From Clostridia bacterium (lineage in GTDB: Bacteria > Bacillota > Clostridia > Oscillospirales > SIG627), in the NCBI GenBank assembly GCA_017517325.1, contig JAFWZW010000024.1:54370-118369 (forward strand): a DNA stretch of 64,000 nt. Reading direction: 5' to 3'. Shown here in pieces: positions 1-64,000 of the stretch. The notes below the pieces were generated by a model. The model made no database searches. It saw only the letters and a list, made by a program, of their open reading frames with translations, and was not told the origin of the DNA. A program made the position numbers and the translations under genes. Within the stretch, counting starts at the first letter, position 1; every line of letters begins with the position of its first letter.

Positions 1-64
1 TGGCGGAAAAAACGGTTTTACCCACACCGCCTTTTAAGCTGGTTACCACGATGATCTGTCCCAC
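1..64 (-). CDS. MinD/ParA-type P-loop ATPase (N-terminal fragment)
   Basis: Only the first 21 codons lie in the window; the gene runs off the left edge. The visible peptide has a hydrophobic beta strand followed by the deviant Walker A motif KGGVGKT, the hallmark of the MinD/ParA/Mrp ATPase family, which acts in cell-division site placement, DNA segregation or cluster loading. The GTG start at 64 is chosen because a GGGGAGGA ribosome site lies 7 nt upstream; a second GTG at 70 abuts that site and is too close. The Leu before KGG, where MinD has Gly, means the subfamily cannot be fixed. Confidence 0.7.
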   Translation of the reverse strand, partial: MGQIIVVTSLKGGVGKTVFSA

Positions 65-293
65 AAGCACTCCTCCCCTGCCGACAATACAGACGGCAAA
101 CGATTTTCGAAAACCGCAAAATTACCGATTTTCATTCAAGGTATTCTACCATAAATGTGGGTTTGCGTCAATATTTTTTGTCTTTTTCGGCACTTTACAC
201 GAAAGAAAATAGAAAAATTTGGCATAAAATTTTAGATCGTTTTCTTCTCTTTCACACTATTTTCACAAAAGAAAACAAAATACCCAAAACACC

Positions 294-322
294 TTGATTT
301 TCCGCTAAAATTCGTCTATAAT
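294..322 (+). promoter_or_regulatory. sigma-A promoter of metK
   Basis: TTGATT (294-299), a 17-bp spacer and TATAAT (317-322). Only about 40 nt separate the -10 box from the metK start, which leaves no room for a SAM riboswitch. The region 65-293 is AT-rich and shows no other feature that I can support. Confidence 0.75.
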
Positions 323-363
323 ATTGTAAAGTTTGCAACAAAAAATTTCGTAAGGATGAAAAT

Positions 364-1497
364 ATGAGACAGTTTTTTACTTCAGAATCCGTAACAGAAG
401 GACATCCCGACAAGATCTGCGATCAGATCTCCGATGCCGTTTTAGATGAGATCCTCAAGGTTGACCCTACCGCCCGCGTTGCTTGCGAAACAGCCGTTAC
501 CACCGGCCTCGTTCTGGTAATGGGCGAGATCACTACCACCGCTTCCATCGATTTTCAGAAGATCGTCAGAGAAACCATCCGTGAGATCGGCTATGACAGG
601 GCCAAATTCGGCTTCGATTGCGATACCTGCGCCGTAATCAGCTCCGTTCATCAGCAATCCCCCGATATTGCTATGGGTGTTGATGCAGAAGGAGCGGGTG
701 ACCAAGGTATGATGTTCGGCTACGCCTGCGACGAGACCCTCGAGCTGATGCCCCTTCCCATTTCCCTCTCCCACGCTTTGGCAAAAACGCTCACAAACGC
801 AAGAAAGAGCGGCGTTCTCCCCTATCTTCGCCCCGACGGAAAGACCCAGGTTACCGTGGAATACCGCGATGGCATTCCCGCACGGGTCGAGACCATTGTT
901 GTATCTTCTCAGCACGGAGCCGAGGTAGATCAGGAGACCATCCGTAAAGACGTTATCAAGCACGTGATCACCCCCACCATCCCCAAGAATCTGATGGATA
1001 AGAATACCAAGATCCTGGTTAACCCCACCGGTCGCTTCGTAGTAGGCGGCCCCCAAGGCGACAGCGGTCTGACAGGCAGGAAGATCATCGTGGATACCTA
1101 CGGCGGTTATTCCCGTCACGGCGGCGGTGCCTTTTCAGGAAAAGACCCCACCAAGGTTGACAGAAGCGCTTCCTACGCTGCTCGCTACCTTGCCAAAAAC
1201 GTGGTTGCCGCAGGGCTCGCTTCCAAGTGCGAGGTGCAGATCTCTTACGCCATCGGTGTGGCAGAGCCCACCTCCGTTCTGGTTGATACCTTCGGAACCG
1301 GCGTTCTTTCCGACGAAGCCATTGCCCTTACCCTTCGCGAGCTGGTAGATCTTACCCCGCGCGGAATCATCACCACCTTGGATCTGCGCAGACCCATCTA
1401 CAAGCCCTTCGCCGCTTACGGCCACATGGGCAGAGAAGAGTTGAATGCTCCTTGGGAAAAGACGGATCTTGCAGAAAAGCTAAAAAAATTGAAATAA
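364..1497 (+). CDS. metK: S-adenosylmethionine synthetase
   Basis: MetK makes S-adenosylmethionine from methionine and ATP in the cytosol. The 377-aa product has the expected length. It begins with the family signature GHPDK (residues 13-17), contains the GAGDQG hexapeptide near residue 110 and the glycine-rich [16 protein letters not shown] loop that binds the triphosphate. The ATG at 364 follows AAGGATG at a normal distance. The gene is monocistronic: it has its own promoter at 294-322 and a strong terminator just downstream. No SAM-sensing leader is visible, unlike in many Bacillota. Confidence 0.97.
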
Positions 1498-1509
1498 TCC
1501 GAAATACCA

Positions 1510-1550
1510 AAAAATCCATTTCCAAAATAAATTTGGAAATGGATTTTTTT
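1510..1550. terminator. bidirectional rho-independent terminator (metK / PIG-L gene)
   Basis: A perfect 14-bp or longer inverted repeat around ATCCATTTCC/GGAAATGGAT, with A and T runs on the two sides. It sits between the convergent metK and the minus-strand PIG-L gene and can end both transcripts. Confidence 0.85.
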
Positions 1551-1551
1551 A

Positions 1552-3009
1552 TCAGCGTCTGCGGCGACGGCGTATTTGCAAAAGGAAGCTGACGATGATC
1601 GAAAGGGTCAAAAGCACCAGCACGGAAAGAAGGATCATCATTTTTCTTTGCTTTGCCTCCAATTCTCTCATCACCCGTGCTTCTTCCTCCGCAAGGGCGG
1701 CAAGACGGGCTTTTTCCAGACGCTCCGATTCTTCGCGGGCAAGGCGCTCCGCTTCCTCCTTTTGGCGCTTTTCTTCCTCCAGTGCGGCAAAGCGCTGACG
1801 GGCAAGTTCTTCCGCCTGCTCCTTCCGACTTTTGAGGTTTTCAAAGAAATCGTTTTTCGACACGTCCTCCCCTACGCGGGAAAGATACAGACCGTATTGG
1901 CAGGGGGAATGGGTCTTGATCTGACTTGCGGCAGTGATCTCCCCCGCATTGCCGTTCAGCCAACGGCGAAACCAAGTATACTGCTGAGAATCGTGACACG
2001 CAAAGCCTTCTTTTGTCACCTGAAAGGCGGTCTTTCCTCCAAAGGCGGCAAGGGGAATATCCCAATTCAACACGATGGGTTGTTCCGGATACAGATGCAA
2101 ATAAGTTTTAGGCACCTCCCAAACACCGTATATTTCAGCGCTTTCAGGAAAGCTTGCGGCATCCCCCGCGATGTTTACCGCCTCCTGCAGAGTGGCGGAA
2201 TTGAGCCTGTGCTGACCGTGACCGTATTCCCCCAAGGGATCGTGCCCCACTACCACCAAGGGTTGGAAGCGACGGAGCATTTCCACCTGAAAGGAGACCA
2301 CTGCTTCACGGGAGAACCCGCGTGAGGCAAACTGGCCTGCGGCAGCGGCTTCACTTTCGCTGTAAAGATCGGGAAAAGGGCTGATCACGGGATAATTTTT
2401 GACCCCTACGGTCCAGAGCCCTCGGAGCAGCTCGTGACGGCGCATCGGCTCGTTTTTATGGTCAGTAAAATAGATCACCTGCACTGCAAGGTCACGCTCC
2501 CCTGCATAATAAGGAAGAACCCCTGCGAAGAAGAGCTGTTCGTCATCGGCGTGGGTGGTCATCAAGCAGAGATCCGCCTTTCCGCAAGGCTCCTGCCACT
2601 TTTGCACCCAAGAAGGGGTTTCCCCCGCAAAGGCGTAAATCTCCAAAATGGAAACCTGCGCGTCAAAGCGAAGGGTCACGCTGCCCTTGCCTTCTCCGAA
2701 GAGATACACCAGATCCACGTATTCCCGCAGAAACTGTGCGCGGATCTTACACTCCGCACCGTCAACGATCAAAGTAAAATCCGTTGGGGTATCGAAAAAC
2801 AAAAGGTATAGCCCCTCCATAGGCGTGGCGGAATTTACCGTCACCTCCCCGGTAACGGCACGGGTATTTTCATTTCGGTCCACAAGGCGGGAAAGATTCG
2901 GAGAGGCGGCAAGCGAAAGGCTTTCCCCCTGCGCACCTGCGGAAACGGTAAGCCCGCCCACAAGAAGGGCAACCGCTAAAAAGATCCAAATATATTTCAA
3001 ACACTTCAT
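1552..3009 (-). CDS. secreted, membrane-anchored PIG-L family deacetylase
   Basis: Predicted 485-aa extracytoplasmic protein. Order: signal peptide (about residues 1-30), a beta-rich galactose-binding-like region, then a PIG-L (LmbE) N-deacetylase core with the metal motif in the form THADDE (usually AHPDDE) and a later GHDPLGEYGHGQH segment that supplies metal and catalytic histidines. A long Glu/Lys/Arg coiled coil (about 395-455) follows, then one C-terminal transmembrane helix and an RRRRRR tail. PIG-L enzymes remove acetyl groups from N-acetylglucosamine-type sugars, so a cell-surface glycan substrate is likely. The ATG at 3009 overlaps the stop of the upstream HAD gene by 4 bp (ATGA), showing translational coupling. 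Confidence 0.8.
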   Translation of the reverse strand: MKCLKYIWIFLAVALLVGGLTVSAGAQGESLSLAASPNLSRLVDRNENTRAVTGEVTVNSATPMEGLYLLFFDTPTDFTLIVDGAECKIRAQFLREYVDLVYLFGEGKGSVTLRFDAQVSILEIYAFAGETPSWVQKWQEPCGKADLCLMTTHADDEQLFFAGVLPYYAGERDLAVQVIYFTDHKNEPMRRHELLRGLWTVGVKNYPVISPFPDLYSESEAAAAGQFASRGFSREAVVSFQVEMLRRFQPLVVVGHDPLGEYGHGQHRLNSATLQEAVNIAGDAASFPESAEIYGVWEVPKTYLHLYPEQPIVLNWDIPLAAFGGKTAFQVTKEGFACHDSQQYTWFRRWLNGNAGEITAASQIKTHSPCQYGLYLSRVGEDVSKNDFFENLKSRKEQAEELARQRFAALEEEKRQKEEAERLAREESERLEKARLAALAEEEARVMRELEAKQRKMMILLSVLVLLTLSIIVSFLLQIRRRRRR

Positions 3010-3653
3010 GAGAACAGCGCCTTTCTGCAATCTTCAACGGTGGTGCACAGAGCGTCGGCCCCTGCTTTTTCCAGCTCCTCGCGGGAACCGTAGCCGTAAA
3101 GAACCCCCACGGTTTTCATACCGAATTTTTTACCGCCGAGAATATCGTATTCCCGATCCCCTACCATGGTACACGCTTCGGGCAGAGCTCCTACAAGCCC
3201 CATAGCGTGAGCAATCACGTCCTCCTTTTTGAAGCGGCTCACCTCATCCATCGTGGCACCGCTGACGGCGCAAAAATAAGAACGAATGGAAAAATGCTCC
3301 AGAATGCGAAGAGCAAATTCCTCCGGTTTGGAGGTAGCCAGTACCAATTGATAGCCTGCCGCCTTCAGGTCGGATAAAAGGGCGGGAATCCCCTCGTACA
3401 ATTGATTTTCGAAAATTCCCTGACGGGAAAAATACGTTTGAAAACGCTTCACCGCTTCCAGACCTTTTTCGTGGGGAAATCCGTAATACTTTTCAAAGGA
3501 ATCCACCAAAGGTGGGCCGATGAAGGGATAAAGCTTTTCCCTGTCAGTCTCCACGATCCCATAGGTGGAAAGGGCGTACATAACGGAATTGGTGATCCCA
3601 AGGCCCGGATCGGTCAGGGTACCGTCTAAATCAAAAAAGACAAATTTTGACAT
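3006..3653 (-). CDS. HAD-superfamily hydrolase, phosphoglycolate phosphatase-like
   Basis: 215-aa cytosolic phosphatase of the HAD superfamily. Motif I is DLDGTLTD near the N-terminus, motif II lies in VLATSKP, and motif III/IV is GDREYDILGGKKFGMKTVGVLYG. The cap region matches the Gph/PpaX group, which hydrolyses phosphoglycolate or pyrophosphate; the substrate is not fixed by sequence. The start at 3653 follows GAGAGGAAAT, which overlaps the stop codon of the upstream gene, so the three minus-strand genes 4792-1552 form one operon. Confidence 0.85.
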   Translation of the reverse strand: MSKFVFFDLDGTLTDPGLGITNSVMYALSTYGIVETDREKLYPFIGPPLVDSFEKYYGFPHEKGLEAVKRFQTYFSRQGIFENQLYEGIPALLSDLKAAGYQLVLATSKPEEFALRILEHFSIRSYFCAVSGATMDEVSRFKKEDVIAHAMGLVGALPEACTMVGDREYDILGGKKFGMKTVGVLYGYGSREELEKAGADALCTTVEDCRKALFS

Positions 3654-3661
3654 ATTTCCTC

Positions 3662-4792
3662 TCAAAAACAAATCTTATACAGCCGCAGGCATCGGCTTCC
3701 GTCAGCGCGGGCGATGGAAACGGCAAGAACGTTTTCATAAACGAAAACGGCTTTTTCGAAATTTTCCCCTTCTCCCAAAGCGGAAAGGAGAGAAAAGCTT
3801 CTCTTTTCACTAAGCACCAGAACGTCATCCTTCTCCTTCATAGACGCAACGGCGTATTCCCCTGCGGGAGAAACGGAAAGGATCTCACCGGAGCCGTAGC
3901 CCTCAAGACGTGGGCTTTTGTGCTCGGTACCCAAAAGAAGATGGCTCCAGAACAGACGGATGGCGCCTTCCTTTTCCTCTTTCACGTCAAGCCTTTGAGC
4001 GTAGAGACGGTCGACGGTCTTGCCGTAATCTCCTTTGGGATCCAAAAGGGAGGCGGCCGTTTCACCGGTGGCACAATCCAGTGCCACGTAAACCTCACCC
4101 TCATCCCCTTCGGCAATAAAATACGCCTGCGTATTTCCCACGAAGGCTCCGAATCTCACGCTATTGCCGTATTTCTTCAGAGAATAGGTTTTAACCTCAA
4201 CCACCCGCAGGCTGTCATCCATAGGATCGGTGCGGTAAACGGTGACCTCCTCGCCTTCCAAAGAAAGAGCGTAGGAAGCGTTGGCGGAAAAGGCGATCAC
4301 GTCGGTTCCGTAGGGATCCACTCCCTCGACGGAATCTGAAAAAATGGGAAAGGAAAGCTTTTCGGCCGGAAGCACGCGGTATTTTTTGCCGTCTTCCTCA
4401 AGGTAGATCAGCTTTTCGGCGGTGCAAACGGGCCAGAAGGGCTCGTAGGCGGGATCGGCGGGATAAAAATTAGTGCAGGAAATACCGTAATCCAGCTGAG
4501 TATCCACTCGATAATAAGAAAACGCTTTTCCCTCCAAACCGAAGGGGGAAAGATCCAAATTGATCCGTTTCTTCTCCTCCAGCACCGCTCTCCCCACAGG
4601 CTGATAGAGGTAGGCGGTCTCACCGTCTTCCTTCAAAAGGAGCTTTCCGTTATAGTCGTACGCCCCCTCCAACTCCTTCAAGGGAGCAAGACCTGTGGCG
4701 GCGTAGCGCAGGGCCCAATGCAAAATGACCCCTACGAGCCCGAGCAAAAGCGCAAAGGCAACGCATAGGATCGCCAGATGTTTTTTCTTCAT
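3662..4792 (-). CDS. membrane-anchored protein of unknown function
   Basis: 376 aa. One N-terminal transmembrane segment (about residues 5-28) follows a short Lys-rich start, then a large extracytoplasmic, beta-rich domain with many short hydrophobic strands. I recognise no family; the repeated strand pattern could be a beta-propeller-like fold, but that is inference. The ATG at 4792 has a clear AAGGAGGAG site; the open frame extends further upstream but has no ribosome site. It is the first gene of an operon with the HAD phosphatase and the PIG-L deacetylase, suggesting an envelope function. Confidence 0.6.
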   Translation of the reverse strand: MKKKHLAILCVAFALLLGLVGVILHWALRYAATGLAPLKELEGAYDYNGKLLLKEDGETAYLYQPVGRAVLEEKKRINLDLSPFGLEGKAFSYYRVDTQLDYGISCTNFYPADPAYEPFWPVCTAEKLIYLEEDGKKYRVLPAEKLSFPIFSDSVEGVDPYGTDVIAFSANASYALSLEGEEVTVYRTDPMDDSLRVVEVKTYSLKKYGNSVRFGAFVGNTQAYFIAEGDEGEVYVALDCATGETAASLLDPKGDYGKTVDRLYAQRLDVKEEKEGAIRLFWSHLLLGTEHKSPRLEGYGSGEILSVSPAGEYAVASMKEKDDVLVLSEKRSFSLLSALGEGENFEKAVFVYENVLAVSIARADGSRCLRLYKICF

Positions 4793-4816
4793 AAGGCTCC
4801 TCCTTAAAAAACAACA

Positions 4817-4845
4817 TTGTATTTTTCGAACTTTTATGTTAGAAT
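4817..4845 (+). promoter_or_regulatory. sigma-A promoter of the ywlE-rimI-tsaD operon
   Basis: TTGTAT (4817-4822), 17-bp spacer, TAGAAT (4840-4845), 20 nt before the GTG start at 4866. It lies in the divergent gap with the membrane protein gene. Confidence 0.65.
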
Positions 4846-4865
4846 GATCCTTGAGGTGAATTACC

Positions 4866-5297
4866 GTGAATATTTTATTGGTTTGTACCGGAAACACCTG
4901 CCGTTCACCGATGGCAGAGGCAATTTTGAAAAAGCTGGGTGAAGCCCGTGGGCTTTCCCTTTCCTGCACCTCCGCAGGGGTTTGCGCTTATCCGTCGTCT
5001 CCTATGTCACCGCAAGCAAAGAGCGTGCTGGAGGAATATTACGACGTTTACGGCTTTGATCACAAAGCCACCCCCATAACCCGTGATGCTTTGGAAAAGG
5101 CAGACCTTGTGATCGCGATGACAGAGGATCACAGACAGCTTCTCGTTCAGAAATTCGGCTTTCACGAAAAGGTTGTGGTCATCCCCGGGGGCGTCAGCGA
5201 CCCCTTCGGCGGTGATACCCTGCGCTATCTGCAGGCTGCAAGAGAAATCGAAGCAGGGCTTTTGACCCTTTTGGAAAAAGGGCAGATCCATGGTTGA
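4866..5297 (+). CDS. ywlE: low-molecular-weight phosphatase, YwlE-type protein-arginine phosphatase
   Basis: 143-aa cytosolic phosphatase with the CX5R P-loop at the N-terminus (Cys7, Arg13 in VCTGNTCRSPMAE) and the general-acid Asp in SDPFGGD near residue 118. The threonine at position 11 of the P-loop matches the one that gives Bacillus YwlE its phospho-arginine specificity, so removing arginine phosphate marks (counteracting McsB) is more likely than tyrosine phosphatase activity. No mcsA/mcsB/clpC is seen in the window. GTG start with GAGGTG upstream; its end overlaps rimI by 8 bp. Confidence 0.85.
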   Translation: MNILLVCTGNTCRSPMAEAILKKLGEARGLSLSCTSAGVCAYPSSPMSPQAKSVLEEYYDVYGFDHKATPITRDALEKADLVIAMTEDHRQLLVQKFGFHEKVVVIPGGVSDPFGGDTLRYLQAAREIEAGLLTLLEKGQIHG

Positions 5298-5727
5298 AAT
5301 TACCCTGATATCCACGGAGAGCACCAAGGAAATCGCCTCTTTGGAGGCAGCTCTTTTTTCCGACCCTTGGAGCGAAAAGGCTCTGGCCGATTTCTTCAGC
5401 GCCAAGCACGCACGGGGCCTTATTTGCCGCATTCAGGGGGAATTTGCAGGATACCTTACGGGGAGCCTTATCTGCGGCGAAGGAGAGCTCCTGCGGATCG
5501 GTGTTGACCCGCGCTTCCGCCGCAAGGGGCTGGGCGCCCGCCTGATCCGACAATTCAGGCTTATGGCTGAAAACGAAGGGGCTGAGGTGCTGTTCCTTGA
5601 AGTGCGAAAAAGCAATACGGGGGCTGCGGCTCTCTATGAAGCCTGTGGCTTTGTAAAAACGGGCGAACGCAAGGGGTATTACCAAAGCCCCAAGGAAGAC
5701 GCCCTGTTATATCAACTGAAACTATAA
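5290..5727 (+). CDS. rimI: ribosomal protein S18 alanine N-acetyltransferase
   Basis: 145-aa GNAT enzyme. The acetyl-CoA pyrophosphate loop is RRKGLGARL (about residues 78-86), preceded by the beta-strand IGVDPRF, with the late NTGAAALYEACGF segment typical of RimI, which acetylates the N-terminal alanine of S18. Its position directly before tsaD is the common Bacillota arrangement (tsaE-tsaB-rimI-tsaD), although tsaE and tsaB are absent here. The start overlaps ywlE. Confidence 0.88.
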   Translation: MVEITLISTESTKEIASLEAALFSDPWSEKALADFFSAKHARGLICRIQGEFAGYLTGSLICGEGELLRIGVDPRFRRKGLGARLIRQFRLMAENEGAEVLFLEVRKSNTGAAALYEACGFVKTGERKGYYQSPKEDALLYQLKL

Positions 5728-5747
5728 ACCGAAGGAATGAATCCCAT

Positions 5748-6761
5748 ATGAAAATTTTAGCCTTTGAATCCTCCTGTGATGAAACTGCCGCTGCCGTTGT
5801 GGAAGACGGGCGGCGCATCCTTTCCGACGTAGTCCTTTCTCAGATCGATATTCACCACCGCTACGGCGGGGTAGTGCCCGAGATCGCCAGTCGCGCTCAT
5901 ACGGAGGCCATCTGCACCGTTTGTGAAAAAGCACTTGCCGACGCAGGTCTCACCCTTGACGGGATCGACGCTATCGGCGTTACCAACCGCCCCGGTCTCA
6001 TCGGAGCGCTTTTGGTTGGGGTCAATTTTGCAAAATCACTGGCTTTTGCCAAGAAAAAGCCCTTGATCCCCGTGAATCACATTGAGGGGCACATTGCCGC
6101 GGCCTACCTTGCTCACCCTGATTTAGAGCCACCCTTTCTGGCAATGGTTATGAGCGGCGGTCACACCTCTCTCGTGGAGGTGCAGGGCTACACCGCCTTT
6201 TCCCTCATCGGTGCCACCCGTGACGACGCCGCAGGCGAAGCCTTCGACAAAGCGGCGCGTGTACTGGGGATCGGCTATCCCGGCGGAAAAGAAATGGATC
6301 GGCTTGCTTCTCTGGGAAACGGTGACGCCATTCCCTTCCCTGCCGCGGCCATTCGCGATCACGATTTTGATTTCACCTTTTCCGGTTTGAAGACCGCGGT
6401 GATCAATTACGTTCACAACAAAAAGCAGTTGGGAGAAGAGATTTGTCCCGAGGACCTGGCAGCCTCCTTTACCAAAGCGGTATGTCGCGGCATTGCCTCC
6501 CGCCTTGAGAATGCCTTTGACGCATACCCCCACAAAAAGCTGGTACTGGCAGGGGGCGTTGCCGCCAATTCCCATATTCGAAAAACGGCGGAAGCGGTGT
6601 GCGAAAAGAAGGGCGTCGCTCTTTATCTTCCGCCCCTTTCCCTTTGCGGAGACAACGGTGCAATGATCGCCGCGCAGGCCTATTACAATTACAAGGCGGG
6701 GATGACGGCGGATGAAAGTCTTAACGCCTTCGCCACTTCACCTTTTAACTTCAAATTTTAA
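5748..6761 (+). CDS. tsaD: tRNA N6-threonylcarbamoyladenosine synthase subunit
   Basis: TsaD (Kae1/YgjD family, ASKHA fold) transfers threonylcarbamoyl from the TsaC product to A37 of ANN-decoding tRNAs, together with TsaB and TsaE. The 337-aa length is normal. Visible motifs are ESSCDET at the N-terminus, the metal-binding NHIEGHI histidines near residue 108, the SGGHT loop and the C-terminal LAGGVAANS phosphate loop. A GAAGGA site precedes the ATG. Essential housekeeping gene, last of its operon. Confidence 0.96.
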   Translation: MKILAFESSCDETAAAVVEDGRRILSDVVLSQIDIHHRYGGVVPEIASRAHTEAICTVCEKALADAGLTLDGIDAIGVTNRPGLIGALLVGVNFAKSLAFAKKKPLIPVNHIEGHIAAAYLAHPDLEPPFLAMVMSGGHTSLVEVQGYTAFSLIGATRDDAAGEAFDKAARVLGIGYPGGKEMDRLASLGNGDAIPFPAAAIRDHDFDFTFSGLKTAVINYVHNKKQLGEEICPEDLAASFTKAVCRGIASRLENAFDAYPHKKLVLAGGVAANSHIRKTAEAVCEKKGVALYLPPLSLCGDNGAMIAAQAYYNYKAGMTADESLNAFATSPFNFKF

Positions 6762-6776
6762 CGATTTTATCCAACG

Positions 6777-6898
6777 TTTTCCACAAGCAGTTGTGGGAAA
6801 CTCTGTGGAAAATGTGAAAAACCCCGATATTTTCAAGGATTTTCGACGTTTTTCTGTGAAATGGCTTGGGGAAAATGTGAAAAACTCGTTTTTTCACA
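6777..6898. repeat. cluster of DnaA-box-like nonamers / inverted repeats
   Basis: Five matches to TTWTNCACA in about 120 bp: 6777-6785 (+), 6804-6812 (-), 6813-6821 (-), 6876-6884 (-) and 6890-6898 (+). A one-mismatch copy lies at 6792-6800. The first and the degenerate copy form a near-perfect palindrome, and the last two form a hairpin that could also act as the tsaD terminator. The 16-mer GGAAAATGTGAAAAAC occurs twice. Confidence 0.5.
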
Positions 6899-6910
6899 AG
6901 ATCGCTTTTT

Positions 6911-7621
6911 TTACTCCTCTTCCCCTTGAGATACGGGCAAGGCGGCCTCTCCCGAAAGAAAACGGATGGCGCGTTCCACGGAATCTCTGGCGTTGCCCCA
7001 CGGCTCTTTTTGATAGCGATAATCAAATTTTTTGCAAAAATGAGAAATATCTCCCTTTAATTCCTCCAGATATTTCATCTCCACGCCCTGTGCCGCATCC
7101 AGAAAATCAGAAAGGCGCTTTTTGTTGATAAAAAGCTTGGCGGTCCTCAGAAAACGGGTATAGCAAGGGAGGCAAAAATAGGTCTGCTTTTCCATTTTTT
7201 TGCGAAATTCAATATCCATATCCCAAAGGAGACAAGCGGTTTCAAACATTTTGCTCCAATGAAATTCCACACGCTCGCAAACGTAGCAGGTCTTGCAGAA
7301 GGAATCGGTATGTTCGGAAACCGTTCCCACCTTCTCCTTCAGGCTGAGCTTGGGAGTGGCACACTCCTTGCGGATCAAGTCAAGATGACTTTCCAGCATC
7401 AGCGCAAGGGGAAGGCGCTTTTGTGCATCGTACATTTGATGAAAATGGTGTCCGCAGAAGCCTTTTTCATTGGTCTTGATGCGAATATCGGGCTCCATCA
7501 TAGAAGCACCCAGGATCAGATCGATCTCGTTAGCCTCCAGTTTTTCGCGCATACGGCAGAAGGGGCAGGAGCCACTTTCATCAAAGGCCTCGTTGACGGG
7601 TATGGTATAAATTTTTTCCAT
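6911..7621 (-). CDS. cysteine-rich DUF6062-like protein
   Basis: 236 aa, soluble, with four Cys/His groups: CPFCRMRE near the N-terminus, CGHHF, CKTCYVC and CLPCY. Together these suggest a zinc-binding or redox protein. The pattern resembles the DUF6062 family common in Clostridia, whose function I do not know. The start at 7621 is preceded by AAAGGAG. Single gene, divergent from the tRNA methyltransferase. Confidence 0.7.
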   Translation of the reverse strand: MEKIYTIPVNEAFDESGSCPFCRMREKLEANEIDLILGASMMEPDIRIKTNEKGFCGHHFHQMYDAQKRLPLALMLESHLDLIRKECATPKLSLKEKVGTVSEHTDSFCKTCYVCERVEFHWSKMFETACLLWDMDIEFRKKMEKQTYFCLPCYTRFLRTAKLFINKKRLSDFLDAAQGVEMKYLEELKGDISHFCKKFDYRYQKEPWGNARDSVERAIRFLSGEAALPVSQGEEE

Positions 7622-7714
7622 AGATTTCTCCTTTAGTTCATCTATCTTTTATGGTAACACAAATTCTGCCTTTTTTCAAGAGGAAACGAAAATCACGAAA
7701 CAGAAAGGATCGGT

Positions 7715-8458
7715 ATGGCAAAAGTTCTTCACAAGCTGGATGAGGCCCACAGCCTCTATCAGTACACCGACGGTTTTTCCTTCGGCACCGACGCGGTGCT
7801 GCTTTCTGCCTTTATCCGTTGCCGCAAGGGTGACGTTGGCGTTGAGCTGGGGACCGGAACGGGTATTATTCCCTTGCTCCTTTCCATTCACAAGGAATTT
7901 CGCAAGCTTTACGCTCTCGAGATCCAGAAGGATTACGCTCTTCTTGCAAGGGAAAACGTGGAACTAAACGGATTTTCAGAAAAAGTAGAAGTAGTAGAGG
8001 GAGATCTGAAGCAGGCGGAAAGGCTTGTTCCCGCCCCTTGCGATTTTGTTTTTTCCAATCCCCCTTATATGAAAAAGGAATCGGGCAAGGTAAACGACAA
8101 CGAAAAAAAGCGCATTGCCCGCCACGAGATCCATTGCGACGTTGATGACGTTTGCCGCAGTGCCGCATCTCTTTTGCAGGACAAGGGAAACTTCTTCTGC
8201 GTTTACCGTACGGACCGTATGCCGGAGCTTTTTTTCGCTATGCGCAAATACCTGCTTGAGCCCAAGGATCTGGTACTGGTCTGCCCCAAAGCGGAAAGCG
8301 AACCGAGCCTGATCCTGGTGCGGGGCGTAAAAGGCGCCATGCCGGGACTCAAAACCAGAAAGCCCTTTGTGATCCAAGATGAAAAGGGTGAGAAAACCGA
8401 GGAATGCCAACGCCTTTACGATACGGGTGTTTTAGAATACGGGAGGCAAAAGTCGTGA
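7715..8458 (+). CDS. trmN6: tRNA1(Val) (adenine-37-N6)-methyltransferase-like (YfiC/TrmN6 family)
   Basis: 247-aa SAM-dependent methyltransferase. The SAM-binding motif I is VELGTGTGIIPLLLS (about residues 43-57), followed by the acidic loop ALEIQKDY and the catalytic SNPPYMK motif near residue 111, which targets exocyclic amino groups of adenine. The N-terminal TDGFSFGTDAVLL stretch is diagnostic of the TrmN6 group. AGAAAGGA site upstream. Its stop overlaps the GTG of the lipoprotein gene (GTGA), so the two are co-translated. Confidence 0.85.
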   Translation: MAKVLHKLDEAHSLYQYTDGFSFGTDAVLLSAFIRCRKGDVGVELGTGTGIIPLLLSIHKEFRKLYALEIQKDYALLARENVELNGFSEKVEVVEGDLKQAERLVPAPCDFVFSNPPYMKKESGKVNDNEKKRIARHEIHCDVDDVCRSAASLLQDKGNFFCVYRTDRMPELFFAMRKYLLEPKDLVLVCPKAESEPSLILVRGVKGAMPGLKTRKPFVIQDEKGEKTEECQRLYDTGVLEYGRQKS

Positions 8459-9051
8459 GAAAGACCTTATGCCTGATCCTTGCCGCTCTGCTTTTTCTGA
8501 CGGGCTGCACCGCCACCCCCAATATAAGCGCCAACACCGTGATGGCAAAGGTACGGGAGCACCGCGAGCTTTTGATCCAATGTGCGGAAGAAATGCAAAA
8601 ATTCGGTTTGGAACGGGTCTACGTTGCTATTGAATTTCCAAAAGAAGAGAAAGATAAGAACGAAAAAGCCCCCTCCGTCACCACCGAAGCCCCGGTAGCA
8701 AGGCTGGTTTCCTTCGAAAAAGAGAGCGATGACAGAACTGAGATCAAAAACCCCATCCTGCAGGAGGCCATCGAAACCTTAGGCCTTGAGTTGATCTTTT
8801 TTCAGACTGCTTCCGATTCCAGACAAACTGTGATCTTCAGCTACACCAGGGAAGCTGACAGCGGCGTTCAGCAAGGCTTTTACTATTCCTACGACGCTAT
8901 GCCCGCAGGCTGGTGGGGGCGGAAAGCGGAGCTGGAGCGCAAGGATCAAAGGTGGCTCCAGATGAATCAAAAGGGCGATGCCTGGTATTACACCGTTCAA
9001 ATTGAAGATCACTTCTACTATTTTGAGAAAAACGGCTATCTTTTGGGATGA
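8455..9051 (+). CDS. putative lipoprotein
   Basis: 198 aa. A GTG start at 8455 overlaps the methyltransferase stop and has GGGAGG upstream. It gives a short basic N-terminus, a hydrophobic stretch and a lipobox LTGC with the lipidated Cys at about residue 18. The mature part is hydrophilic and unrecognised, with a Tyr/Trp-rich C-terminal half. It is predicted to be tethered to the outer face of the membrane. Confidence 0.75.
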   Translation: MRKTLCLILAALLFLTGCTATPNISANTVMAKVREHRELLIQCAEEMQKFGLERVYVAIEFPKEEKDKNEKAPSVTTEAPVARLVSFEKESDDRTEIKNPILQEAIETLGLELIFFQTASDSRQTVIFSYTREADSGVQQGFYYSYDAMPAGWWGRKAELERKDQRWLQMNQKGDAWYYTVQIEDHFYYFEKNGYLLG

Positions 9052-9058
9052 CAGATAG

Positions 9059-9096
9059 AAAAAACGGACTGCAAAATTTTTGCAGTCCGTTTTTTC
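9059..9096. terminator. bidirectional terminator
   Basis: A perfect palindrome with AAAAAACGGACTGCAAAA on one side and its complement on the other, flanked by A and T tracts. It serves the convergent lipoprotein and MATE genes. Confidence 0.88.
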
Positions 9097-10460
9097 TACG
9101 CTTCTTGCGCTCGCTTCATTTCCCGCAGTACCTTTTGCACCAAAAGGGTGGAGATCAAAGTGGTGATGGCATCTGCCACCAGCTGGGTAGAGACCACGCC
9201 GTAAAGGCCGAAGATCGTATTCAATAAAAACAGGAGCGGGATATTCACAAGCCCCTGACGGCAAATGGAAAGGATCAGAGATTCGGGGCCCTTCCCCATT
9301 GCCTGAAGGGTGAAGGTGCTATGAAGGTTATAGAACATCAGAGGTGTTGCAAGACAGCAGATGCGAAGAAAGATCTTACCGAAGGCGACGGTGGCTCCAT
9401 CGGGAATGAAAAAGGTAACCAGCGGCGTTGCAAAAATCTCGAAAGCCACAACGCAGGCAAGAGAAAAGGTCAATCCCGCAATGCGGCAGGCAGATATGAC
9501 CTTTTTCATTCTGACCCGATTGCCCGCAGCGTAGTTATACGCCACCAGCGGGAGCATACCCTGACAAAGACCCATTCCCACGTTCAAAGGAAGCATATCG
9601 ATCTTTTTCACTACCCCCAGCGCCGCCAGTTCAATATCCCCATAGCCTGAGGAAAGCTGGTTCACGAACATATTGGAAACACTCGCCAAAAAGGCACCTA
9701 AAAAGGAGGGAATGCCCGTTGCCATAACGGCTTTAAAATAGGAGGCACCGGAAATAAAATAAGCGGGAGAAAGGGAAAGCACCGTTTTCCCGCGCAGGGA
9801 TGCGATCACCACCAGAAAGTAGACCAAGCTGATCACGTTGGAGAGACAGGTTGCAATGGCGGCACCCGTTACCTCCTGCCCACGGGGAAGCAAAACGAAC
9901 ATAAAGATAGGGTCAAGAATGATATTCAAAACACCGCCGAGCCCCAGACCGAAGCTGGCCTTGGAGGCATACCCTTCGCTACGGAGCATATGGGAAAGAG
10001 CCATACTGAGGGTTGCGGGAACCCCGCCGACGATCACCACCCAGAAGGTATAGCTTGCGGCAAATTCATAAGTATTTTCGCTGGCGCCCACGGCGTGGAG
10101 AATAAAATCCATGAACAGAAGGCAGCAAAGAGAATACACTAAAGTAATGCCGATGGTACAATAAAAGCTGAAGGAAGAGACCTTTTTTGCTTCCTCTGCC
10201 TGCCCCTTCCCCATCAGACGGGAGATCAGGCTGCCGCCACCCACGCCGAAAAGGTTGGAAAGAGAACTCATTACGAAAAACAAAACGAAGGCAAGGGTAG
10301 ATGCCGCTACCTTATAGGGATCCTCCGTCTTGCCTATGAAAAACGTATCCGCCAGATTATAGATCATACTGATCAACTGGCTGATAATGGTGGGAAATGC
10401 CAAGGTCGCCAATGCTTTCGGCACGGGCATCGTTTCAAACAGTTCTTTCTTTTTATCCAT
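9096..10460 (-). CDS. MATE family efflux transporter
   Basis: 454-aa integral membrane protein with about 12 hydrophobic helices in two homologous halves. The N-terminal MPVPKALATLAFPTIISQLISMIYNLADTFFIG-type helix 1 (first 45 residues) is typical of the DinF/NorM-like MATE group of Bacillota, which exports drugs or cations using Na+ or H+ gradients. The substrate cannot be told. The AAAGGAAC site is somewhat far (about 12 nt) from the ATG, but no better start exists. Confidence 0.92.
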   Translation of the reverse strand: MDKKKELFETMPVPKALATLAFPTIISQLISMIYNLADTFFIGKTEDPYKVAASTLAFVLFFVMSSLSNLFGVGGGSLISRLMGKGQAEEAKKVSSFSFYCTIGITLVYSLCCLLFMDFILHAVGASENTYEFAASYTFWVVIVGGVPATLSMALSHMLRSEGYASKASFGLGLGGVLNIILDPIFMFVLLPRGQEVTGAAIATCLSNVISLVYFLVVIASLRGKTVLSLSPAYFISGASYFKAVMATGIPSFLGAFLASVSNMFVNQLSSGYGDIELAALGVVKKIDMLPLNVGMGLCQGMLPLVAYNYAAGNRVRMKKVISACRIAGLTFSLACVVAFEIFATPLVTFFIPDGATVAFGKIFLRICCLATPLMFYNLHSTFTLQAMGKGPESLILSICRQGLVNIPLLFLLNTIFGLYGVVSTQLVADAITTLISTLLVQKVLREMKRAQEA

Positions 10461-10500
10461 AAAAAGTGCAAATGTTCCTTTCTTCTACAAAACAGACGCA

Positions 10501-10529
10501 ATTATAGCACAAAAAATTACTCAATGCAA
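10501..10529 (-). promoter_or_regulatory. promoter of the MATE gene
   Basis: On the minus strand: TTGCAT (10529-10524), 17-bp spacer, TATAAT (10506-10501). Confidence 0.6.
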
Positions 10530-10634
10530 GAAGAAAAGAGCATCCTTTCACTTATGCCATGTGCCTTTACATTCAAATAATAAAAATATTTTTTAAAAAT
10601 ATCATTTTTCGCCAAAAAAATTTCGGATTTTGTA

Positions 10635-10663
10635 TTGCAAAACAAAATTGTTTGTGGTATACT
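10635..10663 (+). promoter_or_regulatory. promoter of the aminotransferase gene
   Basis: TTGCAA (10635-10640), 17-bp spacer, TATACT (10658-10663), about 55 nt before the start codon. Confidence 0.6.
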
Positions 10664-10717
10664 GTGGCCATTGTAATGATAAAAGAATGCGATCTAACTG
10701 CAGAAAAGAGGACCAAT

Positions 10718-11935
10718 ATGACAAACAGCGGTATTTCCGATAAACTGACACTGGTACATTCCGATATACGCGGCCCCGTTTACGAGGAAGCACTACGGAT
10801 GCAAAACGCCGGAAAGAAGGTATTAAAACTAAACACAGGCAACCCTGCCGCCTTCGGCTTTGCCATGCCTGAAAGCGTAAAGGAAGCGCTTACGCGCGGA
10901 ATGGATGGGGCAGTAGCCTACTGCGACCTAAGAGGAATGCCCGAATCCCGACGGGCGATCCTTTCCTATCATACGGGAAAAGGCATTAAAGACCTTGAGA
11001 TGGATGACATTTTCATCACCAACGGCGTCAGCGAAGGGGTGCAGATGGTGTGCCTCTCTTACCTGAGCTACGGAGATGAGATCCTCCTTCCCTCTCCCAA
11101 CTACTCTCTGTGGGAAAACTGCACCCACCTTGCCGGGGCAAAGCCCGTTTTCTATCAGTGCCGTGAGGAAAACCAATGGATGCCCGACCCTGAGGATATT
11201 CGCAGTAAGGTAACGGCAAAGACCCGTGCCATTCTTATCATCAGCCCCAACAACCCCACCGGTGCGGTATACTCCAAGGAAGTAATGGAGGAGATCATCG
11301 CCATTGCAAGAGAGCACGATCTTGCAATCTTTTCAGACGAGATCTACGACCGTCTTGTTATGGACGGTCTCAAAGCCATTTCCCCCGCTTCCCTTGCCCC
11401 CGACCTTTTGACCGTAACCTTCAACGGTCTTTCGAAATCTCACATCGTTTGCGGCTTCCGTTGCGGCTGGATGGTATTTTCCGGTCCCAAGGAAAAAAGA
11501 CTTCCTTTGGAGGAAGCAGTAACGAAGCTTTGCTCCATGCGCCTTTGCTCCAACGCTTTGGCACAGCTTGTGGTACCTGCGGCTTTGGAGGACCCGGAAT
11601 CCACCCGTGAAATGCTGGTACCCGGCGGAAGGCTGTACGAGCAGAGAGAGACAACCTGCAGCGTGCTGGAAAAGATCGAGGGGATCAGTTTCGTGAAGAA
11701 TCGTGCCGCCTTTTATCTTTTCCCCAAGCTGGATAAGGAGCGCTTCGGCATTCACAACGATCAGCAATTTGCCCTTGACCTGCTTCACGCCAAGAACCTT
11801 CTGATCATTCCCTCCTCCGGCTTCGGCTGGAAGGGGAACGACCATTTCCGTATCGTAATGCTTCCCGAAAAAGAAGTGTTGCGCAGTGCAATGGAAGATC
11901 TAGGAGATTTTCTCTCCGATTACAAGCAAAAATAA
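10718..11935 (+). CDS. alaA: alanine/glutamate-pyruvate aminotransferase, AlaA-like
   Basis: 405-aa PLP-dependent class I aminotransferase, exactly the length of E. coli AlaA and closely similar along its whole length (for example LKLNTGNPAAFGFAMPE, the NPTGAVYSKE loop, FSDEIYDRL and GGRLYEQR). The PLP lysine is in NGLSKSHIVCGFRCGW. The role is interconversion of pyruvate/glutamate and alanine/2-oxoglutarate. The ATG at 10718 has AGAGGA at good spacing; the upstream in-frame extension is AT-rich, contains the promoter and is rejected. Confidence 0.9.
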   Translation: MTNSGISDKLTLVHSDIRGPVYEEALRMQNAGKKVLKLNTGNPAAFGFAMPESVKEALTRGMDGAVAYCDLRGMPESRRAILSYHTGKGIKDLEMDDIFITNGVSEGVQMVCLSYLSYGDEILLPSPNYSLWENCTHLAGAKPVFYQCREENQWMPDPEDIRSKVTAKTRAILIISPNNPTGAVYSKEVMEEIIAIAREHDLAIFSDEIYDRLVMDGLKAISPASLAPDLLTVTFNGLSKSHIVCGFRCGWMVFSGPKEKRLPLEEAVTKLCSMRLCSNALAQLVVPAALEDPESTREMLVPGGRLYEQRETTCSVLEKIEGISFVKNRAAFYLFPKLDKERFGIHNDQQFALDLLHAKNLLIIPSSGFGWKGNDHFRIVMLPEKEVLRSAMEDLGDFLSDYKQK

Positions 11936-11941
11936 ACATAT

Positions 11942-11979
11942 GAGGCCGTAAAAAACGAGCGTTTTTACGGCCTCTTTTT
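11942..11979 (+). terminator. rho-independent terminator of the aminotransferase gene
   Basis: A 13-bp stem (GAGGCCGTAAAAA with its complement), 6-nt loop, then TTTTT. Confidence 0.9.
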
Positions 11980-12095
11980 CGGCATAATGGACAAAAAAAC
12001 CTATCCCTTACCACGGGTTTTTGTTTTTATGACTATGAATTATAGCATTATGTCGAAAAAGCATTAAAAAAGTGCAGTTTTAGCAACACTTTCCC

Positions 12096-12124
12096 TTGCA
12101 AAAACCGCAGCAATTTGTTATAAT
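12096..12124 (+). promoter_or_regulatory. promoter of the fumarase-Hdr-fumarate reductase operon
   Basis: TTGCAA (12096-12101), 17-bp spacer, TATAAT (12119-12124). No terminator follows until 22321, so one transcript of about 10 kb is likely. Confidence 0.7.
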
Positions 12125-12191
12125 TACGATAACTGTTTTGTTGGTGAAACCCCAAAATACATCTTCATTAATATAATAAACGGAGGACATT

Positions 12192-13567
12192 ATGGAATAT
12201 CGCATTGAACACGACTCTATGGGTGAGGTTAAGGTACCTGCCGACAAGTACTGGGCAGCACAGACGGAGCGTAGCCACGAGAACTTTAAGATCGGCGTAG
12301 GGATTGAGACTATGCCCCGCGAGATCGCCCGCGCTTTCGGCGTTCTGAAAAAGGCCGCCGCCATTGCCAACCACGCCTTGAAGCCCGAAAAGATGACCGC
12401 TGAAAAGCTTGACGCCATTCAAAACCTTGCGACGAGGTAATGGCAGGAACCCTCAACGATCATTTCCCCCTGGTGGTATGGCAGACCGGTTCCGGTACCC
12501 AATCCAATATGAACGCAAACGAGGTCATTGCCAACCGCGGCAACGAGCTTGCAGGTCAGAAACTTCTGCATCCCAACGATGACATCAATATGTCCCAAAG
12601 CTCCAACGATACCTTCCCTACCGCGATGCACATTGCGGCCGTAGAGGCAATTGAAGATAAGCTGTTCCCCGCTATGGATCTTCTCATTTCCACACTGGTT
12701 CGCCTTGAAAAGGAAAATGAGGGCATCGTAAAGAGCGGCAGAACGCACCTGCAGGATGCAACCCCCATTCGTTTCTCTCAAGAGATCAGCGGCTGGAGAA
12801 GCAGTCTGGAAAAGGACAAGGAGCTTTTGAACGCTTCCCTGCCTCACCTGAAGGAACTGGCATTGGGTGGCACCGCCGTTGGTACCGGTCTCAACGCTCC
12901 CAAGGGCTTTGACGAAAAGGTTGCCGAGGCCGTATCCCAGATCACCGGCAAAAACTTCGTTACCGCAGACAACAAATTCCACGCTCTTACCTCCAAGGAT
13001 GAATTGGTATTTGCTCACGGTGCTCTGAAGGCATTGGCCGCAGACCTGATGAAGATCGCCAACGACATTCGCTGGCTGGCAAGCGGTCCCAGACTCGGCA
13101 TCGGTGAGATCTTTATTCCCGAAAACGAGCCCGGCTCCTCCATTATGCCCGGCAAGGTGAACCCCACCCAATGTGAAGCAGTGACCATGGTTGCCGTTCA
13201 GGTTATGGGTAACGACGTGGCCGTTGGTATGGCCGCAAGTCAGGGCAACTTCGAGCTGAACGTATTTATGCCCGTTTGCATTTACAACTTCCTGCAGTCC
13301 GCACGCCTTTTGGCAGAATCCATCGTTTCCTTTAACGATAACTGCGTAACCGGCATTCGCGCCAACAAGGAAAAGATGCACGATAACCTTCACAACTCTT
13401 TGATGCTGGTAACTGCGCTGAATCCCTACATCGGTTATGAAAACGCTGCAAAGACCGTAAAAAAGGCGTTTAAGGAAGATATTTCCCTGAAAGAAGCCTG
13501 CGTTGCACTGGGCTTTTTGTCCGCGGAAAAATTTGACGAGGTTTTCCGTCCTGAAGATATGGCTTAA
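12192..13567 (+). pseudogene. fumC: class II fumarase with a single-base frameshift
   Basis: FumC interconverts fumarate and malate. Codons 1-82 (12192-12440) read as the start of FumC but end in TAA at 12438-12440. The rest continues in another frame from an ATG at 12440 (375 aa). Removing one frame shift near 12429-12431 (one base missing between CTT and GAC) joins them into a normal full-length protein with DEVMAG restored. The second part keeps the catalytic signatures [23 protein letters not shown] and [12 protein letters not shown]. Stop and restart overlap as TAATG, which would allow reinitiation, but the large fragment lacks about 80 residues. This is either a real inactivating mutation or a sequencing error. 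No slippery heptamer supports programmed frameshifting. Confidence 0.85.
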
Positions 13568-13593
13568 TTTTCAAAACCAGAAAGGAACTCACA

Positions 13594-14370
13594 ATGGTTT
13601 TTCAATATTATCCCGGTTGCACCCTGAAGACCCGCGCCAAAGAGCTTGACCGCAAGGCAAGACTTTGCGCCGAAGCGCTGGGCGTTCAATTGGAAGAGAT
13701 CAAAGATTGGCAATGCTGTGGCGGCTGTTACCCGGTTGCAAAGGACGAGATCGCCACCAAGCTTTCCGCCGTTCGCGCTATGATGGCTGCAAAGGATGCC
13801 GGCACCCCTGTGGTTACCGTTTGCTCTGCCTGCCACAACGTATTGAAGCGTACCAATCACGATATGCAGACGGATGAGGTGATCCGCGACCGTGTCAACC
13901 GCTACCTGAAGCCTGATGTACCCTACGCAGGGGAAGGCGAGGTTCTGCATTTTCTTGAAATGCTCCGTGACAAGGTCGGCTTTGATACCATCCGCGAAAA
14001 GGTAAAGAATCCCCTGACGGGCAGAAAGATCGGCGCTTACTACGGCTGTCTTCTGCTCCGTCCCGGCAAAGTAATGGCCTTTGACGATCCTGAAAACCCC
14101 TCTATTATGGAGGACTTCATTACCGCTTTGGGTGCAGAGGCAGTCAGATACCCTTACCGCAACGAATGCTGCGGGGCATATCTTGCTCTGGAGGATCAGG
14201 CCATCACCAAAAAGAAAAGCTCCGCCGTACTGCACAGTGCTAAATGCGCCGGTGCACAGGAAGTGATCACCGCCTGCCCCCTTTGCCTTTATAACCTGCA
14301 GAAGTGCGGGGACGATCTCCCCGTGGTCTATTTCACCGAGCTTCTCTTTGAAGCCCTGGGTCTGGAATAA
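13594..14370 (+). CDS. hdrB: HdrB-like heterodisulfide reductase subunit B
   Basis: 258 aa with two complete CCG domains: Cys9, Cys41-Cys42-Gly and Cys77/Cys80, then Cys152, Cys192-Cys193-Gly and Cys228/Cys231. In methanogen HdrB these ligate two non-cubane [4Fe-4S] clusters that cleave the CoM-S-S-CoB disulfide; in bacteria the true acceptor is often unknown. Here it lies between fumarase and fumarate-reductase-like genes, so it probably passes electrons to the FrdAB module. AAAGGA site; 26 nt after fumC. Confidence 0.88.
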   Translation: MVFQYYPGCTLKTRAKELDRKARLCAEALGVQLEEIKDWQCCGGCYPVAKDEIATKLSAVRAMMAAKDAGTPVVTVCSACHNVLKRTNHDMQTDEVIRDRVNRYLKPDVPYAGEGEVLHFLEMLRDKVGFDTIREKVKNPLTGRKIGAYYGCLLLRPGKVMAFDDPENPSIMEDFITALGAEAVRYPYRNECCGAYLALEDQAITKKKSSAVLHSAKCAGAQEVITACPLCLYNLQKCGDDLPVVYFTELLFEALGLE

Positions 14371-14382
14371 GGAGGCGTAGCC

Positions 14383-14769
14383 ATGGAACAGAAAAACCTG
14401 AAAGAAGAGATTCTCCGCATCAGCGGTGTTAACCCCAGAAAATGTATGAAATGCGGAAAATGCAGTGGTACTTGCCCCTCCTATGAAGAGATGGATTTTC
14501 ACCCCCACCAGTTCGTTTATATGGTGGAAAGCGGGGATATTGAGCCTTTGATGGCATCCGGATCCCTTTACCGCTGTCTTACCTGCTTTGCCTGCGTGGA
14601 GCGTTGCCCCCGTCAGGTAGAGCCGGCAAAGCTCATTGAAGCAGTACGTCTTACGGTAATCCGTCAGCAGGGACAAAATCATTTGAAGCCCGATCAGCTC
14701 CCCGGTATGCTGGATGAGGATATGCCTCAGCAGGCGCTGGTCTCTGCAATGAGAAAATTCGCAAAATAG
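14383..14769 (+). CDS. hdrC: HdrC-like 4Fe-4S electron-transfer subunit
   Basis: 128 aa with two CX2CX2CX3C[P] ferredoxin motifs (Cys21/24/27/31 and Cys65/68/71/75), as in HdrC, which wires HdrA to HdrB. AAGGAGG site; 12 nt downstream of hdrB and 9 nt upstream of hdrA, the canonical order for these subunits in bacteria. Soluble: no haem-binding or membrane segment as found in HdrE/DsrM. Confidence 0.9.
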   Translation: MEQKNLKEEILRISGVNPRKCMKCGKCSGTCPSYEEMDFHPHQFVYMVESGDIEPLMASGSLYRCLTCFACVERCPRQVEPAKLIEAVRLTVIRQQGQNHLKPDQLPGMLDEDMPQQALVSAMRKFAK

Positions 14770-14778
14770 GAGGATACT

Positions 14779-16770
14779 ATGCAAAGAATCGGCGTTTTCG
14801 TTTGCTGGTGCGGTAGCAACATTGCCGCAACCGTTGATGTAAAAGCCGTAGCCGAAGCTCTGGGAAAAGAGCCCGGCGTGGTTTATTTCGAAGATTATCA
14901 ATATATGTGCTCCGAGGAAGGACAGAACAAGATCAAAAACGCCATCCGTGATTACAAACTCACCGGCGCCGTGATCTGCTCCTGCTCTCCCCGTATGCAC
15001 GAAAACACCTTCCGTAAGGCTGCCGCCGCAGCAGGCATCAACTCCTTTATGGTGGAGATCGCCAACATCCGCGAGCAATGCTCCTGGATCCACAAGGACA
15101 AGGTCAGCGCCACGGAAAAGGCTATTATTTTAGGCAGAGCCGCCATTGCAAAAGTACACCTGAATGCACCCCTGACCGCAGGTGAAAGCCCCGTAGTCAA
15201 GCGCGCACTGGTGATCGGCGGCGGTATTGCGGGCATTCAGACGGCTCTTGACATCGCCGATGCCGGCTTTGAAGTTGACATCGTGGAAAAGAAGCCTACC
15301 ATCGGCGGCAAAATGAGCCAGATCGACAAGACCTTCCCCACCCTGGACTGCGCCGCCTGCATTCTTACTCCCAAAATGGTTGACGTTGCCCAAAACGAAA
15401 AGATCCGCATTTTCTCCTACAGCGAAGTGGATGCGGTCAAAGGCTTCGTGGGGAATTTCAAGGTCTCCATTCGCCGCAAGGCAAGATTTGTAGATGAAGT
15501 AAAATGCACAGGCTGCGGTCTCTGTACCGAAAAATGCCCCCAGAAAAAGGTTCCCAATGAATTCAATTTAGGGCTGGATCAGAGAAGAGCCATTTACATC
15601 CCCTTTGCTCAGGCCGTTCCCAAGGTTGCAACCATTGACGCTGACTACTGCACCATGCTGAAGACCGGCAAGTGCGGCGTTTGCTCCAAGGTTTGTGCCG
15701 CAGGGGCCATCGACTACAAGCAAAAGGATACCTTTGTGGAGGAGGAATACGGCGCCATCGTAGTGGCAACGGGCTTTAACCCCATTGAACTGAAAAAATA
15801 CGACGAGTTTGCCTATTCCCAATCTCCCGACGTTATTACCTCTCTGGAATTTGAACGGATCACCAACGCCGCAGGCCCCACCGGTGGCACCCTGCTTCGT
15901 CCCTCCGACGGGACCCACCCAAAAAAGATCGTATTCGTACAGTGCGTGGGCAGCCGTGAAGACGGAGGCGGATGCGGTAAGACGTACTGCTCCAAGATCT
16001 GCTGTATGTACACCGCCAAGCACGCTATGCTTACCAGAGAAAAATACCCCGATACAGAGGTTTACGTATTCTACATTGACGTTCGTACCCCCGGCAAGAG
16101 CTTTGATGAATTTTATCGCAGAGCGGTAGAGGAATACGGCGTTCACTACGTTAAGGGTATGGTTGGTAAGGTTTCTCCCGAAAACGGAAAACTGATGGTG
16201 CGCGCTTCCGATCTCATCGAAGGCAAGCAGTTGAACATTGACGCAGATCTGGTGGTACTTGCTGCAGCCATTGAGCCGGATCAGTCCGCAAGACCTCTTG
16301 CTACGATGCTCACCGCTTCGATGGATACCAACGATTTCTTTACGGAAGCACACCCCAAGCTTCGCCCTGTGGAAAGCCCCACCGCCGGCATTTTCCTTTC
16401 CGGCTGTTGTCAGGGCCCCAAGGATATCCCCGAAACGGTTGCACAGGCTTCCGCTTGCGCCGCCAAGGTCATCGGCCTTTTGGCAAAGGACAAGCTCACC
16501 TGTAACGCCTGCGTGGCTCATTCTTCTGAAATGCTCTGTAACGGATGCTCCACCTGCGAAAAAGTTTGCCCCTACGGTGCCATCAGCTACGAGGAAAAGG
16601 AATTCAGAATGCCCGATCGCACCACAAGAGTTCGCCGTGTTGCCAGCGTTAACCCTGCCGTTTGCCAGGGCTGTGGCGCTTGTACCGTTGCCTGCCCCAG
16701 CGGCGCAATGGATCTTCACGGCTTCTCCAACAGACAAATCATGGCGGAGGTAGATGCAATATGCAAATAG
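14779..16770 (+). CDS. hdrA: HdrA-like flavoprotein, candidate electron-bifurcating subunit
   Basis: 663 aa. A short N-terminal cysteine-bearing region (CWCGSN) precedes the FAD Rossmann motif VIGGGIAGIQTALDIADAG (about residue 145), the HdrA-typical DCAACILTPKM cysteine stretch, a ferredoxin-like insert (CTGCGLCTEKCP and CGVCSKVC) and two C-terminal [4Fe-4S] motifs (CNGCSTCEKVCP and CQGCGACTVACP). HdrA carries the FAD that splits electrons between a high- and a low-potential path. Its C-terminus overlaps the MvhD-like gene by 10 bp. Confidence 0.9.
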   Translation: MQRIGVFVCWCGSNIAATVDVKAVAEALGKEPGVVYFEDYQYMCSEEGQNKIKNAIRDYKLTGAVICSCSPRMHENTFRKAAAAAGINSFMVEIANIREQCSWIHKDKVSATEKAIILGRAAIAKVHLNAPLTAGESPVVKRALVIGGGIAGIQTALDIADAGFEVDIVEKKPTIGGKMSQIDKTFPTLDCAACILTPKMVDVAQNEKIRIFSYSEVDAVKGFVGNFKVSIRRKARFVDEVKCTGCGLCTEKCPQKKVPNEFNLGLDQRRAIYIPFAQAVPKVATIDADYCTMLKTGKCGVCSKVCAAGAIDYKQKDTFVEEEYGAIVVATGFNPIELKKYDEFAYSQSPDVITSLEFERITNAAGPTGGTLLRPSDGTHPKKIVFVQCVGSREDGGGCGKTYCSKICCMYTAKHAMLTREKYPDTEVYVFYIDVRTPGKSFDEFYRRAVEEYGVHYVKGMVGKVSPENGKLMVRASDLIEGKQLNIDADLVVLAAAIEPDQSARPLATMLTASMDTNDFFTEAHPKLRPVESPTAGIFLSGCCQGPKDIPETVAQASACAAKVIGLLAKDKLTCNACVAHSSEMLCNGCSTCEKVCPYGAISYEEKEFRMPDRTTRVRRVASVNPAVCQGCGACTVACPSGAMDLHGFSNRQIMAEVDAICK

Positions 16771-17198
16771 AAGAAAAGTTTGAGCCGACCATCGTAGCTT
16801 TCTGCTGCAACTGGTGCTCTTATGCAGGCGCTGACCTTTCCGGTACCAACCGTCTCCAGTATCCTGCCAACGTAAAGATCATCCGTGTTCCCTGCTCCTG
16901 CAGAGTGAATCCTATGTTTATTCTTCGCGCATTTCAGCGCGGAGCTGACGGTGTTATCCTTTGCGGTTGCCACCCCGGTGACTGCCATTACACCACCGGC
17001 AACTACTATGCACGCCGCCGTATGACCCTGCTCTTTTCTATGCTGGATTTTCTGGGCATTGAAAGAGAGCGCACCCGCGTTGAATGGGTCAGCGCCGCAG
17101 AAGGTGCCAAGTTTGCTGCCACTATGAACGATTTCGTCGCCACCGTTACCCGTTTGGGTAAAAACCGGAGATTGGAGGATCTGAGATGCAAAAAGTAA
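16761..17198 (+). CDS. mvhD: MvhD/FlxD-like iron-sulfur protein
   Basis: 145 aa. The conserved cysteines (Cys15, Cys16, Cys19, Cys45, Cys68, Cys70, Cys75, including CGCHPGDCHY) are those of the MvhD family, a [2Fe-2S] protein that docks an electron-input module onto HdrA. The start at 16761 lies inside the end of hdrA, with GGAGG about 11 nt upstream. The end overlaps the next gene by 13 bp. Together with the following three genes this matches the FlxABCD logic (NAD(P)H input to HdrABC). Confidence 0.88.
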   Translation: MQIEEKFEPTIVAFCCNWCSYAGADLSGTNRLQYPANVKIIRVPCSCRVNPMFILRAFQRGADGVILCGCHPGDCHYTTGNYYARRRMTLLFSMLDFLGIERERTRVEWVSAAEGAKFAATMNDFVATVTRLGKNRRLEDLRCKK

Positions 17199-18154
17199 TT
17201 CGTGAAAAAGCCATCGAGCTCCTGAGATCCGGCAAGGTCGACCGTGTATTGGGCTGGAAAGAGGGCGAATTTTTCTACGATCAGACGCCCCATCTGTTCC
17301 TCTCCCCCGAGGAAGTGGAACGCACGTTCGTTTATAACGGTTTTTCAGGTGCCAACCTTTCCAAGTATCTGGTAAAGGAGGGCTTGAAAGAGGGCGTCGT
17401 TGCCGTATTCCTGAAGCCCTGTGATACTTATTCCTTCAGCCAGCTCTTGAAGGAGCACCGCATTGCAAGAGATAAGATTTGGGCAGTGGGCATCCCCTGC
17501 GAAGGAAAGCTGGATATCGAGCTCCTCCGCAAAATGGGGATCCGCGGCATTAAGACCATTGAGGAAAAAGGAGACGAGCTTCTCGTTTCTACCATTTACG
17601 GTGAAAAGACCGTAGCGAAGAAGGACGTACTGGCAGAACGCTGTGCCAACTGCAAGAGCCGCAAGCACGTTCTTTACGACGAGCTTTTGGGTGAAGAGGG
17701 AGAGGTTTTAGATTCCGCCCGCTTCGATCAGATCGAAAAGCTGGAGCAAATGACCAGCGAGGAGAGATTTGCTTTCTGGCAGAACGAGCTTTCCCGCTGT
17801 ATCCGCTGTAACGCCTGCAGAAACGTATGTCCCGCCTGCACCTGCGAAAAATGTGTATTTGACAATGCAGATTCAGGCATTGCCTCCAAGGCACCCGCAT
17901 CCTCCTTTGAGGAGCAGAATTTCCACATCATCCGCGCCTTCCACGTGGTTGGAAGATGCACCGACTGCGGCGAATGCTCCCGCGTTTGCCCTCAGGGGAT
18001 CCCGCTCCATCTGATCAACCGAAAGTTCATCAAGGATATCAACGCCTTTTACGGTGCTTATCAGGCTGGGGAAAACCCAGACGAAAGAGCGCCTTTGACC
18101 AATTACAGCACCGAGGACATGGAGCCCGGTGATGTATTCAAGAAGGGAGAGTAA
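17186..18154 (+). CDS. FrhB/FlxB-like 4Fe-4S electron-transfer protein
   Basis: 322 aa. The N-terminal half resembles the FrhB/FdhB-type domain (hydrophobic core, VFLKPCDTYSF, AVGIPCEGKLDI). A CANCKSRKH site follows, then two ferredoxin motifs (CIRCNACRNVCPACTCEKC and CTDCGECSRVCPQGIP). Such proteins relay electrons between a flavin subunit and partner clusters. It is encoded between the MvhD-like and AsrA-like subunits. GGAGGATC site upstream. The precise subunit name (FlxB versus FlxC) cannot be settled from sequence alone. Confidence 0.75.
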   Translation: MQKVIREKAIELLRSGKVDRVLGWKEGEFFYDQTPHLFLSPEEVERTFVYNGFSGANLSKYLVKEGLKEGVVAVFLKPCDTYSFSQLLKEHRIARDKIWAVGIPCEGKLDIELLRKMGIRGIKTIEEKGDELLVSTIYGEKTVAKKDVLAERCANCKSRKHVLYDELLGEEGEVLDSARFDQIEKLEQMTSEERFAFWQNELSRCIRCNACRNVCPACTCEKCVFDNADSGIASKAPASSFEEQNFHIIRAFHVVGRCTDCGECSRVCPQGIPLHLINRKFIKDINAFYGAYQAGENPDERAPLTNYSTEDMEPGDVFKKGE

Positions 18155-18158
18155 GAAA

Positions 18159-19178
18159 ATGAAAAGCATTTCGTTATCAAATCTCCCCGAGCTTCTTTCC
18201 GCCATTGCAGCAAAGGAAGCGCTTTACCTCCCTGTTGACACCAAGGAAGGGGCCGAATATAAGGCCTATGCCGAGGGAGACAGCCTTTCCCTTGCCTGCA
18301 ACACCAACCGCTCCGCCAAGGATTTCTTCTTCCCTCAGGTGGAGGATATGGCGGCCTTCAAGGTGGAAGGCAAAAAGATCGAGATCATTGACGTTCGCAA
18401 GGAAACCGAGGATTTCGTGATCTTTGGTGCCAGAGCCTGCGACGTAAAGAGCTTTGAGGTCCTGGATCGGGTATTCCTTGCGGACCCCGTTGATACCTTC
18501 TATAAAAATCGCAGAGAGCATAGCACCGTGGTTGCCCTTGCTTGCTCTGCACCGGAAGAGACCTGCTTCTGTTCCTCCTTTGGGATCGACGCAGCTGAGC
18601 CTCAGGGTGATGTAAGCGCCTGGATCGCAGAAGGCAGAATGTTCTTCAAACCCAACACCCAAAAGGGTGAAACACTCCTTTCCGCCCTTTCCGCGCTTTT
18701 GGAAGAAAGCGACGGGGCAGCCGTGGAAAAAGCAAAGGAAGAGACCCGCACGATTATGGGTCAGCTTCCCCTGCAAAACCTGCCCACGGAGCATTTTAAG
18801 CCCGAAAAGCTGATGGAGCACTTCAACGACCCCAAATGGAAGGAGCTTTCTCAGGCCTGCATTGGTTGCGGTACCTGCACCTTCGTTTGCCCCACCTGTC
18901 AGTGCTTCGACATTCGTGATTTCGACACCGGAAACGGGATCCAGCGTTACCGCTGCTGGGATTCCTGTATGTATTCCGACTTTACGCAAATGGCGGCCGA
19001 TCAGCCCAGACACACGCAGTTGGAGCGCTTCCGCCAGAGATTTATGCACAAGCTTGTGTACTACCCTGCCAACAACGAAGGGCTCTTCGGCTGTGTAGGC
19101 TGTGGCAGATGCCTTGCAAAGTGCCCCATTTCCATGAACATTGCAAAGGTTATGAAAGCATTGGGAGGTGACAAATAG
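18159..19178 (+). CDS. sulfhydrogenase beta / AsrA-like 4Fe-4S subunit
   Basis: 339 aa. The family core FGARACDVKSFEVLDRVFL (about residues 92-110), a CSAPEETCFCSSFG segment and two C-terminal ferredoxin motifs (CIGCGTCTFVCPTCQC and CVGCGRCLAKCP) match the beta subunit of Pyrococcus sulfhydrogenase and anaerobic sulfite reductase AsrA, and the FlxB/C proteins. It should pass electrons from the following NAD(P)H oxidoreductase. The ATG at 18159 lies 4 nt after the previous stop; its stop overlaps the next GTG by one base. Confidence 0.8.
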   Translation: MKSISLSNLPELLSAIAAKEALYLPVDTKEGAEYKAYAEGDSLSLACNTNRSAKDFFFPQVEDMAAFKVEGKKIEIIDVRKETEDFVIFGARACDVKSFEVLDRVFLADPVDTFYKNRREHSTVVALACSAPEETCFCSSFGIDAAEPQGDVSAWIAEGRMFFKPNTQKGETLLSALSALLEESDGAAVEKAKEETRTIMGQLPLQNLPTEHFKPEKLMEHFNDPKWKELSQACIGCGTCTFVCPTCQCFDIRDFDTGNGIQRYRCWDSCMYSDFTQMAADQPRHTQLERFRQRFMHKLVYYPANNEGLFGCVGCGRCLAKCPISMNIAKVMKALGGDK

Positions 19179-20005
19179 TGGAAAAAGAAGCTTTGATTCC
19201 CGAGATCGGTATCGTTACCGACATTCGCATCGACACCCCTGACGTTCGCACCTTCCGCGTGGTTACACCCGACGGTAAAAAGCCCTTCGTACACATTCCC
19301 GGTCAGTGCGCTATGCTTTCCATTCCCGGCGTAGGTGAGGCGCTGTTTTCCATTACCTCCTCCCCCACCAACACCGAATTTATGGAGTTTTCCATTAAGA
19401 AGTGCGGCTGTGTTACCAGCTTTCTTCACTCCATTGAGCCCGGCCAGTACGTAACCATCCGCGGCCCTTACGGCAACGGATTCCCGGTGGAGAGCGCCTT
19501 TAAAGGCAAGGACATGCTCTTCGTGGCAGGCGGTATCGGCCTCGCGCCCTTGCGCTCCGTTATCAATTACTGCCGCCATTACCGCGAAAACTACGGCAAG
19601 ATCGACATCGTTTACGGCTCCCGCTCTATGCAGGATCTGGTGGATTACAACGAGATCGTGGAGGAATGGTGCAAAGAGGACGGGATCAGCGTTCATCTGA
19701 CCATTGACCGCGAACAACCCGAATGGGACGGCCACGTAGGCTTCGTGCCCAATTTCGTAAAGGAATTGCAGTTCGACACCAACAAGACCGCTGTTCTCTG
19801 CGGCCCGCCCATTATGATCAAATTCACCCTTGCAGGACTTCAGGAAATGGGCTTCAAGAAGGACCAGATCTACACCACCCTTGAGATGCGTATGAAATGC
19901 GGCATCGGTAAATGCGGCAGATGCAACTTAGGTGACAAGTTTATTTGCAAAGACGGACCGGTCTTCCGCTTCGATCAGCTGGAAGAGCTTCCGGATGAAT
20001 ATTGA
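19178..20005 (+). CDS. FlxA/AsrB-like FAD- and NAD(P)H-binding oxidoreductase
   Basis: 275-aa ferredoxin-reductase-fold protein. Order: FAD domain (SITSSPTNTEFMEFSIK), NAD(P) domain (VAGGIGLAPLRSVI near residue 116; CGPPIMI near 208), and a C-terminal [2Fe-2S] cysteine cluster CGIGKCGRC...C as in dihydroorotate dehydrogenase electron-transfer and AsrB/FlxA subunits. It is the likely NAD(P)H entry point of the complex. GTG start at 19178 immediately at the previous stop. Confidence 0.86.
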   Translation: MEKEALIPEIGIVTDIRIDTPDVRTFRVVTPDGKKPFVHIPGQCAMLSIPGVGEALFSITSSPTNTEFMEFSIKKCGCVTSFLHSIEPGQYVTIRGPYGNGFPVESAFKGKDMLFVAGGIGLAPLRSVINYCRHYRENYGKIDIVYGSRSMQDLVDYNEIVEEWCKEDGISVHLTIDREQPEWDGHVGFVPNFVKELQFDTNKTAVLCGPPIMIKFTLAGLQEMGFKKDQIYTTLEMRMKCGIGKCGRCNLGDKFICKDGPVFRFDQLEELPDEY

Positions 20006-20030
20006 TTCTTCGGTGAAAGGATAAAGTACA

Positions 20031-20705
20031 ATGGAACAAACCGTTAATATTTTTCTGTACGGCAAAAAATACGCCGTACCCTCCAATCTTACCATTATGG
20101 CCGCAATGGAATATGCCGGCTATCAGCTCACCCGCGGTTGCGGATGCCGCAACGGCTTCTGCGGTGCCTGCGCTACCATCTACCGCATCAAGGGTGACAC
20201 CGAACTGAAGGTCTGCCTCGCCTGCCAGACCAAGGTGGAAGAGAATATGTACATCGCAACCCTTCCCTTCTTCCCGCTGGTAAAGCAGGTTTACGACATT
20301 CAGAAGATCGGTCCTACCGAACAGATCATGATGCAGCTTTACCCCGAGATCTACAGCTGTATCGGCTGCAACGCCTGCACCAAGGCTTGCACCCAGAGCC
20401 TGAACGTTATGCAGTACATTGCATACGCACAGAGAGGCGAATATGAAAAGTGCGCGGAAGAGAGTTTTGACTGCGTTATGTGCGGTGTTTGCTCCTCCCG
20501 TTGCCCCGCAGGCATCAGTCATCCGCAGGTGGCAATGCTGGCAAGAAGACTCAACGGAAAATACCTGGCTCCCGAATGCGGCCACTTAAAGGACCGCGTG
20601 AAAGAGATCAACGACGGTACCTTCCAGGAGCTGATGGAAGCTTTGATGCAAAAGCCTCTGACAGAGCTGAAGGAACTGTACAACAACCGCGAGATCGAGA
20701 AATAA
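20031..20705 (+). CDS. FrdB/SdhB-like iron-sulfur subunit
   Basis: 224 aa. The N-terminal plant-type [2Fe-2S] fold (CGCRNGFCGAC near residue 38 and CLAC near 65) is followed by two ferredoxin motifs (CIGCNACTKACT and CVMCGVCSSRCP). This is the FrdB layout, except that the C-terminal motifs look like two [4Fe-4S] sites. It has no CCG domain, unlike methanogen TfrB, but HdrB is encoded in the same operon. AAAGGA site. It pairs with the following flavoprotein. Confidence 0.85.
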   Translation: MEQTVNIFLYGKKYAVPSNLTIMAAMEYAGYQLTRGCGCRNGFCGACATIYRIKGDTELKVCLACQTKVEENMYIATLPFFPLVKQVYDIQKIGPTEQIMMQLYPEIYSCIGCNACTKACTQSLNVMQYIAYAQRGEYEKCAEESFDCVMCGVCSSRCPAGISHPQVAMLARRLNGKYLAPECGHLKDRVKEINDGTFQELMEALMQKPLTELKELYNNREIEK

Positions 20706-20717
20706 GGGGGGATCACG

Positions 20718-22313
20718 ATGTATAACGAAAAAATGCGCGAATCCATGGCAAAGGTGGAAGCAAACCGCGAAGCCAACGCAAAAATGGATCCCAGAAGAAT
20801 GACCGCCGAGGAGAAGGAAACGCTGCTTGCAACCTTCCACCCCGACTATATTGAAAACCAATTTACCACCCTGACTGTAGGCCCCAACAAGGGCGAAAAG
20901 GTTCCCCTTGAGCTTTGCGCTTTGCTGGAAGCCAATTCCAGAGTAAAGGGATTGCAGATCGATCTGGAAAACCCTACCTACGACGTTGACGTTCTCATCA
21001 TCGGTGGCGGCGGTGCCGGATCCAGCGCGGCCATCGAAGCCCACGAAAAGGGCGCAAACGTTATGATCGTTACCAAGCTTCGTATTGGTGACGCCAATAC
21101 GATGATGGCTGAGGGCGGTATTCAGGCGGCTGACAAGCCCAATGACTCCCCTGCGATCCACTATATCGACGCTTTAGGCGGCGGTCACTTTGCCAACAAG
21201 CCTGAGCTTCTTTACCGCCTTGTAACCGAAGCACCCGATGCCATTGCCTGGCTGAACGATTTAGGCGTTGAATTTGACAAAATGCCCGACGGTACTATGG
21301 TCACCACCCACGGTGGCGGTACCAGCCGCAAGAGAATGCACGCCGCAAAAGACTATTCCGGTGCCGAGATCATGCGTACCCTGCGTGATGAGGTATTAAA
21401 CCGCGATATTCCCGTTGTGGATTTCACCAGTGCCATTGAGCTGATTCTGGACGACAAGGGCAATGCCGCAGGCGCCGTTCTTATGAATATGGAAACCGGC
21501 GAAATTATGGTGGCACGTGCCAAAACCGTGATCATTGCCACCGGCGGTTGCGGAAGACTGCACTATCAGGGCTTTCCCACCTCCAACCACTACGGTGCCA
21601 CCGCAGACGGTTTGGTTCTGGGCTACCGCGCCGGGGCCAAGCTTCTCTATCAGGACACCCTGCAGTATCACCCCACCGGTGCCGCTTACCCCGAACAGAT
21701 CTTCGGCGCGCTGGTTACCGAAAAGGTACGCTCTCTGGGTGCTATGCTCATCAACGTTGACGGCGTTCCCTTTATGAATCCTCTGGAGACCCGTGACGTT
21801 TCCGCCGCTTCCATCATTCGCGAATGCAAGGAGCGGGGCAAGGGCGTTGAGACTCCCGAGGGCTACGGCATCTGGCTCGACACGCCTATGATCGAGCTGA
21901 AGGGCGGCGAGGGCACCATCGAAAAGAGAATCCCCGCCATGATGAGAATGTTCGGCAAATACGGTATTGACATCCGCAAAGAGCCCATCCTCATTTACCC
22001 CACCCTGCACTATCAGAATGGCGGTCTTGAGATCAAGGCTGACAACGAGACCTGCATTCCCGGTCTTTACGTTGCAGGGGAAGCCGTTGGCGGTATTCAC
22101 GGCAGAAACCGCCTGATGGGCAACTCCCTTTTGGATATCATCGTATTCGGCAGAAGCGCCGGTAAGAACGCCGCCGACAAGGCAAAGGACGTTGTACTGG
22201 GCAAGCTGACTCTGGATCACGTCGAAAAATTCGCCAAGGAAATGGAAGATGCCGGCATCAAAACCGACGTTGTTTCCCCAAAACTCCTTCCCGATTACAC
22301 CAGAAAGGTTTAA
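20718..22313 (+). CDS. fumarate reductase/succinate dehydrogenase-like flavoprotein subunit
   Basis: 531 aa. A 90-residue N-terminal extension precedes the FAD motif VLIIGGGGAGSSAAIEA (residues 96-101 GGGGAG). The active-site elements of the fumarate reductase family are present: YHPTG (His318), Arg338, His431 in the LHYQNGG segment, and Arg465 in the HGRNRLMGNSLLD loop. The usual RGEGG after the catalytic Arg reads RSLGA instead. The likely reaction is fumarate reduction to succinate in the cytosol, but another enoate cannot be excluded. No cytochrome b or membrane anchor gene follows. Last gene of the operon. Confidence 0.85.
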   Translation: MYNEKMRESMAKVEANREANAKMDPRRMTAEEKETLLATFHPDYIENQFTTLTVGPNKGEKVPLELCALLEANSRVKGLQIDLENPTYDVDVLIIGGGGAGSSAAIEAHEKGANVMIVTKLRIGDANTMMAEGGIQAADKPNDSPAIHYIDALGGGHFANKPELLYRLVTEAPDAIAWLNDLGVEFDKMPDGTMVTTHGGGTSRKRMHAAKDYSGAEIMRTLRDEVLNRDIPVVDFTSAIELILDDKGNAAGAVLMNMETGEIMVARAKTVIIATGGCGRLHYQGFPTSNHYGATADGLVLGYRAGAKLLYQDTLQYHPTGAAYPEQIFGALVTEKVRSLGAMLINVDGVPFMNPLETRDVSAASIIRECKERGKGVETPEGYGIWLDTPMIELKGGEGTIEKRIPAMMRMFGKYGIDIRKEPILIYPTLHYQNGGLEIKADNETCIPGLYVAGEAVGGIHGRNRLMGNSLLDIIVFGRSAGKNAADKAKDVVLGKLTLDHVEKFAKEMEDAGIKTDVVSPKLLPDYTRKV

Positions 22314-22320
22314 TTCGTAT

Positions 22321-22357
22321 AAAAAAAGAAGATCACGAACGTGATCTTCTTTTTTTG
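22321..22357. terminator. bidirectional terminator of the fumarate reductase operon
   Basis: A perfect inverted repeat: AAAGAAGATCAC, a tight loop, GTGATCTTCTTT, with A and T runs outside. It lies between the convergent flavoprotein and DUF4886 genes. Confidence 0.88.
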
Positions 22358-22369
22358 TTTGCTTATCTT

Positions 22370-23230
22370 TTATACCGCGGGAACTTCCCAAGGGTACTCC
22401 AGCGCGTAGTTGGCGCAGGTTTTAATGATCTCTTTCATTTCAGCATCCAGGATCAGATCCCCTTCGGGAACGTAATGTGCCTGGCGGTACTGAGCAGGAA
22501 GCATATCCAGTTTTACTTCTTCAATGGGCTTACCGGTAAACTGTGCATAGAAAGTGTAAGAAGCCATAATTCTACCGAAATCCGACAGATGGGTGTAATC
22601 ACGGTAGATCCGATCCTGCGGGATCTTCAGCACGTGAGCGGCATAGAAAATGGCGGCGCCGGTGCAAATATGCTTAGTATAGGTAGGATCGGGAAGGATG
22701 TTCTCTTTTGCGGTATTGGTATAAACGCCGAATTGAACGAAGGGATCGTGGCCGTAAGCTTCAACCAAAAAACTCTTAATGGTCTTAGGGGGCTTTCTCC
22801 ACCAATCATCGGAAAAGAACTTCTCGTCATTGGGGTTGGGCCAGGAGGTATGCCAAGCAAAAACGTGCTCCGAGGGAACGTGGGCGTTTACATATTCCTC
22901 AAGACTGCGGCGGGCCTCCAGATTGAGTTTTTCCGCTTGCATATCGCGTTTACCCGGCTGGAGAAAGATCATATCCCAATCCTGATCCTCCAAAGCGCCC
23001 TGCATGGTGTACCCACGTTTGCGGGTATTGGTGCCGTCACCGTTGCTTCTGTAATAGTCGTAAACGCTTTGGTTTTGGGCAGAAAAATCTACGTGCTGCC
23101 GGATCAAGCACCCGCTGTAATACAAAAAACCGATGGTATACGGCTGTTCATACCCCTGTGCGTTAAACACGCGGGAGAGGTGATGACAAACGTCGTTAGA
23201 ATGGCTGTTTCCAAGAATCAGAAATTTCAT
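22370..23230 (-). CDS. DUF4886-type SGNH hydrolase
   Basis: 286 aa, no signal peptide. The N-terminal block LILGNSHSND carries the nucleophile-type Gly-Asn-Ser of the SGNH/GDSL superfamily. The C-terminal RDYTHLSDFGR carries the Asp-x-x-His dyad. This combination matches DUF4886, putative esterases of unknown substrate, perhaps acting on acylated glycans. The ATG at 23230 is preferred over 23242 because a weak GAGAA lies upstream. Last gene of the minus-strand glyA unit. Confidence 0.7.
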   Translation of the reverse strand: MKFLILGNSHSNDVCHHLSRVFNAQGYEQPYTIGFLYYSGCLIRQHVDFSAQNQSVYDYYRSNGDGTNTRKRGYTMQGALEDQDWDMIFLQPGKRDMQAEKLNLEARRSLEEYVNAHVPSEHVFAWHTSWPNPNDEKFFSDDWWRKPPKTIKSFLVEAYGHDPFVQFGVYTNTAKENILPDPTYTKHICTGAAIFYAAHVLKIPQDRIYRDYTHLSDFGRIMASYTFYAQFTGKPIEEVKLDMLPAQYRQAHYVPEGDLILDAEMKEIIKTCANYALEYPWEVPAV

Positions 23231-23257
23231 TATTTTTCTCATTTGATAGATGATAAT

Positions 23258-23662
23258 TTACTTTAAAGCATCTTTTTGAAAAAGAAATACGGTGGAGACC
23301 AAAAGGCAAAGGGTAATGCACACTCCCACAGGGGAAAGATAATCCAGACCGTAAATGACGGGAGAAAAAACAGAGAGCGCAGAAGCGGAAAGAGAGATCA
23401 AAAAGGTTTTTCCGGGAGTTACGGCTTTTTTCAAAAGGGAAACCACGATCAAGATCACAAGAAGCACCGTAAGAATACCGGTCAGAAGGGGGAACACGAC
23501 GCCATAACCATAAACGGTCATATCAAAATAGGAAAAAAATACGCGCTTGGTCCCTTCTCCCTCGTCTACCGCAAATTTCAGAACGGCGCCGTACGGCAGG
23601 ATCTCCAAAACCAAGGCGGCAAGGGAAAAGACCAATGCAAGGATCTTTTTCATTTGCTTCAT
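23258..23662 (-). CDS. small integral membrane protein
   Basis: 134 aa with four predicted transmembrane helices and a 20-residue polar loop after the first. No family is recognised. A perfect AAAGGAGG site precedes the ATG. It sits between rdgB and the DUF4886 gene on the same transcript. Confidence 0.65.
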   Translation of the reverse strand: MKQMKKILALVFSLAALVLEILPYGAVLKFAVDEGEGTKRVFFSYFDMTVYGYGVVFPLLTGILTVLLVILIVVSLLKKAVTPGKTFLISLSASALSVFSPVIYGLDYLSPVGVCITLCLLVSTVFLFQKDALK

Positions 23663-23684
23663 AGCATCCTCCTTTAGTAAAAGA

Positions 23685-24257
23685 TTACAGCTGCTCTAAA
23701 AGTGCCTGCAAGGCTTTTGCACGGTGGCTGATGCGATTTTTTTCTTCGGGGGAAATTTCAGCTGCGGTTTTGCCGTATTCCTCCAAAAAGAAGTAGGGGT
23801 CGTAGCCGAAACCGCCATTCCCACGGGGGTTATCCACAATAGTGCCGCAAAGCTTTCCGAAGGCGTGCTTTTCACTTCCGTCGGGAAATGCGATGGAGAC
23901 GGCACAAGCGTAATGGGCGTTTCTGTTTTCCACCCCTGAAAGCTTCTCGATCAAAAGGCGGTTGTTGGCTTCGTCATCCCCGTGGCGACCGCAAAAGCGG
24001 GCGGAATAAATCCCCGGGGCACCGTCCAGCGCATCCACACAGATCCCGCTATCGTCCGCCAAAGCGGCACAGCCGGATATTTCGGCAATTTCACGGGCCT
24101 TTTTCTGCGCATTCTCAAGGAAGGTGGCGCCGTCCTCCACGGTTTCGTGGTCGATGCCTGCTTCCTTCATAGAGAGGATCTCATCAAATTTGCCGCCTAA
24201 AATGGCGCGGATCTCACGAAGCTTTCCGGCATTGCCAGAAGCAATGATCAATTTCAT
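23685..24257 (-). CDS. rdgB: non-canonical purine NTP pyrophosphatase (RdgB/HAM1)
   Basis: 190-aa cytosolic house-cleaning enzyme that hydrolyses ITP, dITP and XTP to monophosphates. The N-terminal IIASGNAGKLREI, the ALADDSGICVDALDGAPGIYSARF active-site stretch and the terminal SHRAKAL motif are all present. The ATG at 24257 follows GAGGAC and lies directly after the glyA stop; the longer frame overlaps glyA and is rejected. Confidence 0.95.
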   Translation of the reverse strand: MKLIIASGNAGKLREIRAILGGKFDEILSMKEAGIDHETVEDGATFLENAQKKAREIAEISGCAALADDSGICVDALDGAPGIYSARFCGRHGDDEANNRLLIEKLSGVENRNAHYACAVSIAFPDGSEKHAFGKLCGTIVDNPRGNGGFGYDPYFFLEEYGKTAAEISPEEKNRISHRAKALQALLEQL

Positions 24258-24258
24258 A

Positions 24259-25500
24259 TCAGTCCTCGTAGATGGGAAATTTTTCGCAAAGAGCAACAAC
24301 TTCTGCACTGACGCGCTCACGGTTGCCTTCAAAGTCAAGAGCAATATCGCGGATCCAGAGGGCGATCCTTTCCATTTCCGCTACGCCGAAGCCGCGGGAG
24401 GTAACGGCAGGGGTACCAAGGCGCATACCGCTGGTAACAAAGGGGCTTTCGGGATCATCGGGAATGGCGTTTTTATTAACGGTGATATGAACTGCATCCA
24501 ATCTTGCCTGCATTTCCTTGCCGGTAACCTTGAAGTTGCGAAGGTCGATGAGCATCAGGTGATTATCGGTACCGCCGGAGACCACGCGGAAGCCTGCCTT
24601 TTCCATAGCGGCGGCAAGGGCGGAGGCGTTCTCCACGATCTTCTTTTGATATTCCACAAATTCAGGCTTCATAGCCTCTGCAAAGGATACGGCCTTTGCT
24701 GCAATGATGTGCTCCAGAGGGCCGCCTTGAATACCGGGAAATACGGCTTTGTCGATCTGCTTGGCAAACTCTTCCTTGCAAAGGATAAGGCCACCGCGGG
24801 GACCGCGCAGGGTCTTATGGGTGGTGGTGGTCACAACGTCGGCATAAGGCACGGGCGAGGGATGGAGCCCTGCGGCGACCAGACCTGCGATGTGGGCCAT
24901 ATCTACCATATAGTAAGCACCCACCTCTTTCGCGATCTCTCCGATCTTCTTAAAGTCAATGGTGCGGGAATAAGCGCTGGCACCTGCAATGATCATCTTG
25001 GGCTTGCATTCCAGAGCCTTGGCGCGGAGGTCGTCATAATTGAGTACTTCGGATTTTTCATCTACACCGTAGGAAACGATGTTGTAGTATTTGCCGGAAA
25101 TATTGGCAGGAGAGCCGTGGGAAAGGTGACCGCCGTGGGCAAGAGAAAGGCCCATCACCGTATCACCGGGCTGTACCAGGGCAAAAAACACCGCAAGGTT
25201 TGCAGAAGCGCCGCAATGGGGCTGAACGTTGGCGTGATCAGCACCGAAGAGTTTCTTTGCTCTTTCAATAGCAAGAGTCTCAACCTCGTCGATGTGCTCA
25301 CAGCCGCCGTAATAACGCTTGCCGGGATATCCCTCGGCATATTTATTGGTCAGAACCGTTCCTGCGGCAAGAAGCGTTGCCTTAGAAACGATGTTCTCGG
25401 AGGCGATCAATTCAATGTTGTGTCTCTGACGTGAAAGCTCACGGTCGCAAGCGGCATAAACCTCAGGGTCGTACTGTTTCAGTTCATCAAAAAAATTCAT
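24259..25500 (-). CDS. glyA: serine hydroxymethyltransferase
   Basis: 413-aa PLP enzyme that converts serine and tetrahydrofolate to glycine and methylene-THF. The start region LIASENIVS, the PLP-lysine motif [15 protein letters not shown] (Lys near residue 226) and the normal length make this certain. GAAGGAG site. The gene is 27 nt downstream of the polysaccharide deacetylase and directly upstream of rdgB on one transcript. Confidence 0.97.
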
Positions 25501-25527
25501 TTCTCTATTCTCCTTCTTTATATCTCT

Positions 25528-26418
25528 TTATTTTTCGGTACGCGGATCCAAAACCGCAAGTTCACCGGGATTTACCGTTACAATGCGAATGGGATCTTTT
25601 CTCGCAAGCATAACCCGCAACGTAACCGGAACGGCAGTGGGGTTATAAACCTTCGTCTGATCGGCGAAAAATTCCAAGCTATGATAGGCGTGCAGGTAGT
25701 TGAAAAATTCGATATTGGTGCAATACCAGATATCATCTCGGTTGCCTACGCATTCAAGAAGCTCTTCCATAACGTTCCAATTATCAGCTAAATTGAACTC
25801 ATAACTATGGCCCCAAACGGAGAAAAGGTATGGGATTTTCATTTCATTTTCTTCGCTTGCTTCCACAAACTGCTTTGCAAGCTCCATAAGCTGAGGGTTC
25901 GTATGTTTGCAAGTACACGCCCAACGAAGGGGATCGGAAGGCAAGGAGAAATCCCCCGTTGTCTTGGTCGTTCTGGCATAACGGAAGCCGCAAGCCTTCA
26001 CGGCTTCAACACCCTTGTCGTCGTGGGTTCCGTATGCATAGGCAAGTCCACGGCAAGGGATTCCCAGCATATCCTCTAAATTCTTCCGGTCGGAAATCAA
26101 CTCCCAAGTGGCAGCGCCCTGATCCATAAGGGAAAGCGAAGCGTGGGTCAGTCCGTGAGCAGCGATCTCTGCAATATCGGAATTTTTTTCAAAAAATTCC
26201 AGAAAACGCCTACGGTTCATACGGCAACGCGGCTCTTCAAAATCCGGCTGATCCAGATCATCGCGGATGCGCTTGATGCCGGAGTTGATATTAAAGGTAC
26301 CTTTCACGCCGTACTTTCTCATCAGATCGGCAAGGCGAAAATCCGATTCAACACCGTCATCGTAGCTTAAGGTAAAGGCTTTCGCCTTTCCACCGGGAAA
26401 CAACATGTTTACGATCAT
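25528..26418 (-). CDS. polysaccharide deacetylase family protein
   Basis: 296 aa, NodB-like (carbohydrate esterase 4). Motif 1 is TLSYDDGVESD with the catalytic Asp and metal Asp; motif 2 is HGLTHASL with the H-x3-H zinc pair. No signal peptide is visible, so it may be cytosolic, which is unusual for peptidoglycan deacetylases; intracellular sugar or amide deacetylation is possible. GAGGTG site. First gene of the deacetylase-glyA-rdgB unit. Confidence 0.85.
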   Translation of the reverse strand: MIVNMLFPGGKAKAFTLSYDDGVESDFRLADLMRKYGVKGTFNINSGIKRIRDDLDQPDFEEPRCRMNRRRFLEFFEKNSDIAEIAAHGLTHASLSLMDQGAATWELISDRKNLEDMLGIPCRGLAYAYGTHDDKGVEAVKACGFRYARTTKTTGDFSLPSDPLRWACTCKHTNPQLMELAKQFVEASEENEMKIPYLFSVWGHSYEFNLADNWNVMEELLECVGNRDDIWYCTNIEFFNYLHAYHSLEFFADQTKVYNPTAVPVTLRVMLARKDPIRIVTVNPGELAVLDPRTEK

Positions 26419-26454
26419 AATACACCTCTTGAATTTGTGTGCAAATTAAAAACA

Positions 26455-26477
26455 AATGTCCTGTAACAAAAGACATT
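26455..26477. promoter_or_regulatory. possible operator at the deacetylase promoter
   Basis: An inverted repeat AATGTC-(11 nt)-GACATT overlaps the -10 box of the promoter at 26475-26503. The binding protein is unknown and the arms are short. Confidence 0.3.
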
Positions 26478-26503
26478 ATATTCTTTTTCGGAATAAAAGT
26501 CAA
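26475..26503 (-). promoter_or_regulatory. promoter of the deacetylase-glyA-rdgB operon
   Basis: Minus strand: TTGACT (26503-26498), 17-bp spacer, TATAAT (26480-26475). Near-consensus. Confidence 0.85.
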
Positions 26504-26537
26504 TTCAATTAACAAGAGTTAATGCAATATTTACACT

Positions 26538-27338
26538 TTAAATGCAGACTTCCGTAAAGCCCTCTCTCTGCAATTGCCAGATGGAGGAAAAGCCCATTTT
26601 TTTCAGCATTTCAATGCTTTGATCATAATGGCAATCCAAGTGCTCGGCTCTGTGGGAATCTCCGTTGAGCACCAGTCTTCCGCCCCGCTCCAGAATACGG
26701 CGAAGGAGGAAATCCTCGGGGTAAGGCTGTGTGCGGTAGCCACGGGAAATGGCGCCGGTGTTGACCTCAATAAAGGGGACGGTTTTCAGCACCTCGTCCA
26801 AAGCTTCCAGCGCAACGGAAACGTAAGTCTCATCGGGATCATCGAAAAGACCGAATTTGTTGAGCAGATCAAAATGGCCCTGGATCTGAAAGGGGCTTTT
26901 TTGTGCGTGCTCCGCCACCGCTTCATAATAGCGCTTGGCATACTCCAATTTATCCCCTTTTCCAAATACTTCGATATACTCCATTTGCTTTTTCAGAGAA
27001 TAATCGATGGGGCTGAAGCCATCGGGGGTGGTCAGATAATGAACGGAGCCGATGATGTAATCAAAGAGCTCCCAGGGGATCTGGGAGAGAATATCTTTTT
27101 CAATACCGCAAAATACAGAGATCCGATCCTCAAAGCGTTCAGCAAGACCACGCACCTCGCGGGCGTATTCCCCATAGCGTACCTCGGGCATACACTCCTC
27201 CGAAAAAGTAGGCGTTTCGCTATGATCGGAAAAGCCGATGGAAACGAAGCCCAACTCCACGGCGCGCTCTACCATTTCCAAAGGGGTATTGGCCCCATCG
27301 GAAAAGACAGTATGGGTATGGAGATTGGAATACTTCAT
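26538..27338 (-). CDS. histidinol-phosphatase-like PHP-domain hydrolase (HisJ/HisK type)
   Basis: 266-aa metal-dependent phosphoesterase. The PHP motifs are NLHTHTVFSDG at the N-terminus, GFSDHSE, the GSVH segment and NGDSHRAEH near the C-terminus. The closest type is HisK/HisJ, the monofunctional histidinol-phosphate phosphatase, but no other his genes are nearby, so the substrate is open. Its start overlaps the stop of the upstream amidohydrolase (ATGA). Confidence 0.82.
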   Translation of the reverse strand: MKYSNLHTHTVFSDGANTPLEMVERAVELGFVSIGFSDHSETPTFSEECMPEVRYGEYAREVRGLAERFEDRISVFCGIEKDILSQIPWELFDYIIGSVHYLTTPDGFSPIDYSLKKQMEYIEVFGKGDKLEYAKRYYEAVAEHAQKSPFQIQGHFDLLNKFGLFDDPDETYVSVALEALDEVLKTVPFIEVNTGAISRGYRTQPYPEDFLLRRILERGGRLVLNGDSHRAEHLDCHYDQSIEMLKKMGFSSIWQLQREGFTEVCI

Positions 27339-28153
27339 AGGGCTCTTTCTCCTTTTCCTAAGAGTTTGATGACATTTTCACCCAAGATCTTGCGGTTTGC
27401 CTCCTCCCCTAAATTCAGAGAAAGGAAGGTATCCAGCTCTGCTGCGGGGTCCCACATAGGGTAATCAGAGCCGAACAGAACACGGTCAAAGCCCCAGCGA
27501 AGGATCAATTTCCTTGCCTTCTCTTTGTCAAAAAAAGGAAAGGTGGAGGAGCAGTCAACCAACAGATTGGGAAAGCCGATCAATTGATCGCAGGCTTCCT
27601 CCCATATGGACCATCCCCCCAAATGGGCCCCGATCACCGTAAGATCGGGAAATTCCTTTAAAACGGGGATCAGACGGTTGGGATTGGAATAATCGTAGCG
27701 GTGATCGCCCGTGTGGATCAAAACCGGTAGCTTTTCCCTTTGGCAAATTTCAAACAGGCGCATACTCTTGGGATCGTCGAGACGAAAGGTCTGAATATCC
27801 GGATGCAGCTTTACCCCACGAAGCCCAAGCTCCACCAAATGGCAAACGTCTCCCTCGGGGTCATCACTTTCAGGGTGCAGGGCGCCGAAGCCGAAAAAGA
27901 TCTTGGGATTTGCGGCAACCTCGTCAGCAATAAAGGAATTGATGCTTTTTACCTGATGGGGGGTGGTGGCAACGGAATGAACCAAGAAGCCGTCGATCCT
28001 GCCATCGGCCATTTTTTCAAGAAGGCCACCGATGGTACCGTTGCAGGCGGCAGTGGTGCCGTAAAAGGCATCCGTACCTGCGCAGGCACGGGCTGCGATT
28101 TTTTCGGGATAAATATGACAATGGGCATCGATAACGCGATAAGGGCCGATCAT
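27335..28153 (-). CDS. metal-dependent amidohydrolase (TIM-barrel, ACMSD-like)
   Basis: 272 aa. The amidohydrolase metal motif DAHCHIYPEK opens the protein; GVKLHPDIQ, the IHTGDH and IGAHLGG histidines and the C-terminal FGSDYPMWDP aspartate complete the site. This is the amidohydrolase_2 group (decarboxylases, lactonases); the substrate is unknown. AGGAGA site about 9 nt from the ATG. Coupled with the PHP phosphatase. Confidence 0.82.
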   Translation of the reverse strand: MIGPYRVIDAHCHIYPEKIAARACAGTDAFYGTTAACNGTIGGLLEKMADGRIDGFLVHSVATTPHQVKSINSFIADEVAANPKIFFGFGALHPESDDPEGDVCHLVELGLRGVKLHPDIQTFRLDDPKSMRLFEICQREKLPVLIHTGDHRYDYSNPNRLIPVLKEFPDLTVIGAHLGGWSIWEEACDQLIGFPNLLVDCSSTFPFFDKEKARKLILRWGFDRVLFGSDYPMWDPAAELDTFLSLNLGEEANRKILGENVIKLLGKGERAL

Positions 28154-28327
28154 TTTTCAGTTTCTCCTATTATAAAACACTAAAAAGTATTTTACCGCAA
28201 ATATCGATTGATTTCAATAGAAATCCGTCGGAAAGAGAATTATTTTCCAATAAAATTTCTGTTTTTCCGCACAAACGAAAAAAACTGTGATACAATGGAA
28301 AAAACATTTCTTGAGAAGGAGTTTATT

Positions 28328-29203
28328 ATGATCTACGAGAAAGTTTCTCTTCCCTTCGGAGGCAAGGAAAACGCTAATTTGACCCTTTATTGCCCCGACG
28401 TATACAAAACCAGCGTTGTCAGAAAGCTTCCTACCATTCTGGTGATCCCCGGTGGCGGCTATGCAAATTGCTCCGTAAGAGAAGGAGAGCCCATTGCTCT
28501 GCACTTTCTTTCCCGCGGATTTGCGGCCGCCGTTCTCAGATACAGCGTTAAAGAAGACGCGCGCTTCCCTCAGCCCCTTTGTGAAGCCGCTCTTGCTATG
28601 GCCTATTTGAGAGAGAACGCGGAAGAATACCACATTGATCCCAACCGTATTTTCACCTGCGGCTTTTCCGCAGGCGGACACCTTGCCCTTTCCTTGGGCG
28701 TATTCTGGCACCAGCCCTGGCTTTCCGAGGCAGTCGGTAAGGATAACGAATTACTTCGCCCCAACGGGCAGATTCTTTCTTATCCCGTAGTCACCTCCGA
28801 TCCCACATTCCGTCACAAAGGAACCATTCTTCGCGCCATGGCAGAACGCGATGACGAAGAAACACTTCAGCTTGTCTCCCTGGAAAAGCAGGTTTCTGAA
28901 CATACGCCACCCACGTTCCTTTGGACCACCGTAATGGATACCATTGTGCCGTACAAAAACTCCCTGGTTCTGGCAATGGCACTGGAGGAACATCAGATCC
29001 CCAATGAATTTCACCTTTACGGCTGGGCCGGCCACGGTCTTGCCCTTGGAAGCCGTATCACCCAAAAGGATTCGAACCAAAACAAACCCATAGAAAGAAA
29101 TCAGAATAACCCCCACATCGCAACCTGGCTGTCCCTTTGCAGTGAATGGCTGGAAGTAACCTTTGGGGTAGAAAAAGCACCGATTCCGGAGGATGACCAA
29201 TGA
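28328..29203 (+). CDS. alpha/beta hydrolase (esterase, BD-FAE/Aes-like)
   Basis: 291-aa cytosolic esterase. Oxyanion segment IPGGGYANCS; nucleophile elbow GFSAGGH (Ser near residue 121); catalytic Asp in VMDTIVPY and His in GWAGHGLAL. The fold matches acetyl-xylan or sugar esterases. The ATG at 28328 has AAGGAG. Its stop overlaps the next start by 4 bp, so it is coupled to the GDPD-like gene, perhaps as part of glycan or lipid-head-group use. Confidence 0.8.
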   Translation: MIYEKVSLPFGGKENANLTLYCPDVYKTSVVRKLPTILVIPGGGYANCSVREGEPIALHFLSRGFAAAVLRYSVKEDARFPQPLCEAALAMAYLRENAEEYHIDPNRIFTCGFSAGGHLALSLGVFWHQPWLSEAVGKDNELLRPNGQILSYPVVTSDPTFRHKGTILRAMAERDDEETLQLVSLEKQVSEHTPPTFLWTTVMDTIVPYKNSLVLAMALEEHQIPNEFHLYGWAGHGLALGSRITQKDSNQNKPIERNQNNPHIATWLSLCSEWLEVTFGVEKAPIPEDDQ

Positions 29204-30843
29204 ACGTTGAATACCGCGGTTCCAAGGAAGTGATCCTTTCCTCTTCCCCCATCTTCAATGCTCTGTTGCGGGATGAAGCTCCTTTAGGCTTCGTAGCTAA
29301 AGAGGACGGTGCATTCCACCCCATAGAAGATGTGGTGGTTTCCGAAGGGGCCTTGGAGGGTGGCAAAACTTTGGGCTTTGGTAGTTGGCGCTACGCCTAT
29401 TCAGGGTGCCGTGCTGTCATTGAAGGTGCCGGTGCGGTAGAAGTTACCAAGGCAATTTACGCCTTTCTGCAAAAAATGGCTCGATCCAAGGAAGAGCCGA
29501 TTCCTTCCGCTTTTCGCTTTGAACACCAATATACCTCCATTAAACAGCCGTTTTCATTAGACGGCAAGACTATTTCCCGCTATCAAATTTTCTATAGCGG
29601 TCCCGAAAGCAGCCATAAGAACTGGGAAGATTTCTACCGTTTCCCCCCCGCCCGTCAGGCGGCGGAGGATCTGGCCGATTTTATCGGAACGGAATGCGCT
29701 TCTCTTCTCCGCCCCCTTCCCTATCTTGAGGGAGAAGCAGAGGAAAACGCCATTGTTATTGCCCCTTTTCAGAGCAACACCGATACCCGTTACGGAGATT
29801 GGAAGATCGAAACCAAAGGAACCGTTCTTTTGCTTTTAGCAAATGACGTTTGCGGCTGGGAAGCCGCCGTCTCCCGCCTTTGTGAGCTTTTGAAAGCCAA
29901 AAAGAAACTTCCCCTTCCCCTTTTCGAACAGGGCGCTCTGCAAAGACGGGAAGAGTACGAAAAGGATCCCGAAGCCTTCCGCCCCTGCTACCAAGGAAGA
30001 ATTACGAAAAAGCTTCTTCCCTATGAGGAAAAAGCTGCAAAGCTTGCCCAGCCTACGGGCGCACCCTTTATCATCGCACACCGCGGTGAGCACACCTATT
30101 ACCCCGAAAACTCTTTGGAGGCAAGCCTGAGCGCTTGGCGTTGCGGTGCCGATTCCTCTGAGGTAGATCTCGCCAGAACCCGCGACGGCATTTTCGTTCT
30201 GATGCACGACGCCTCTCTTTTGCGCACCACGGATGCCGAAGAAAAAATGGGTAAAAACGGCCTTCCCGATTCCGACCTGCTTTCCGACTGGACCCTTGCA
30301 GAGCTGCGTCAGCTTCGCCTGAAGGATACCCACGGCACCGTTACCGATTTTCTCATTCCCACGCTGGAGGAGCTGTTCCGTTGCTGTGACGGCCGCGTCT
30401 TTTTGCATTTGGATAAGAAGTTTGATTACGAAACGGAGCTTTTCCCGTTGCTTCGAGCTTGGAAAACCTACCGCTGCCTTTACCTCTGCAATTACGTTGA
30501 CTTGGAAGGTATCATTCGCTTGAAAAACACCTTCCGTGATGAAGGCGTGATCCTTCCTTCCATTCTGCGGATTCGTGAGCAAAACATCAAAAAAATGGCT
30601 CAAAGTATGGATCAAGCCTTAGCCAACACCCATCTGATCTCTCCTGCTGTGGTTTACATCAACGACTTCATTAAAAATCTGGAATTTCACAGGAACGTGA
30701 TCCGCCAATACACCGGAAAGCTCCGTATGGCTTCCTGGATGATGTGGGATACTGATTCCCCCTTCTATTGGCAGGATGCAACAAAGTTGGGCTTCAACAT
30801 TTTTATGACCAACTTCCCTATTCGCATCCAAAACACCCTATAA
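29200..30843 (+). CDS. glycerophosphodiester phosphodiesterase with a novel N-terminal domain
   Basis: 547 aa. The C-terminal half (from about residue 285) is a GDPD TIM barrel: IIAHRGEHTYYPENSLEA with the catalytic His and Glu, SEVDLARTRDG and LMHDASLLRTT. GDPD enzymes release glycerol-3-phosphate from deacylated phospholipids. The first 280 residues are unrecognised, alpha/beta in character, and may be a carbohydrate-enzyme-type N-terminal domain; this is inference. No signal peptide. Confidence 0.78.
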   Translation: MNVEYRGSKEVILSSSPIFNALLRDEAPLGFVAKEDGAFHPIEDVVVSEGALEGGKTLGFGSWRYAYSGCRAVIEGAGAVEVTKAIYAFLQKMARSKEEPIPSAFRFEHQYTSIKQPFSLDGKTISRYQIFYSGPESSHKNWEDFYRFPPARQAAEDLADFIGTECASLLRPLPYLEGEAEENAIVIAPFQSNTDTRYGDWKIETKGTVLLLLANDVCGWEAAVSRLCELLKAKKKLPLPLFEQGALQRREEYEKDPEAFRPCYQGRITKKLLPYEEKAAKLAQPTGAPFIIAHRGEHTYYPENSLEASLSAWRCGADSSEVDLARTRDGIFVLMHDASLLRTTDAEEKMGKNGLPDSDLLSDWTLAELRQLRLKDTHGTVTDFLIPTLEELFRCCDGRVFLHLDKKFDYETELFPLLRAWKTYRCLYLCNYVDLEGIIRLKNTFRDEGVILPSILRIREQNIKKMAQSMDQALANTHLISPAVVYINDFIKNLEFHRNVIRQYTGKLRMASWMMWDTDSPFYWQDATKLGFNIFMTNFPIRIQNTL

Positions 30844-30849
30844 GAGATA

Positions 30850-30890
30850 CAAAAAATACCCGCGGTTTCAAAAAACCACGGGTATTTTTC
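30850..30890. terminator. bidirectional terminator
   Basis: AAAATACCCG/CGGGTATTTT stem with one internal mismatch, flanked by A and T tracts, between the convergent GDPD and lysA genes. Confidence 0.75.
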
Positions 30891-30912
30891 TTTTTAAACC
30901 AAAAATCCGTTT

Positions 30913-32211
30913 TTACAGATCGCAAGCCGTCAGGTCTTCAAAGGTCTCGCGGCGCACAGCTACGTAATCCTTGCCCGCGGCAAGCATAATCACCGGAAGC
31001 TTTAACACCCGATTATAGTGCGAAGCCATAGAATAGTTATAAGCACCGGTAGTCAGCACCGCCAGAAGATCGCCACGGGTAACGGATGCGGGCAGCTGAA
31101 CGTTTTCCTGAAGAATGTCACCGCTTTCACAGCACCTTCCCACCACGGAGCAGGGAAAATCACAATCTTCCTTCATCTTCTCGGGCAACACCACAGTGTA
31201 TTGGGAGCCGTACAGGGCAAAGCGAGGATTATCACTCATACCGCCGTTGACGGAAACGTAGTTCTTATACCCGGGAATGCGCTTTACCGTTCCCACGGTA
31301 TAAAGGGTCAAGCCCGCATCGGCAACAATGCTTCTGCCCGGCTCCATATGGATCTGAGGCAGGGGCAGGTCATAAAGGCGGCACATCTCTTTCAGCTCAC
31401 GGCCAACCTCCAAAATACTCTCTTCAATGGAATAGACGGGATCCGTTTCCACGTAGCGTACGCCGTAGCCGCCGCCAAGGTCCAATTCAAAGGGCAAATA
31501 CCCTGTTTCCTTCCGAACTTCGGCGATAAATTCCACCATAACGCGGGCAGAGCGGATGAATACGTCGGAATCAAATACCTGACTGCCAACGTGGCAATGG
31601 AAGCCTGCAAGAGTAACGTTTTGAAGGGCAAGGGTCTTTTTGGTGATCTCCATCGCCTGACCCGTTTCAATGGCAGAGCCAAACTTGGAATCCACCTTGC
31701 CGGTGGCAACTTCTTCATAAGTATGAGGATCAATACCGGGGGTAATGCGCAGAAGCACCTTTTGATTCAGTCCCATTTCCCAGGCAATGCGGGAAACGGC
31801 GTACACCTCTTCTTCATTGTCTACCACAAAGTAGCCAACGCCGCACTCCATTGCAAAGCGGATATCCTCATCGCTTTTATTATTGCTGTGATAATAGGCC
31901 AAAGAAAGATCGAAGCCCGCTTCCTTTGCGGTATAGATCTCACCGGGTGAGACCACGTCGATCCCCATTTTCTCTTCCTTCATAATGCGATAGATCTGCT
32001 TGAAGGAGCAGGCCTTGCTGGCATAAAGAGGCAATGCGTTTTCGCCGAACGCCTCTTTCATTGCTTTTTGATAGGTCCTGCACATCAGGCGGATCCGATC
32101 CTCGTCCATTACGTAAAGAGCCGTTCCGTATTGATCGGCAAGATCGCGAAGATCCCTTCCCGCAAACAGAAGGCGCCCATCGGGGGTAACGGACAGATTG
32201 TTACAAATCAT
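30913..32211 (-). CDS. lysA: diaminopimelate decarboxylase
   Basis: 432-aa PLP enzyme of the last lysine step, meso-DAP to lysine plus CO2. The PLP lysine is in LYASKACSF (near residue 66), with HCHVGSQ, the phosphate-binding LDLGGGYG, EPGRSIVADAG and the C-terminal CCESGDIL motif. The ribosome site GGAGG lies in the last codons of lysC. Third gene of the riboswitch-controlled lysine operon. Confidence 0.96.
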   Translation of the reverse strand: MICNNLSVTPDGRLLFAGRDLRDLADQYGTALYVMDEDRIRLMCRTYQKAMKEAFGENALPLYASKACSFKQIYRIMKEEKMGIDVVSPGEIYTAKEAGFDLSLAYYHSNNKSDEDIRFAMECGVGYFVVDNEEEVYAVSRIAWEMGLNQKVLLRITPGIDPHTYEEVATGKVDSKFGSAIETGQAMEITKKTLALQNVTLAGFHCHVGSQVFDSDVFIRSARVMVEFIAEVRKETGYLPFELDLGGGYGVRYVETDPVYSIEESILEVGRELKEMCRLYDLPLPQIHMEPGRSIVADAGLTLYTVGTVKRIPGYKNYVSVNGGMSDNPRFALYGSQYTVVLPEKMKEDCDFPCSVVGRCCESGDILQENVQLPASVTRGDLLAVLTTGAYNYSMASHYNRVLKLPVIMLAAGKDYVAVRRETFEDLTACDL

Positions 32212-32219
32212 GGGTATTT

Positions 32220-33533
32220 TTATGCCTCCGGTACAAATTCATTGTAGATGGCCTGCAAGGCTTTTTCGTAATCCTTTTCTTCCAGCGCTACGATAATGTT
32301 CAGTTCGCTGGAGCCCTGATCGATCATACGGATGTTGATCTTCTCTTTGGCAAGAGCACCGAAGAGGCGAGCGGCAGTACCGGGAGAATTGATCATGCCT
32401 CTGCCTACCACGGCGATGAGGCAAAGATCCTCAACCAGATGAATACGGTCTGCCTGAACGGCCTTTTGCAGGTCGTGAATGATCTCATTTTCGTGGCCTA
32501 CCAAGGCGCCGCGTTCTACTACTACGGTCAGAGTATCGATGCCGCTGGGCAGGTGCTCAAAGCTGATCTTGCGATCCTCCAGTACCCGAAGAACGCGTCT
32601 GCCGAAGCCCAACTCGCTATTCATCATACCCTTTTCGATATAGATGGCACCGAAGCCTTTTTTGCCTGCAATACCCGTTACGATCCCCGCACTCTTCTCA
32701 GCCTGCTCCACGATCATGGTACCGGCATCCTCAGGTGCGTTGGTATTGCGGATGTTAATGGGAATCCCCTCTCTGCGCACGGGGAAAATGGCATCCTCGT
32801 GAAGCACGCTGGCGCCCATATAGGAAAGCTCGCGCAGTTCACGATAGGTTACGAACTCAATGGCACGGGGGTTCTTGACGATGCGGGGGTCTGCCATCAG
32901 AAGACCGGAAACGTCAGTCCAGTTCTCATAAAGGTCAGCCTTCACGGCACGTGCCGCAAGGGAGCCGGTAATATCGGAACCGCCGCGGGAGAAAATGCGG
33001 ATGTCACCGTGCTCGGTAGCACCGTAAAAGCCCGGAAGCACCGCACGGGGATTCTTCTTCAAAAGGGCACCCAATTTTTCATTGGTCACCTCTTCCAAAA
33101 GGGCACCGTTTTCATCAAAGATGATGCCTTCTGCCGTTTCAATAAAGGGGAAATCCAGATAAGCCGCCAGAATACGGGCATTGAAATGCTCCCCGCGGGA
33201 GGCAATGTACGCTTCGCTGGCACCCTTTACAATGCGACGGTAAAAAGCAGTAAATTCATCCTCCAAAGAGAGGGAGAGCCCAAGATCTGCGATGATCTCT
33301 TCAAAGCGAGCCTTGATTTGATTGAAGGGAACGTCAAAATTCTCCCCTTCCTTGGCAAGACGATGGCAGGTCAGGAGCAGATCCGTAACCTTAATATCCT
33401 CGGAAAAGCGCTTACCGGGAGCAGATGCTACCACGTAGCGGCGGCTCTTATCGGCGCGCACGATGGCAGCGACCTTCTGAAACTGCTGGGCACTTGCAAG
33501 AGACGTGCCACCAAACTTAATTACTTTTAACAT
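32220..33533 (-). CDS. lysC: aspartate kinase
   Basis: 437 aa, catalyses ATP-dependent phosphorylation of aspartate. N-terminal KFGGTSLA, FSRGGSDITG and the two C-terminal ACT-type regulatory domains (about residues 300-437) are present. It is the branch-point enzyme of the lysine pathway, and feedback inhibition through the ACT domains is expected. It starts 13 nt after the dapA stop; GAGGT upstream. Its placement under the lysine riboswitch supports the lysine-specific isozyme. Confidence 0.95.
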   Translation of the reverse strand: MLKVIKFGGTSLASAQQFQKVAAIVRADKSRRYVVASAPGKRFSEDIKVTDLLLTCHRLAKEGENFDVPFNQIKARFEEIIADLGLSLSLEDEFTAFYRRIVKGASEAYIASRGEHFNARILAAYLDFPFIETAEGIIFDENGALLEEVTNEKLGALLKKNPRAVLPGFYGATEHGDIRIFSRGGSDITGSLAARAVKADLYENWTDVSGLLMADPRIVKNPRAIEFVTYRELRELSYMGASVLHEDAIFPVRREGIPINIRNTNAPEDAGTMIVEQAEKSAGIVTGIAGKKGFGAIYIEKGMMNSELGFGRRVLRVLEDRKISFEHLPSGIDTLTVVVERGALVGHENEIIHDLQKAVQADRIHLVEDLCLIAVVGRGMINSPGTAARLFGALAKEKINIRMIDQGSSELNIIVALEEKDYEKALQAIYNEFVPEA

Positions 33534-33546
33534 TCCAATTTATACC

Positions 33547-34434
33547 TCATACCAAAAGATTGTGTTTTTTCATTTCTGCCAAAAGCTTTGCTTCATTTTC
33601 TTTCTCCATGGGAGTCAGAGGCAGGCGGAGATAATTTTCTCCGTAACCCATAGCAGACATAGCCGCCTTGGCGGGAATGGGATTCACCTCGCAGAACAGC
33701 AGGTGAACCAGATTCAGATAACGAAGCTGAAGCTCCTTTGCACCCTCGTTATCCCCTGCAAAGAACTTCTGACAGATGGCGTCAGTCTCACCGGGGAGAA
33801 GGTTGGAAAGAACGGAAATAACGCCTGCGCCACCCAGAGAGAGAACGGGCAGGATCTGATCGTCGTTGCCGGAATAAATATCGATCTTATCACCGCAGAG
33901 AGCGGCAAGAGTCGCGATCTGGGAAAGATCACCGCTGGCTTCCTTGATACCCACGATACGGGGATGCTCTGCCAGCTTTGCCATGGTTTCGGGCTTTAAG
34001 TTGCACCCGGTGCGGGAAGGTACGTTGTAAAGAATAATGGGCTTGGTGACCGCATCCGCAATGGCGGTAAAATGCGCGATCAGCCCGTTTTGGGTTGCTT
34101 TGTTATAATAGGGCGTTACCAGAAGAAGGCCGTCGACCCCGGCTTCGCAAGCAAATTTGGAAAGAGCGATGGCGTAATCGGTATCGTTGGAGCCGGTACC
34201 TGCAATTACGGGAACTCTGCCTGCGCTTTGCTTTACGGCAAAAGCGATGGCTGCCTTGTGCTCCTCATCGGTGAGGGTGGAGCTTTCACCCGTGGTGCCG
34301 GTGATCACCAATGCGCTGATGCCGCCGGCGATCTGAAACTCGATCAGCTTTGCAAGAGATTCAAAATCAATTCCCTTTTCGGTCAGAGGGGTTACCAGAG
34401 CGGTGGCTGCGCCACGAAAAATGGTGTTTTTCAT
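33547..34434 (-). CDS. dapA: 4-hydroxy-tetrahydrodipicolinate synthase
   Basis: 295-aa TIM-barrel aldolase condensing pyruvate and aspartate semialdehyde. ATALVTPL, the GTTGESSTL loop, YNVPSRTGCN (proton-relay Tyr) and the Schiff-base lysine in GIKEASGDL are visible. The ATG at 34434 has AAAGGA; the longer frame runs into the riboswitch terminator and is rejected. First gene of dapA-lysC-lysA. Confidence 0.97.
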   Translation of the reverse strand: MKNTIFRGAATALVTPLTEKGIDFESLAKLIEFQIAGGISALVITGTTGESSTLTDEEHKAAIAFAVKQSAGRVPVIAGTGSNDTDYAIALSKFACEAGVDGLLLVTPYYNKATQNGLIAHFTAIADAVTKPIILYNVPSRTGCNLKPETMAKLAEHPRIVGIKEASGDLSQIATLAALCGDKIDIYSGNDDQILPVLSLGGAGVISVLSNLLPGETDAICQKFFAGDNEGAKELQLRYLNLVHLLFCEVNPIPAKAAMSAMGYGENYLRLPLTPMEKENEAKLLAEMKKHNLLV

Positions 34435-34450
34435 AATATTTCCTTTCTCG

Positions 34451-34482
34451 AAAAAAATCGGCAGCTGCAAAGCAACTACCGA
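34451..34482 (-). terminator. expression-platform terminator of the lysine riboswitch
   Basis: On the minus strand an 11-bp stem (TCGGTAGTTGC / GCAGCTGCCGA) followed by TTTTTTT, immediately before the dapA ribosome site. Confidence 0.85.
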
Positions 34483-34510
34483 CAAATCCCAAATCTACAC
34501 CTTGGAAAGT

Positions 34511-34675
34511 CGAATAGCACTCCGCATTTCTGCGACAGCAAAGGGGATCTTATCCCGGTTGCCAGCAAGGCTTCTCTACCGAAAAAAGCCCCCTTCGGCA
34601 CCCACCCCTTTTCTTTCCGGCCTCGGCAGGCTCTTTTGGAAAGTACTCTTGATGCAGTGCGCCTCTATCGTACGT
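34511..34675 (-). promoter_or_regulatory. lysine riboswitch (L box)
   Basis: The minus-strand leader contains the L-box hallmarks in order: ATAGAGGCGC, CAAGAGTA, AAAGGGG, GCCGAAG, GCTGGCA, GCTGTCGC and GGAGTGCTAT. It sits between a consensus promoter and the intrinsic terminator at 34451-34482, so lysine binding should end transcription before dapA-lysC-lysA. The exact ends were placed by eye. Confidence 0.9.
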
Positions 34676-34677
34676 TG

Positions 34678-34706
34678 AGGATACCATAAAAACCGCGTAT
34701 TGTCAA
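34678..34706 (-). promoter_or_regulatory. promoter of the lysine operon
   Basis: Minus strand: consensus TTGACA (34706-34701), 17-bp spacer, TATCCT (34683-34678), just upstream of the L box. Confidence 0.85.
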
Positions 34707-34867
34707 GGATTTCAGGGAAATTTGCCGCAAAGCTCTCCCCCTTGACAGCAGCGTTTTTTCCTCTACCCTTTTAAGGTATGCTAAGGCAATCCCTTTGGTG
34801 ACGGAAATATTTTCGTTTTTACAAAAAACGGCCTTAAAAATTTCGCAGAAAGGGAAAAATTGTCCCC

Positions 34868-34895
34868 TTTACTTTCGGTTAAAAAGCGGTATAAT
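34868..34895 (+). promoter_or_regulatory. promoter of the ThrE-type exporter genes
   Basis: TTTACT (34868-34873), 16-bp spacer, TATAAT (34890-34895). Confidence 0.55.
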
Positions 34896-34925
34896 GATGA
34901 GTGTATTTCAAGTGGAGGAAACGCT

Positions 34926-35687
34926 ATGGATCAAAACGAAAACAAGGCGCTTTTGCAAGGGCTTTTGGACTTTGGCGAAGCCATGCTCTGTGCCGGTGCC
35001 GAGATCGGCAGAGTTGAGGATTCCCTCTCCCGCCTTTGCGCCGCTTACGGGGCGGAAAAGGCTGACGTATTCGTGATCACCTCCAGCATTGTTTTAACCG
35101 TTCAATTTCAAAACGGAGAAACACTGACGGGAACCAGACGCATCCGAAAAAGCGGCGACCTTGATTTTGAAAAAATTGCAGGGCTCAATGCGCTGGCAAG
35201 GGAAAGTGCATCTTCACCCGTTTCCATCCCCAGGCTGAAGGAAAAGATCCGCAGCATCGACGGAGGTTGCCCCCGCCCCCTTTTGCTTTACGCAGGCAGC
35301 GCCCTTGCTTCGGGCGCCTTCGCGCTGTTTTTCGGCGGCTCTCCGTGGGACGGACTCTTTTCTGCTCTCTTCGGTCTTTTGATCTGTTTTTTTCAAAGAA
35401 GCCTTTCGAAGAAATCCCCTAACAAGGCCTTCTTTCTCTTTATCACCTCTCTGATCTGCGGCTGTGTCATCTGCCTTTTGGGCAAGGCCCTTCCCTTTTT
35501 ACACGTGGATATGATCATTATGGGTGATATTATGCTTTTGGTGCCGGGCATTGCCATTACCACCGCCGCGCGGGATATGGTCATCGGCGATACCATTTCC
35601 GGTGCCACGAGGCTTTTGGAGTGCTTGGTATGGGCAGGAATGCTGGCCGGAGGCTTTATGCTTTCGCTTCTGATTTTGGGGAGGTAA
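34926..35687 (+). CDS. threonine/serine exporter family protein, N-terminal half (ThrE-type)
   Basis: 253 aa. A soluble N-terminal region with the ThrE signature (CAGAEIGRVEDSLSRLCAAYGAEKADVFVITSS shared pattern, residues 20-52) is followed by about five transmembrane helices. ThrE exports threonine and serine. In many Firmicutes the exporter is split into this larger subunit and a smaller one. GGAGGA site; the upstream in-frame extension covers the promoter and is rejected. 3 nt before the partner gene. Confidence 0.85.
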   Translation: MDQNENKALLQGLLDFGEAMLCAGAEIGRVEDSLSRLCAAYGAEKADVFVITSSIVLTVQFQNGETLTGTRRIRKSGDLDFEKIAGLNALARESASSPVSIPRLKEKIRSIDGGCPRPLLLYAGSALASGAFALFFGGSPWDGLFSALFGLLICFFQRSLSKKSPNKAFFLFITSLICGCVICLLGKALPFLHVDMIIMGDIMLLVPGIAITTAARDMVIGDTISGATRLLECLVWAGMLAGGFMLSLLILGR

Positions 35688-35690
35688 ACC

Positions 35691-36140
35691 GTGAAAACGA
35701 TCATCATTCAATTGGTAGCCTCCTTTTTGGGCTCCCTTGGCTTTTCTCTTCTTTTCAACGTAGAAAAGAAAAAGCTTCTCCCCTGCTCCTTGGGGGGCGT
35801 ATTCATCTGGGGTGTATATCTGTTCTGCACTCATTCCCTTGGGCTTGGGGATCTGGCGGCTTCCGCCGTCAGCGCCGGCGCCTGTCAGCTGTTTGCCGAA
35901 GGAATGGCAAGGCTGATGAAAGCACCCACCACCATCTTTTGTATTCCCGCTTTGGTGCCCTTGATCCCCGGCGGCTCCCTTTACCGCACCATGGATGCGG
36001 TGATCGCCCGTGACTGGGAAAAATTTTATACCAACGGTGCCGCCACCCTGCAGATCACCTTCGGCATTGCCCTGGGTCTCTCTTTGATCTCCGGGCTGCT
36101 CTTCACCCTGCATAGGAAAAAGAAAATTGAAAAAAATTGA
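35691..36140 (+). CDS. threonine/serine exporter family protein, small subunit (ThrE_2)
   Basis: 149 aa, four or five transmembrane helices, matching the C-terminal half of ThrE (IFCIPALVPLIPGGSLYRTMDA motif region). It is expected to form the exporter with the preceding protein. GTG start directly after the upstream stop, so translation is coupled. Confidence 0.82.
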   Translation: MKTIIIQLVASFLGSLGFSLLFNVEKKKLLPCSLGGVFIWGVYLFCTHSLGLGDLAASAVSAGACQLFAEGMARLMKAPTTIFCIPALVPLIPGGSLYRTMDAVIARDWEKFYTNGAATLQITFGIALGLSLISGLLFTLHRKKKIEKN

Positions 36141-36157
36141 AAAAAGCATTGCTTTTT
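36141..36157 (+). terminator. weak terminator after the exporter genes
   Basis: AAAAAGC-ATT-GCTTTTT hairpin; it overlaps the tRNA promoter. Confidence 0.4.
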
Positions 36158-36177
36158 CATTTTCGATATGCTATAAT
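36149..36177 (+). promoter_or_regulatory. promoter of tRNA-Ala
   Basis: TTGCTT (36149-36154), 17-bp spacer, TATAAT (36172-36177), 20 nt before the tRNA. Confidence 0.65.
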
Positions 36178-36197
36178 GATCAGCGTGATCCATTCAC

Positions 36198-36273
36198 GGG
36201 GCATTAGCGCAGTTGGGAGCGCACCACACTGGCAGTGTGGGGGTCAGGGGTTCAAGTCCCCTATGCTCCACCA
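36198..36273 (+). tRNA. tRNA-Ala (anticodon GGC)
   Basis: 76 nt including encoded CCA. Acceptor GGGGCAT/ATGCTCC, D-arm with GCGC pairing, anticodon stem CCACA/TGTGG with loop CTGGCAG (anticodon GGC), T-arm AGGGG/CCCCT with loop TTCAAGT. All stems pair. The accessory island begins directly after this gene, so its 3' end is a probable integration site. Confidence 0.97.
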
Positions 36274-36275
36274 CT

Positions 36276-36317
36276 AAAGAAACACTAAATGTCTACCAGG
36301 CATTTAGTGTTTCTTTT
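36276..36317 (+). terminator. terminator of tRNA-Ala
   Basis: A perfect 16-bp stem (AAAGAAACACTAAATG and its complement) with a 9-nt loop and a T-rich 3' end. Confidence 0.88.
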
Positions 36318-36730
36318 ATGCAAAAATTGTGGTACTTTATGCATTTTACCGCTAAAGAGCGCCAAAACGGACCAAAATCGAGCTAAAAACAGCAAAATTA
36401 CGCGTCGGAGCACCATTTTCAAGGTGTTCTGGCGCTATTTTTATGCCTTCCCGCTCCGTTATGCCAGTATTAGCTGCCTTTCGAACCGTGTTACTTTTCG
36501 CGTTTCTTTGCTCAGCAAAGAAGTTGGCAAAACAGCACCCGACGGGACTCGAATACTTTTAGTTACTCTTTACCCCAACAAAAGGTCACGCAGCCGATAT
36601 AGAGCGTGGATTTGAACCTTGAAGTGAATATTGTTTCTCGCTTACAACGGAAAAAGAGATGAGATCACCCATTCTGCGAAAATAAATTCACAAAAACGCA
36701 AAAAGTTATAGCTTAACAAAAGAAAAACTA
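36318..36730. other. gene-free junction with two tRNA-3'-end-like fragments
   Basis: About 410 bp without a credible gene (the one open frame has no ribosome site). On the minus strand it contains TTCGAGTCCCGTCGGGTGC (within 36533-36554) and GGTTCAAATCCACGCT (within 36602-36620), both resembling tRNA T-arm/3' ends but without the rest of a tRNA. A hairpin CTTTGCTCAGCAAAG lies near 36505. It reads as the scar of earlier integrations at the tRNA locus. Confidence 0.4.
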
Positions 36731-36759
36731 TTGACAAGAACTTTCGAGTATGCTATACT
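36731..36759 (+). promoter_or_regulatory. promoter of the type I restriction-modification operon
   Basis: Consensus TTGACA (36731-36736), 17-bp spacer, TATACT (36754-36759), then AAAGGAGGGGG as ribosome site. Confidence 0.88.
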
Positions 36760-36784
36760 GTGTAACGAAAGGAGGGGGATCTTG

Positions 36785-37360
36785 GTGATTTCCATTGAAA
36801 AACGCCTTGGCGATATCGCTGAGATTATGGCCGGCATTCCAGGCTTTGCCGATAAAGGCAGATATAAATATAAAGTTGTGCAGCCAAACAGTTTTACGGA
36901 TACCGGCGCGATGAATGCTGTTGAGACGCAAAAGCGCGGTGATGAAATATCGCAGAGGCAGTTGCTTGCTCCGGGTGACATCCTTGTTAAAAGATTAAAC
37001 CCCTCGTTTGTACACGTGGTTACTTTGGAATCAGCGGGCATGGCTGTTTCGCAGAATCTGCTGGTTGTAAGACCAGGAAACGAAGTAGACCCGTACTACC
37101 TGGGTTATCTGCTTGAACAAAAAGAAATTCTTGGACAAGTAGAACACGTAACCGGAAGCGCAGCGGCAATTAAAGCAATATCCATCAAGAAACTGGCGGA
37201 TATTATGGTACCAATTATACCGCTCACAGATCAGCGCAAGGTAGGAGAGGTTTGGAAACTTTCCCGCAAACGCAAACAACTATTAAACGACTACATGGCC
37301 GAAAGCGATAGATTAGTTTCTATGCTGGCTTCGAGAATAATCAGTGGTGGAGGAAAATGA
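36785..37360 (+). CDS. hsdS: half-size type I restriction specificity subunit (one target-recognition domain)
   Basis: 191 aa, about half of a normal HsdS. One target-recognition domain (LGDIAEIMAGIPGFADKGRYKYKVVQP to PIIPLTDQRKVGEVWKLSRKRKQLL pattern) and one conserved helix that spaces the domains. Half-S proteins can dimerise to recognise a palindromic bipartite site or swap with the full S. The GTG at 36785 is 6 nt after GGAGGGGG; TTG at 36782 is the alternative. First gene of the RM operon, two nt before hsdM. Confidence 0.8.
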   Translation: MISIEKRLGDIAEIMAGIPGFADKGRYKYKVVQPNSFTDTGAMNAVETQKRGDEISQRQLLAPGDILVKRLNPSFVHVVTLESAGMAVSQNLLVVRPGNEVDPYYLGYLLEQKEILGQVEHVTGSAAAIKAISIKKLADIMVPIIPLTDQRKVGEVWKLSRKRKQLLNDYMAESDRLVSMLASRIISGGGK

Positions 37361-37361
37361 A

Positions 37362-38948
37362 ATGAGTAAAACTACTTCTCAGGATATAAAGGCAACCCTT
37401 TGGAAGGCAGCAGGAACCTTCCGCGGCACGATCGATGCTGCAAACTACAAAGATTTTGTTCTTTCAATGTTGTTCCTTAAATATTTGGACGACACATACA
37501 AGGAACACCTACGCGAGCTGAAAGAACGCTATAAAGGAAATGAAGTGCGCATAGAGCGCGCGAAAAAGAATCTTCCTTTTGTACTTGGTGAAAAAGAGCG
37601 ATTCGATTATCTGTACGAACATCGCTTCGATCCCAAGATCGGTGAGATGATTAACACCGCGCTCCAAGGGATTCAGGATAGCAACGCAGAGCTTCGCGGC
37701 GTTTTCCGCAGCATTAACTTCAACAGTGAATCTATGCTGGGTAATCCGCAACAGAAAGTTACCAAACTGCGTACCTTGCTTGAGGATTTCAAGCCTCTGT
37801 GTCTTGAGCCTTCTCAGATCGAGGTTGGCCCCGGCGAAGATCCTGCGTACGTGATCGGAGACGCATACGAGTACATGGTCGGTGAATTCGCCGCAGAAGC
37901 AGGCAAAAAGGCGGGTAGTTTCTTTACCCCGAGTATGGTGTCCGAGCTCATGGGTATGCTCACAGCGCCTAAGAGAAACGAGACGATTTACGACCCGACT
38001 TGCGGATCAGGCTCTCTTTTGATCCGTACCGCCCGTCAGGCCGGCTCTTTTGATGAGGTTGCACTCTACGGCCAGGAAATGAACGGTTCCTCTTGGTCCA
38101 TGGCCAGAATGAATTTGTTTATTCATGGCATCCATGACAGAGGTAGTAACATCGCATGGGGCGACACACTGTCGAATCCTCAGCACCTTGATTCGGACGG
38201 CAACCTGAAACAGTTTGATGTGATTGTTGCGAATATGCCCTTCTCGCTCGACAAATGGGCAGAAGGTTTTAATCCCGGCGGTCAAGAGGATGGTGGCAGC
38301 GATAAGGACAAGAAGTTCAAGATGACTGCCAACCTTGACCGCTTCCATCGTTTCGACTGGGGCGTACCTCCTGCCAGCAAGGGCGACTGGGCTTTCTTGC
38401 TTCACATGATACATTCACTGCGCAGCAACGGCCGTATGGCTGCGGTTGTCCCCCACGGTGTTCTGTTTAGAGGATCCGCGGAAGGTCGCATTCGCCAGAC
38501 AGTGATTGAAAAGAATCTGTTGGATGCAGTAATCGGACTACCTGCCAACCTGTTCTATGGCACGTCAATCCCTGCGTGTATCCTTGTGTTCAAGAAAAAC
38601 CGCACTACCAGTGATGTGCTGTTCATCGATGCTTCCGGTAAGGACGCAGACGGCAACCTGAGATACCGCAAAGATAAGAATCAGAACAAACTGGATCAGT
38701 GCCATATCGAAGATATCTTCCGTGCATACACAGAGCGCGTGGATGTAGAACGCTTTGCTCACGTAGCTTCCTTCGAAGAAATTAAAGCTAATGATTTCAA
38801 CCTGAATATTCCCCGTTACGTTGATACTTTCGAGGAAGAAGAACTGGTGGACATTGAAGAAGTACAGGGCAATATCGAGCGCATCAAAGCGGAGATCGCT
38901 GTGGTTGAAGCGCAGATGGCACAGTACCTCAAAGAACTGGGATTGTAA
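37362..38948 (+). CDS. hsdM: type I restriction-modification DNA methyltransferase subunit M
   Basis: 528 aa. The N-terminal HsdM helical domain (FRGTIDAANYKDFVLSMLFLKYL) is followed by the SAM site YDPTCGSGSLLIR (motif I, near residue 216) and the catalytic motif IV in the form ANMPFS, within the N-P-P-F/Y group, for N6-adenine methylation. The ATG at 37362 follows GGAGGAAA at the end of hsdS. Its C-terminal coiled stretch would contact HsdS. Confidence 0.95.
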   Translation: MSKTTSQDIKATLWKAAGTFRGTIDAANYKDFVLSMLFLKYLDDTYKEHLRELKERYKGNEVRIERAKKNLPFVLGEKERFDYLYEHRFDPKIGEMINTALQGIQDSNAELRGVFRSINFNSESMLGNPQQKVTKLRTLLEDFKPLCLEPSQIEVGPGEDPAYVIGDAYEYMVGEFAAEAGKKAGSFFTPSMVSELMGMLTAPKRNETIYDPTCGSGSLLIRTARQAGSFDEVALYGQEMNGSSWSMARMNLFIHGIHDRGSNIAWGDTLSNPQHLDSDGNLKQFDVIVANMPFSLDKWAEGFNPGGQEDGGSDKDKKFKMTANLDRFHRFDWGVPPASKGDWAFLLHMIHSLRSNGRMAAVVPHGVLFRGSAEGRIRQTVIEKNLLDAVIGLPANLFYGTSIPACILVFKKNRTTSDVLFIDASGKDADGNLRYRKDKNQNKLDQCHIEDIFRAYTERVDVERFAHVASFEEIKANDFNLNIPRYVDTFEEEELVDIEEVQGNIERIKAEIAVVEAQMAQYLKELGL

Positions 38949-38960
38949 AGAGGTATGAGT

Positions 38961-39302
38961 ATGGATTTTAACAGCGCTCAAGCCTATGCTGCGTTTGAGG
39001 CAGTCCAACGGCAAGAAATCGAAAAGAATAAACGCCACGACGCGCTTCTTGCCAAAGGCGCAGAGGCAAGCATAGAAAACGCAGAACTGTTGCGTCAGCA
39101 AAACGACTTGTTACGCGAGCAGTTAGCAGAGGTAAAAGAACGCAATACGCTGCTTCAGGAAATGTACGACGCATCAAAGAAAGAGGCTGAAGACAATAAA
39201 AAGGAAGCACTTCATAATAAAGTGTTTGGTTGGGTTTCCTTTGGTGTTGGTACATTGATAGGAATCGCCGGTATTGTGTTTGGTATTATATTTAATGGCT
39301 AA
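38961..39302 (+). CDS. small coiled-coil protein with C-terminal membrane anchor
   Basis: 113 aa. An N-terminal heptad-rich helix (about residues 15-80, many Glu/Lys/Gln/Leu) precedes one transmembrane helix (VFGWVSFGVGTLIGIAGIVFGI). I recognise no family. ATG 38961 is preferred to 38955 because AGAGG is 7 nt upstream. It sits between hsdM and the full hsdS, so it is co-transcribed with the RM system. Confidence 0.6.
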   Translation: MDFNSAQAYAAFEAVQRQEIEKNKRHDALLAKGAEASIENAELLRQQNDLLREQLAEVKERNTLLQEMYDASKKEAEDNKKEALHNKVFGWVSFGVGTLIGIAGIVFGIIFNG

Positions 39303-39318
39303 TAGACGGAGGTAAACA

Positions 39319-39648
39319 TTGTCTGCACTTGAATTTTTCACAGGATTTATTACCGTGTTCGAAGACCTTGTGTGGGACTGGATTGCCGGTAGCATCTTGG
39401 TGACTGCATCTGGTAGTATTGCTTACGCCATCGGCGGGCAACTTGGCTATAGCGGAAAAGTTGGCTGGGTTTTATGGCTGATCACAGCAGTGGCTATATA
39501 CGCTGTAATCGCGTGTATCATACGAGCGATTATGTGGCTGATTGCACTCCCCTGGTGGGTGTGGCCGATCGTAGGCTCGGTGATTGTAGTGGGCATTGTT
39601 TTAGCTTTCATACTGAAATATAGATCAAAGAGCGGTGAAACACGATGA
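39319..39648 (+). CDS. small multi-pass membrane protein
   Basis: 109 aa with three hydrophobic segments (about 20-45, 48-72 and 76-98), aromatic-rich (WWVWP). Starts at TTG with GGAGG 7 nt upstream; no ATG fits. Its stop overlaps the next hsdS start (ATGA). No family recognised. With the preceding coiled-coil protein it forms a two-gene membrane insertion inside the RM operon. Confidence 0.6.
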   Translation: MSALEFFTGFITVFEDLVWDWIAGSILVTASGSIAYAIGGQLGYSGKVGWVLWLITAVAIYAVIACIIRAIMWLIALPWWVWPIVGSVIVVGIVLAFILKYRSKSGETR

Positions 39649-40898
39649 GAGAAGATATAAAAAAGCGCATAGAGGCGGTTCGCCAGGGTGAGATACCAGA
39701 AGGATATCTACGCACCCGAGCAGGTATGATGCCGCTTGACTGGCAAAGCAATCTTGCAGCCAAAGACATATTTCGTAATCATACCAACAAGAAGCACAAT
39801 GGAGAATTTCAAGTGCTTTCCGCTACACAAGATAGAGGAATAATTCCTCGTAGCGAAGTTGATATTGATATCAAGTACGATGAAGAAAACATCGGATCAT
39901 ATAAAAAAGTTGAAGCCGGAGACTTCGTGATTAGCTTGCGTTCTTTCCAGGGTGGCATAGAATACTCGGAATACGAAGGGTTAGTAAGTCCTGCTTATAC
40001 CGTTCTGAAAGCCACAAAACCTATCAGTGACAATTACTACCGTGCCTATTTCAAAACGCCGGATTTTATCAGTAGATTAAACGGCGCGGTATATGGTATC
40101 CGTGATGGCAAGCAGATCGGCTTTGAAGATTTTGGCGAACTTGCAGTTCATTATCCTCCTCTTGCTGAGCAGCAGAAAATTGCTGATATTTTGGCAACCT
40201 GTGATCGGGTGATTGAACTGAAACAGCAGTTGCCGGAGGAAAAGCGCCGCCAGAAGCAATGGCTGATGCAGAAACTCCTATCAGAATCATCCGCCGTTAA
40301 TGAGATACCATTGTCCAATCTGTGCTCAACGATATGCGACGGAGACTGGATTGAAAGCAAGGATCAAAGCGAATCGGGTATACGCCTGATTCAGACCGGT
40401 AATGTGGGCGTTGGCAGGTACCTTGATAAAGAAGGCCGTGCGCGATATATCAGCGAAGATACTTTCAAAAAGCTCAATTGTACGGAGGTATTTGCTGGCG
40501 ATATTCTGCTGTCAAGACTACCTGATCCAATCGGACGCGCCTGCATGGTCCCCAACTTGTCTACAAGGGCAATAACTGCAGTTGACTGCACGATTCTTCG
40601 TTTCAAGGATGCGGATGTGGCCGAATTCTTTTTGCAGTATGCTACAAGTAATGAATATTTCAACAAAATATCCATTTTGGCAGGAGGGTCCACAAGAACA
40701 AGAATTAGTCGAAAAGAGATAGAAAAACTTTTGATTCCTGTCCCCACTAGCAAAACGGCTATGCAGAAGATTTCTAAGGGGTTATCCTTAGCGGATCAAG
40801 AAATTTCTTCGTTGGAGCAAGAATTGGAAGCTTGGCAGCAAAAGAAAAAAGCCCTGATGCAGCTTCTGCTGACAGGACTTGTGCGTGTGAACGCTTAA
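39645..40898 (+). CDS. hsdS: type I restriction specificity subunit, full length
   Basis: 417 aa with two target-recognition domains, each followed by the conserved spacer helix (PPLAEQQKIADILATCDRVIELKQQ near residue 165-190, and the ISKGLSLADQEISSLEQELEAWQQKKKALMQ pattern at the end). It decides the DNA site of the HsdM2S and HsdR2M2S complexes. It starts within the stop of the small membrane protein. Confidence 0.92.
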   Translation: MREDIKKRIEAVRQGEIPEGYLRTRAGMMPLDWQSNLAAKDIFRNHTNKKHNGEFQVLSATQDRGIIPRSEVDIDIKYDEENIGSYKKVEAGDFVISLRSFQGGIEYSEYEGLVSPAYTVLKATKPISDNYYRAYFKTPDFISRLNGAVYGIRDGKQIGFEDFGELAVHYPPLAEQQKIADILATCDRVIELKQQLPEEKRRQKQWLMQKLLSESSAVNEIPLSNLCSTICDGDWIESKDQSESGIRLIQTGNVGVGRYLDKEGRARYISEDTFKKLNCTEVFAGDILLSRLPDPIGRACMVPNLSTRAITAVDCTILRFKDADVAEFFLQYATSNEYFNKISILAGGSTRTRISRKEIEKLLIPVPTSKTAMQKISKGLSLADQEISSLEQELEAWQQKKKALMQLLLTGLVRVNA

Positions 40899-40905
40899 CG
40901 GGACC

Positions 40906-40931
40906 GCCGGTGTAGCGGCAACTGCACCGGC
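40906..40931 (+). other. hairpin after hsdS
   Basis: GCCGGTGTAG-CGGCAA-CTGCACCGGC, a 10-bp stem without a T run. It may slow decay or reduce read-through into the cargo genes. Confidence 0.35.
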
Positions 40932-40973
40932 CCCCTGAAATATAGGTGAATAAAGAGAAAGGAGGAAACGCTT

Positions 40974-41330
40974 ATGGTATTCTACGATAGTCACAGAAAA
41001 CCAACAGCCTACACGGAAGATGGTACACACATCTATCTTTTCACAGGCCAACCAGTGGCATATTTTAGCAGAGATGCTGTATATGGCTTCAATGGTAGGT
41101 TGCTTGGATGGTTTAGTGACGGATGGATTCGAGACCTTAGCGGTAACTGCGTTTTCTATTCAGAGAACGCGACAGGATGTGGTCCTTCCAAACCGTCTAA
41201 ATGCTCTTGCCCCTCAAAAAGCTCTAAAGCATCTATGCCATCAAAAGCTTCGATGCAATCGAGAAGTTCGAGAGCATCGGACAAGACCGGATGGTCCCCG
41301 TTATCGGGCAGGCAATTTTTTGGACTATGA
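40974..41330 (+). CDS. 4-fold beta-flower domain protein with Ser/Lys-rich tail
   Basis: 118 aa. The first 65 residues have four short repeats of the type HIYLFTGQPVAYF / VYGFNGRLLGWF / GWIRDLSGNCVFY, characteristic of the beta-flower fold family. The C-terminal 50 residues are a low-complexity P-S-K/S-S-K-A repeat ending in RQFFGL. The biochemical function is unknown. Strong AGGAGG site. First of four small genes inserted between hsdS and hsdR. Confidence 0.65.
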   Translation: MVFYDSHRKPTAYTEDGTHIYLFTGQPVAYFSRDAVYGFNGRLLGWFSDGWIRDLSGNCVFYSENATGCGPSKPSKCSCPSKSSKASMPSKASMQSRSSRASDKTGWSPLSGRQFFGL

Positions 41331-41371
41331 TTATGATGAAAGGTGGTGAGGCCTATGAGGGCACAAAAAAA

Positions 41372-41405
41372 GAACACTTAAATTGCGGCAACAATCTAAG
41401 TGTTC
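41372..41405 (+). terminator. hairpin, possible terminator/attenuator
   Basis: GAACACTTA/TAAGTGTTC 9-bp stem with 16-nt loop. Just upstream lies a short frame beginning MIMMKGGEAYEG (41328 on) that resembles the start of small holin-like peptides but lacks a hydrophobic core. A second hairpin CGTGCT-TATTTT-AGCACG is at 41442-41459. Confidence 0.35.
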
Positions 41406-41491
41406 GAAGCGGTATATAAGCAGACAGAAAATCAACTTATACGTGCTTATTTTAGCACGGGTGCTTGACAAAGTCAAGAGAAAGGACCCGA

Positions 41492-41848
41492 ATGGCAACA
41501 TTAAATATGAATGGCTCTTATGAGCTCACCGCTGCAAAAATAGATGCAGTGGTTACAAGAACAAGCCCTGGCAATTATGCGCTGGGTTACGTAAACAATG
41601 AGAACACTTTTGTCGTACAGTATGTTGGTCGGTCGGATAGCGACGTAGCAGCTCGACTCAAACAGCACGTTGGGAAAAAGTATAAGAGTTTCAAATACAG
41701 CTACGCAACATCTCCCAAAGCTGCATTTGAAAAAGAGTGCGTAAACTATCACGATTTTGGTGAGAGCAAACTGTTAGACAACAGTATTCACCCCGATAGA
41801 CCTGCTGGTTCTGGTTGGAAGTGCCCCCGTTGTAGCATTTTTGGATGA
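41492..41848 (+). CDS. small GIY-YIG-like protein with C-terminal zinc motif
   Basis: 118 aa. The segment YALGYVNN...VVQYVGRSDSDVAARLKQHVG resembles the core of GIY-YIG nucleases, and the C-terminus HPDRPAGSGWKCPRC could bind zinc. The canonical GIY triplet reads ALGY and the later catalytic Glu may be the one in AAFEKECVNY, so nuclease activity is inference. AAAGGA site; the longer frame has no ribosome site. Next gene 11 nt downstream. Confidence 0.5.
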   Translation: MATLNMNGSYELTAAKIDAVVTRTSPGNYALGYVNNENTFVVQYVGRSDSDVAARLKQHVGKKYKSFKYSYATSPKAAFEKECVNYHDFGESKLLDNSIHPDRPAGSGWKCPRCSIFG

Positions 41849-41859
41849 GGTAAACATAT

Positions 41860-42096
41860 ATGGCAAGAAAAGAGCATCATATTGTTCCCAATTCCACTAA
41901 GGGTGGTTGGGATGTAAAACGTGAAAACGCAAAGCGCAGCAGCGGTCATTATGACACCAAGCAGGAGGCTATGGAAGCCGGTCGAAGAATGAGTATCAAC
42001 CAGGGTACGGAATTGATTCCGCACCGCAAGGATGGCACTATCCAGAACCCCAATAGCCACGGTAATGACCCTTGTCCGCCGAAGGACAAAAAATAA
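41860..42096 (+). CDS. DUF2188 domain protein
   Basis: 78 aa covering the whole DUF2188 pattern: HHIVPNSTKGGWDVKRENA, HYDTKQEAMEAGR, GTELIPHRKDGTIQNPNSHGNDP. Function unknown; the family is common in mobile DNA. Basic, probably nucleic-acid binding (inference). Confidence 0.8.
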   Translation: MARKEHHIVPNSTKGGWDVKRENAKRSSGHYDTKQEAMEAGRRMSINQGTELIPHRKDGTIQNPNSHGNDPCPPKDKK

Positions 42097-42181
42097 TCGG
42101 TACCAGGCCGGCAGGGCCTTGCGCCCTGCTGTGCCTCTTTATCATAATTACAGGACTTACAAGCTAGAAAGAGAGAGGCAT

Positions 42182-43030
42182 ATGGATAAGAAAAAAAGCG
42201 GAAAACAGATGAGCTTTGAATCGCTGACGGATTCATTTCAGCTTATAGAGTATTTAGATGCAAAAGCGAGATTGAATAGTAGTAAAAATTTATGCCAATA
42301 TACAACAGTTTCTGCTTTGGTAAACATGATACGCAGCAAAACAATGCATCTTTCTAATGCTAAATTTATGAATGATCAGCTGGAATTTCAAAATGGAGAC
42401 GCAACCATCTGGAGAGACCTTTTCTTCTCTTGCTTTATGATGGAAGACGATGAGAGTATTGGTATGTGGGGAATGTACGCGCAGCCTTGGAGAGATGGAG
42501 TGAAAATCACCATTCCCAGAGACATACTGCGTCAGTGGATATCTGAGACTACAGAGATAATTGAAGTATCACAGCAAACTAAAAAACCAACCGGCAGAAT
42601 TATTAACGATCCTAAGGAATTCAAAATTTGGATTTCTGCGGTGGCGTATTCCAATTTTGATGGAATCGATACAAAGAAGGAAGAAGAAATACTGCGGTGT
42701 GGTGGTCAGACGAATCGCAGTTTGCATAACGTACCGCACCGAGCAGAACTTACTGGATATATAAAAGATATGGCGTGGAGCTATGAAAAGGAAGTTAGGG
42801 TCAAAAGCCGTTTTAAAAATAGGATGGGTTTTGAACGCGTGGCTATTAAAATGCCTGATTATGTGATTGATTCATTGGTAATCACCCCAAGTCCATTATT
42901 TGAAGGGGATATTGTAAAACGAATAGAGAGTGAAGTTTCTCGTATTATTGCTACAGATAACAGCAAGTTTGTTGGTAAGTTGCAAATCCGAAGCGCTTGT
43001 GATAGTTGCAGCATAGCCGGAAAATCATAA
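42182..43030 (+). CDS. DUF2971-like protein
   Basis: 282 aa. Blocks typical of DUF2971: YTTVSALVNMIRSKTMHLSNAKFMND near residue 40, CFMMEDDESIGMWGMYAQPWRDGVKI and AWSYEKEVRVKSRF. The family is recurrent in defence and mobile islands, with no firmly known activity. Ribosome site GAGAGAGG; the longer in-frame start overlaps DUF2188 and is rejected. Fourth gene of the cargo block and last before hsdR. Confidence 0.65.
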   Translation: MDKKKSGKQMSFESLTDSFQLIEYLDAKARLNSSKNLCQYTTVSALVNMIRSKTMHLSNAKFMNDQLEFQNGDATIWRDLFFSCFMMEDDESIGMWGMYAQPWRDGVKITIPRDILRQWISETTEIIEVSQQTKKPTGRIINDPKEFKIWISAVAYSNFDGIDTKKEEEILRCGGQTNRSLHNVPHRAELTGYIKDMAWSYEKEVRVKSRFKNRMGFERVAIKMPDYVIDSLVITPSPLFEGDIVKRIESEVSRIIATDNSKFVGKLQIRSACDSCSIAGKS

Positions 43031-43060
43031 TAACTGCTTGCCGTTTAGGAGGATTTATAT

Positions 43061-46000
43061 ATGCCCAATCATCAGATTTTTAATGAGCGTCCAGAATCCC
43101 AGGACAGAGCACTGAAAGAACTTCAGGCAATGGGATATCAATATATTCCCAGAGCAGAGGCCGAGCAGAAGCGCGGCCATCTTTCGCATGTTCTTTTCCC
43201 GGAAGTGTTGCGGGAGTTCTTGGCATCTCAATCTTTCATGTATAGAGGGATGAAGACTCCTTTCCCGGATGATGCCATTGGTGAAGCGATCCGCGATTTG
43301 GATGCGCCATTGGAGCGTGGCCTGATGTTTTCCAGCAAGGCGATTTACGATCGACTGATCTATGGAAAGAGCTGTGATGTTAACCTGTATGACGGCAACA
43401 CGCAGTCCTTTGATATTTCCTACATCGACTGGGAACATCCTGAAAACAACATCTGGCAGGTTACAGATGAGTTTTCTGTGGAGCGTCCCAACGGTAAATA
43501 TGCGCGCCCGGATATTGTTCTACTTGTGAATGGTATTCCGCTGGTCGTAATCGAGTGTAAAAAATCCAGTGTAGACGTAGAAGAAGGCGTGAAGCAGAAC
43601 GTCCGCAACTGGCAACCGGATTATATTCCTCAACTGTTCAAGTTTACGCAGCTTGCTATTGCTATGAACCCGGAAACCGTAAAATATGGTACGGCCGGAA
43701 CAAAACAGGAGTTTTACTGCAAGTGGCACGAAGAAGATGTGCAATGGCAGGAGGAAGCGGCAAAGCGCTATGTAGATGACGGTCATATCACCGAGCAGGA
43801 CCGTGTAATCGTATCTATGCTGTCAAAACAGCGCTTGCTGAATATTATTCGATTTTTTATTCTGTATGATAGCGGCATTAAGAAAGTCGCCCGTTATCAG
43901 CAGTTCTTTGGTGTTGAAAATACAATGCGTCGCATCCATGGTGAGGATGATTGCCCCACCAGAGGCGGCGTCATTTGGCATACTCAGGGTAGTGGAAAAT
44001 CCCTGACAATGGTTATGCTTGTCAAACGTATTATTGCTGACGAGCGTGTTAAAAATCCGCGTTTTGTATTGGTGTGCGACCGCTTGAATCTGATTAAGCA
44101 GCTGCGGGACAACTTTGTTCATACTGGCATGGATCCGGTAGAGGCTACTACCGGTCGTGGGCTTGTGACATTGCTTACGGATTCGGCAAACACGTTGATC
44201 GCAACAACGATCAATAAGTTTGAGGCGGCAGCAAAGTCACGTGCAAAGGTAACCGATGAGAACATTTTCCTTCTGATCGACGAAAGCCATCGTTCTCATA
44301 CCGGCGAATTCCATAATATGATGAACGAAGTGCTTCCCAACGCGTTCAAGATTGGTTTTACAGGTACTCCTCTGCTCCGAAAGGATAAGAGCAACACTTA
44401 TCTGAAGTTTGGTAAGCAGATTGGACATTCTTATCGTTTTGAGGATGGTATCCGCGACGGCGTTATCGTGCCGCTGGTTTATGATGGAAGAATTATTCCT
44501 CAAAAAGTGACCAGTGATAAAATTGATGATTATCTCAAGAGCATTCTTGCTCCGTTGACCGAACCCCAGAAGGAAGATATGCGCAGAAAGTGGAGTTCCT
44601 TTATGCACTTAGCACAGACGGAGCAGCGGCTTTCTATGATCGCCTTTGATATTCATGAGCATTTCTTGAATTATTGTAAGCCGCGTGGATTCAAAGCTAT
44701 GGCGGCGGTGTCCACGCGTGCGCTGGCAGTACAGCTGGAGCGCGCGATCAATGGGCTAGGTGGCGTGAAGGCAGCAGCACTTATTTGTGACGATTCTGTT
44801 TCAACAGAAGGTGATGAAGGTGTTGTCACTAACAATGATAAAGCGATCATTCGCGACTTTTTCAAGAAAGAAGTAGAACCCCGCTTCGGAACAAAGTATG
44901 AGGCATATGAGGAATACGTAAAAGATAACATCCGTGGCGGTGAGGATATTGATATTGTAATTGTACAGAGCATGCTGCTCACCGGTTTTGATGCCCCGTC
45001 TTTGGGCGTACTCTATGTCGATAAACCGATGAAGGAACATTCTCTGTTGCAGGCTATTGCGCGTGTAAATCGTATTGCAGCAGGCAAGGACTTTGGTCTG
45101 ATTGTTGACTATTGGGGATTGTTCGGTAATCTGAACAGTGCCATGGAAATGTATAGCGATGATCAGTCCGGATTGTCCGGTTATGATCCTGCGGATATTG
45201 CAGATTCCATCGCTACAGCATCTGAGGGTCAAGAAAAACTAAAGGAAGCGCACAAAGCATTGTGGGATTTCTTTGGCAATGCTTCCTTTGATCAGAATAA
45301 CCCTAGAGCTTGGGTTGCGTTCTTTGAAAAAGAAGATGCGGACGAAAGTGAAAAGCTGAGAAAAGAGTTCTACGAAAAACTGGCTGCATTTTCCAAGATG
45401 ATGACCATGGCAGTAGGAAACTATTCCATGTACCAGGCTATCGGGTTTGACCAGATGCAAAAATATAAAGCCGATTTGTTGTTCTTCCAGAAGCTGCGCT
45501 CTGCACTGATGATGGTGTATGCAGAAAAAGTGGACTTCAGCAAATATGAAGATGGTATCAGAAGCTTGCTGAATACTTTCGTTACATCGGAGCCTGTAGA
45601 AATCGTTGTAGAACCGGTAGCGATCCATGATAAAGCTGCTATGGACCAGCAGTTGGAGGAAGTGGAAGGCCAGAAAGCAAAAGCTGCATATATCCACACT
45701 CGTATTGTTTCAGAGCTGGAATCCAGAAGATACGAGGACCCCATGTTGTTCAAGCGATTCTCCGAAAGAATTCGCGAGACTATTGCAGAGTACAAAAAAT
45801 CGCGTGACGAAAACGTATATCTTGCGAGCATGAAGAAAATGGCGGAAGATCTCCGTCAAGGATTCACCGGCCACTCCTATCCTTCTGCGATTACCAATGA
45901 TAGCGATGCAAAGGCGTTCTATGGTGTTGTTGCAGATACGTTGAAGCAGCATGGAGAAGATAGCCTGGAATTCGACGATGCGATCGGTAAATTGGCGTTG

Positions 46001-46192
46001 GAGATCAAACAAGCTGTACAAACTCTTGCTCGTGTAGACTGGAGAAACAGCACTCCGATTCATAAGAAAATGAATCAGGCAGTGGAAGATTTACTTTGGG
46101 ATTTCTGTGATGAATTTGGCATAAATCTTCCGATTGATAAAATGGACCTCTTAATTGAGCAGGCAATAAAAACGGCAATGAGCAGGTATTAA
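43061..46192 (+). CDS. hsdR: type I restriction endonuclease subunit R
   Basis: 1043 aa. The N-terminal PD-(D/E)xK nuclease has Asp151 in RPDIVLL and Glu165-x-Lys167 in IECKK. The translocase motor has Walker A HTQGSGKS (310-314), the DESHRSHTG Walker B box, GFTGTPLL (motif III) and LLTGFDAPSL with ARVNR (motifs V-VI). A helical C-terminal domain binds the HsdM2S core. It cleaves DNA far from unmethylated sites. AGGAGG site. About 2.1 kb of cargo separates it from hsdS. Confidence 0.96.
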   Translation: MPNHQIFNERPESQDRALKELQAMGYQYIPRAEAEQKRGHLSHVLFPEVLREFLASQSFMYRGMKTPFPDDAIGEAIRDLDAPLERGLMFSSKAIYDRLIYGKSCDVNLYDGNTQSFDISYIDWEHPENNIWQVTDEFSVERPNGKYARPDIVLLVNGIPLVVIECKKSSVDVEEGVKQNVRNWQPDYIPQLFKFTQLAIAMNPETVKYGTAGTKQEFYCKWHEEDVQWQEEAAKRYVDDGHITEQDRVIVSMLSKQRLLNIIRFFILYDSGIKKVARYQQFFGVENTMRRIHGEDDCPTRGGVIWHTQGSGKSLTMVMLVKRIIADERVKNPRFVLVCDRLNLIKQLRDNFVHTGMDPVEATTGRGLVTLLTDSANTLIATTINKFEAAAKSRAKVTDENIFLLIDESHRSHTGEFHNMMNEVLPNAFKIGFTGTPLLRKDKSNTYLKFGKQIGHSYRFEDGIRDGVIVPLVYDGRIIPQKVTSDKIDDYLKSILAPLTEPQKEDMRRKWSSFMHLAQTEQRLSMIAFDIHEHFLNYCKPRGFKAMAAVSTRALAVQLERAINGLGGVKAAALICDDSVSTEGDEGVVTNNDKAIIRDFFKKEVEPRFGTKYEAYEEYVKDNIRGGEDIDIVIVQSMLLTGFDAPSLGVLYVDKPMKEHSLLQAIARVNRIAAGKDFGLIVDYWGLFGNLNSAMEMYSDDQSGLSGYDPADIADSIATASEGQEKLKEAHKALWDFFGNASFDQNNPRAWVAFFEKEDADESEKLRKEFYEKLAAFSKMMTMAVGNYSMYQAIGFDQMQKYKADLLFFQKLRSALMMVYAEKVDFSKYEDGIRSLLNTFVTSEPVEIVVEPVAIHDKAAMDQQLEEVEGQKAKAAYIHTRIVSELESRRYEDPMLFKRFSERIRETIAEYKKSRDENVYLASMKKMAEDLRQGFTGHSYPSAITNDSDAKAFYGVVADTLKQHGEDSLEFDDAIGKLALEIKQAVQTLARVDWRNSTPIHKKMNQAVEDLLWDFCDEFGINLPIDKMDLLIEQAIKTAMSRY

Positions 46193-46193
46193 T

Positions 46194-46907
46194 ATGGAAC
46201 ATTCAGTAATAGTTAAAGGAAAAATATTGCCGGTTGCAGTTTCGCTTAAAAAGATGAAGCAGGTACGCTTAAAGGTTTTTCCATCGTGCGAGATTAAGCT
46301 GTCTGCACCTATTGGCACTCCGGATGAATGGATCACGGAGTATTTAGCGAGTAAAACTCCATGGATCGAAGAAAAGCTGGAGCTATTCGTACAAACGCGA
46401 GCTGTTGAAAAAGAGGAACATTTCATTTCGGGCTCATCAACCCGTATATTAGGGCGACAGCTTACGATTCAGGTGCACGAAGCGCGCCGCAAACAGATTG
46501 TTCGTGAGGATTCTGTGTTACATGTTTTCACCCCGGAAATCGATCAGAAAAAAATTGACAACCAAGTTAATAACTGGTGGCAGCGTACGTCAAAACAATA
46601 CTTTCAAGAAGTTGTGGATAAAATGTATTCCATCATTGAGAAACATGGTGTGGAACGACCTGCTGTGTGCGTTAAGAAAATGACTACTTTATGGGGCAGC
46701 TGCAGTAGAAGAACACAAAGAATCAACCTGAACTTCTATTTGTATAAGGCAAGCGTTCCTTGCGTGGAGTATGTAATATTGCACGAATTGGCACATTTTC
46801 TGTACCCTTATCACAACAAAGAGTTTTACGACTTTATCACGATTCATATGCCTGATTGGCAAGATCGAAAGAAACAACTCGATTACGAGTTTGTGTTAGG
46901 AATCTAA
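46194..46907 (+). CDS. M48/SprT-like zinc metallopeptidase (YgjP family)
   Basis: 237 aa. The zinc motif HELAHFLYPYHNKEFY gives His-Glu-x-x-His plus a third His. The upstream TLWGSCS block is typical of the YgjP/DUF45 peptidases that regularly follow hsdR. Soluble; substrate unknown, perhaps regulating the RM complex. It starts 2 nt after hsdR stops. Confidence 0.9.
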   Translation: MEHSVIVKGKILPVAVSLKKMKQVRLKVFPSCEIKLSAPIGTPDEWITEYLASKTPWIEEKLELFVQTRAVEKEEHFISGSSTRILGRQLTIQVHEARRKQIVREDSVLHVFTPEIDQKKIDNQVNNWWQRTSKQYFQEVVDKMYSIIEKHGVERPAVCVKKMTTLWGSCSRRTQRINLNFYLYKASVPCVEYVILHELAHFLYPYHNKEFYDFITIHMPDWQDRKKQLDYEFVLGI

Positions 46908-46919
46908 GGAGGACGGCAT

Positions 46920-47792
46920 ATGGCTGTTAGAGGTAAAAACATTAGCGTTTATTTAATGGATGGAGACGCAACCGGACGCATGAAGGCAACGATTGCGAAC
47001 TGGACAGGCGTTGCGTATAGAATCCCGCGCACCGCTTTGGATTTGTGTAAGGATCGGGATGATCTTAAGCAAAGCGGCGTGTATTTCCTGTTTGGCGTTG
47101 ATGATCAATCCGGTGACAACGTCGTGTATATCGGACAAGCTGGTGCTAGGAAAAACGGAGAAGGTATTTTGAACCGCCTTGCTGAACACAAGCGCAATCC
47201 TGATAAGGATTACTGGACAGAGGCTGTGGTGTTTACCACTTCCAACAATTCCTTCGGCCCAACAGAGATAAGCTATCTTGAAAATCGTTTCTGCGGAATG
47301 GCGCAGAGCGCAAAGCGGTATACCGTCAAAAATGGAAATGATCCTACACATGGAAACATAACAGAAGAAAAAGAAAGCGAACTTGAAGAATTTGTAGATT
47401 TCGCCCGCCTAATTATGGGTGTACTGGGGCACAAGGTTTTTGAACCGCTGGTAAAACCTGTTGTGGTGGAAGAAGAACCCGAGACAGTAAAGCAAACACC
47501 TGTGCTGTATTTTGAAACAAAGCGCGTGCAGGCGACTGGCTGTGTCGTTGCTGATGGATTTGTTGTTATAAAAGGCAGTCGACTGGACCCGACAATCAGC
47601 AAAAGCTGCCCGAGTAACGTTGTGGAGTTTCGGCAGAAATTTTCGTCGCGCATTATAGATGATGTGTTGACGGAGGATGTATTGCTGCCGAGCCCTTCGG
47701 CCGCCGCCTCTTTTGTTAGCGGCTCCTCTCGAAATGGTAAGATTACTTGGAAAACCGCTGAAGGTGTGGCCATAGGGCAGCTGGAAGATTAA
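46920..47792 (+). CDS. GIY-YIG nuclease family protein with DUF4357 C-terminal domain
   Basis: 290 aa. The N-terminal half contains GVYFLFG...VVYIGQAG and the catalytic Glu in YLENRF of a GIY-YIG endonuclease. The C-terminal LLPSPSAAASFVSGSSRNGKITWK pattern is the DUF4357 module. It typically occurs beside type I RM or DNA-defence genes. AAGGAGG site; 12 nt after the peptidase gene. Confidence 0.85.
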   Translation: MAVRGKNISVYLMDGDATGRMKATIANWTGVAYRIPRTALDLCKDRDDLKQSGVYFLFGVDDQSGDNVVYIGQAGARKNGEGILNRLAEHKRNPDKDYWTEAVVFTTSNNSFGPTEISYLENRFCGMAQSAKRYTVKNGNDPTHGNITEEKESELEEFVDFARLIMGVLGHKVFEPLVKPVVVEEEPETVKQTPVLYFETKRVQATGCVVADGFVVIKGSRLDPTISKSCPSNVVEFRQKFSSRIIDDVLTEDVLLPSPSAAASFVSGSSRNGKITWKTAEGVAIGQLED

Positions 47793-47828
47793 ATTATTAG
47801 TGATTGTAATTAGAAAGGAGGCCGTTTG

Positions 47829-49475
47829 ATGGGAATTTATAAAACGATTCGGGATAATGATATTAGCATTACTTTGCAGCATGGCCAGAAGGCAGACACC
47901 TATATGTACTTCGACGCGAACGAAGCACTATCACATGCGCAAATCATATTAGATGGCCTCAAAAATACTATTGCTGAAGTGAAAACGACGGCAAACCTTT
48001 TTGATTATTTTGCTGCCAAAAGAATATCCTCATTTTCGGCTGTAGTCGAATCGGTTAAAGAGGCAGAGCAGCAGGAAACGCTCAAAGAGTTAGTTGATGC
48101 CGCATCAATGACTATGAAGGCTTTTTCTATCGGAGAAATCATCAAACTAATTAATCGAGAGTATGAAAGCATCATTATCCGCAAGAATACCAATGAAGGA
48201 ATGCGAGAACTGTTTTTCCCTTTGGTGGAGTTTTGCATCCAATATCAATCGGGTATTTCAGATGAGGTGTTTACATTCCTTGCTACAGAGCACTGGTTCG
48301 TGTTTGTGAATTATTATGATGATTTGAAGAAAAAACTTCTTTCATCTTCAGTGCTGTATGAACTGGTCTTTTCTGAGGAAAACATTAAAAATCTTATACG
48401 TTCTAAATGTAAAACACTATTAGAGATTGCAAAAAACATTCCGGAATCTACCCAGGCTGGGGCGGAATGCTTGGCATTGTTAAGAGTTCGTATTATAGTG
48501 CTATCAATTGATATTATGCAAACGGCTGTTGATCGTGATCTCCTAGCTTATAGTGACAGCATGCGTCGTGTGCGTCGTTATTTTTCGGAAATCAATTATG
48601 ATCAGCAGGAGCTGAGCAAATATGAAGAAGCATACAAGGCGTTTGACGCTAAGTTGACCGATTATCTGGATAATCATGGAAGTGTGTTTTCGCATGAAAT
48701 TCCTTCTGATATAGCGGACACCATCTGGGGGTCTGAAGCAGAGTGGATTTCTAAGCTGCTCCATATGACACATTCTTTTAAAAATGGTGAAGTTGTCAGC
48801 AATTTCACTTATGCTGAAACCGACGAACCCTCGTTGATGGACATGGTGTCGCATAATATTGACACGGATGATTATTTCACCTACAGCAGGCAACAAAAAA
48901 TACAAATCTCGGGGTCTGTAGGCACGGCAATGCTGATGCAACTGGTTAACAACCAGCAGTATTATGAAGAATACTTTTCGTCATTGGCAGCAGTTTTGGA
49001 AGCTATTTCAAAACACTGTAACTATGACGATGAAGTGCTTATTAACGATTTGCTCGGGATGGAGCAGTCATTGCAATTTGTGTCTGCAGCAAGGAAAAAA
49101 GAAGGTGCCGAGAACTGCTGGTCGCTTGTATATGGTGCAAGCATGTTGATTATTGCTTGTATCGAAAAGCTGCTGCGCCTTACATACAAAACGGAGAAAA
49201 ATGTAATTCTTTCGGACGAGCTGATACAGTTAGGGCCGTTGTTGAGCAATGAATCCATAGAAGAAATCTTGTCCGTGGATCTGATGAAGGGCGTGGGATT
49301 CTACTTGTCCAAATACGGTTATGTAGGTTTGAATTACCGTAACCGGTTGGCCCATCTGTCAGATATAAAAATCCACGAGATCCCGCGCTCGCTTCCATAT
49401 ACGTTGTTCTATTTGTACACATGTGTAGTTAATGGAATTTTCATTCACTATTGCGCCAAGCAAGAGCAAATGTAG
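47829..49475 (+). CDS. large protein with C-terminal HEPN-like Rx4H motif
   Basis: 548 aa, soluble, helix-rich. No family is recognised with confidence; the C-terminal segment YRNRLAHLSDIKIHEIP (Arg504, His509) with following hydrophobic helices resembles DUF4209-type HEPN domains, a fold used by many RNase toxins. The remainder shows no recognisable catalytic motif. AAAGGAGG site 8 nt before ATG 47829. 36 nt after the GIY-YIG gene. Confidence 0.55.
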   Translation: MGIYKTIRDNDISITLQHGQKADTYMYFDANEALSHAQIILDGLKNTIAEVKTTANLFDYFAAKRISSFSAVVESVKEAEQQETLKELVDAASMTMKAFSIGEIIKLINREYESIIIRKNTNEGMRELFFPLVEFCIQYQSGISDEVFTFLATEHWFVFVNYYDDLKKKLLSSSVLYELVFSEENIKNLIRSKCKTLLEIAKNIPESTQAGAECLALLRVRIIVLSIDIMQTAVDRDLLAYSDSMRRVRRYFSEINYDQQELSKYEEAYKAFDAKLTDYLDNHGSVFSHEIPSDIADTIWGSEAEWISKLLHMTHSFKNGEVVSNFTYAETDEPSLMDMVSHNIDTDDYFTYSRQQKIQISGSVGTAMLMQLVNNQQYYEEYFSSLAAVLEAISKHCNYDDEVLINDLLGMEQSLQFVSAARKKEGAENCWSLVYGASMLIIACIEKLLRLTYKTEKNVILSDELIQLGPLLSNESIEEILSVDLMKGVGFYLSKYGYVGLNYRNRLAHLSDIKIHEIPRSLPYTLFYLYTCVVNGIFIHYCAKQEQM

Positions 49476-49612
49476 TCGTACGATTGTTGCTGAAGGAGCA
49501 CAAACAACATCGAATCGATTGAGACAATTGCTAAATGTTAGTGAGTTACTGCGCCAATCTAAGGGTTTCTTTACGAGTACGGCTATTTAGTGTAAAGGCA
49601 GAAGGAATATTC

Positions 49613-50437
49613 ATGGATAAAAAATATCTAATAATTAAATCAAACAACGACTACAAAACTAGCCGAGAGTTGGACGACAAGACTTATTCAGAATTAAAAA
49701 TAGCTGCTAGTGCCCTTGAGACATTTAATACGCTCGCATTTTTATGCAACAGCTATGTAAAAGCGAAGGAGGACTTTCTTGCATATGATTTTACACAGTT
49801 TGATGTGAGAGAAATCGATATGTTTACGATGTTCCTCAACGCGTTAGAAGCAATGGCAACGAACAGAAATTTGTGGGAAGCTTATCTTAAGCGCAGTTAT
49901 CAAGGCGACAGTGTAGTTTTTCCGGATGAAACAAAAAAATCATGTTTTGGCATAAAAGACTCCGAATACTACGACAAGAATATTGAATATGTGGTATCAA
50001 AGGTGCTGCGAAACATGATCGCACATCACAGCAAACCCTATTCGGAGATAGTATACGATGATAATTTGCGCAGACAATTCATTGTGACAAAAGAAGACTT
50101 ATTAAAGCTTGGTAATCCTAATGCATCGTCAAAAAAATATATTTCAGAAAATAAAAACGATTATTACGACGTGGTGAGAATAATCAAACGCGCATTTGAA
50201 ATTGTCGATGAGATTAATGTCTATATGTTTAATTTGCTGCTTCAAAAGGAGTGGCCGAGATTCATATCCGCACGATATACAGTGAGGGAGCATATCGGAA
50301 TCGACTGGCAAGGAGCATACATAGTGAAAGCAGATCCCCGTTATCCTGAAAGCCATCTTTTGTACCTATCACAAACAAGTATTTCAAAGAATGCAATGAA
50401 CTCTATTTTGTCAATTGCGGCACAAAGCTTAAGATAA
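49613..50437 (+). CDS. hypothetical protein with HEPN-like RNMIAH motif
   Basis: 274 aa, soluble. Arg133 to His138 (LRNMIAHHSKPY) gives the Rx4H pattern found in HEPN ribonucleases, within a helical context. No other motif is visible. GAAGGA site 5 nt before ATG 49613; the longer frame has no site. It lies after a 137-bp gap that shows no promoter or terminator I can support. Confidence 0.5.
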   Translation: MDKKYLIIKSNNDYKTSRELDDKTYSELKIAASALETFNTLAFLCNSYVKAKEDFLAYDFTQFDVREIDMFTMFLNALEAMATNRNLWEAYLKRSYQGDSVVFPDETKKSCFGIKDSEYYDKNIEYVVSKVLRNMIAHHSKPYSEIVYDDNLRRQFIVTKEDLLKLGNPNASSKKYISENKNDYYDVVRIIKRAFEIVDEINVYMFNLLLQKEWPRFISARYTVREHIGIDWQGAYIVKADPRYPESHLLYLSQTSISKNAMNSILSIAAQSLR

Positions 50438-50524
50438 AAGCTTGTCGTCAAGAAATAACCGATGCGACGGAAGTATAAATCCTAAGTGGGACAAATGTTA
50501 CACTTAGAGCAAGGAGATAGAAAT

Positions 50525-51286
50525 ATGGAACTGATCGGATTGAAAGTGAAACATGCCGTGTTCGGTGCTGGCACGATTACCGAAAAGGACGGCAACTACA
50601 TCACCGTGGAATTCGCCGCAAAAACAACAAAGTTTGTATATCCAGACGCTTTTGAAAAATTCATCAAGGCCGAGGATCCAGTGGTGCAGCAAGCGATCTT
50701 GGATGAGGCCAACAATTCAAAAGCAGCGGCAGAGCAGAAACGTCAAGCTGAAGAAGCTGCACGTAAGGCAGCAGAAGAACAGCGTCGCGCCGCTGTTGCG
50801 GTTGCAGCACCGAAGGCAAAGAAAGCAAAGACGCTTGATGAAATGTTTGCACCGGACTATCATGCGGAAAAGCTGGCCAGACAGCCCATCCTTACCTATC
50901 AACAGGTGGAGGATCAGTTCGGTATTCGCATTTCCGGATTCGGCAGAGGTATCAACCCGACAGACGATACCGTTGTTCTAATTTCCTCGATCGGCAAAGA
51001 CAGCGGCAACTTTGTGTATCATGATAAGTGGACCGCCGAAGGCGATTACCTGTATTCCGGCGAAGGTAAAACCGGTGATCAGACCATGACCAAGGGTAAC
51101 CTTGCGATCAGGGATGCAGCACGCAATGGAAAGAAAATCCACCTGTTCGTCAAGTTTTCTCCTCAAGAGTATTACTATCAGGGCATCTTTGAGCTCGTTG
51201 ATTATACATACGAGGATGAGAAGGACGAAGACGGAAATATCCGCAAGGAGTACAAGTTCCGTCTAAGGAAGGTGTCTGCGCAATGA
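50525..51286 (+). CDS. SRA/YDG-like modified-DNA reader protein
   Basis: 253 aa. N-terminal small beta barrel (GLKVKHAVFGAGTITEKDGNYITVEF pattern, Tudor/KOW-like, residues 1-50), a charged Ala/Lys/Glu coiled coil (60-105), then a C-terminal domain with GDYLYSGEGKTGDQTMTKGN..AI and KIHLFVKF, close to the SRA-YDG pattern (Y-x-G-E-G-x2-G-D-Q-x4-G-N) that reads modified cytosines. AAGGAG site. Its stop overlaps the Nudix start (ATGA), opening a compact operon. Confidence 0.6.
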   Translation: MELIGLKVKHAVFGAGTITEKDGNYITVEFAAKTTKFVYPDAFEKFIKAEDPVVQQAILDEANNSKAAAEQKRQAEEAARKAAEEQRRAAVAVAAPKAKKAKTLDEMFAPDYHAEKLARQPILTYQQVEDQFGIRISGFGRGINPTDDTVVLISSIGKDSGNFVYHDKWTAEGDYLYSGEGKTGDQTMTKGNLAIRDAARNGKKIHLFVKFSPQEYYYQGIFELVDYTYEDEKDEDGNIRKEYKFRLRKVSAQ

Positions 51287-51684
51287 AGGTTGTACGCGTC
51301 GTTGCGGCAGTGATTTGTGATTCGTTGGAGCGTCCAACGAAGATATTTGCTACTGCAAGAGGTTATGGTGATTTCAAAGGTCAATGGGAGTTCCCGGGCG
51401 GAAAAATCGAGGCTGGCGAATCATCGCAGACCGCGCTGATCAGAGAAATAAAAGAGGAACTTGCTGCGGATATTGCTGTTGGACCGTTAATTGATACGAT
51501 AGAATATGACTATCCGGCATTCCATTTGAGTATGGATTGCTTTTGGTGTGTGGTAACAAGCGGCACTATAAAACTGTTGGAGGCGCAGGATGCTCGGTGG
51601 CTGAATAAGAATGAGCTTGCAAGTGTACAATGGCTTCCGGCTGACATTTCGTTGATAGAAAAAGTATCAGCAGTATTGCAATAA
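51283..51684 (+). CDS. Nudix (MutT-like) NTP pyrophosphohydrolase
   Basis: 133 aa with an intact Nudix box in GKIEAGESSQTALIREIKEELAADI (G-x5-E-x7-R-E-x2-E-E). This MutT group hydrolyses (d)NTPs, often oxidised or modified ones. Within this operon a role in removing modified or signalling nucleotides is possible but unproven. It starts inside the end of the SRA-like gene, and the DUF6361-like gene follows after 28 nt. Confidence 0.88.
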   Translation: MKVVRVVAAVICDSLERPTKIFATARGYGDFKGQWEFPGGKIEAGESSQTALIREIKEELAADIAVGPLIDTIEYDYPAFHLSMDCFWCVVTSGTIKLLEAQDARWLNKNELASVQWLPADISLIEKVSAVLQ

Positions 51685-51712
51685 GGTTTTGCCGCATAGA
51701 AAGAGGCTGCGT

Positions 51713-52891
51713 ATGTTTCAGATTGGATGGGTTGATTATTCCCGCGAAGAAAGAAATAAAATAATAAATATTATAAGGCTGCTCGGAGACCAGGAGGCGT
51801 TGGACGAACTGGGCATTGGCGTAGTGCGCGATGCATTTTCGGACATGCTGTTTCCTGGAATTTCGACGCTGCAAACAAGAGCAAAATACTTTGTTTTAAC
51901 GCCATATCTTTTCCAAATGGCAGAAAACGCATCCCTGAATAATGCGGCTGATGTTTTGTCTTTTGTCAGACGAAATGAAGAAAAGCTTGTTGCGATCCTG
52001 GTTAATAATTCTCCGGGAGCAGACGGTATTATTGGAAGCAGAAACTATAAAAGCGGAAAAACCGTAAAAATGAAACCGAGCAATATCTATTGGAACGGAA
52101 TGCGGACAACGGGAATTTTGCGATATAAAGAAGCTTCAATAGACAGTGTGTGCAGGCAGATTGCGTCAAAGACATCTCAGCGTGCGGAAATTCAGTTAAA
52201 AACCAGCGACAAGGATGTTGCGCAAGACGACGTAGAGGCTTTGCGCTTAGGAGGGACCATTTTCACTCCAATTTCACCTACATACGATGTTATGCGCGAT
52301 GCAACCATAGAATTGACAAAGGACGAAGCGGAGTATTTATATCGACAGTTTATTACTTCGGCAGAAACGAAGGATTCGTTGATGGCACATATGCTGAGAA
52401 GCGCCAACGTGTTCCCGACACTGTTAGACATTCCGGAAAAATGTCTGGAGGAACCGCTTAGAAGCAGGTTTATTTTAGCGCGAAATTTTGCGGAGTTTAT
52501 TTACGGAGCGCATCTGTTGTACAATATAATACTTGCTGAAGGGTGCGGCATTGAAGACGAAACAACAGCTTCTATCAATAAAGATTTCGAAAAGTGGTTG
52601 GAAGAATATTCTTCTCCGCCGTTAGATGAAATAGTGGCAGTGACAAAATGTCCCATTGTTACTGCGAAATTCTTTCGCGATTTCGATGGTGCTATTCGTG
52701 CAAAAGACATAGAAGGAGCAAAGAACATTATTATTGCTCGCGAAAGATTGGTAAAGCCAGGTCGTCAAAAATTAAGACGGCCCGACTATTTTTCATATGA
52801 GGCTCCTATCCATTGGTATAAACTTAATTATCGATTCAATACAGCTAAAGTGATTGCAGAGGATATATTAAAAGCGCTGAAGGAGGCATAA
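51713..52891 (+). CDS. DUF6361-like protein
   Basis: 392 aa. The opening IGWVDYSREERNKIINIIRLL and GIGVVRDAFSDMLFPGISTLQTRAKYF blocks match the DUF6361 family as I remember it; its function is unknown. No catalytic motif stands out. It is consistently linked, in my recollection, to PLD and helicase genes, as here. ATG 51713 has AAGAGG at 7 nt; the TTG extension is rejected. The PLD gene begins 3 nt after its stop. Confidence 0.68.
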   Translation: MFQIGWVDYSREERNKIINIIRLLGDQEALDELGIGVVRDAFSDMLFPGISTLQTRAKYFVLTPYLFQMAENASLNNAADVLSFVRRNEEKLVAILVNNSPGADGIIGSRNYKSGKTVKMKPSNIYWNGMRTTGILRYKEASIDSVCRQIASKTSQRAEIQLKTSDKDVAQDDVEALRLGGTIFTPISPTYDVMRDATIELTKDEAEYLYRQFITSAETKDSLMAHMLRSANVFPTLLDIPEKCLEEPLRSRFILARNFAEFIYGAHLLYNIILAEGCGIEDETTASINKDFEKWLEEYSSPPLDEIVAVTKCPIVTAKFFRDFDGAIRAKDIEGAKNIIIARERLVKPGRQKLRRPDYFSYEAPIHWYKLNYRFNTAKVIAEDILKALKEA

Positions 52892-52894
52892 TAA

Positions 52895-54622
52895 ATGAGT
52901 CGCCATTTTGATCAACAGAATAATCGCGTAAACTATGGCGAAGCATTAACACCTCCTCAGGGGTATGAGTTAGACTTTGCAGTAGGATTGACATATTCGC
53001 TTGACCTGGAGGCATTTTTATCGGTGCCGGTTTTTCTGAGCTGCGCCGAGCAAACTGATGAAATAAGCAACAATCCGTATCTGATGTTAGAATCTATAAG
53101 GAAAAACAGCGAAAAGATTGCGCTCTTTTGCAATGGCGATGGAATTAAGTATGTAAATCCTCGGAATGCAGCGTTTTTCGCCATGATCGAAAACTGTGTT
53201 CATCCTATATCCATGCCAGAAAAATCGTATTTTCATCCAAAGCTCTGGGTAATTCGATATAAAAAAGCGGAATGCCCCGATAAACTAAGAGTTATTGTTT
53301 TGAGCCGAAACCTTACCTTTGACCAGAGCATGGATATTGCAGTAACCTTAGAAGCTGAAGCAACAGATATTTATAACGAAGCGCATCAGGGATTGGCTGA
53401 TATGATCGCTTTTGTTGCTAAAAAAACAACCCCCAAAAAGAAACGTGATAAAATCATTGGCCTTGCAGATAGCATCATGCATGCCGGTGATTTTGATTGC
53501 GGAAGTGATTTTGAATCCTATCGATTCGTGCCGTTTGGAATTGATGGACATAGAAAAGAATCGGATGTTTTCTTTTCGTGGGCGTATGATACCATCGTGG
53601 TTTCTCCATTCTTGACAGATAGTGTTGTTTTGAAAATGGCAGAAAATGCCAAGAGCAAAAAGTTGATCACCCGCATTTCATCCGCATCGAAAAAGGCTTT
53701 CGAAGCATTTGATGAGGTGTGGATCCCCAAAGAGGAAATCCTGAATAATGAGATCCTTGAGGAAGGCAATGAGGATGGAGCGTTCCGTGATCTTCATGCC
53801 AAGATCGTGTATCGCACAACGTCAGCAGGAAATTATTTGTATTTGGGATCGCTGAATACGACAGCAAACGCTTTTTACAAGAATATTGAGTTTATGCTGG
53901 AGCTGAAGTACAAGCCTTACCACGGGGGATACTGGACAGTGCACGATGATTTATTACCCAATGATAATAATGTGTTTCGCAAATTGGATGCGCCTAATTT
54001 GGAAGCAATCACAGAAACAGACGATATGTTATCGGATTTTTCTGATGTTGTTAGAGCAATAGAATCAGCGAAAGTTGTTGCAGATGGTGACGCCTATCAA
54101 ATTACCATTAGAAGCAAGCGTTTAACAAACTCAGTAGAAATTGCTCCGCTCATGCGTCCTGCGGCCGTCAAAAGATTGGAAGAAGAAACCGCATTTGATG
54201 GAATTCAACTTCAAGAGCTGTCCTGCTTCTATATCGTGAAACGTGACGACCAAAAACGAATTGTGAAAATTCATACTAAGGGTATTCCCGAAGATCGGAA
54301 CGACGTTTTATTCAACCAGATCCTTAAAATGGAAAATGGCGGTTTTTTTGCATATTTGTTGTTCTTATTGTCCGGAGGGCGCTCCGAAGCGGCTTTTCAG
54401 CAAGAGGACTTTCGTCGCTTGTTATCAAACGGAAAGAATAGCAAAATATTACGCTCAATGGCGCCTTCACTATACGAACAGCTCCTGCGTGCAGCATCGG
54501 AATCTACTGATACCATCACCAATATTTCAGATGTCATAAATAAGGTAGATCCTGATATGATTGACAGTTCACTCAAGGAATTAATTGAATTAATAAAATC
54601 ATCAGTCCGAAAAAGGAGGTAA
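52895..54622 (+). CDS. phospholipase D-like (HKD) nuclease
   Basis: 575 aa. Two HxK half-sites: YFHPKLWVIRY...VIVLSRNLT (near residue 110-135) and DLHAKIVYRTTSAGNYLYLGSLNTT (near 305-330), together one PLD catalytic centre with two His and two Lys. In defence contexts such proteins (for example DISARM DrmC, Mokosh) are nucleases. The C-terminal third is unrecognised. It is 3 nt downstream of the DUF6361-like gene and 4 nt upstream of the helicase. Confidence 0.82.
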   Translation: MSRHFDQQNNRVNYGEALTPPQGYELDFAVGLTYSLDLEAFLSVPVFLSCAEQTDEISNNPYLMLESIRKNSEKIALFCNGDGIKYVNPRNAAFFAMIENCVHPISMPEKSYFHPKLWVIRYKKAECPDKLRVIVLSRNLTFDQSMDIAVTLEAEATDIYNEAHQGLADMIAFVAKKTTPKKKRDKIIGLADSIMHAGDFDCGSDFESYRFVPFGIDGHRKESDVFFSWAYDTIVVSPFLTDSVVLKMAENAKSKKLITRISSASKKAFEAFDEVWIPKEEILNNEILEEGNEDGAFRDLHAKIVYRTTSAGNYLYLGSLNTTANAFYKNIEFMLELKYKPYHGGYWTVHDDLLPNDNNVFRKLDAPNLEAITETDDMLSDFSDVVRAIESAKVVADGDAYQITIRSKRLTNSVEIAPLMRPAAVKRLEEETAFDGIQLQELSCFYIVKRDDQKRIVKIHTKGIPEDRNDVLFNQILKMENGGFFAYLLFLLSGGRSEAAFQQEDFRRLLSNGKNSKILRSMAPSLYEQLLRAASESTDTITNISDVINKVDPDMIDSSLKELIELIKSSVRKRR

Positions 54623-54626
54623 CCCT

Positions 54627-57539
54627 GTGATCCCAAAGGATTTTCAAGAAGCCACAGCACAGAGGATAGTTGAAATATACAAAAGCGGAAAACAGAATAG
54701 GGTGCTTCTTGCGGATGAAGTCGGACTTGGAAAAACAATTGTAGCTAGTGCCGTTGTGCAAAAAGTCGCTGAATGGCATCGTGGTTTTGATGAGCATTTT
54801 AAGGTGATATACATATGCTCTAATATCAATATCGCCAATCAGAACTGCCGCAAATTAGGAATACCCGCAGAAGACTGCCTTAATTTTTCGGAAGGCAGAC
54901 TTTCTATGCAGCATTTGCGATTGGCAGAAACATCAGGAAAAGATCATAGCTATATGCAGCTGATTCCCATGACTCCAGCAACATCGGTTGCCGCCAGAGG
55001 CAGCGGAACGAAAGAAGAGCGCGCACTGATCTTTGCGGTGTTAAGAGAATATGATTGTCTCAAAAATTATGAGAAAGAGCTATCAGAGCTACTTATGGTG
55101 GAGCGCCAACTCAAATGGTGGGATTGGTATAAAGATACATATATTCAGCGGATCAAACAGGCGGATGAAAATTGTCCCGGCTATCTGAGCGGGCTCCTCA
55201 GCGATATTGGTGTTTATTTCAGCAACAATCAAGAACTATATAATGAGCTGCTAAATGCATTGTGCGACGCTGGTGATCGTTTTGGCTGTCGTAATTTGGT
55301 AGAGCAGTTAAGAAGAATGTTTGCCCAGATCAGTTTGGACCGATTGGAGCCAGACTTGGTTATTATGGATGAGTTCCAGCGTTTTAAGGAGCTTATTTCT
55401 GCTGGCGGTGAGCAAAACATGCTGAAAGAAAAGTTTTTGGAGCAGCCGGACATAAAGGTTTTGTTATTATCTGCAACTCCGTATAAGCCGTATGCTACAT
55501 TAGAGGATATTCAGTATGATGATGGCGACTCCAACAAAGAATTTATGGAAGTCGTATCGTTCTTGCTTGGGGAACACGGTTCACACGATTTTAAGATTGT
55601 GTGGGATAAATACTATCACGCTCTCGCAGAAATATCCGGAGAAAACTTAACATTACTGCAAACAACGAAGAACGCAGCGGAAAGCCGGATGTACCAGTGC
55701 ATCTGCAGAACGGAACGTTTGCGCGGCGATGTTTTTGATAGTAAAAAAGCATGTGAACTTTCCATGAAAGAATTGAGCATCGCTGACATCACTTCATATA
55801 CCGAGTTGCAAAAGTTGACAACAGAGCTGGCGGTTGGAAGTTTTCCGGTAGAATACGTAAAATCTTCTCCATACCTCTTGTCATTCATGGATTATAAAAT
55901 CAAAACGAAGATAGAGCGAGCACTGCAGGAGAGCGGAAATTACACAAGGGTTGAACAGTCCGAAACTATGTTGCTTCGTAGAAACCGAATCAACCGATAC
56001 TATAAGATCCCGCCGAACAACGGACGGTTAAATCGGTTGTTGACGGAGGTTTTTGGTAAAAACGGAAATGGAACGGAATTGATGCTATGGTTACCGCCGT
56101 CCCGCCCTTATTATAAAACCAATAACGTCTTTTCAAAAAATGCAGGATATTCTAAAACCCTGGTGTTTTCTTGTTGGGAAATGGTGCCGCGCATGATTGC
56201 CTGTATGATTTCGTATGAAGCAGAGCGGTCGGTAGTAGAAAAGCTCGGCAGAGACGATATACGCTATTTTGCAAACGAAGATTTTGATGATCAGAAGAAA
56301 AAGAAACGTACGGTAAACGTTCGTCTCCGCGATGAAATGGCCGATTTGCTGCTTTATCCATGCAAAACGCTGGCGGATTTGTATGACCCGGTAAAAAATA
56401 TAGGACGAAAACTAAGTGATATTCGAGCAGAATTGTCAAAGCGGATATCAGAACTGGTTTCTGACATACAGGCCAGATATGAATTGAAGCCCTGCCGAAA
56501 AAGCGCAGAGCAGATTCTTGAGCTATTGAAAGTGCTTGACGGAAACGATGCATCGAATTTAGAAGGTATCCCGGAAAAGTCTATCGCGTTATTAACTGAT
56601 ATTGCCATCGCAGCACCGGCAGTATGCGCTCTTCGCTTGCACGCATCTCCGGAGCTGATTGATAAGTTGGCAAAAAAATTTGTGGCTTTGTTTAACAAAC
56701 AAGAGTCGGTATACGCCTTGGATGCCACGTATAAAGCGGATGATCCTTATTATGAAAAGGTAGTTCGTTATTGCGCGGATGGCAACCTGATGTCCGTTTT
56801 AGAGGAATATCTCTATACCCTGGATGGCGATATCAGTCAGATGTTGAACGGGTTTTGCGACACAGCAAGCGCTGCTGTAGAAACAAAAGAATCCTTCTTA
56901 AAAGGAAGACCCAGATCGCGTTTACGAACACATTTCGCGGTTGGTTATTATAACGCAAAAACCGATAATGAAGCAATTCAAAGAACCGAGAATATAAGAA
57001 ATGCATTCAATTCACCGTTTAGACCGTTTGTTTTAGCCACTACGTCTATTGGACAAGAAGGCTTGGATTTTCATGTGTATGCACGAAAAATCATGCATTG
57101 GAATCTTCCTTCGAATCCCATAGATTTGGAACAGCGGGAAGGCAGAATCAATCGATTTATGTGTCACGCGATCCGTCAAAACTTAGCGGCAAGCCAATAT
57201 GGAGAACCGCCGTTCAATAAAGATGTTTGGAAAGAGATAATGGAGCGAGCGTCAGAATTAAAGGGTGATAATTCGGATATGGTTCCATTTTGGTGCTTGC
57301 CAAAGGACTATGATTGCCGATACCGAATTGAGCGTATAGTTCCCATGTATCCGTATAGTTCTGATGTTAACAAATATCAACGCCTAATTGATGTGTTGTC
57401 GGTTTACCGATTGACACTCGGTCAACCGAATCAGGAGGATTTGGTTGATGCCATTAAACGTGCGGATATTGACGAAAAATCTATTGAAGAACTGTATATG
57501 AACCTATCTCCGTGGAGCAGGAATAACAGTACAAATTGA
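54627..57539 (+). CDS. SNF2/DEAD-type superfamily 2 helicase
   Basis: 970 aa. RecA-1: LLADEVGLGKTIVAS (Walker A 33-37), Walker B in the form MDEFQRF near residue 247, and LLLSATPYKP (motif III). RecA-2: TSIGQEGLDFH and motif VI QREGRINRF near residue 840. A large insert separates the lobes. It is probably a DNA translocase that recruits or feeds the PLD nuclease. GTG start with perfect AAGGAGGT upstream. Confidence 0.9.
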   Translation: MIPKDFQEATAQRIVEIYKSGKQNRVLLADEVGLGKTIVASAVVQKVAEWHRGFDEHFKVIYICSNINIANQNCRKLGIPAEDCLNFSEGRLSMQHLRLAETSGKDHSYMQLIPMTPATSVAARGSGTKEERALIFAVLREYDCLKNYEKELSELLMVERQLKWWDWYKDTYIQRIKQADENCPGYLSGLLSDIGVYFSNNQELYNELLNALCDAGDRFGCRNLVEQLRRMFAQISLDRLEPDLVIMDEFQRFKELISAGGEQNMLKEKFLEQPDIKVLLLSATPYKPYATLEDIQYDDGDSNKEFMEVVSFLLGEHGSHDFKIVWDKYYHALAEISGENLTLLQTTKNAAESRMYQCICRTERLRGDVFDSKKACELSMKELSIADITSYTELQKLTTELAVGSFPVEYVKSSPYLLSFMDYKIKTKIERALQESGNYTRVEQSETMLLRRNRINRYYKIPPNNGRLNRLLTEVFGKNGNGTELMLWLPPSRPYYKTNNVFSKNAGYSKTLVFSCWEMVPRMIACMISYEAERSVVEKLGRDDIRYFANEDFDDQKKKKRTVNVRLRDEMADLLLYPCKTLADLYDPVKNIGRKLSDIRAELSKRISELVSDIQARYELKPCRKSAEQILELLKVLDGNDASNLEGIPEKSIALLTDIAIAAPAVCALRLHASPELIDKLAKKFVALFNKQESVYALDATYKADDPYYEKVVRYCADGNLMSVLEEYLYTLDGDISQMLNGFCDTASAAVETKESFLKGRPRSRLRTHFAVGYYNAKTDNEAIQRTENIRNAFNSPFRPFVLATTSIGQEGLDFHVYARKIMHWNLPSNPIDLEQREGRINRFMCHAIRQNLAASQYGEPPFNKDVWKEIMERASELKGDNSDMVPFWCLPKDYDCRYRIERIVPMYPYSSDVNKYQRLIDVLSVYRLTLGQPNQEDLVDAIKRADIDEKSIEELYMNLSPWSRNNSTN

Positions 57540-57630
57540 TTCGCTACTTAACTGCTAACAAACCGATTTTCATCTGGATATTGCCGGTGCGTTCTGGTAT
57601 TGTGTGTCCCTGCCAAAAGGAGGTGGCGAC

Positions 57631-57927
57631 ATGCGAAGTATCATAGAAGAACTGTATTACGGCAATATCAGTCCGACGGATCGGGACATCATCAGAGGCG
57701 GTACATATTCGCACATACTAAATCTGGTAACCAGGAACGAGGATGAGCTGATGCAGACGCTAACGCAGGCGCAGCAGGAGACGTTTGAAAAGTTCAAAGA
57801 CTGCGCGTCGGAGTTGGGCGACAAAAACGAAATGATGTCATTCGTGCTCGGCTTCAAGCTGGGAATGCGGTTGGCAGTGGAGGCAATGATCAGTGTGGAT
57901 GACATCACAGAGCCCAAAATGACCTAA
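57631..57927 (+). CDS. DUF6809-like small protein
   Basis: 98 aa, helical. The layout RSIIEELYYGNISP...FEKFKDCASEL...FVLGFKLGMRLAVEAM matches a small family (DUF6809) common on Clostridial mobile elements; function unknown. AAAAGGAGGTGG site. No terminator separates it from the helicase operon; a strong one follows at 58036. Confidence 0.7.
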   Translation: MRSIIEELYYGNISPTDRDIIRGGTYSHILNLVTRNEDELMQTLTQAQQETFEKFKDCASELGDKNEMMSFVLGFKLGMRLAVEAMISVDDITEPKMT

Positions 57928-58035
57928 CAGCAGAGCGTTCCATTAGGCGCATTGTTCCGCTATTCGGCTTTGTATTATTCCGATAACGTCTGCATTGTTC
58001 CGAAAACTGTTAAAGCTCTTCAAAAATGACAAGGC

Positions 58036-58069
58036 GGCATCGCAGCAGAAATGTTGCGGTGCCATTTTT
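58036..58069 (+). terminator. terminator of the defence operon
   Basis: A 12-bp stem (GGCATCGCAGCA with its complement, two G-T pairs) closed by a GAAA tetraloop, then ATTTTTG. The stretch 57928-58035 holds nothing I can identify. Confidence 0.85.
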
Positions 58070-58416
58070 GTATACTGGGGTTCTGTGTTAAACTGGGCCC
58101 ATTTTGCGGAACTTTTTCTTATATCTTTTCATACGCGACTTTCTTAGAAAAAGAACCAGTAAAGAACAGTACCCCAGTAGAAGGGCATTTATGCCCTTCA
58201 GGCGACGGTTTTATAACACCGAACAACTGAGGTAGTCTGAAACGAATTTGGGGTAACTTTTCCTATATTCTTTCTTACGCGACTTTTACCATAAAAGGAA
58301 TCAGAAATATTCAGTTGTTCAGTAAATTATAGTTTCCGCGCCTATGGCTTTTTATGAAGGGGTGTATAGGGGAAACAAAAAAATATGATATAATCCCCAT
58401 AAAGGAGGTGGTGTGT

Positions 58417-58455
58417 ATGATAGTGCGAGGCACGCTTTGGAATCAAACAAAATAG
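58417..58455 (+). CDS. 12-codon leader peptide before istA
   Basis: ATG 58417 with AAAGGAGGTG 7 nt upstream encodes MIVRGTLWNQTK and stops at 58455, within the istA ribosome site region. It may control istA translation by coupling. Too small to be sure it is made. Confidence 0.4.
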   Translation: MIVRGTLWNQTK

Positions 58456-58472
58456 AAGGAGGTAAAACAAAG

Positions 58473-59957
58473 ATGATTTCCAAAGAACAGTTTTTAACGA
58501 TCAAACGACTCAAGCAAGAAGGTGTGCCGATCGCCGCCATTGCAAGAAGAATTGGCATATCGGAGCCAACCACACGCAAATGGGCCAACATGAGCGAAGC
58601 AGGCTTCGATGAGCTGAAAAAGGACGATACCCCATACTTAGACAACTATCACGAATTCATCCTCAGCATCCTGCGGGTGTGTCCGCAAACCAGAGAGACC
58701 AACATTCTGTACCGACTGAGGGAGGAATTTCCAGACTTCGAGTGCCGAAAGACTACCTTTTACAAGTACATGAGAAAGCTGCGGGAGCAGACCGGATTTG
58801 TTCAATTCACCGGACGTGTCACTTCGCTGCGGGAGGAATCACCGCCGGGATACGAAGCACAGGTGGATTTCGGTCAGTACCGCATGAAGGATATGTACGG
58901 CAAACCGGTGCGGGTGTACTTCTTCTGCATGGTGCTGGCATATAGCCGCATGCACTATGTGTATTTCAGCCGAGATCCCTTTACCACCAAGACCGCCATC
59001 CAAGCCCACGAATATGCCTTTCAGTTTTTCGGAGGCAGAACACAGATGATTGTGTATGATCAGGATCGGGTGTTTGTGGTGGATGAGAATTTCGGCAATA
59101 TCGTGCTGGTACCAAGGTTTGAGGAATACGTCAAAAAGGTGGGCTTCAGCGTCCGTCTTTGTCGTCCCCACGATCCGCAATCCAAAGGCAAGGTGGAGAC
59201 CTTTGTGCGCTACATCAAAGAGAGCTTTTTAGCAGGCAGAATCTACAAAGGAATCGACTCTTTGAACAGCGACGCCTTGCGTTGGCTGGATGCCGAAGGA
59301 AACGGTACAACCAACCTGCGCACCCGCAAACCGCCACGGGTTATGTTCCGCGAGGAAGCGCAGCACTTAACCAGAGTGCAGTTCTCTGACGAAGGCTTCT
59401 CGGAAATCCGAAGCGTGTCAGATAAATACACGGTGAAAATCGATTGGAGCGTTTACGAGCTGCCACGTGCAGCAGTCAAACCTTTTGAACAAGTCCGAGT
59501 GGAGGAACAGGACGGTATGCTGCTCTTTTACAAAGCGGCAGAAAACGAACTGATTCATAAATGCCCACGACGCGAATCTCCTGGAGGTACAACCTCCTAC
59601 GAGGGCAATAGCCGCAAGGGAGACTCAGTAGCAAGCAACTCCTTTCGATTGCGTTTCGAGGCATATGACGTAGCGGAGGCTTTTGCCAGTCAGGTGGAGG
59701 AAACAGAACCGCGATACAAAAATCTACAGCTTGGCCGCATGCTGACACTGTCCAACGTGTTCACCATGGAACAAATGGTAGAAGCCATGGACTACTGCGT
59801 GAATATCGGCATTTGCTCGGCAGCCGAAGTAACAGCGTTTCTCATCTACCGCCACGGTAAGGACTATATTACAAAAAACATCTCGAAAAACGCCTATTAT
59901 CGCAATCGTGAGCGGGCTGAAGAAATAAGGAGGGAGCAAGATGGCAGGTATCGCTGA
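58473..59957 (+). CDS. istA: IS21-family transposase IstA
   Basis: 494 aa. N-terminal helix-turn-helix (IKRLKQEGVPIAAIARRIGISEPTTRKW) followed by a DDE integrase core: QVDFGQ (first Asp), MIVYDQD (second Asp) and QSKGKVETFV (Glu), then a beta-rich C-terminal domain. It cuts and joins the element ends. AGAAGGAGGT site; the alternative upstream frame is not preferred. Overlaps istB by 17 bp. Confidence 0.92.
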   Translation: MISKEQFLTIKRLKQEGVPIAAIARRIGISEPTTRKWANMSEAGFDELKKDDTPYLDNYHEFILSILRVCPQTRETNILYRLREEFPDFECRKTTFYKYMRKLREQTGFVQFTGRVTSLREESPPGYEAQVDFGQYRMKDMYGKPVRVYFFCMVLAYSRMHYVYFSRDPFTTKTAIQAHEYAFQFFGGRTQMIVYDQDRVFVVDENFGNIVLVPRFEEYVKKVGFSVRLCRPHDPQSKGKVETFVRYIKESFLAGRIYKGIDSLNSDALRWLDAEGNGTTNLRTRKPPRVMFREEAQHLTRVQFSDEGFSEIRSVSDKYTVKIDWSVYELPRAAVKPFEQVRVEEQDGMLLFYKAAENELIHKCPRRESPGGTTSYEGNSRKGDSVASNSFRLRFEAYDVAEAFASQVEETEPRYKNLQLGRMLTLSNVFTMEQMVEAMDYCVNIGICSAAEVTAFLIYRHGKDYITKNISKNAYYRNRERAEEIRREQDGRYR

Positions 59958-60621
59958 ATTACAACAACTGGCGCAGCAGCTTGGCCTTACCCACATCACC
60001 AGCGGCAAGGTGGATTTAGGCAATGAGACTCTCTCGAATACCGACTACCTCAAGCAGATATTCGAAGCAGAGGTACAAGCCAGAGAAAACGAAGCACTGG
60101 ACCGTAGACGCAAAGCCAGCAATCTTCCGCATCGTGTGTTCACCACCGGCAAGCTCAACAAAGGCGTCAAGTGGCAGATTGAGCAGTTGGGGCAACTGGA
60201 CTGGATAGAAGCATCAGAGGACATCGCCATTATCGGCCGCTGTGACACAGGCAAAACATCCCTGGCAGTCCACTTAGGCGAGCTGGCACTGAAAGGCGGC
60301 TATCGCGTTTACTACTGTAACATCGACGTGTTCCTGCAGATCTTACGAAACAAAGACACCGTCGATAAATACCACCGGAAGTTCCGGTACATGATAAGCT
60401 GTGATCTGATCATCATTGATGAGCTGATGTACGTAGCTTTATCCGAACAAGACTTGCCGCTATTTTACAGAGCGGTCAACTTCCTTAAAGAGGAACGAAG
60501 CATAATCTACATAACAAACAGAGAACTGTCAGAGTGGCCCCAGGTGGCAGATGATAAGCACCTGATGGAAACCCTGACACAGAAGATCATGAGCAGCAGC
60601 CAACAGATACGGCTGCAATAG
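59941..60621 (+). CDS. istB: IS21-family helper ATPase IstB
   Basis: 226-aa AAA+ protein related to DnaC. Walker A GRCDTGKTSLA (usually GxxGxGKT), Walker B LIIIDELMY, sensor YITNRELSEW. It selects target DNA and activates IstA. The usual C-terminal SYR-like end after QQIR is missing, so the protein stops some residues early; it may still be active. Confidence 0.9.
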   Translation: MAGIAELQQLAQQLGLTHITSGKVDLGNETLSNTDYLKQIFEAEVQARENEALDRRRKASNLPHRVFTTGKLNKGVKWQIEQLGQLDWIEASEDIAIIGRCDTGKTSLAVHLGELALKGGYRVYYCNIDVFLQILRNKDTVDKYHRKFRYMISCDLIIIDELMYVALSEQDLPLFYRAVNFLKEERSIIYITNRELSEWPQVADDKHLMETLTQKIMSSSQQIRLQ

Positions 60622-60822
60622 CAAACACACGGCGAACCGCCGTGGCCGGAAAAACACTTCCGAATAATCTTGAAAACAACTGACCGAAAAGTCAGATAAT
60701 ATAGGTTTCCCACATTGAAAAATTTTTCCAACCAAACTTTCGGAAACACGAAAATTTGGCGGAAAAATCATGCCACGGGTAGGGGGATGCTGATCTTCAC
60801 GGCTTTTTGCGCCAAAACGGGC

Positions 60823-60886
60823 GTGGGGTCACGCGCGAAAAATCGGGAAATCAAGTGGGGTCACGCGCGAAAAATCGGGAAATCAA
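60823..60886. repeat. two tandem copies of a 32-bp sequence
   Basis: Identical units at 60823-60854 and 60855-60886, each starting GTGGGGTCACGCGCG. They sit between istB and the recombinase remnant, so they may belong to the right IS end or the insertion junction. Confidence 0.85.
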
Positions 60887-60889
60887 GTG

Positions 60890-60979
60890 AAGCAGCTGGT
60901 GGAACAAATCATCGTAAACGATGACGGCATCGAAGTACACTTCAAATGCGGCATCGTCGCAAGCCACGAATACATGTAA
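60890..60979 (+). pseudogene. C-terminal remnant of a large serine recombinase
   Basis: 29 codons ending at TAA 60977-60979, reading KQLVEQIIVNDDGIEVHF and KCGIVASHEYM. This matches the tail of large serine recombinases from integrative elements. The rest of the gene is absent upstream, where the IS21 element and its repeats lie, so the recombinase was cut by insertion or deletion. Confidence 0.7.
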
Positions 60980-60980
60980 C

Positions 60981-61026
60981 ACAAACGCCCACGGCAGCCA
61001 GAATGGTTGTCGGGGGCGTTTTTTGC
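60981..61026 (+). terminator. terminator after the recombinase remnant
   Basis: Imperfect stem from AACGCCC to GGGGCGTT with internal mismatches, followed by TTTT. Confidence 0.6.
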
Positions 61027-61087
61027 GTTTAAGGCGCACAAAATCATTACTCTTTCTTTGTGAGTGGAACGAAATGGTGTCGAGATA

Positions 61088-61116
61088 TTGAAAAAATCCG
61101 AATGATTTTCTATAAT
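61088..61116 (+). promoter_or_regulatory. promoter of the SWIM-domain gene pair
   Basis: TTGAAA (61088-61093), 17-bp spacer, TATAAT (61111-61116), about 90 nt before the ATG. Confidence 0.75.
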
Positions 61117-61203
61117 ATAAGCGTAAAGTCCGTTTTATGGGACACATGTTCGAGTAGAATGAGATCAGAAAGATGAAGGAACTGTTCTCAAGGAGGAATA
61201 GAT

Positions 61204-62019
61204 ATGGCATTCAAGATTGGATTTGCAGCAGATACCGGCGAAAAGAAGCCCGTCGCTGCTACATACACTGTGCCGCAGCAGGCGGCAGCACCGCGCAAGT
61301 CTGTAGTGCAGATTTACTTCGCGGACAGACACATGACGCTGGCATACTACAACGATCAGTTTGACCTGCATCGTGGTGACATGGTCTATGTGGACGGCAA
61401 GCTGGAAGGCATGCTCGGTCGCGTCACCGAGGTCAATTATAACTTCAAGATTAAGGTGTCGGACTACAAGCGCGTCATCGCCGTGGTGGACACCACTGTG
61501 CATGGCCAGTTCTTCATGGCAGGCAGCCACTTCGTGACATTCGATCGTGGGGCACTGCCGAGCAGCAAGGCGGTAACATGGTTTAAGGCACCGGCAAAGG
61601 AAGACGATGAGTTCGTCAGCGGCAGCGACGATACCACATTCCGTCTGGATGACCTCAAGGGTATGAATGTCACCGCAGCGATCGCAGAGCGCGGCCATGA
61701 ATACTACATGGAAAACAAGGTCAGATACATCAGTATCGACGGCACCAAGGGCTACGCCATTGTCGAAGGTAGTGAAGCATACGAAGTGGAGTTTGAGTAC
61801 CGCAACGGTGAGATCAGCCAGCTGATTTGCTCCTGCTTCTGCAGCTACAATTGCAAGCACGAATTTGCAGCCATGCTGCAGCTGCGCGAAACGCTGGAGC
61901 TGATCGAGAAGAACTACGGCGACGAATATGAGCGCACCGGCTACTTCGCAGCAGTGAACAAGGGTACGCTGTTCGCATTCGCCATCGACGGCAAAGACAA
62001 CGGCAGCTTCACTCTTTAA
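61204..62019 (+). CDS. SWIM zinc-finger protein
   Basis: 271 aa. The first 145 residues are beta-rich and unrecognised. From about residue 205, CSCFCSYNCKHEFAAMLQLRE carries the C-x-C...C-x-H zinc ligands of a SWIM domain, used for DNA or protein binding, often with helicases. AAGGAGG site. It is followed 17 nt later by a Gly-rich membrane protein. Confidence 0.75.
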   Translation: MAFKIGFAADTGEKKPVAATYTVPQQAAAPRKSVVQIYFADRHMTLAYYNDQFDLHRGDMVYVDGKLEGMLGRVTEVNYNFKIKVSDYKRVIAVVDTTVHGQFFMAGSHFVTFDRGALPSSKAVTWFKAPAKEDDEFVSGSDDTTFRLDDLKGMNVTAAIAERGHEYYMENKVRYISIDGTKGYAIVEGSEAYEVEFEYRNGEISQLICSCFCSYNCKHEFAAMLQLRETLELIEKNYGDEYERTGYFAAVNKGTLFAFAIDGKDNGSFTL

Positions 62020-62036
62020 GGCAGGAGGAAAACACA

Positions 62037-62264
62037 ATGCCCGACATGAATGATTATCATGCGTTCAAAAGCACCAGCGGTGGTTCGGGCGGTAGCAGCG
62101 GCGGTGGTGGCGGCAAAGGCTTCGGCTGCGGCTGGATCGTCATCGTGATCGTCGTTATCCTGCTGATATCCTTCATCGCAGACGGTGCAAGCTGGGATGC
62201 AATAGACACGCTGCTGGGATTGGGGCTTCTGGCATTCCTGTTCTTCCGCTGGATATCCACATAG
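62037..62264 (+). CDS. small Gly/Ser-rich membrane protein
   Basis: 75 aa. A Gly/Ser-rich stretch (residues 14-30) precedes one long transmembrane segment (about 33-48) and a second hydrophobic segment (58-71). No family recognised. AGGAGGAAA site. Co-transcribed with the SWIM protein; a strong terminator follows. Confidence 0.6.
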   Translation: MPDMNDYHAFKSTSGGSGGSSGGGGGKGFGCGWIVIVIVVILLISFIADGASWDAIDTLLGLGLLAFLFFRWIST

Positions 62265-62332
62265 GGCGGCAGGCACACTACTTTTGCTTACTTTTACCTC
62301 AATTCTGCTCCGTTTGGTTACTCTTTCGCACG

Positions 62333-62372
62333 AAAAAAGTCACCTTTGTCGGTAGACAAAGGTGACTTTTTT
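62333..62372. terminator. terminator of the SWIM operon
   Basis: A perfect 18-bp stem (AAAAAAGTCACCTTTGTC with its complement) and a GGTA loop, T run at the end. Confidence 0.9.
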
Positions 62373-62376
62373 CAAT

Positions 62377-62541
62377 GATATCCGTTCCTTACGGAACGGG
62401 TGATATATCTTCCCTATGATATCGCCCTTCGTGCGATGATCTATGCCTGCGGCATATGAAGGAACGGATATTATATCATATTTGCAACGCAAATATATCA
62501 TACGGCAACGCCGTATATCATATCGCCAACGGCGATATATC
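62377..62541. repeat. array of six short hairpins with conserved linkers
   Basis: Stems: 62382-62399 (CCGTTCC/GGAACGG), 62421-62437 (ATCGC/GCGAT), 62442-62456 (TATGCC/GGCATA), 62478-62496 (ATATTTGC/GCAAATAT), 62500-62516 (ATACGGC/GCCGTAT) and 62520-62538 (ATATCGCC/GGCGATAT). The last three share an AAC loop and an ATC spacer in a regular 20- to 22-bp period, with different stem sequences that still pair. The left arm of the first (ATATCCGTTCC) can also pair with 62461-62471. Confidence 0.8.
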
Positions 62542-62630
62542 ATTGAAAAGCATCAACATACAGAAAAGCTTTGTGGCAATATCCGCAGGCTTTTGATTGC
62601 ATCTTGCAAAACCGCAAAGGAGAATGTAAA

Positions 62631-62939
62631 TTGAAAAAAGTATTTATGATCGTCTTTGAAAATGAACTTGAATTTGCCAAGAACTCTGACAAGATCAGTG
62701 AGCGTTTTACAAATCCTGATAATACAACAGAATACTGCGGTTTTTGGGGAAAAATCCAATTTAACAAGAATGAATGCTTAAATGCGATTTCTTCCGCGGT
62801 TAATCATTTTATACAAATGCCTGATAAAAAGGAAATATATTTTGGATGTGTTCGGGAAGATGTTTCGGAAATTGAACCCTTGCTTTTAAGAAAAAATTGC
62901 GAAATTATTATTTCTTCATACGCTGATTTTGTGCGTTAA
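62631..62939 (+). CDS. small hypothetical protein
   Basis: 102 aa, soluble, mixed alpha/beta, starting at TTG 62631 with AGGAG 8 nt upstream. Starts KKVFMIVFENELEF and ends in a short beta strand. No family recognised. Its leader contains the hairpin array, which could control it. Confidence 0.5.
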   Translation: MKKVFMIVFENELEFAKNSDKISERFTNPDNTTEYCGFWGKIQFNKNECLNAISSAVNHFIQMPDKKEIYFGCVREDVSEIEPLLLRKNCEIIISSYADFVR

Positions 62940-63055
62940 AGCATACTTTTGGTCGTTCTTTCCCCTGCTTACGCTACTTTTAGTCGCTCTTTCGCAGTAA
63001 GAATTTGTCAATTGGTTTATTATACCATACGTTCATGAATACGCCAATCGCTTAT

Positions 63056-63084
63056 TTGACAAATGCTCATATTTATAGTATAAT
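63056..63084 (+). promoter_or_regulatory. promoter of the GNAT gene
   Basis: Consensus TTGACA (63056-63061), 17-bp spacer, TATAAT (63079-63084). The preceding 62940-63055 has no gene or structure I can support. Confidence 0.88.
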
Positions 63085-63089
63085 GTTTG

Positions 63090-63200
63090 TATAAATATTA
63101 GTCACCGGAGGCTGTGTACCGTAGTACCGTAATGCCGGATTAGGTGTCCAAGTGAGCTTGGGTTATTGTATATCAATAGCCGAAGCTCTATTTTTATTTT
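63090..63200 (+). promoter_or_regulatory. structured leader with attenuator-like hairpin
   Basis: About 125 nt lie between promoter and ATG. The 3' part forms GAGCTT.GGTTATTG / CAATAGCC.AAGCTC followed by TATTTTTATTTT, which looks like an intrinsic terminator (about 63152-63200). The 5' part has CACCGG and CCGG...GGTG complementary blocks and a GTACCGTAGTACCG stretch. It does not match a riboswitch class I know. Confidence 0.5.
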
Positions 63201-63210
63201 GGAGGTAATT

Positions 63211-63765
63211 ATGAAAAACACGAAAGTTACTCTTGTACCGCTTGCGTTAGACGACCGTGAGCAGTTTATCCTTGACAATCAATGGGCGTTCAAGTATGGC
63301 GCGATGATGGAGTTCGGTGAACGTGACGACCATATTGACGATGATGGTGAGATCATCTCACGCGCAACCATTGAAAAATCCATCGACAATCCCCAAAGCG
63401 AAACCTACCGCATTATGCTTGATGGTAAGAAGGTCGGTGGATTGATACTCACGATTGACAAGGAGACACATCATAACCACTTAGATATTCTCTTTGTCCT
63501 ACCCGAAGCACATAGCAAAGGTATCGGCTACGACGCGTGGCAAGCGGTTGAGGTTTTGCATCCCGAGACAGTGGTTTGGGAAACTTGCACACCTTATTTC
63601 GAGAAGCGTAATATCCATTTCTATGTAAACAAGTGCGGTTTTCAGATTGATCAGTTTTGGTGCGCGAATTTCAGACCCGAACACGAAATGTTTGAAGATG
63701 AAATACACGATGCTGACGAAGGGCCTGATGAAATGTTTCGTTTCATCAAGGTGATGCAACCATAA
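63211..63765 (+). CDS. GNAT family N-acetyltransferase
   Basis: 184 aa. Core acetyl-CoA strand HLDILFVLPEAHSKGIGYDAW with the R/Q-x2-G-x-G/A-type loop reading SKGIGY, and the late YVNKCGFQ segment. The group acetylates small molecules or proteins; the substrate is unknown. GGAGGTAATT site fixes ATG 63211. It has its own promoter and a long leader with a terminator hairpin, suggesting regulated read-through. Confidence 0.82.
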   Translation: MKNTKVTLVPLALDDREQFILDNQWAFKYGAMMEFGERDDHIDDDGEIISRATIEKSIDNPQSETYRIMLDGKKVGGLILTIDKETHHNHLDILFVLPEAHSKGIGYDAWQAVEVLHPETVVWETCTPYFEKRNIHFYVNKCGFQIDQFWCANFRPEHEMFEDEIHDADEGPDEMFRFIKVMQP

Positions 63766-63840
63766 CTTACAAATTCTTATTTTCCGAACGGTTCCTATTA
63801 CTCCGTTCATCCTGTCACATAATTGTAATCGATACAAGAA

Positions 63841-63870
63841 CACTCCCGGCAGATCATCTTACCGGGAGTG
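63841..63870 (-). terminator. hairpin downstream of the glycyl-radical enzyme gene
   Basis: CACTCCCGG / CCGGGAGTG 9-bp stem with 12-nt loop, between the convergent GNAT and glycyl-radical genes; T-richness is weak on both strands. Confidence 0.5.
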
Positions 63871-63918
63871 CGGCTTGTTTGTGACGCCAGGCCGTTTGTG
63901 CCGTTCTTTTGATACAAT

Positions 63919-64000
63919 TTACAGGCTTGTGCGGGCGATGATATTCTCCTGCAGCGCGCGGCTCAGGGTGACGAAGTAAGCGCTGAAGCCGCCGACGCGC
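63919..64000 (-). CDS. glycyl-radical enzyme, C-terminal fragment
   Basis: The last 26 codons of a gene that runs off the right edge, ending RVGGFSAYFVTLSRALQENI and ARTSL. The RVxGFSAxF context and the EIIART-type end are those of the C-terminal glycyl-radical domain family (pyruvate formate-lyase, CutC-like and related enzymes). The radical-bearing glycine would be at or just before the visible start. Which member it is cannot be told. Its high GC suggests core genome. Confidence 0.65.
   Translation of the reverse strand, partial: RVGGFSAYFVTLSRALQENIIARTSL

Follow-up and report, generated by a model that had tools for sequence, protein, structure and literature searches.

A clostridial operon joining Flx, Hdr, and fumarate reductase genes: a candidate soluble NADH:ferredoxin/fumarate bifurcating complex

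What feeds electrons to a fumarate reductase whose genes adjoin those of an Flx-Hdr complex and include no membrane anchor? A window of 64,000 nucleotides, the whole stretch of DNA analyzed here, raises this question in a gut-type Clostridia bacterium whose genome is a MAG, 81% complete. The hypothesis that such a gene set performs electron bifurcation has been in print since 2019-2020, according to passages of PMC7282089. We followed up a first-pass annotation of the window by gene identification, genome comparison, alignment, and structure prediction.

Layout of the locus

Ten genes are located at 12192-22313 on the + strand, in the order fumarase, HdrB, HdrC, HdrA, MvhD/FlxD, FlxC, FlxB, FlxA, FrdB, and FrdA. 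The ORF list and a domain profile search gave all of them the expected domains, in agreement with the coordinates and identities of the first-pass annotation. The features are as follows.

12096..12124, + strand: promoter-like site TTGCAA-17-TATAAT with TG before the second hexamer, upstream of fumC (consensus match 10/12)
12192..12440, + strand: fumC 5' part (class II fumarase), stop after a frameshift (ORF reading)
12440..13567, + strand: fumC 3' part, 375 aa, different frame (fumC_II model, 614 bits)
13594..14370, + strand: hdrB, two CCG domains (domain match; all ten CCG cysteines conserved)
14383..14769, + strand: hdrC, two [4Fe-4S] motifs (domain and NCBIfam matches, alignment)
14779..16770, + strand: hdrA, FAD site and several [4Fe-4S] motifs (683 bits to 5odc_A, residues 3-660)
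16761..17198, + strand: mvhD/flxD, adaptor subunit (PF02662, 188 bits)
17186..18154, + strand: flxC-like iron-sulfur protein (named by position and resemblance)
18159..19178, + strand: flxB-like iron-sulfur protein, AsrA/hydrogenase-beta family (domain and NCBIfam matches)
19178..20005, + strand: flxA-like NAD(P)H/FAD/iron-sulfur flavoprotein, AsrB/hydrogenase-gamma family (domain and NCBIfam matches)
20031..20705, + strand: frdB, [2Fe-2S] and two four-cysteine [4Fe-4S] motifs (domain match, alignments)
20718..22313, + strand: frdA, fumarate reductase flavoprotein (domain, NCBIfam, and PDB matches, alignments)
22319..22358, + strand: intrinsic terminator-like stem of 18 pairs with a T-rich tail, 3' of frdA

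By their coordinates, adjacent genes overlap by 1-13 bp or are separated by 4-26 bp, and no gene within the operon encodes an anchor, as first annotated. Over the region, promoter-like and terminator-like matches were about as frequent as in shuffled sequence (10 found versus 7.6 expected and 14 versus 14.4, respectively), and three more + strand promoter-like matches of 10/12 lie inside the operon, at 14081, 15275, and 21274. Thus, the reading as a single transcription unit rests mainly on gene spacing and conserved order; judged from the spacing, separate transcription of frdBA appears unlikely.

The fumC gene of the window is divided between two frames that meet at 12440. Its frame is open in 68 of 71 related fumC loci, the other three being cut by a contig end, so the frameshift is peculiar to the window; it is either real or an assembly error. 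The earlier gene description, correct in its identities, had missed this frameshift and the unusual features of FrdA and FrdB.

Conservation of gene order and of the fumarase neighbor

Counting adjacent pieces of a split gene as one gene, we found the nine-gene core complete and ordered wherever contig ends did not cut it: in 56 of the 80 near relatives, the other 24 being cut, and at 36 of the 40 class/order loci, the other 4 being cut. None of the 120 loci examined contradicted the order, which is conserved far beyond chance. Carriers belong to the bacterium's own genus, to its family, and to its order, where they number 27 among 147 genomes, its own included; the distribution is patchy, with four listed genomes of its own family lacking the operon. 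The ten-gene unit is also present in the named strain Eubacterium coprostanoligenes ATCC 51222 (locus L027), which makes the bifurcation hypothesis testable there. The papers listed in a search for a succinate phenotype of E. coprostanoligenes dealt, by their titles, with communities or diets.

Of the 56 complete near-relative cores, 53 showed an accompanying fumarase gene, as did 30 of the 36 complete class/order cores; among these 36, fumC was found in 18 and a class I fumarase, in its stead, in 12. Retention of a fumarase of two unrelated classes beside the core points to fumarate as the likely substrate.

Four of 36 phylum loci combine FrdAB with nothing more than hdrCB, which suggests HdrBC as the partner of FrdAB. 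In 18 of the 36, the stretch retrieved around FrdA(B) contained no Hdr gene, some stretches being cut by contig ends, and in the FrdA tree 4 of these 18 nest within the main Flx clade, suggesting that FrdAB can be fed another way. One Flx-type locus (L173) falls outside the main Flx clade in that tree. Some phylum homologues adjoin malic enzyme and class I fumarase.

Cofactor sites of FrdA and FrdB

FrdA has an N-terminal extension of ~85 residues and lacks the usual C-terminal domain (PF02910 unmatched). Its active-site residues H318, E335, R359, H431, and R465 were conserved in all 75 wider homologues, and T334 was conserved in 74 of them. At the position of E. coli His45, which binds FAD covalently, FrdA carries Asn127, as do 75/75 wider homologues and 81/81 sequences in the relatives' alignment. 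In FrdB, Cys151 (75/75 wider homologues) stands where E. coli FrdB has Val, and a four-cysteine site replaces the [3Fe-4S] motif found on the quinone side of quinone-linked enzymes. Judged from these alignments, the cofactor-site changes would speak against quinone linkage. The predicted FrdA structure (mean pLDDT 76, weak near the FAD site) placed E. coli FrdA first in Foldseek (TM 0.66) and appears to show only an FrdA-like core fold.

The loss of the histidine also bears on direction. In E. coli Frd, losing the covalent-FAD histidine reportedly spares fumarate reduction and impairs succinate oxidation. A reverse, confurcating oxidation of succinate that uses ferredoxin and NAD+, of the kind that syntrophic propionate oxidizers carry out, is therefore disfavored by Asn127, as it is by succinate production in Pseudoclostridium thermosuccinogenes, which has the same gene set (passages of PMC7282089). 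Every step could run backwards, and the malic enzyme and class I fumarase neighbors of some phylum homologues would suit that direction; even so, we regard it as very unlikely. Reduction of an enoate other than fumarate is extremely improbable: FAD_binding_2 reductases include such enzymes, and urocanate reductase is among the PDB matches of FrdA, but the fumarate active site is intact, the FrdB partner is present, and the fumarase neighbor is kept even when swapped for an unrelated class.

Hdr subunits and the possibility of a thiol carrier

HdrA, a check on which had been called for, was evaluated for length and cluster motifs: its alignment with the HdrA subunits of solved HdrABC complexes covers almost the whole protein, and its four-cysteine motifs are invariant among relatives. 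In HdrB, all ten CCG cysteines are kept in 57/57 relatives and 54/54 wider homologues; with this complete disulfide-reductase set, the true substrate of HdrB may be a disulfide. Flx-Hdr would then reduce a small disulfide or disulfide protein, sending other electrons to ferredoxin by bifurcation, and FrdAB, as a separate enzyme, would oxidize the dithiol and reduce fumarate, as methanogen Tfr does. This scheme agrees with the term NADH dehydrogenase/heterodisulfide reductase applied to Flx-Hdr in passages of PMC7282089, and with the NCBIfam matches of FrdA, led by TfrA at 348 bits, short of the cut-off of 718. We nonetheless consider it unlikely: FrdB (224 aa) has no PF02754 (CCG) match, whereas the TfrB model carries one, leaving FrdAB without an evident thiol site of its own, and a thiol carrier is not known for this organism. 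A search for DsrC (PF04358), a candidate partner, found none in the MAG (81% complete; control positive in just 1/14 genomes). Likewise, the MAG (81% complete) held no CCG domains beyond the two of the operon's HdrB.

Genome context

Because the MAG is 81% complete, gene absences are provisional. A membrane-linked Frd with its anchor encoded elsewhere was rejected, since no Sdh/Frd anchor (PF01127, Sdh_cyt) was found in the MAG (81% complete; controls positive 7/14). The original proposal finds support in its gene identities, in its lack of an anchor, and in its reading as a cytosolic Hdr/Flx-linked fumarate reductase. UbiA was likewise absent from the MAG (81% complete; controls positive 14/14). 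Among carriers examined, UbiA was above the cut-off in 5 of 43 at the class/order level, with 4 more below it, versus 26 of 34 at the phylum level. The MAG encodes a single full-length FAD_binding_2 protein; the ten other matches were short or weak, and a second FrdA as the fumarate reducer was rejected. For ferredoxin, RnfC (463 bits) and one [FeFe] hydrogenase are present.

Proposed mechanism and energetics

Altogether, the operon probably encodes a soluble NADH:ferredoxin/fumarate bifurcating complex on an Flx-Hdr core; its assembly, bifurcation, electron route, use of NADH over NADPH, and direction are what we infer. NADH would pass a hydride to FlxA, from which electrons would travel by way of FlxB/FlxC and MvhD to the HdrA FAD. 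At this flavin the pair would split, one electron reaching ferredoxin via the ferredoxin-like domains of HdrA and the other passing through HdrC, HdrB, and FrdB to FrdA, reducing fumarate. Over two turns, the net reaction would be 2 NADH + fumarate + Fd(ox) -> 2 NAD+ + succinate + Fd(red). The operon's fumarase would supply FrdA with fumarate from malate, and reduced ferredoxin could go to Rnf or hydrogenase.

The ferredoxin potential is -420 to -500 mV. By our own calculation, which uses this range, the bifurcating reaction would come to about -33 to -49 kJ/mol at standard potentials. Passages of PMC5861303 give +33 mV for fumarate/succinate and -320 mV for NAD, making electron transfer from NADH to fumarate strongly downhill alone. 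The same complex might accordingly send both electrons to fumarate, merely disposing of NADH, and none of the sequence features tested proves bifurcation. We find this unlikely, however, since a full-length HdrA retaining its ferredoxin-like cluster motifs would be costly if idle, and the P. thermosuccinogenes study takes an effect of H2, as a hypothesis, to indicate a link to ferredoxin (passages of PMC7282089).

More tentatively, and with some doubt, FrdAB of this clade might be a portable soluble head for reducing fumarate, marked by an N-terminal extension in place of the usual C-terminal domain, by non-covalent FAD, and by an all-[4Fe-4S] FrdB. Such a head would dock on HdrBC and be supplied by interchangeable feeders: in gut Clostridia poor in quinones, a bifurcating Flx-NADH module; in UbiA lineages, HdrBC by itself; and in other lineages, HdrABC or twin-HdrA modules. 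This would amount to a second architecture for conserving energy in fumarate reduction, one that dispenses with quinones and is common among gut bacteria. Succinate may be formed without quinones or cytochromes in many Clostridia of the gut and rumen. If fumarate reduction is coupled to ferredoxin, succinate formation would yield extra ion-motive force (Rnf) or extra H2, which would alter the energetics of fermentation as well as models of succinate and H2 in the gut.

Comparison with known systems

HdrABC-MvhAGD (5odc), whose substrates are H2 and heterodisulfide, shares HdrA, HdrB, HdrC, and MvhD with the window, for which NADH and fumarate are proposed instead. FlxABCD-HdrABC of Desulfovibrio vulgaris, reportedly described by Ramos in 2015 with no FrdAB in the unit and DsrC as presumed partner, shares the Flx and Hdr subunits; DsrC was not found in the window's MAG (81% complete). 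In methanogen TfrAB, which uses a thiol donor, the CCG part is fused into TfrB. A CCG protein is linked to Frd in both systems, but in the window HdrB is separate and FrdB is short, without the fused C-terminal CCG domain; the TfrB model (488 positions) is split among FrdB (17-93), HdrC (121-220), and HdrB (381-471). Quinol:fumarate reductase/complex II has a membrane anchor, a covalent-FAD histidine, and a [3Fe-4S] motif, whereas the window has Asn127 and Cys151 and its MAG (81% complete) no PF01127. 8-Methylmenaquinol:fumarate reductase has the SdhE anchor; among NCBIfam models, SdhE scores highest for the window's HdrB, at 161 bits against a cut-off of 500, and the MAG (81% complete) lacks UbiA.

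Closer parallels adjoin Flx-Hdr to a soluble fumarate reductase. Tubeworm symbionts and Thioflavicoccus, likened here by description, carry rTCA clusters in which the flxABCD-hdrABC genes lie scattered among tfrAB and korABCD, and passages of PMC6315080 propose that Flx-Hdr feeds TfrAB by direct electron shuttling. Unlike the window, these clusters belong to autotrophs and have a TfrAB-type reductase and a 2-oxoglutarate:ferredoxin oxidoreductase link (PMC6315080, passages). The passages of PMC10579422 and PMC7325909 consulted contain no description of the operon, and titles and abstract openings from open-literature searches reported no purification of such a complex.

Another such system is the "succinate operon" of P. 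thermosuccinogenes (CDQ83_RS03320-03365), which by its published gene list, the sole basis of the comparison, holds the same genes in one unit: a fumarase, seven Flx-Hdr locus tags, and two fumarate reductase tags (passages of PMC7282089). The union of Flx, Hdr, and Frd modules noted in the first-pass annotation is therefore present but not new. P. thermosuccinogenes is a thermophile, and its operon, unlike the window's, has an extra downstream hypothetical gene. The same passages hold the bifurcation hypothesis, citing a 2019 preprint (10.20944/preprints201912.0288.v1), report ~4-fold upregulation under CO2 limitation that was not significant for all subunits, and call the effects of H2 and Na2S on succinate contradictory. 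The window operon thus adds a new and widespread case to an idea already published and little tested; what is new is its breadth, the fumarase swapping, the changes at cofactor sites that speak against quinone linkage, and the occurrence of one FrdAB head with several different Hdr modules.

Organization and conservation of the operon

Ten plus-strand genes lie at window positions 12192 to 22313, and their coordinates bear out the order proposed in the first-pass annotation. Pfam and NCBIfam scans of the window proteins assigned a class II fumarase (fumC; 3' frame only), HdrB with two CCG domains, HdrC, HdrA, and MvhD (FlpD), followed by two iron-sulfur proteins of the FlxC and FlxB kind (the second of the AsrA/hydrogenase-beta family), an FlxA-like NAD(P)H flavoprotein of the AsrB/hydrogenase-gamma type, a short FrdB, and FrdA; the FlxA, FlxB, and FlxC names are based on gene position and family resemblance. 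A frameshift near 12438, either a real mutation or an assembly error, interrupts fumC (12192 to 13567); the frame is open in 68 of 71 relatives having fumC, and the other three end at a contig boundary.

Within the operon, genes overlap by 1 to 13 bp or are spaced by 4 to 26 bp. A promoter-like site precedes fumC, and a terminator-like stem of 18 pairs lies 3' of frdA. Promoter- and terminator-like matches occur across the region at no higher rate than in shuffled sequence, and the operon itself contains three promoter-like matches that score the same as the site before fumC; it is therefore mainly from spacing and conserved order that we infer a single transcription unit for the ten genes.

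Scanning genome contigs for FrdA gave at least 575 confirmed relatives, the best 80 of which were retained; picked by FrdA similarity, these are a sample of near relatives. The core hdrB-hdrC-hdrA-mvhD-flxC-flxB-flxA-frdB-frdA was found in order in 56 of these best 80, with fumC heading 53 of the 56, while 24 loci end at a contig boundary with their remaining genes in order. FrdA matches occurred in 27/147 genomes of the order, 34/245 of the class, and 46/398 of the phylum (own genome included in each). Forty loci were fetched from the 59 class and order carriers other than the own genome; the core was complete in 36 and cut in 4. Of the complete loci, 18 begin with fumC, 12 carry a class I fumarase 3' of frdA, and 6 showed no fumarase (~3 kb searched downstream; one of the six cut upstream). 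Since the core is unchanged while its fumarase is swapped for one of an unrelated class, this exchange provides independent evidence that the complex acts on fumarate.

Residues of the Hdr and Frd subunits

All ten CCG cysteines of HdrB are kept in two homologue sets (57/57 and 54/54). HdrA residues 3 to 660 align to 5odc_A (683 bits), and none of its four four-cysteine motifs varies (58/58). In FrdA, H318, E335, R359, H431, and R465 (E. coli H233, E246, R288, H356, and R391) are conserved in 75/75 wider homologues and T334 in 74/75; from Frd structures, we take these to be active-site residues. Asn occupies the position of E. coli His45, the covalent-FAD residue, in 75/75 wider homologues and 81/81 of the near set plus the window. 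Relative to the 602-residue E. coli protein, the window FrdA stops around residue 480; it gave no PF02910 match in the Pfam scan, and carries ~85 additional N-terminal residues. In complex II, the quinone-adjacent cluster is [3Fe-4S]; because Cys151 of FrdB (75/75 wider homologues) replaces the Val of E. coli FrdB, the cluster at this site should be [4Fe-4S].

Search for possible quinone or thiol partners

The own genome, a MAG of 1.74 Mb in 24 contigs, is 81% complete. Its CCG matches are only the two of the window HdrB, its one full FAD_binding_2 protein is the window FrdA, and it encodes one [FeFe] hydrogenase and RnfC (463 bits; RnfC alone was searched among Rnf genes). The first-pass annotation had noted no cytochrome or quinone-binding anchor in the operon, and no Sdh_cyt was found in the 81% of the genome represented (controls positive, 7/14). 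UbiA was likewise not found there (controls positive, 14/14).

UbiA was also surveyed in 77 other carriers: 43 of the class and order (24/33 and 19/26, respectively, picked for completeness) and 34 of the phylum, drawn from 40 with strong FrdA matches. It was above the cutoff in 5/43 class and order carriers, with 4 more matching below it, versus 26/34 phylum carriers, and was present in all four hdrCB-frdBA genomes. This contrast, though confounded by ancestry and drawn from a superfamily that is not proof of quinone, is consistent with a quinone-free role for FrdAB with the full nine-gene core (the Flx type).

Alternatively, Flx-Hdr might reduce a disulfide whose dithiol is oxidized by a separate FrdAB. 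Such a thiol shuttle is weakened by the lack of a CCG domain in FrdB and by the absence of DsrC from the search of the own genome (81% complete; control positive, 1/14). For the favored soluble bifurcating complex, energetics would allow NADH-driven fumarate reduction to be coupled to ferredoxin reduction.

Other contexts of FrdAB

The phylum contained 41 strong FrdA matches (40 genomes) besides the window's own, and 36 loci were fetched. FrdAB lies behind hdrC-hdrB alone in 4, ahead of hdrB-hdrC-hdrA in 4, behind a module of two HdrA-like proteins, mvhD, and an FlxC-like gene in 9, and with the full Flx set in 1 (L173). FrdAB need not have Hdr adjacent: 18/36 loci showed no Hdr gene within the fetched stretch, some being cut by contig ends, and one of them (L175), a second copy, lacks frdB. 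Malic enzyme and class I fumarase are frequent neighbors in these loci. In the FrdA tree (80 rows), the hdrCB and hdrBCA types each form one clade, and 44/45 Flx rows fall within one clade of 48, which also includes four rows without Hdr and has two long outer branches; L173 lies outside it. Together, the varied contexts and the tree suggest that one FrdAB head is paired with several electron inputs, HdrBC being the common partner where Hdr genes exist.

Among the twin-HdrA loci, L169 has an additional second hdrC-hdrB. In L151, L153, L155, L163, L165, L171, L172, and L174, FrdAB adjoins the twin-HdrA module, MvhD, and the FlxC-like protein without FlxA or FlxB, often with malic enzyme; one HdrA-like protein of L151 has ~1070 aa. 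L173 has hdrC ahead of hdrB in its full Flx-Hdr-Frd set and, given its separate FrdA branch, is a possible independent assembly. L158, L161, L162, and L166 are minimal hdrC-hdrB-frdB-frdA operons in genomes with UbiA, possibly encoding an HdrBC-docked fumarate reductase, quinone or thiol linked.

Other features of the window

Positions 37344 to 57539 likely form a defense island, in which a gene pair matches PADLOC ZacB (408 bits) and ZacC (879 bits).

37344, type I restriction-modification M gene
39645, type I restriction-modification S gene
43061, type I restriction-modification R gene
51283, PDC-S07-matching gene, upstream of the ZacB/ZacC pair

From 36 kb onward, G+C drops from ~0.51 to ~0.40-0.47 and GC skew goes positive. 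Two overlapping open reading frames at 58413 to 60621 resemble, by eye, an IS21-type istA/istB pair.

Comparison with known systems

A search of the open PMC literature by title and abstract opening found no dedicated paper on breadth in gut Clostridia, fumarase swapping beside the core, or the FrdA/FrdB cofactor-site changes. In PMC7282089, the "succinate operon" of P. thermosuccinogenes comprises fumarate hydratase, seven locus tags for an Flx-Hdr complex, two for fumarate reductase, and one hypothetical gene; it was ~4-fold upregulated at CO2 limitation, not significantly for every subunit, and ferredoxin coupling was assumed there after a 2019 preprint. For rTCA clusters, PMC6315080 proposes that flxABCD-hdrABC passes electrons directly to thiol:fumarate reductase. 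Because these two sources already propose it, the concept is a published one, and the window operon is a new member.
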